From Treponema sp. (GTDB lineage Bacteria; Spirochaetota; Spirochaetia; Treponematales; Treponemataceae): a DNA stretch of 13,380 nt. The stretch covers positions 1-13,380 of the forward strand of contig JAFZWX010000007.1 of the NCBI GenBank assembly GCA_017617145.1, read 5' to 3'. Below the pieces are notes generated by a model that was given only the letters and a program-made list of their open reading frames with translations, was not told the DNA's origin and searched no databases. This document shows, piece by piece, positions 1 through 13,380 of this stretch. How positions within the stretch are numbered: the stretch's first letter is position 1; each line of letters begins with the position of its first letter. Both the position numbers and the translations under genes were made by a program.

Positions 1-228
1 CCGAGCATGACAGTTATTATGTGTGGACCACCGATTTTGATTCACCTTTCGCTCGACGCACTTAAAAAGCTTGGCTTTAAGGACGAGCAGGTTTTCACAA
101 CCATGGAAATGCGCATGAAGTGTGGAATCGGAAAGTGCGGACGCTGCAACATTGGCGACAAGTTTGTCTGCAAAGACGGACCTGTATTTAGCTTTGACCA
201 GTTAGGTGAACTTCCACCTGAGTACTAA
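1..228 (+). CDS. FAD/NAD(P)-binding electron-transfer subunit with [2Fe-2S] site (C-terminal part)
   Basis: The reading frame is open from the first base, so the gene starts upstream; only 75 residues are visible and the ATG at 7 is internal. The piece has the MCGPP motif that ends the NAD(P)-binding lobe of ferredoxin-NADP-reductase-like proteins. It then has a cysteine set C-x4-C-x2-C-x7-C (visible residues 41, 46, 49, 57) followed by KDGPVFS. This is the usual C-terminus of the AsrB / sulfhydrogenase-gamma / dihydroorotate-dehydrogenase-electron-transfer family, which moves electrons between NAD(P)H, FAD and a [2Fe-2S] cluster. The stop is 14 bases before the next ATG, so the three genes 1-2584 look like one operon. 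I infer that it feeds NAD(P)H electrons to the flavoprotein encoded downstream. The exact family cannot be fixed from the fragment. Confidence 0.85.
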   Translation, partial: PSMTVIMCGPPILIHLSLDALKKLGFKDEQVFTTMEMRMKCGIGKCGRCNIGDKFVCKDGPVFSFDQLGELPPEY

Positions 229-242
229 TAAGGAGAAATAAA

Positions 243-932
243 ATGGCTGAAAAAGAAATGGCTACTATTTATATTTTTGGTAAGAAATACGACGTTCCAG
301 CCGAACTTACCATCATGAACGCAATGGAATATGCCGGCTACCAGCTCAAACGAGGCTGCGGCTGTCGTAACGGCTTTTGCGGTGCCTGTGCAACAATTTA
401 CCGCATTAAGGGACAGAACCAGCTGCAGACTTGTCTTGCCTGCTCTAAGAAGGTTGAAAACGATATGTACATCGCAACTCTTCCTTTCTTCCCTCTTGTA
501 AAACAGATTTACGATATCAACAAAATCAAACCAGAGCAGCAGCTTATGATGCAGCTCTACCCTGAGATTTACTCTTGTGTAGGCTGTAACGCCTGTACAC
601 GTGCCTGCCCTCAGAGCCTTCAGACAATGCAGTACATTGCCTACGCTCAGCGCGGTGACTTTGCAAAGTGTGCAGACCTTTCATTTGACTGTGTAATGTG
701 TGGCTGCTGTTCAAGCCGCTGTCCTGCAGGAATAAGTCATCCACAGGTTGCAGAACTTGCACGCCGTATCAACGGTAAATACATTCAGCCTGAAGCACAG
801 CATCTTCTTGACCGTGTTGCCGAAATTGATTCCGGTGCATGCGAAGAAGCAATCCAGAAGTTTGTAGCAATGTCTACAGGCGACAAAGAACAGATTAAGA
901 ACTTGTACAACACAAGAGATATTGAAAAGTAA
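243..932 (+). CDS. Iron-sulfur subunit of a fumarate reductase/succinate dehydrogenase-like complex
   Basis: This 229-residue protein has a fumarate-reductase-B-like layout. An N-terminal [2Fe-2S] ferredoxin fold carries C41-x4-C46-x2-C49 and C64, with extra cysteines at 39 and 67. Two C-x2-C-x2-C-x3-C-P motifs follow at C112/115/118/122 and C150/153/156/160. Both are full [4Fe-4S] motifs of the GlpC/HdrC style, whereas classical SdhB has one [3Fe-4S]. No membrane segment is evident. The start is supported by AGGAG at 231-235, seven bases before the ATG. Role by family: it wires electrons from the upstream flavin/[2Fe-2S] subunit to the FAD protein that starts 14 bases after its stop. The length is close to usual SdhB/FrdB (about 230-250). 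The substrate of the complex is inferred from the flavoprotein. Confidence 0.9.
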   Translation: MAEKEMATIYIFGKKYDVPAELTIMNAMEYAGYQLKRGCGCRNGFCGACATIYRIKGQNQLQTCLACSKKVENDMYIATLPFFPLVKQIYDINKIKPEQQLMMQLYPEIYSCVGCNACTRACPQSLQTMQYIAYAQRGDFAKCADLSFDCVMCGCCSSRCPAGISHPQVAELARRINGKYIQPEAQHLLDRVAEIDSGACEEAIQKFVAMSTGDKEQIKNLYNTRDIEK

Positions 933-946
933 GGCGGAGGAAAGAT

Positions 947-2584
947 ATGTACGGAAATTACCTTGACGATGCTGCGAAAATCGTAGCTGAAAAACGCGAT
1001 GCAAACATTAAATTTGAACATGCTCGTCTTACTGCAGAAGAAAAAGACGATTTACTTTTGAAGTTCCATCCGGACCGCATTAAGGAACAGTTTACAGAAC
1101 TTAAGATTGGTCCAAACAAAGGACAGAAGGCTCCGCTTGAACTTGCAGAAATGCTTCAGGCAAAGCCACGCCTTGAACCGGAAAAAATTGATCTTAACCA
1201 CATTGACTACGAAGCTGACGTACTTGTAATTGGTGGTGGTGGTGCCGGTACTAGTGCCGCAATTATGGCAAGCGAAGCCGGCGCAAAAGTTTTGCTCGTA
1301 ACTAAGCTCCGTGTAGGTGATGCTAACACAATGATGGCAGAAGGTGGTATTCAGGCTGCAGATAAGCCAAACGACTCACCAGCCCAGCACTATCTTGATG
1401 CATTCGGTGGCGGTCACTTTGACGGAAAGCCGGAACTTGTATACACTCTCGTAAACAAAGCTCCAAGCGTAATCAAATGGCTCAACGACCTTGGTGTAGA
1501 GTTTGACAAAATGCCTGACGGAACAATGGTAACAACTCACGGTGGTGGTACAAGCCGCAAGCGTATGCATGCATGTAAGGACTACTCTGGTGCCGAAATT
1601 ATGCGTACACTCCGCGACGAAACCTTTAACCGTGCAGACAGAATTACAGTTGTAGACTTTACAGCCGCAATTGAAATTATTAAGAACGACAAGGGCGAAG
1701 CAGCCGGTGCAGTTCTTATGAACATTGAAACTGGTGAAATCCGCATTGCAAAAGCAAAGGTTGTTGTAATTGCAACAGGTGGAGCCGGACGTATGCACTA
1801 TCAGGGCTTCCCTACTTCTAATCACTACGGTGCTACAGCCGACGGTCTTGTAATGGCATACCGCGCAGGTGCAAAGCTTCTTTACCAGGATTCATTGCAG
1901 TATCACCCGACAGGAGCTGCTTACCCGACACAGATTCTTGGAAAGCTTGTAACAGAAAAGGTTCGCTCACTTGGAGCAAAGCTTATAAACAAAGACGGTG
2001 AAGTTTACATCCACCCGCTTGAAACTCGTGACGTAAACGCTTCCGGAATTATCCGTGAAGTTCGTGAAGGTCGCGGTGTAAAGAACGACGTACAGGAAGC
2101 AGTATGGCTCGACACTCCGATGATCGAAAAAATCCACGGAGAAGGAACAATCCTTAAGTCAATTCCTGCTATGTACAATATGTTCATTAAGTATGGAATC
2201 GATATCCGTAAGGAACCAATTCTTGTTTATCCAACTCTTCACTATCAGAACGGTGGTGTAGAAATTAACAAGACCTGCCATACAAACGTTGCAAACCTGC
2301 TCGTAGCCGGAGAAGCCTCTGGTGGTGTTCACGGAACAAACCGCCTTATGGGTAACTCTTTGCTCGACGTTGTAGTATTCGGCCGTGAAGCTGGAATTGA
2401 AGCCGGCAAGATGTTCAAGGACATTAAGCTTTCCGACAAGCTCAGCCTGCAGCACGTAAAGGATTTTGAAAAGGAACGCGAAGCCGCCAAGATTACAGGC
2501 GATGCAGTTTCTCCAAAGATTCTGCCACGCTACACACACGGCAACAAGGAATTTGAAAAAGATATTCCTGGGGCTACACTTTAA
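947..2584 (+). CDS. FAD-dependent fumarate reductase/succinate dehydrogenase-type flavoprotein
   Basis: This 545-residue flavoprotein of the FrdA/SdhA/NadB family has GGAGG at 936-940, six bases before its ATG. Residues 1-88 are an extra hydrophilic N-terminal region. The dinucleotide-binding GGGGAG is at 96-101. The capping and active-site motifs are present: HPTG (H320), TE at 336-337, a RDV motif (R361) matching the FrdA catalytic arginine, HYQNGG (H432) and GGVHGTNRLMGNS (R466). The residue matching the FrdA histidine that binds FAD covalently is Asn127 (ANTMMAEGG), so FAD is probably bound non-covalently, as in soluble fumarate reductases. The Fe-S and FAD/NAD(P) partners upstream, and the lack of an SdhC/FrdC anchor downstream, suggest a soluble NAD(P)H:fumarate reductase (inference). 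L-aspartate oxidase is less likely because NadB works without such Fe-S partners. Confidence 0.88.
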   Translation: MYGNYLDDAAKIVAEKRDANIKFEHARLTAEEKDDLLLKFHPDRIKEQFTELKIGPNKGQKAPLELAEMLQAKPRLEPEKIDLNHIDYEADVLVIGGGGAGTSAAIMASEAGAKVLLVTKLRVGDANTMMAEGGIQAADKPNDSPAQHYLDAFGGGHFDGKPELVYTLVNKAPSVIKWLNDLGVEFDKMPDGTMVTTHGGGTSRKRMHACKDYSGAEIMRTLRDETFNRADRITVVDFTAAIEIIKNDKGEAAGAVLMNIETGEIRIAKAKVVVIATGGAGRMHYQGFPTSNHYGATADGLVMAYRAGAKLLYQDSLQYHPTGAAYPTQILGKLVTEKVRSLGAKLINKDGEVYIHPLETRDVNASGIIREVREGRGVKNDVQEAVWLDTPMIEKIHGEGTILKSIPAMYNMFIKYGIDIRKEPILVYPTLHYQNGGVEINKTCHTNVANLLVAGEASGGVHGTNRLMGNSLLDVVVFGREAGIEAGKMFKDIKLSDKLSLQHVKDFEKEREAAKITGDAVSPKILPRYTHGNKEFEKDIPGATL

Positions 2585-2588
2585 TTAC

Positions 2589-2660
2589 TCGTCATTGCGA
2601 GGAGCGTAGCGACGTAGCAATCCATAATTGTAGATTGCCGCGCTTCGCTCGCAATGACGA
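2589..2660. repeat. Palindromic intergenic repeat pair (GTCATT...AATC units), possible bidirectional terminator
   Basis: Perfect 13-base arms (2589-2601 and 2648-2660) enclose the convergent junction between the flavoprotein and the diguanylate cyclase. Inside, GCAATC (2617-2622) pairs with GATTGC (2633-2638). Read in two parts, it is an inverted pair of smaller units, 2591-2623 on + and 2632-2658 on -. Each starts GTCATTGCGAG and ends GCAATC(C/T). Such units are widely dispersed in bacterial genomes. No clear U-run follows, so a terminator role is only possible. Confidence 0.8.
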
Positions 2661-2672
2661 TTAAATAAACTT

Positions 2673-3878
2673 TTATATCATTCCCTTAAGCAACTTCTTT
2701 CTTTCGTACATTTTTTTATCTGCATGTTTAAAGACTTCTTCAAATGAATCATATTGCGATGAAGAATAAACATCCATTCCACTTGAAATAACTACATCAT
2801 TTGTTTTCAGATTATCTTCCATCTTTTTTTCAAAATTATTTAAAAGTAATTCACGATTTTTATAATCTTCGCCACGTAAGAATGCTACAAATTCATCTCC
2901 ACCAATTCTGTAAATTGGACTATGCTTATATATATTACAAATTATCTGTGACGCATCTTTTATATATAAATCTCCAGCTTCATGACCTTTAGAATCATTA
3001 ATTTGTTTTAAACTGTTTAAATCAAAAACTACAATTCCAAATTCATTTATAAGTCCACAATTAACGGCCTCTTGAATTTCTTTCTGTGCTTCAAGAAAGG
3101 CTCGTTTATTTTTTACTCCTGTTAAAGAATCTGTATATGCCATTTTTGTGGTAGTGTTAATTTCTAATTTCTGGAAATTTTCTTTAGAAATATGTTCTTC
3201 AAGCTGTTTACGGTAATCTTCCTTTTCATCTTCTAAAACGAATGTATGAATAAGACAGGTTCCGATTAAATAACCGATTGAATAAAATGGAAGAAGTGGA
3301 AAAATAGTTTGTAAAATTACAAACAATGTCATAGCAATTCCAAAACCACCTATAGTTCTATGACGCTGCCGCTCCTTTCCTTGAGTGTGAATAGCAAATA
3401 AATATACATGAACTGAAGTAATAATAAACATTAATACTTGGAATACATATGCAATATATCTCATAAAACTGGCATGATAGACACAATCAGAATCAAAATA
3501 AAATTTTATAGGAGTAAAGAAATTAATTATTAATGCTAAACAATCAAATATAAGATATATCCAGCCAAAATATGAAAGGATTTTTAAAAAGATATTTTTT
3601 TCATCCAGAAAATGAATTACATAACGTGTCCACAGAAAAACTGAAACAGACATTGCAACATAATAAATAACTGTATCTGTATAAATTGCTGTAATCAGTT
3701 TTGCTTCATAAAGTAATCCCCATAAGGAATCTGTTATATAATATAATGATACTCCATATAAAAACCATCTATACCATTGATTGGAATATTTAGTGTTTTT
3801 GTCTTTTTTCAACAGAATATCATAATTTATTATTAAATGTACGACAAAAGATAAAATTGCAATACCTGAATAAGCCAT
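2673..3878 (-). CDS. Membrane-bound diguanylate cyclase (multi-TM sensor + GGDEF)
   Basis: In this 401-residue protein, residues 1-215 hold about seven hydrophobic stretches (near 4-20, 38-57, 63-83, 98-120, 138-163, 177-196, 200-214), a membrane sensor region. A charged linker (216-245) precedes a GGDEF domain with DSLTG (250-254), FDLNSLKQIND (metal-binding D286) and intact GGDEF at 326-330. It should make c-di-GMP from two GTP at the inner membrane. The usual product-inhibition I-site (RxxD) before GGDEF is here YKHS (317-320), so feedback inhibition is probably missing. The start is supported by GGAG seven bases upstream (CTCC at 3886-3889 on +) and by a good promoter. The gene is very AT-rich. 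It is convergent with the flavoprotein gene and divergent from the acyl-CoA synthetase. The input signal is unknown. Confidence 0.9.
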   Translation of the reverse strand: MAYSGIAILSFVVHLIINYDILLKKDKNTKYSNQWYRWFLYGVSLYYITDSLWGLLYEAKLITAIYTDTVIYYVAMSVSVFLWTRYVIHFLDEKNIFLKILSYFGWIYLIFDCLALIINFFTPIKFYFDSDCVYHASFMRYIAYVFQVLMFIITSVHVYLFAIHTQGKERQRHRTIGGFGIAMTLFVILQTIFPLLPFYSIGYLIGTCLIHTFVLEDEKEDYRKQLEEHISKENFQKLEINTTTKMAYTDSLTGVKNKRAFLEAQKEIQEAVNCGLINEFGIVVFDLNSLKQINDSKGHEAGDLYIKDASQIICNIYKHSPIYRIGGDEFVAFLRGEDYKNRELLLNNFEKKMEDNLKTNDVVISSGMDVYSSSQYDSFEEVFKHADKKMYERKKLLKGMI

Positions 3879-3904
3879 TAATTAACTCCGATTAATGATT
3901 AAAT

Positions 3905-3932
3905 ATTATACCATATTTCTTACAAAAAACAA
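3905..3932 (-). promoter_or_regulatory. Promoter of the diguanylate cyclase gene
   Basis: On the minus strand, TTGTTT (3927-3932) lies 16 bases before a perfect TATAAT (3905-3910). The -10 box is extended by a TG one base ahead (TGGTATAAT). The start of transcription would fall about 20 bases before the ATG at 3878, leaving room for the GGAG ribosome site. Confidence 0.65.
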
Positions 3933-3949
3933 TGACTTATATAATGCGA

Positions 3950-4017
3950 AATTCTTTAATAAATAGCATGCCAATTTCTTTAATTATATTTAATTTCTTT
4001 ACAAATATTAAAGAAAT
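3950..4017. promoter_or_regulatory. Cluster of ATTTCTTTAAT-like repeats between divergent promoters (candidate operator)
   Basis: Three direct copies of an ATTTCTTTA-like word occur at 3950-3960, 3974-3984 and 3993-4001, and an inverted copy ATTAAAGAAAT at 4007-4017. The last two form a 9-base perfect inverted repeat with a 7-base spacer (3993-4001 / 4009-4017). They lie between the two divergent promoters, upstream of both -35 boxes, where an activator or shared repressor could bind. The DNA is very AT-rich, so chance is a real alternative. Confidence 0.35.
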
Positions 4018-4020
4018 CTA

Positions 4021-4049
4021 TTGAAATTTTACTGAATTTTCTCTAAAAT
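4021..4049 (+). promoter_or_regulatory. Promoter of the acyl-CoA synthetase gene, predicting a leaderless mRNA
   Basis: TTGAAA (4021-4026), a 17-base spacer and TAAAAT (4044-4049) make a near-consensus housekeeping promoter. Transcription would begin around 4056-4057, at the A of the ATG (4057). No Shine-Dalgarno sequence lies upstream of the ATG. Confidence 0.6.
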
Positions 4050-4056
4050 TATATTT

Positions 4057-5703
4057 ATGATTGAATTAACATTATCCCAGTTACTTAGAGAAAAAACAAA
4101 AAATAATCCATCTCACGAATTCATGGTTTATGCAGACCGTGATCTTCGATTTACATACGCTCAATTTGATAAACGCGTAGACGATATGGCTTGTGGTCTT
4201 TACGCAATTGGTGTTCGAAAAGGTGATAATGTTGGTATTTGGGCAACAAATGTTCCTGACTGGTTAACTTATATGTTTGCCTGTGCTCGTCTTGGTGCAG
4301 TAGCAGTTACAGTTAATACTTCCTATAAATCTCATGAACTTGAATATCTGGTAAAACAGGCAGATTTAACTACTTTGTGTCTGTGCGACGGAATAAAGGA
4401 TTCAAATTATGTCGCAATGATTAAAGAACTTGTACCTGAGCTTGATGAATACGAACGCGGCTGCTTAAAATCAAAACGCTTCCCTTGCCTTCGTAATGTT
4501 GTTTTTATGGGACCTGAAAAATTCCGAGGACTTTACTCAACTCCGGAGCTTCTTCTTCTTGGACAACATGTAGATATTGAAATTATTCATAAAATTGAAA
4601 GTGAAGTTTCGCAGCATGATGTTGTAAATATGCAGTATACTTCTGGAACAACAGGTTTCCCAAAAGGTGTTATGCTTTCAAGCCACAATATTATTAATGA
4701 TGGTTTTATTATTGGTGAACGAATGCGATATACCGAAAATGATCGTCTGTGCCTTCTTGTTCCTCTTTTCCATTGTTTTGGTATTGTACTTGGAGTTATG
4801 GCAGTTCTTACACATGGAGGAACACATGTTCTTCTTGAAAGCTTTGATCCTCTTGTAGCACTCGCTTCCATTCAAAAGGAAAAATGTACTTCATTATATG
4901 GAGTACCAACAATGTTTATTTCCGAATTAAATCATCCTATGTTCAATATGTTCGATATGTCTTCGCTTAGAACCGGTATTATGGCAGGTTCCGGAGTTCC
5001 TGTCGAACTTATGAAAACTGTAATTGAAAAAATGCATATGCCCGAAATTACTTCTGTCTATGGTCTTACAGAATCTAGTCCTGGAATGACACAAAGCCAC
5101 TGGGACGATTCAGTAGAAGTTAAGGCTACAACAGTTGGCGATGCTTTTGAAGGTATAGATGTAAAAGTACTTGACCCTGAAACTGGAAAAGAATGTCCTA
5201 TCGGAGTTCAAGGTGAAATGTGCTGTCGTGGCTGGAACGTTATGAAGGGTTACTATAAGATGCCCGAAGCAACTGCCGAAACAATAGATAAAAACGGTTA
5301 TCTTCATTCTGGTGATCTTGGTGTAAAAGACGAAAACGGAAACTTTAAGATTACAGGCCGTATTAAAGATATGATTATCCGTGGTGGTGAAAATATTTAT
5401 CCTCGTGAAATTGAAGAATTTCTTATTCAGATTCCAGAAATCAAAGATATTCAGGTTGCAGGCGTTGAATCTAAACGTTACGGCGAAATTACAGGTGCCT
5501 TTATCATTCTGCACGAAGGAAAAACTCTTACCGAACAGGATGTTATTGAATTCTGCCGCGATAAACTTTCAAAATACAAATGGCCGCAGCTTGTAATGTT
5601 TATGGATGAATTCCCAATGACCGGCTCCGGCAAAATCCAGAAGTTTAAATTAACAGAAATCGGTACTAAATACCGCCGTGAAGTTTTGAAAGTCGACGAT
5701 TAA
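4057..5703 (+). CDS. Acyl-CoA synthetase (AMP-binding, ACSF2/YngI-like)
   Basis: This 548-residue member of the adenylate-forming family activates a carboxylic acid with ATP and joins it to CoA. Seen: P-loop YTSGTTGFPKGV (194-205), YGLTE (335-339), SGD (418-420), the hinge GRIKD (434-438), RGGENIYP (442-449) and the C-terminal catalytic lysine K526 in GSGKIQK. Length and overall wording resemble Bacillus YngI and mitochondrial ACSF2, which act on medium- or short-chain fatty acids; the substrate here cannot be read from sequence. The protein starts directly with the family's N-terminal pattern, and the ATG has a promoter right upstream but no ribosome site. It stands alone, divergent from the diguanylate cyclase and followed by a structured intergenic element. 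A role in branched-chain fatty acid activation, linked to the VorB-type oxidoreductase further along, is a hypothesis. Confidence 0.9.
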   Translation: MIELTLSQLLREKTKNNPSHEFMVYADRDLRFTYAQFDKRVDDMACGLYAIGVRKGDNVGIWATNVPDWLTYMFACARLGAVAVTVNTSYKSHELEYLVKQADLTTLCLCDGIKDSNYVAMIKELVPELDEYERGCLKSKRFPCLRNVVFMGPEKFRGLYSTPELLLLGQHVDIEIIHKIESEVSQHDVVNMQYTSGTTGFPKGVMLSSHNIINDGFIIGERMRYTENDRLCLLVPLFHCFGIVLGVMAVLTHGGTHVLLESFDPLVALASIQKEKCTSLYGVPTMFISELNHPMFNMFDMSSLRTGIMAGSGVPVELMKTVIEKMHMPEITSVYGLTESSPGMTQSHWDDSVEVKATTVGDAFEGIDVKVLDPETGKECPIGVQGEMCCRGWNVMKGYYKMPEATAETIDKNGYLHSGDLGVKDENGNFKITGRIKDMIIRGGENIYPREIEEFLIQIPEIKDIQVAGVESKRYGEITGAFIILHEGKTLTEQDVIEFCRDKLSKYKWPQLVMFMDEFPMTGSGKIQKFKLTEIGTKYRREVLKVDD

Positions 5704-5716
5704 TGAATATTAAATA

Positions 5717-5819
5717 AATCATCTGTAAGGTTGTGACCGTAGGAGAAAATGCCTGTGAACAACTTCCTTCTGTTGGCTGAAGACTTTTTTCACGAGAGGG
5801 AACAACCTTATACATGATT
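5717..5819. other. Intergenic structured element (long imperfect stem with internal hairpins)
   Basis: Arms 5717-5734 and 5802-5819 can pair at about 16 of 18 positions, including nine perfect pairs TAAGGTTGT/ACAACCTTA. Inside, GTGAA (5755-5759) pairs with TTCAC (5789-5793) around a small CAAC/GTTG hairpin. An alternative small hairpin (5738-5743 with 5752-5757) overlaps it. The element lies after the acyl-CoA synthetase stop and ends 48 bases before the next promoter. A terminator or small structured RNA is possible. It does not match any riboswitch class I know. Confidence 0.5.
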
Positions 5820-5866
5820 CAATTATTATTTACCTTCAAAAAAAACTATCTTTTTGCGAATTTCCA

Positions 5867-5875
5867 TGATATAAT
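5867..5875 (+). promoter_or_regulatory. Extended -10 promoter of the FIST-hydrogenase/EAL unit, predicting a near-leaderless mRNA
   Basis: TGATATAAT is a perfect extended -10 box (TG at 5867-5868, TATAAT at 5870-5875). No good -35 is visible, which is normal for extended -10 promoters. Transcription should start around 5882-5883, and the ATG is at 5884, with no Shine-Dalgarno sequence before it. Confidence 0.6.
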
Positions 5876-5883
5876 TTAATATT

Positions 5884-6999
5884 ATGGAACGCTGCTTACT
5901 TGCTTTAAGTGGAACAGGCAAAAAAGAAGATGATTTTCAAACCTGTTACGAAAAACTTTCATCTCAAAACTGCTCACCAAAAATCATAATCTTTTTTTCA
6001 GATTATGATGATTTATGGTATTATGCAAAGCAGCTTAAAGAAAAATTCCCTGAATCAACTTCAATAGGATGCTCAACATGTATTAATTTTTCTACAGAAG
6101 GCTACAGTGAAAAAGGCCTTTCTGCAATGGCAATATTCAGCGGAGTTGAATGTTCTTCAAATCTTATTTACGAAGTTTCCCGTCATCCAAAGAATTATAG
6201 TAATCATATTCGCGAAGCCTTAAAATCACTCACCTCCACTGACAACACCTGCTGTCTTGAATTTACAACCTCAGGCTTTCGTTGCGAAGAGCTTGTGCTC
6301 GATACTTTTGAAGAAATCCTTCGTGGTACAAACATTAAAGTTGGCGGTTCTACAGCCGGAAGCAATATAGACGAAAAAACCTCTGCCGTAGCTCTGAATG
6401 GTGATATTTATGTAGAAAGCTGTGCTTTTATATTTATTCATAACCTTCAGGGAAAAGTTCAGTTATATCGCGAAAACTTATTCCGCCCTACTACACATCA
6501 GCTTCGCATTACAGATGTAGATTGTGAACAACAGCGAGTTTATGAATTTGACTACAAGCCTGCTGCCGAAGTTTTATGTCATCTTCTGGGAGTTAAAAAA
6601 GAAAATCTTTTACAAACACTTAAAACAAATCCAATTGGTCGAATAGAAGGCGAAAACATTCTTATTTCAGAAGCAAAAGAAATTATGCCGGATGATTCTA
6701 TTACATACTATACACGCCTTTATAATATGACCCGTGTAATGCTTTTGGAAATTGACCATTTTGACAGTGTGTGGGATGAAACTCAAAAACATATGAAAAA
6801 GCTTATGCCAAATCCTTCTTTTTCTATTGCAGTTCATTGCCTTTCACGTACAAAGCTTTTACAAAAAGAAAATCGGTTTACAGATTTTACAGAAAGACTT
6901 ACTACAACTCTCGGAAAATACATTGGTGTTTCGGGCTACGGTGAACAGATTATGTACAACAATCTGAATCAATCACTGGTTCTGATCAGCTTTGAATAA
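5884..6999 (+). CDS. FIST domain sensory protein
   Basis: This 371-residue soluble protein matches the FIST_N plus FIST_C layout. Near the N-terminus are a beta strand KIIIFFSD (33-40) and the hallmark IGCST (61-65). The VGGSTAGSN loop is at 153-161. TNPIGRIEG (248-256) belongs to the C-terminal half, and the chain ends with the GYGEQ motif (351-355) and a final strand. FIST domains are thought to sense small ligands (amino acids have been proposed) and often sit beside or within signalling proteins. Here it is 20 bases upstream of the hydrogenase-EAL fusion, so the pair probably forms one operon and the FIST protein may modulate that enzyme. No output domain, signal peptide or membrane segment is visible. 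There is no ribosome site; the start is set by the frame and by the promoter just upstream. Confidence 0.82.
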   Translation: MERCLLALSGTGKKEDDFQTCYEKLSSQNCSPKIIIFFSDYDDLWYYAKQLKEKFPESTSIGCSTCINFSTEGYSEKGLSAMAIFSGVECSSNLIYEVSRHPKNYSNHIREALKSLTSTDNTCCLEFTTSGFRCEELVLDTFEEILRGTNIKVGGSTAGSNIDEKTSAVALNGDIYVESCAFIFIHNLQGKVQLYRENLFRPTTHQLRITDVDCEQQRVYEFDYKPAAEVLCHLLGVKKENLLQTLKTNPIGRIEGENILISEAKEIMPDDSITYYTRLYNMTRVMLLEIDHFDSVWDETQKHMKKLMPNPSFSIAVHCLSRTKLLQKENRFTDFTERLTTTLGKYIGVSGYGEQIMYNNLNQSLVLISFE

Positions 7000-7019
7000 T
7001 CATTTACGGAGAAACCTGC

Positions 7020-10000
7020 ATGTTCAGATTCAACAACGGAATTTTAATAACAAATGATAATTGTATTGGCTGTAATTATTGTATTTCGCAATGCTCAATA
7101 ATGGGAGCCAATATTTCGACAACAAGAAACGGAAAAAAAATCATAGCCATAGATTCCGACAAATGTAATCACTGCGGAAAATGTATTGCACTTTGTATTC
7201 ATAATGCCCGTGAATATCTTGATGATTTAGATGATTTCTTTGAAGCGCTGAAAAACGGTGAAAAAATTTCTTTAGTAATTGATCCGAGTTTTTATTTTAC
7301 CTTTGGTGATCTTGCTCCTAAAATCACAGGATATTTAAAATCACTTGGCGTTGATAAGGTTTATGACAGTTCCTTTGGTTCTGAAATAAATATTTGGGCA
7401 ACTGTTAAATATCTTAAAGATAATTATGAAAAGCCTGCAAGCGAAAAAGCTTTTGTTGTAAATAACTGTCCTGCTTTTATAAATGTTGTCGAAATGAAAT
7501 ATCCGCAACTAATGAACAAAATTATACCCGTTCAGTCTGGACCACTTTGTACTGCAATTTATGCTCATAAATATCTTAAGGACACAAACAAAATTGCATA
7601 CCTTGGACCTTGTATTGCAAAAAAAGATGAAATTATTTCAAAAAACACTCATGAAAATATAAATTATAATTTAACTTTCCATCATATCTGGACAAAAATT
7701 AAAGATAATAATTTTTCAAACGTTGAACCATATTATTCAGATATCAAACCTGTTGGATTTGGCCGCTTTGTAATAAGAACCGGTTTTTATAAAACAATGA
7801 TTTCGCGCTTTTTCTCTGTAAAAGATATAAGCATGGTTCACAGTGGTGCCGGTGACCCTACTTTTAAACGCATTTTAATGTATACAAATCCTGAATATAA
7901 TAACCTTCAGCCACTTCTTGCCGAAGTATATGCCTGTAACAAAGGCTGCTTTGAAGGTCCTGGAACGGAAACAAGCTGTCACAAAGATGGCGAAAACTTT
8001 TCGCGCTTTTTAAAAGAGTTCAAAGAATATTTTGATAGTTTTGGTAATGCTACAACCGATTATATTGAATCAACTAAAAATCTCTATGCTTGTTTTAAAG
8101 ATTTTGATAGTGATGATTTTAAGCGTGAATTTACAGAACGATACATACAACCATACCATATTTCTGATTTTGTTTATGACGATATATTTAATTCAATGCT
8201 CAAAACTACTGAAGAAAAACGTCATATTGACTGCGGTATGTGTGGATATAAAACCTGTAAAAACATGGCAACTGCAATCGCCTATTCTTATACAAAAAAA
8301 GAAAACTGCATTCACTATATGAATGATGAAATGAAGCACAGGCTTTACACCGACGCAGTAGCTAATTGTCCTAACCGCGATGCCTTTATAGAAAAAGTTA
8401 CACAGGTTATTGAACAGAATCCGGGCAAAAAATATAGACTTTACTGTGGTGATATTAACAAATATAAAGTTATTAATGAGCTTTATGGAACAGACATTGG
8501 AGATGCTGTTTTACGAACAATCAGTACAAAACTAAAAGAAGTTCTTGGTCAAAATGCCTGGTATGCACGAATTACAAGCGGACAGTTTGCTTTCTTTATT
8601 GAAGAAACAATTGAAAATATTCAAAAAATAATGAACTTAAAATCCTTTGATTGCACATCTCTTGGTATTAACTATCCTATAACAATGCGTTTTGGTTTTT
8701 ACAGCATGCAGGAAAATACAGAAGAAGAATACAATGCGATGAATATGATTAACTCTGCAATTCTTGCAATGGATTTGCGTATAACACAACAGGAAAATAC
8801 TTATAGTGGCTTTACACAAACTCTTAAGCAAAAACAACATGACGAAGCAAAGCTTTCTACACTTATGAAATCTGCGCTTGATAATAATGAGTTTGTTCTC
8901 TGGTTCCAGCCACAGTATTCTACAGCCTCAGGAAAACTTGTTGGTGCCGAAGCACTTTGCCGCTGGATAAATAAAGAAGGTCAAATCATTTCTCCTTCTA
9001 TTTTTATTCCGGTTACAGAAAAAAACGGTTTTATACGATATCTTGATAAGGAAATCTGGCGTAAAGCTTTTAGCATGATAAGACGCTGGATTGATGAAGG
9101 CTTTGATCCGGTTCCAATTTCTATAAATATTTCTCGAGTCAGTCTTGAATCTGAAGGAATATATTACACAATAAAATATCTTAAAGATGAATACAAAATT
9201 CCTCCAGAACTTGTTCACTTTGAAATTACAGAAAGTGCATATATTGGCGATGAAGGAACCTTTTTGCAGCGAATTAACCAGATAAGAAGTCTTGGCTTTA
9301 AAATTGCCATGGATGATTTTGGAAGCGGATATTCTTCACTCAATTCACTAAAGGATATTCCAATAGATATCATCAAGCTTGATATGGGTTTCTTAAATAA
9401 TAGTAATCTTTCAAATAATAACACAGATCCGGTTCAGACAAATCGCGGTGGTACAATTATCAGTTCTGTAATTCACATGGCACAAAAACTTAAGTATATA
9501 ACTGTTGCCGAAGGTGTTGAAAAGCAGGAACAACTGCAATTCCTTAAGAGCATTGGCTGTGATATTATTCAGGGATTTTTGTTTGCAAAACCAATGCCTG
9601 AAAATGCATTTATTGAAATTTTAAAAGAAAAAGATAAGCAATTTGAATTAAAGACAGAAAAGATGCAGCAGGGACAATTTGAAATTGCACGCTTTATAAA
9701 TCCAACAACACAGGAATCTTTTGTATTCGATCATTTTGTTGGCGCAGCCCTGATTGTAGAATATAATCCCGAAAAAGCACATACAACAATTCTGCGTACA
9801 AATAATCAGGCAAAAGAACTTTTTGGTGTTGCAGACAGGCCATTTGATGTAATTAATAATCTTTTCTCAAGGTTTACGCAATCAGTTAATGGTAAGCCAC
9901 TCAAAAAAGCATTTGAGGAAGCCGGTAAAACAACTGATGAAGTCAAATGCGAAGTTCGAATTCATAATTTAACAAAGCATGATGTAAAACACATTAGAGC

Positions 10001-10106
10001 TCACTTGTGGCAAATAAACACAAACATGCGTACTTATGTTGTTTATATTTTGTTTGAAGATATTTCTGAATTCAGATTATTGGAAGAAAGTTTGGATAGG
10101 AAATAA
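7020..10106 (+). CDS. Sensory [FeFe]-hydrogenase-like / degenerate GGDEF / EAL / PAS fusion (predicted c-di-GMP phosphodiesterase)
   Basis: This 1028-residue multidomain protein has GGAG at 7008-7011, eight bases before the ATG. Domains in order: two [4Fe-4S] ferredoxin motifs (C15/18/21/25, C49/52/55/59); an [FeFe]-hydrogenase large-subunit domain (about 82-330) keeping all four cysteines that hold the H-cluster (C150, C198, C306, C310); and a further [4Fe-4S] motif (C405/408/413/430). Next come a GGDEF fold (441-600) whose signature is TSGQF at 519-523, so no cyclase activity, and an EAL domain (603-868) with a full catalytic set: E644, N703, E735, D765, D766, K786, E831, Q851. A PAS-like tail follows (about 900-1020). 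The proton-transfer cysteine of true hydrogenases is Asn149, fitting the sensory (group C, cyclase-linked) hydrogenases rather than an H2-producing enzyme. Predicted job: hydrolyse c-di-GMP in response to H2 or redox state (inference). Confidence 0.88.
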   Translation: MFRFNNGILITNDNCIGCNYCISQCSIMGANISTTRNGKKIIAIDSDKCNHCGKCIALCIHNAREYLDDLDDFFEALKNGEKISLVIDPSFYFTFGDLAPKITGYLKSLGVDKVYDSSFGSEINIWATVKYLKDNYEKPASEKAFVVNNCPAFINVVEMKYPQLMNKIIPVQSGPLCTAIYAHKYLKDTNKIAYLGPCIAKKDEIISKNTHENINYNLTFHHIWTKIKDNNFSNVEPYYSDIKPVGFGRFVIRTGFYKTMISRFFSVKDISMVHSGAGDPTFKRILMYTNPEYNNLQPLLAEVYACNKGCFEGPGTETSCHKDGENFSRFLKEFKEYFDSFGNATTDYIESTKNLYACFKDFDSDDFKREFTERYIQPYHISDFVYDDIFNSMLKTTEEKRHIDCGMCGYKTCKNMATAIAYSYTKKENCIHYMNDEMKHRLYTDAVANCPNRDAFIEKVTQVIEQNPGKKYRLYCGDINKYKVINELYGTDIGDAVLRTISTKLKEVLGQNAWYARITSGQFAFFIEETIENIQKIMNLKSFDCTSLGINYPITMRFGFYSMQENTEEEYNAMNMINSAILAMDLRITQQENTYSGFTQTLKQKQHDEAKLSTLMKSALDNNEFVLWFQPQYSTASGKLVGAEALCRWINKEGQIISPSIFIPVTEKNGFIRYLDKEIWRKAFSMIRRWIDEGFDPVPISINISRVSLESEGIYYTIKYLKDEYKIPPELVHFEITESAYIGDEGTFLQRINQIRSLGFKIAMDDFGSGYSSLNSLKDIPIDIIKLDMGFLNNSNLSNNNTDPVQTNRGGTIISSVIHMAQKLKYITVAEGVEKQEQLQFLKSIGCDIIQGFLFAKPMPENAFIEILKEKDKQFELKTEKMQQGQFEIARFINPTTQESFVFDHFVGAALIVEYNPEKAHTTILRTNNQAKELFGVADRPFDVINNLFSRFTQSVNGKPLKKAFEEAGKTTDEVKCEVRIHNLTKHDVKHIRAHLWQINTNMRTYVVYILFEDISEFRLLEESLDRK

Positions 10107-10121
10107 ATGGAATTAATGTGC

Positions 10122-10187
10122 CAAAAATATTCTGTCGTCCCGCAAACAGAACGAAAAGGAAGTTTGCGTGCCGCCAGAATATTTTTG
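10122..10187. terminator. Stem-loop terminator between convergent genes
   Basis: A perfect 12-base stem, CAAAAATATTCT (10122-10133) with AGAATATTTTTG (10176-10187), encloses a 7x7 internal loop and an inner perfect 7-base stem CGCAAAC/GTTTGCG (10141-10147 / 10162-10168) with a 14-base loop. It fills the 98-base gap between the convergent stops at 10106 and 10205. T-runs close the stem on both strands, so it can work in both directions. Confidence 0.7.
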
Positions 10188-10204
10188 TCATATATAGTTT
10201 CATT

Positions 10205-10780
10205 TTATGCCGGAGTATAAACTACTGCAAGAATCTTTGCGTTATTCTCACCATAACTATGAACATGATGAGCAACAATTGATTCATAATAAATTGAATC
10301 ACCTTTGTCTAACAGATACTTGTCTTTTCCGTATATGATTTCAACCTGACCTTCAAGAACATAAATGAACTCTTCGCCTTCGTGAGTTGAAGTTTTTATT
10401 TCTTCTTCAGAACTTGGGAAAATATCAATTACAAAAGGATCCATGTGGCGACCTGCTTTGTCTTTAGCAAGTGTATAAAAGTCAAGGTCAGAATTGATTG
10501 CGTTTCCTCTGTCACTGAAGCGTGTTACTTCTTTTTTTTCTGCAGCCCGTGAAACTACAGGACCTAGGTTTTCGTCGTCGTCCATAAAAGTACCAAGACG
10601 AACACCAAGTACACGTGCAATTTTAATAAGCGGAGTAAGGTTTGGAACAAGGCTTCCGTCTTCTATACTTGAAATTTGTTCTACACTTAGATTTGTACGT
10701 TCACTAACATCTTCTATACTGAGCTTGCGGTTTTCGCGAACCAGCTTTACCTTTGCACCAATTTTATTTTTTTCACTCAT
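10205..10780 (-). CDS. XRE-family HTH-cupin transcriptional regulator
   Basis: In this 191-residue protein, residues 7-62 are a HTH_3 DNA-binding domain with the usual LSVEQISSIEDGSLVPNL pattern. Residues about 112-188 are a cupin barrel with HEGEEF (133-138) and HHVH (171-174), likely metal or ligand contacts. Such HTH-cupin proteins sense a small ligand and control neighbouring metabolic genes; here the neighbour upstream is the 2-oxoacid:ferredoxin oxidoreductase operon on the same strand. The start is supported by AGGAG five bases before the ATG (CTCCT at 10786-10790 on +). A 101-base gap holding paired palindromes separates it from the gamma subunit gene, and no strong promoter is evident in the gap, so read-through transcription is plausible. 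In other anaerobes I associate this family with CoA ligase and 2-oxoacid oxidoreductase genes, which fits but does not prove its target. Confidence 0.88.
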   Translation of the reverse strand: MSEKNKIGAKVKLVRENRKLSIEDVSERTNLSVEQISSIEDGSLVPNLTPLIKIARVLGVRLGTFMDDDENLGPVVSRAAEKKEVTRFSDRGNAINSDLDFYTLAKDKAGRHMDPFVIDIFPSSEEEIKTSTHEGEEFIYVLEGQVEIIYGKDKYLLDKGDSIYYESIVAHHVHSYGENNAKILAVVYTPA

Positions 10781-10795
10781 GATTTCTCCTTATAT

Positions 10796-10881
10796 GAGAT
10801 TCCCGCGTCAAGCGCGGGAATGACAGATTGTCATTGTCGTTATTGACATTATGTCATTGTCGGGCTTGACCCGACAATCTC
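10796..10881. repeat. Inverted pair of 30-base palindromic units with compensatory stems
   Basis: Two 30-base units, 10796-10825 (read on -) and 10852-10881 (read on +), share the frame TGTCATT-stem-CTTGA-stem-AATCTC. Each folds into a perfect 9-base hairpin with a 5-base loop. The variable six stem bases are CCCGCG/CGCGGG in one and GTCGGG/CCCGAC in the other: three changes, all compensated. The 26-base spacer repeats TGTCATTGTCG (10829-10839) from the second unit (10852-10862). They sit between the gamma subunit and the regulator gene. Confidence 0.85.
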
Positions 10882-11433
10882 TTACTTGATTTTGTATTCT
10901 TTATTGTAAGCTGCCTCTATCGTAGCAATATTAATCGGATTAAACTTCTTATTGCGCTCGCTTATTGCTTCGTCCAGGGCAAACTCAAAGGGTTTTGGAC
11001 CGCTTATCATGCCGGGAATTACCTTTGCAAGACAGCCAAGAACTACCATGTTTGCACCGCGAGGGTTGTTTGTTTCTTCTGCCATTTCGTTACAAGGAAG
11101 GGCCAGAACTCTGATATCCTTGCGCTCTGGTTCAATATCAATAAGGCTTGAATTGTAAATTAAAAGTCCACCTTTTTTAAGAAGTGGTTCAAACTTTGTC
11201 ATACTTGGCTTATTAAGTGCAACTACAACATCAGGATTTTCGATTACAGGAGAAGCAACTTCTTCATCACTTACAATTACAGAGCAGTTTGCAGTTCCAC
11301 CGCGCATCTCAGCCCCGTAGGATGGAATATGTGAAACAAACTTATCTTCGCTCATTCCTGCAAGTGTAAGAATCTTTCCGGCAAGAATAACTCCCTGACC
11401 ACCAAAGCCTGCAAAAATTATTTCTGTTGTCAT
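10882..11433 (-). CDS. 2-oxoacid:ferredoxin oxidoreductase gamma subunit
   Basis: This 183-residue protein is the gamma (CoA-binding) domain subunit of the KOR/VOR/POR family, which converts 2-oxoacids plus CoA to acyl-CoA, CO2 and reduced ferredoxin. It has the opening motif GFGGQG (9-14), PSYGAEMRGG (37-46) and NNPRGANMVVLG (141-152), all standard for this subunit, and the length is typical (about 180). It is the last of the oxidoreductase genes, 16 bases after the beta stop. A G-rich ribosome site (CCCCC at 11441-11445 on +) lies seven bases before the ATG. Substrate preference is taken from the alpha subunit. Confidence 0.92.
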   Translation of the reverse strand: MTTEIIFAGFGGQGVILAGKILTLAGMSEDKFVSHIPSYGAEMRGGTANCSVIVSDEEVASPVIENPDVVVALNKPSMTKFEPLLKKGGLLIYNSSLIDIEPERKDIRVLALPCNEMAEETNNPRGANMVVLGCLAKVIPGMISGPKPFEFALDEAISERNKKFNPINIATIEAAYNKEYKIK

Positions 11434-11449
11434 ACTAATTCCCCCACAC

Positions 11450-12238
11450 CTATTTGTTTACGACACCGGCAACCGGACTTGCTGCTTCCGGAACATTGCC
11501 TGCCGGTACATCACGGAAAACTCCAAGCGGATAATATGGCTCCATGGCATCCTTTACCCAGTCTGCAGCAATTGTTGGTGCAACACCCCAGTTTGTCGGA
11601 CACATAGAAAGAACTTCAACAAAGCTGTAGCCCTTACCTTCCTTCTGGTATGTGAGCGCCTTTTTAATTGCAGCCTTTGTCTGATTAATATGCTTTACAT
11701 CGTAAACTGCACAGCGTTCAATATATTTTGGTTCAACAAGTGTATTCAAAAGCTCACAGGCACGAATAGGATATCCGACATCATTTGCATCGCGGCCATA
11801 AGGTGAAGTTTTTGTTACCTGGCCAACAAGAGAAGTTGGTGCCATCTGACCACCAGTCATTCCGTAAATTGCGTTGTTTATAAAGATTACTGTGATATTT
11901 TCGCCGCGGTTTGCAGCATGAACAGTTTCGCCCATACCAATTGCAAGAAGGTCTCCGTCTCCCTGGTAGCTTATAACAAGCTTGTCGGGATGAACGCGCT
12001 TCATACCTGTTGCAACAGCTGGAGCACGACCATGAGCGGCTTCGCAGGAATCTACGTTTATATAATTATAAGCGTAAACAGCACAACCAACAGGCGCTAC
12101 AAGCAAAACATCACTTTGAATATTCATTTCATCAATTACCTGAGCAATGAGCTTATGAACAATTCCGTGTCCACAGCCGCCACAGTAATGAGTCTTATTA
12201 TCTTTCATTGATTTAGGAAATTCGTATTTTTTAGACAT
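11450..12238 (-). CDS. 2-oxoacid:ferredoxin oxidoreductase beta subunit (thiamine diphosphate)
   Basis: This 262-residue beta subunit carries the catalytic cofactor thiamine diphosphate. The N-terminal YCGGCGHG holds C19, C22 and H24. GDGD (93-96) with NNAIYGMTGGQ (121-131) is the metal/diphosphate-binding motif, and PVGC (49-52) is a further conserved cysteine. Its ATG overlaps the end of the alpha gene by 8 bases, a sign of translational coupling. The C-terminal segment PLGVFRD with a short Ala/Val-rich tail is usual for VOR/KOR beta chains. It should act as a soluble complex with alpha, gamma and delta, reducing ferredoxin, or run in reverse as a CO2-fixing synthase. Confidence 0.93.
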   Translation of the reverse strand: MSKKYEFPKSMKDNKTHYCGGCGHGIVHKLIAQVIDEMNIQSDVLLVAPVGCAVYAYNYINVDSCEAAHGRAPAVATGMKRVHPDKLVISYQGDGDLLAIGMGETVHAANRGENITVIFINNAIYGMTGGQMAPTSLVGQVTKTSPYGRDANDVGYPIRACELLNTLVEPKYIERCAVYDVKHINQTKAAIKKALTYQKEGKGYSFVEVLSMCPTNWGVAPTIAADWVKDAMEPYYPLGVFRDVPAGNVPEAASPVAGVVNK

Positions 12239-13289
12239 AGCTCTTTACCTTCTCAATAATTGCATCTACTTTAGGAATGATTCCACCAGGCTCGCCGTAG
12301 AAATCAACATCACTTGGTTTGTGACCGCAGTAAAGCTTAACATCCTGAACCATCTGTCCCATAGACATTTCTACAGTAAGAACTTTTTTTGCTTTTGAAC
12401 AGGCAGCTTCAATTTCTTTCTGCGGGAACGGCCACAAAGTAATTGGTCGGAACAAGCCTGCTTTTATTCCCTGTTCACGAAGCATTTTTACTGCTTTTTT
12501 ACAAACGCGTGCTGCAGTACCATAACCTGTAAGAACAACATCTGCATCGTCGCACATAAAGGTTTCGCTCATTGTTTCGTTTGCCTGAATGTTTTCGTAA
12601 TTTTCAAAAAGTTCTTTTGTATGCTTATTCAAATCATAGTCATCGCCGTTCAAGCGCAAAGAAAGTGCAATGTTATTTTCGCGGTCTGCAGTGCGACCTG
12701 AAAGAGCCCAAGGCTTTGCAGGGAACTCTTTTACATATTCAGGAAGAATACAAGGTTCACTCATTTGTCCAAGGTAACCGTCACCCAAAATCATACAAAC
12801 AACGCGGTATTTATCTGCAATTTCAAATGCTTTTACTGTGTAATCTGCCATTTCCTGAACAGTTCCAGGAGCAATAACTACAACATGATAGTCTCCATTA
12901 CCACCACCTCTAGTTGCCTGGAAGTAGTCCCCTTGAGCACCACTAATATTTCCAAGACCCGGGCCACCACGCATCATATTTACGATAACTGCTGGAAGCT
13001 GAGCACCTGAAAGATATGAAATTCCTTCCTGTTTCAAAGAAATTCCAGGTGAAGATGAAGAAGTCATAGCACGGGCTCCAGCTGCACTTGCACCCATAAC
13101 CATATTTATTGCTGCTAGTTCACTTTCTGCCTGTAAAAAGCAGCCGTTTTCCTGTGGAAGACGTTTTGCCATGTAAGCCGGAATTTCGTTTTGTGGAGTA
13201 ATTGGATACGCAAAATAAAAGCGGCAGCCTGCACGTATAGCGGCTTCTCCAATTGCTTCGTTTCCTTTCATTAATACTTTATTTGCCAT
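12231..13289 (-). CDS. vorB: 2-oxoacid:ferredoxin oxidoreductase alpha subunit, VorB-like
   Basis: This 352-residue alpha subunit has the N-terminal LMKGNEAIGEAAIRAGCRF pattern, YPITPQNE (28-35) and the loop TSSSSPGISL (75-84). Length and wording match proteins annotated as 3-methyl-2-oxobutanoate (2-oxoisovalerate) dehydrogenase subunit VorB, so branched-chain 2-oxoacids are the likely substrates. 2-oxoglutarate (KorA) remains an alternative because the two families are close. The ATG is two bases from the stop of the delta gene (13291-13293) and its end overlaps the beta gene, so delta-alpha-beta-gamma form a tight operon. Codon choice is richer in G+C than in the signalling genes, suggesting strong expression. 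Confidence 0.9.
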   Translation of the reverse strand: MANKVLMKGNEAIGEAAIRAGCRFYFAYPITPQNEIPAYMAKRLPQENGCFLQAESELAAINMVMGASAAGARAMTSSSSPGISLKQEGISYLSGAQLPAVIVNMMRGGPGLGNISGAQGDYFQATRGGGNGDYHVVVIAPGTVQEMADYTVKAFEIADKYRVVCMILGDGYLGQMSEPCILPEYVKEFPAKPWALSGRTADRENNIALSLRLNGDDYDLNKHTKELFENYENIQANETMSETFMCDDADVVLTGYGTAARVCKKAVKMLREQGIKAGLFRPITLWPFPQKEIEAACSKAKKVLTVEMSMGQMVQDVKLYCGHKPSDVDFYGEPGGIIPKVDAIIEKVKSYV

Positions 13290-13290
13290 A

Positions 13291-13380
13291 CTACTCTGCC
13301 TCTATTTCAATTACGCAATCAGGACACATTGTTGCACAAAAAGCGCAGGCAATACAGTTTGCCTCATCTATACAAACAGG
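13291..13380 (-). CDS. Ferredoxin-like delta subunit of the 2-oxoacid oxidoreductase (C-terminal part)
   Basis: An open frame enters from the right edge and stops with TAG at 13291-13293, one base before the alpha ATG. The 29 visible residues include NCIACAFCATMCPDC, a [4Fe-4S] C-x2-C-x2-C-x3-C-P motif, then VIEIEAE. An earlier cysteine three residues from the edge belongs to the preceding cluster. This is the usual end of the small two-cluster delta subunit (VorC/KorD type) that passes electrons to ferredoxin. The start lies outside the window. Confidence 0.88.
   Translation of the reverse strand, partial: PVCIDEANCIACAFCATMCPDCVIEIEAE

Follow-up and report, generated by a model that had tools for sequence, protein, structure and literature searches.

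The window analysed here, 13,380 nucleotides of Treponema sp. contig JAFZWX010000007.1, encodes a single polypeptide in which an [FeFe]-hydrogenase-type domain (H-domain) is fused to a predicted c-di-GMP phosphodiesterase, and this protein belongs to a family that is conserved in Treponema and Lachnospiraceae of the gut. Judged from the sequences, the best explanation, which we hold with about even confidence, is that the protein is a soluble Fe-S sensor in which redox state or a small gas would switch c-di-GMP hydrolysis, with a diiron subsite that is seemingly optional and a FIST protein providing a second signal. The [4Fe-4S] ligands are strictly kept in the family, and H2 sensing by its members is not secure.

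The fusion is encoded by an open reading frame at 7020–10106 on the forward strand (1028 aa), whose ATG start is preceded by GGAG; conservation of Met1 across 95 aligned proteins reaches at least 90%. From the N-terminus, and with all coordinates on the forward strand, it contains two ferredoxin-type [4Fe-4S] motifs (C15–C25 and C49–C59; 7059–7208; Pfam Fer4_7 at residues 14–63, E 4e-7), the H-domain (7272–7979; Fe_hyd_lg_C at 98–314, E 1.6e-25), a C-terminal [4Fe-4S] motif (8232–8309; FeS PF04060 at 403–431, E 1.2e-5), a degenerate GGDEF domain (8346–8735; residues 443–572, E 2.9e-15), an EAL domain (8871–9593; residues 618–858, E 2.7e-64) and a PAS-fold domain (9645–10103) for which the assignment comes from AlphaFold2 and Foldseek. 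A preliminary description had read just this series in one frame (ferredoxin clusters, an H-domain with four cysteines, an additional [4Fe-4S] motif, a dead GGDEF, an intact EAL and a PAS-like tail), and Pfam, alignments and structure models bear it out; the four Pfam families that it named for these domains (PF02906, PF04060, PF00563 and PF00990) are all matched. In a whole-chain AlphaFold2 model the single domains are predicted with confidence (mean pLDDT 85.9) but their arrangement is not (pTM 0.53), and Foldseek pairs the GGDEF-EAL portion with PaMorA and DosP and the H-domain with the HydA structures 8a6t and 7p8n. Near-full-length relatives with 73–92% identity are present on separate contigs (P0001–P0018), and the fusion is therefore neither a chance frame nor an assembly join. 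A search of viral contigs returned no relative, an Rfam scan gave no match at gathering scores, and a promoter scan found 20 candidates against 20.1 in shuffled sequences, which is no excess.

There are two routes by which relatives were collected. The first, a protein search with the fusion, gave 1033 homologues at E≤1e-10; 119 of the best 120 of these carry PF02906 together with GGDEF and EAL, and the five among the best 120 whose names give an organism are all Treponema. The second used the H-domain to scan GTDB genomes and gave 321 relatives; the 80 that were kept (loci L001–L080) derive from Treponema, other Spirochaetales, Lachnospiraceae and a few other Clostridia. The record titles of many of the kept relatives name rumen, horse or other gut samples. 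Typed by Pfam (for examples) and by motif, the 80 loci comprise 52 of GGDEF-EAL type, 27 of MCP chemoreceptor type and one hybrid histidine kinase; the 52, together with eight further loci and the window protein, form the set of 61 aligned EAL-type proteins referred to below. In an H-domain tree made by a quick method, with many long branches (61 EAL, 31 MCP, one histidine kinase, two group A and two group B rows), 60 of the 61 EAL-type H-domains form one clade (SH-aLRT 97), to which the nearest other branch is that of the H-domain chemoreceptor fusions. The remaining one, L093, groups with the MCP and kinase types, so that fusion to c-di-GMP domains probably arose at least twice and the L093-type family is probably an independent fusion. 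This second family has 5043 matches at E≤1e-30, among which there may be other H-domain types; the best 120 of these all carry PF02906, GGDEF and EAL, and the names among them include Lachnospiraceae, Ruminococcus, Clostridia and Treponema.

Alignments place the H-cluster ligands of the window protein at C150, C198, C306 and C310. They also equate K358 of CpI, a residue with a functional role, with K201, and they equate C299, M353 and M497 of CpI with N149, G196 and Y304, respectively. The roles of these last three positions are described in PMC8163306, in which the motif Cx2Cx4Cx16C is given as characteristic of the sensory groups C and D; C405, C408, C413 and C430 of the window protein match this motif exactly. 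The cysteines of the H-domain and the C-terminal cluster are present in all 61 aligned EAL-type proteins, and those of the ferredoxin part in 60 or 61, the sole exception being a gap. Among the best 120 of the 1033 homologues, the cysteines of the H-domain and of the C-terminal cluster are found in 118 or 119 (the shortfall is one gapped row and one serine at C306) and the first ferredoxin motif in 115, with five gaps. Cysteine occupies the position of C299, a proton-transfer residue, in one of the 61 EAL-type proteins, serine occupies the M353 position in 26 of 61, and 39 of 61 have PS at the P231-S232 pair. The K358 equivalent is retained in 37 EAL-type proteins and lost in 24, and it is present in 61 of the best 120 of the 1033 homologues and in all 27 chemoreceptor-type relatives.

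The four cysteines, the replaced C299, the altered M353 and the C-terminal motif are hallmarks of sensory [FeFe] proteins, and they lend weight to a different explanation, in which all members carry a full H-cluster, H2 alters the phosphodiesterase activity, and hosts in which maturases are not found have incomplete genomes or use an unknown route. We consider it possible that the family are true H2 sensors in this sense, at appreciably less than an even chance. The loss of the K358 equivalent in 24 of 61 proteins speaks against it, as do the maturase data below.

The output of the protein appears to be hydrolysis of c-di-GMP rather than synthesis, a conclusion supported by the residues that are kept. 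First, the GGDEF signature of the window protein is TSGQF (residues 519–523); a strict GGDEF is found in only one of the 61 EAL-type proteins, with GGDDF in two more, and in none of the best 120 of the 1033 homologues. An active cyclase was considered and rejected, the signature being gone in the window protein and in nearly all relatives. Second, E644, N703, E735, D765, D766, K786, E831 and Q851, the eight catalytic EAL residues as read from an alignment to PaMorA (4rnh), are all present; they are kept in 61 of 61 EAL-type proteins (60 of 61 for Q851) and in 120 of the best 120 homologues. The preliminary description had likewise taken breakdown to be the surviving output, and the residues agree with it. 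Tandem GGDEF-EAL domains are also used by LapD and FimX, which occur among the matches, and the protein could on that account be a c-di-GMP receptor without catalysis; the conservation of all eight catalytic residues in the window protein and its relatives makes this very improbable, and a receptor of this kind was set aside as the main reading. As for the tail, the match to PAS_9 lies under the Pfam cut-off (14.2 bits against 27; E 0.053), and a separate AlphaFold2 model of residues 876–1028 (pLDDT 88.4, pTM 0.80) has LOV and PAS domains as its best PDB matches (Foldseek E 1e-5).

Immediately upstream of the fusion gene, and unmentioned in the earlier account, is a gene at 5884–6999 on the forward strand that ends 20 bp before it and encodes a 371 aa FIST_N-FIST_C protein (Pfam FIST 2.3e-23, FIST_C 3.3e-11), a NosP-like protein that is a probable partner or second sensor. 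Its score against the NosP model NF041558 is 101.5 bits, below the cut-off of 450. Among the 50 evaluable EAL-type loci of L001–L080 (L009 and L027, which have no upstream sequence, were left out), 26 have a FIST gene as the immediate upstream neighbour of the fusion gene, as do six of eight further loci, or 32 of 58 altogether. The distances between the two genes range from −17 to +117 bp, although starts were taken at the first possible codon and the small overlaps may be artefacts. No FIST gene was found in the 28 loci of MCP or kinase type, 22 of which have more than 1 kb of upstream sequence. Among 33 aligned FIST proteins, no histidine of the window protein is invariant; Cys124 and Cys319 are. 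NosP and CdpA are FIST proteins that act on c-di-GMP enzymes (PMC8846402, PMC12570481), CdpA being itself a FIST-EAL protein (PMC8846402). Given the adjacency here and in 32 of 58 loci, a second input through FIST is likely. The same adjacency and the same precedents would also suit an arrangement in which sensing falls to the FIST protein, acting directly on the EAL enzyme, while the H-domain persists as a mere structural leftover. However, the cysteines of the H-domain and C-terminal cluster are invariant in all 61 aligned proteins, including those from the 26 of 58 loci without a FIST neighbour, and a leftover would be expected to lose them; we regard this arrangement as improbable.

Whether the hosts can build the H-cluster bears directly on what the sensor contains. 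The diiron subsite requires HydE, HydF and HydG, and the cubane only the general Fe-S machinery (PMC6212873). Two sets of carrier genomes were scanned. In the first, 35 genomes of the 52 EAL-type loci picked to span the list, HydF scored above the cut-off in 12 genomes, all of which also had HydG and 11 of which had HydE, and all three were undetected in 23. The second derives from the T. bryantii genus (89 genomes, with a minimum completeness of 90 requested), in which 17 carriers were recognised as matches of at least 291 bits with an open frame of at least 798 aa (the EAL domain was confirmed in the 15 carriers that were read, all but G038 and G066, and G113 is of the L093 type). Among these 17, HydG was found in six, HydE in seven and HydF in six, and none of the three was detected in 10. 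When the sets are joined (seven genomes are common to both), all three maturases are undetected in 28 of 45 carriers, including the T. bryantii isolates XBD1002 and NK4A124 and also G037, which has one 3.43 Mb contig in about 3.5 Mb. In the window's own clade (L001–L007), all three maturases are present in two of seven genomes (L005 and L006).

In G094, hydEFG sits between proS and p306, and in its sister genome G077 the corresponding site is contiguous on one contig and empty, with 122 bp between the genes. The fusion proteins of the two genomes do not differ in their ligand cysteines, their motifs are near-identical, and both have alanine at the K358 position. hydEFG is also absent from the proS–p306 site in G003, G004, G009 and G037, and at the YchJ–hydF site as defined in G006 it is missing in G002, G003, G004, G009 and G037. 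An empty site is no proof of absence, since hydEFG is at a different location in G046. Nonetheless, these contiguous sites and the long contig of G037 make it unlikely that gaps in metagenome-assembled genomes are the sole cause of the missing maturases; such gaps may apply in single genomes. The undetected maturases of the T. bryantii isolates and G037 and the contiguous sites without hydEFG count against the explanation in which every member senses H2. In favour of that explanation are the maturases of L005 and L006 and the group A hydrogenases, canonical in their motifs, of genomes where maturases were undetected (G001, a partial gene, G002, G003 and G009). Within the T. bryantii genus, 14 genomes have a PF02906 match of more than 300 bits (group A-scoring), with HydG found in three and undetected in 11, and in G054, G058 and G066 HydE is present while HydG is undetected (G058 also has HydF). 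Such hydrogenases without maturases, along with the partial sets, point to genes missing from assemblies or to an unknown route, and some of the maturase absences may be of this kind. Loss of the K358 equivalent shows no link to absence of HydG (p 0.35 by Fisher's test; lysine is kept in 10 of 16 proteins with HydG and in 12 of the 27 where HydG is absent), and a comparison by eye of H-domain and EAL divergence in 25 pairs gave no clear signal distinguishing hosts with maturases from those without.

The sensor-phosphodiesterase interpretation is thus supported by the invariant ligand cysteines, the retention of EAL and loss of GGDEF, the undetected maturases, the G094/G077 pair, the K358 losses, the FIST adjacency and the resemblance to PaMorA and DosP. 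Against an optional diiron subsite are the lack of a link between K358 and HydG, the alanine of G094 despite its maturases, the lysine (K201) of the window protein and all of L001–L007, and the maturases of L005 and L006. With K201 kept in that clade and the caveats about gaps, we make no claim that the window protein lacks an H-cluster. The domain content, the conservation of residues and operon, and the distribution of maturases in the assemblies searched are established, and from them we infer the cofactor state, switch direction, signal and phenotype of the fusion protein as follows. Electrons or a ligand would arrive at the H-domain, with either H2 or the ferredoxin clusters of the N-terminus as the source, and the change in the H-domain would pass by the C-terminal [4Fe-4S] cluster to the dead GGDEF, which as a relay would switch the phosphodiesterase. 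The FIST protein encoded alongside would add a second signal, which by comparison with NosP and CdpA may be NO or heme. Members with a complete H-cluster, perhaps the window protein among them, could sense H2; others would probably have the cubane only. Lower c-di-GMP usually favours motility, and motility may be the outcome of the activity of the fusion protein.

A stronger form of this proposal, that an H-domain needing no diiron subsite controls c-di-GMP breakdown with a FIST partner in spirochetes and Lachnospiraceae unable to make an H-cluster, is put forward tentatively. If members do work without the diiron subsite, the hydrogenase-like genes of those hosts would not report H2 metabolism, surveys that count H-domains (for example in rumen methane work) would overcount both H2 metabolism and H2 sensing, and the family would show, as a natural experiment, how a hydrogenase fold turns into a sensor. 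The related genomes G094, with hydEFG, and G077, where it was undetected, make this testable.

Among known systems, HydDB (PMC5037454) recognises sensory [FeFe] groups C1 (histidine-kinase-linked), C2 (chemotactic) and C3 (phosphatase-linked), and it places the putative class linked to diguanylate cyclases in [NiFe] group 2c, and not in group C as the preliminary description had supposed. Group 2c resembles the fusion in a proposed tie between H2 sensing and c-di-GMP, and differs in being a [NiFe] enzyme associated with synthesis rather than breakdown. Our searches of open-licence literature turned up no account of an [FeFe] H-domain joined to EAL, and the word hydrogenase is absent from the main text of a census of c-di-GMP stimuli (PMC8846402); the fusion would add c-di-GMP breakdown in gut bacteria to the three HydDB outputs. 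The window protein, with its predicted H-cluster, shares with group C (M2f; TmHydS; HydDB C1–C3) the four H-cluster cysteines, the two N-terminal [4Fe-4S] motifs, the replacement of C299 (N149) and the C-terminal Cx2Cx4Cx16C (C405–C430), and with TmHydS in particular a glycine at M353. Unlike group C, no PAS domain follows the C-terminal cluster (GGDEF begins at residue 443 and the PAS fold is found only at 876–1028), and the fused output is GGDEF-EAL rather than a kinase, chemoreceptor or phosphatase, no gene for any of which is present among ten window proteins scanned. By its output and PAS position, therefore, the protein falls outside C1–C3. The layout of clusters and the lack of a PAS domain right after the last of them are as in group D (M2e; TamHydS); group D has Ser or Thr at M353 (Ser in TamHydS) where the window protein has Gly196, and the window protein bears an output domain. 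The same H-FeS module occurs in the C2-like chemoreceptor fusions of Lachnospiraceae and Treponema, which differ in their MCP signalling domain, their uniform retention of K358 and their loci, in which no FIST gene was detected. The L093-type family has the same domain order, but the best 120 of its 5043 matches keep K358 in 118 and a strict GGDEF in 27. NosP and CdpA likewise link a FIST_N-FIST_C protein to a c-di-GMP enzyme, whereas the window FIST protein, whose heme binding is putative, is encoded by a separate gene beside a phosphodiesterase equipped with Fe-S clusters. Finally, the EAL fold and its eight catalytic and metal-binding residues are those of DosP, PaMorA, RocR and other EAL phosphodiesterases, and in DosP, too, a sensor is coupled to GGDEF-EAL; the input in those proteins is heme, PAS or a receiver, and here it is an Fe-S H-domain. 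By analogy, then, the fusion would work like a sensory group C or D protein joined to a DosP-like phosphodiesterase.

The fusion gene is followed by a convergent HTH-cupin regulator gene (10205–10780), behind which lie genes for a VorB-type 2-oxoacid:ferredoxin oxidoreductase on the reverse strand (10882–13289). These genes also occur downstream of the fusion gene in six of the seven relatives of the same clade (L001–L007), and in the seventh the contig stops at this point. Between the convergent genes is a near-perfect long hairpin (10105–10204; −38.2 kcal/mol, z −8.3), which is possibly a two-way terminator; no second copy of it was found within the window or among loci L001–L100.

An alignment of 33 FIST proteins has Cys124 and Cys319 of the protein encoded directly upstream (5884–6999, forward strand) in every sequence; none of this protein's histidines is invariant. 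Further upstream, at a distance of roughly 3 kb from the fusion gene, a reverse-strand gene (2673–3878) encodes a 401 aa protein with a Pfam GGDEF domain (1.3e-22) whose signature is intact; the product is a candidate diguanylate cyclase opposing the fusion phosphodiesterase. The window begins with tandem genes (243–2584) whose profile matches are to a ferredoxin-like Fe-S protein and a fumarate-reductase-like flavoprotein.

A second H-domain-GGDEF-EAL family includes locus L093 and 120 listed proteins (P0121–P0240; 120 of 5043 matches), with Lachnospiraceae, Ruminococcus and Treponema among their names, and among these listed matches some members retain an intact GGDEF. Some Treponema genomes with no detected HydG carry [FeFe]-hydrogenase genes whose motifs are canonical (L081, L083, L085 and L088), for example G003 and G009 (group A) and G015 and G016 (group B); judged by score, G077 and G037 are further cases. 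A HydG gene adjoins the H-domain chemoreceptor genes L099 and L100 (genomes G048 and G061), a neighborhood consistent with H2 chemotaxis.
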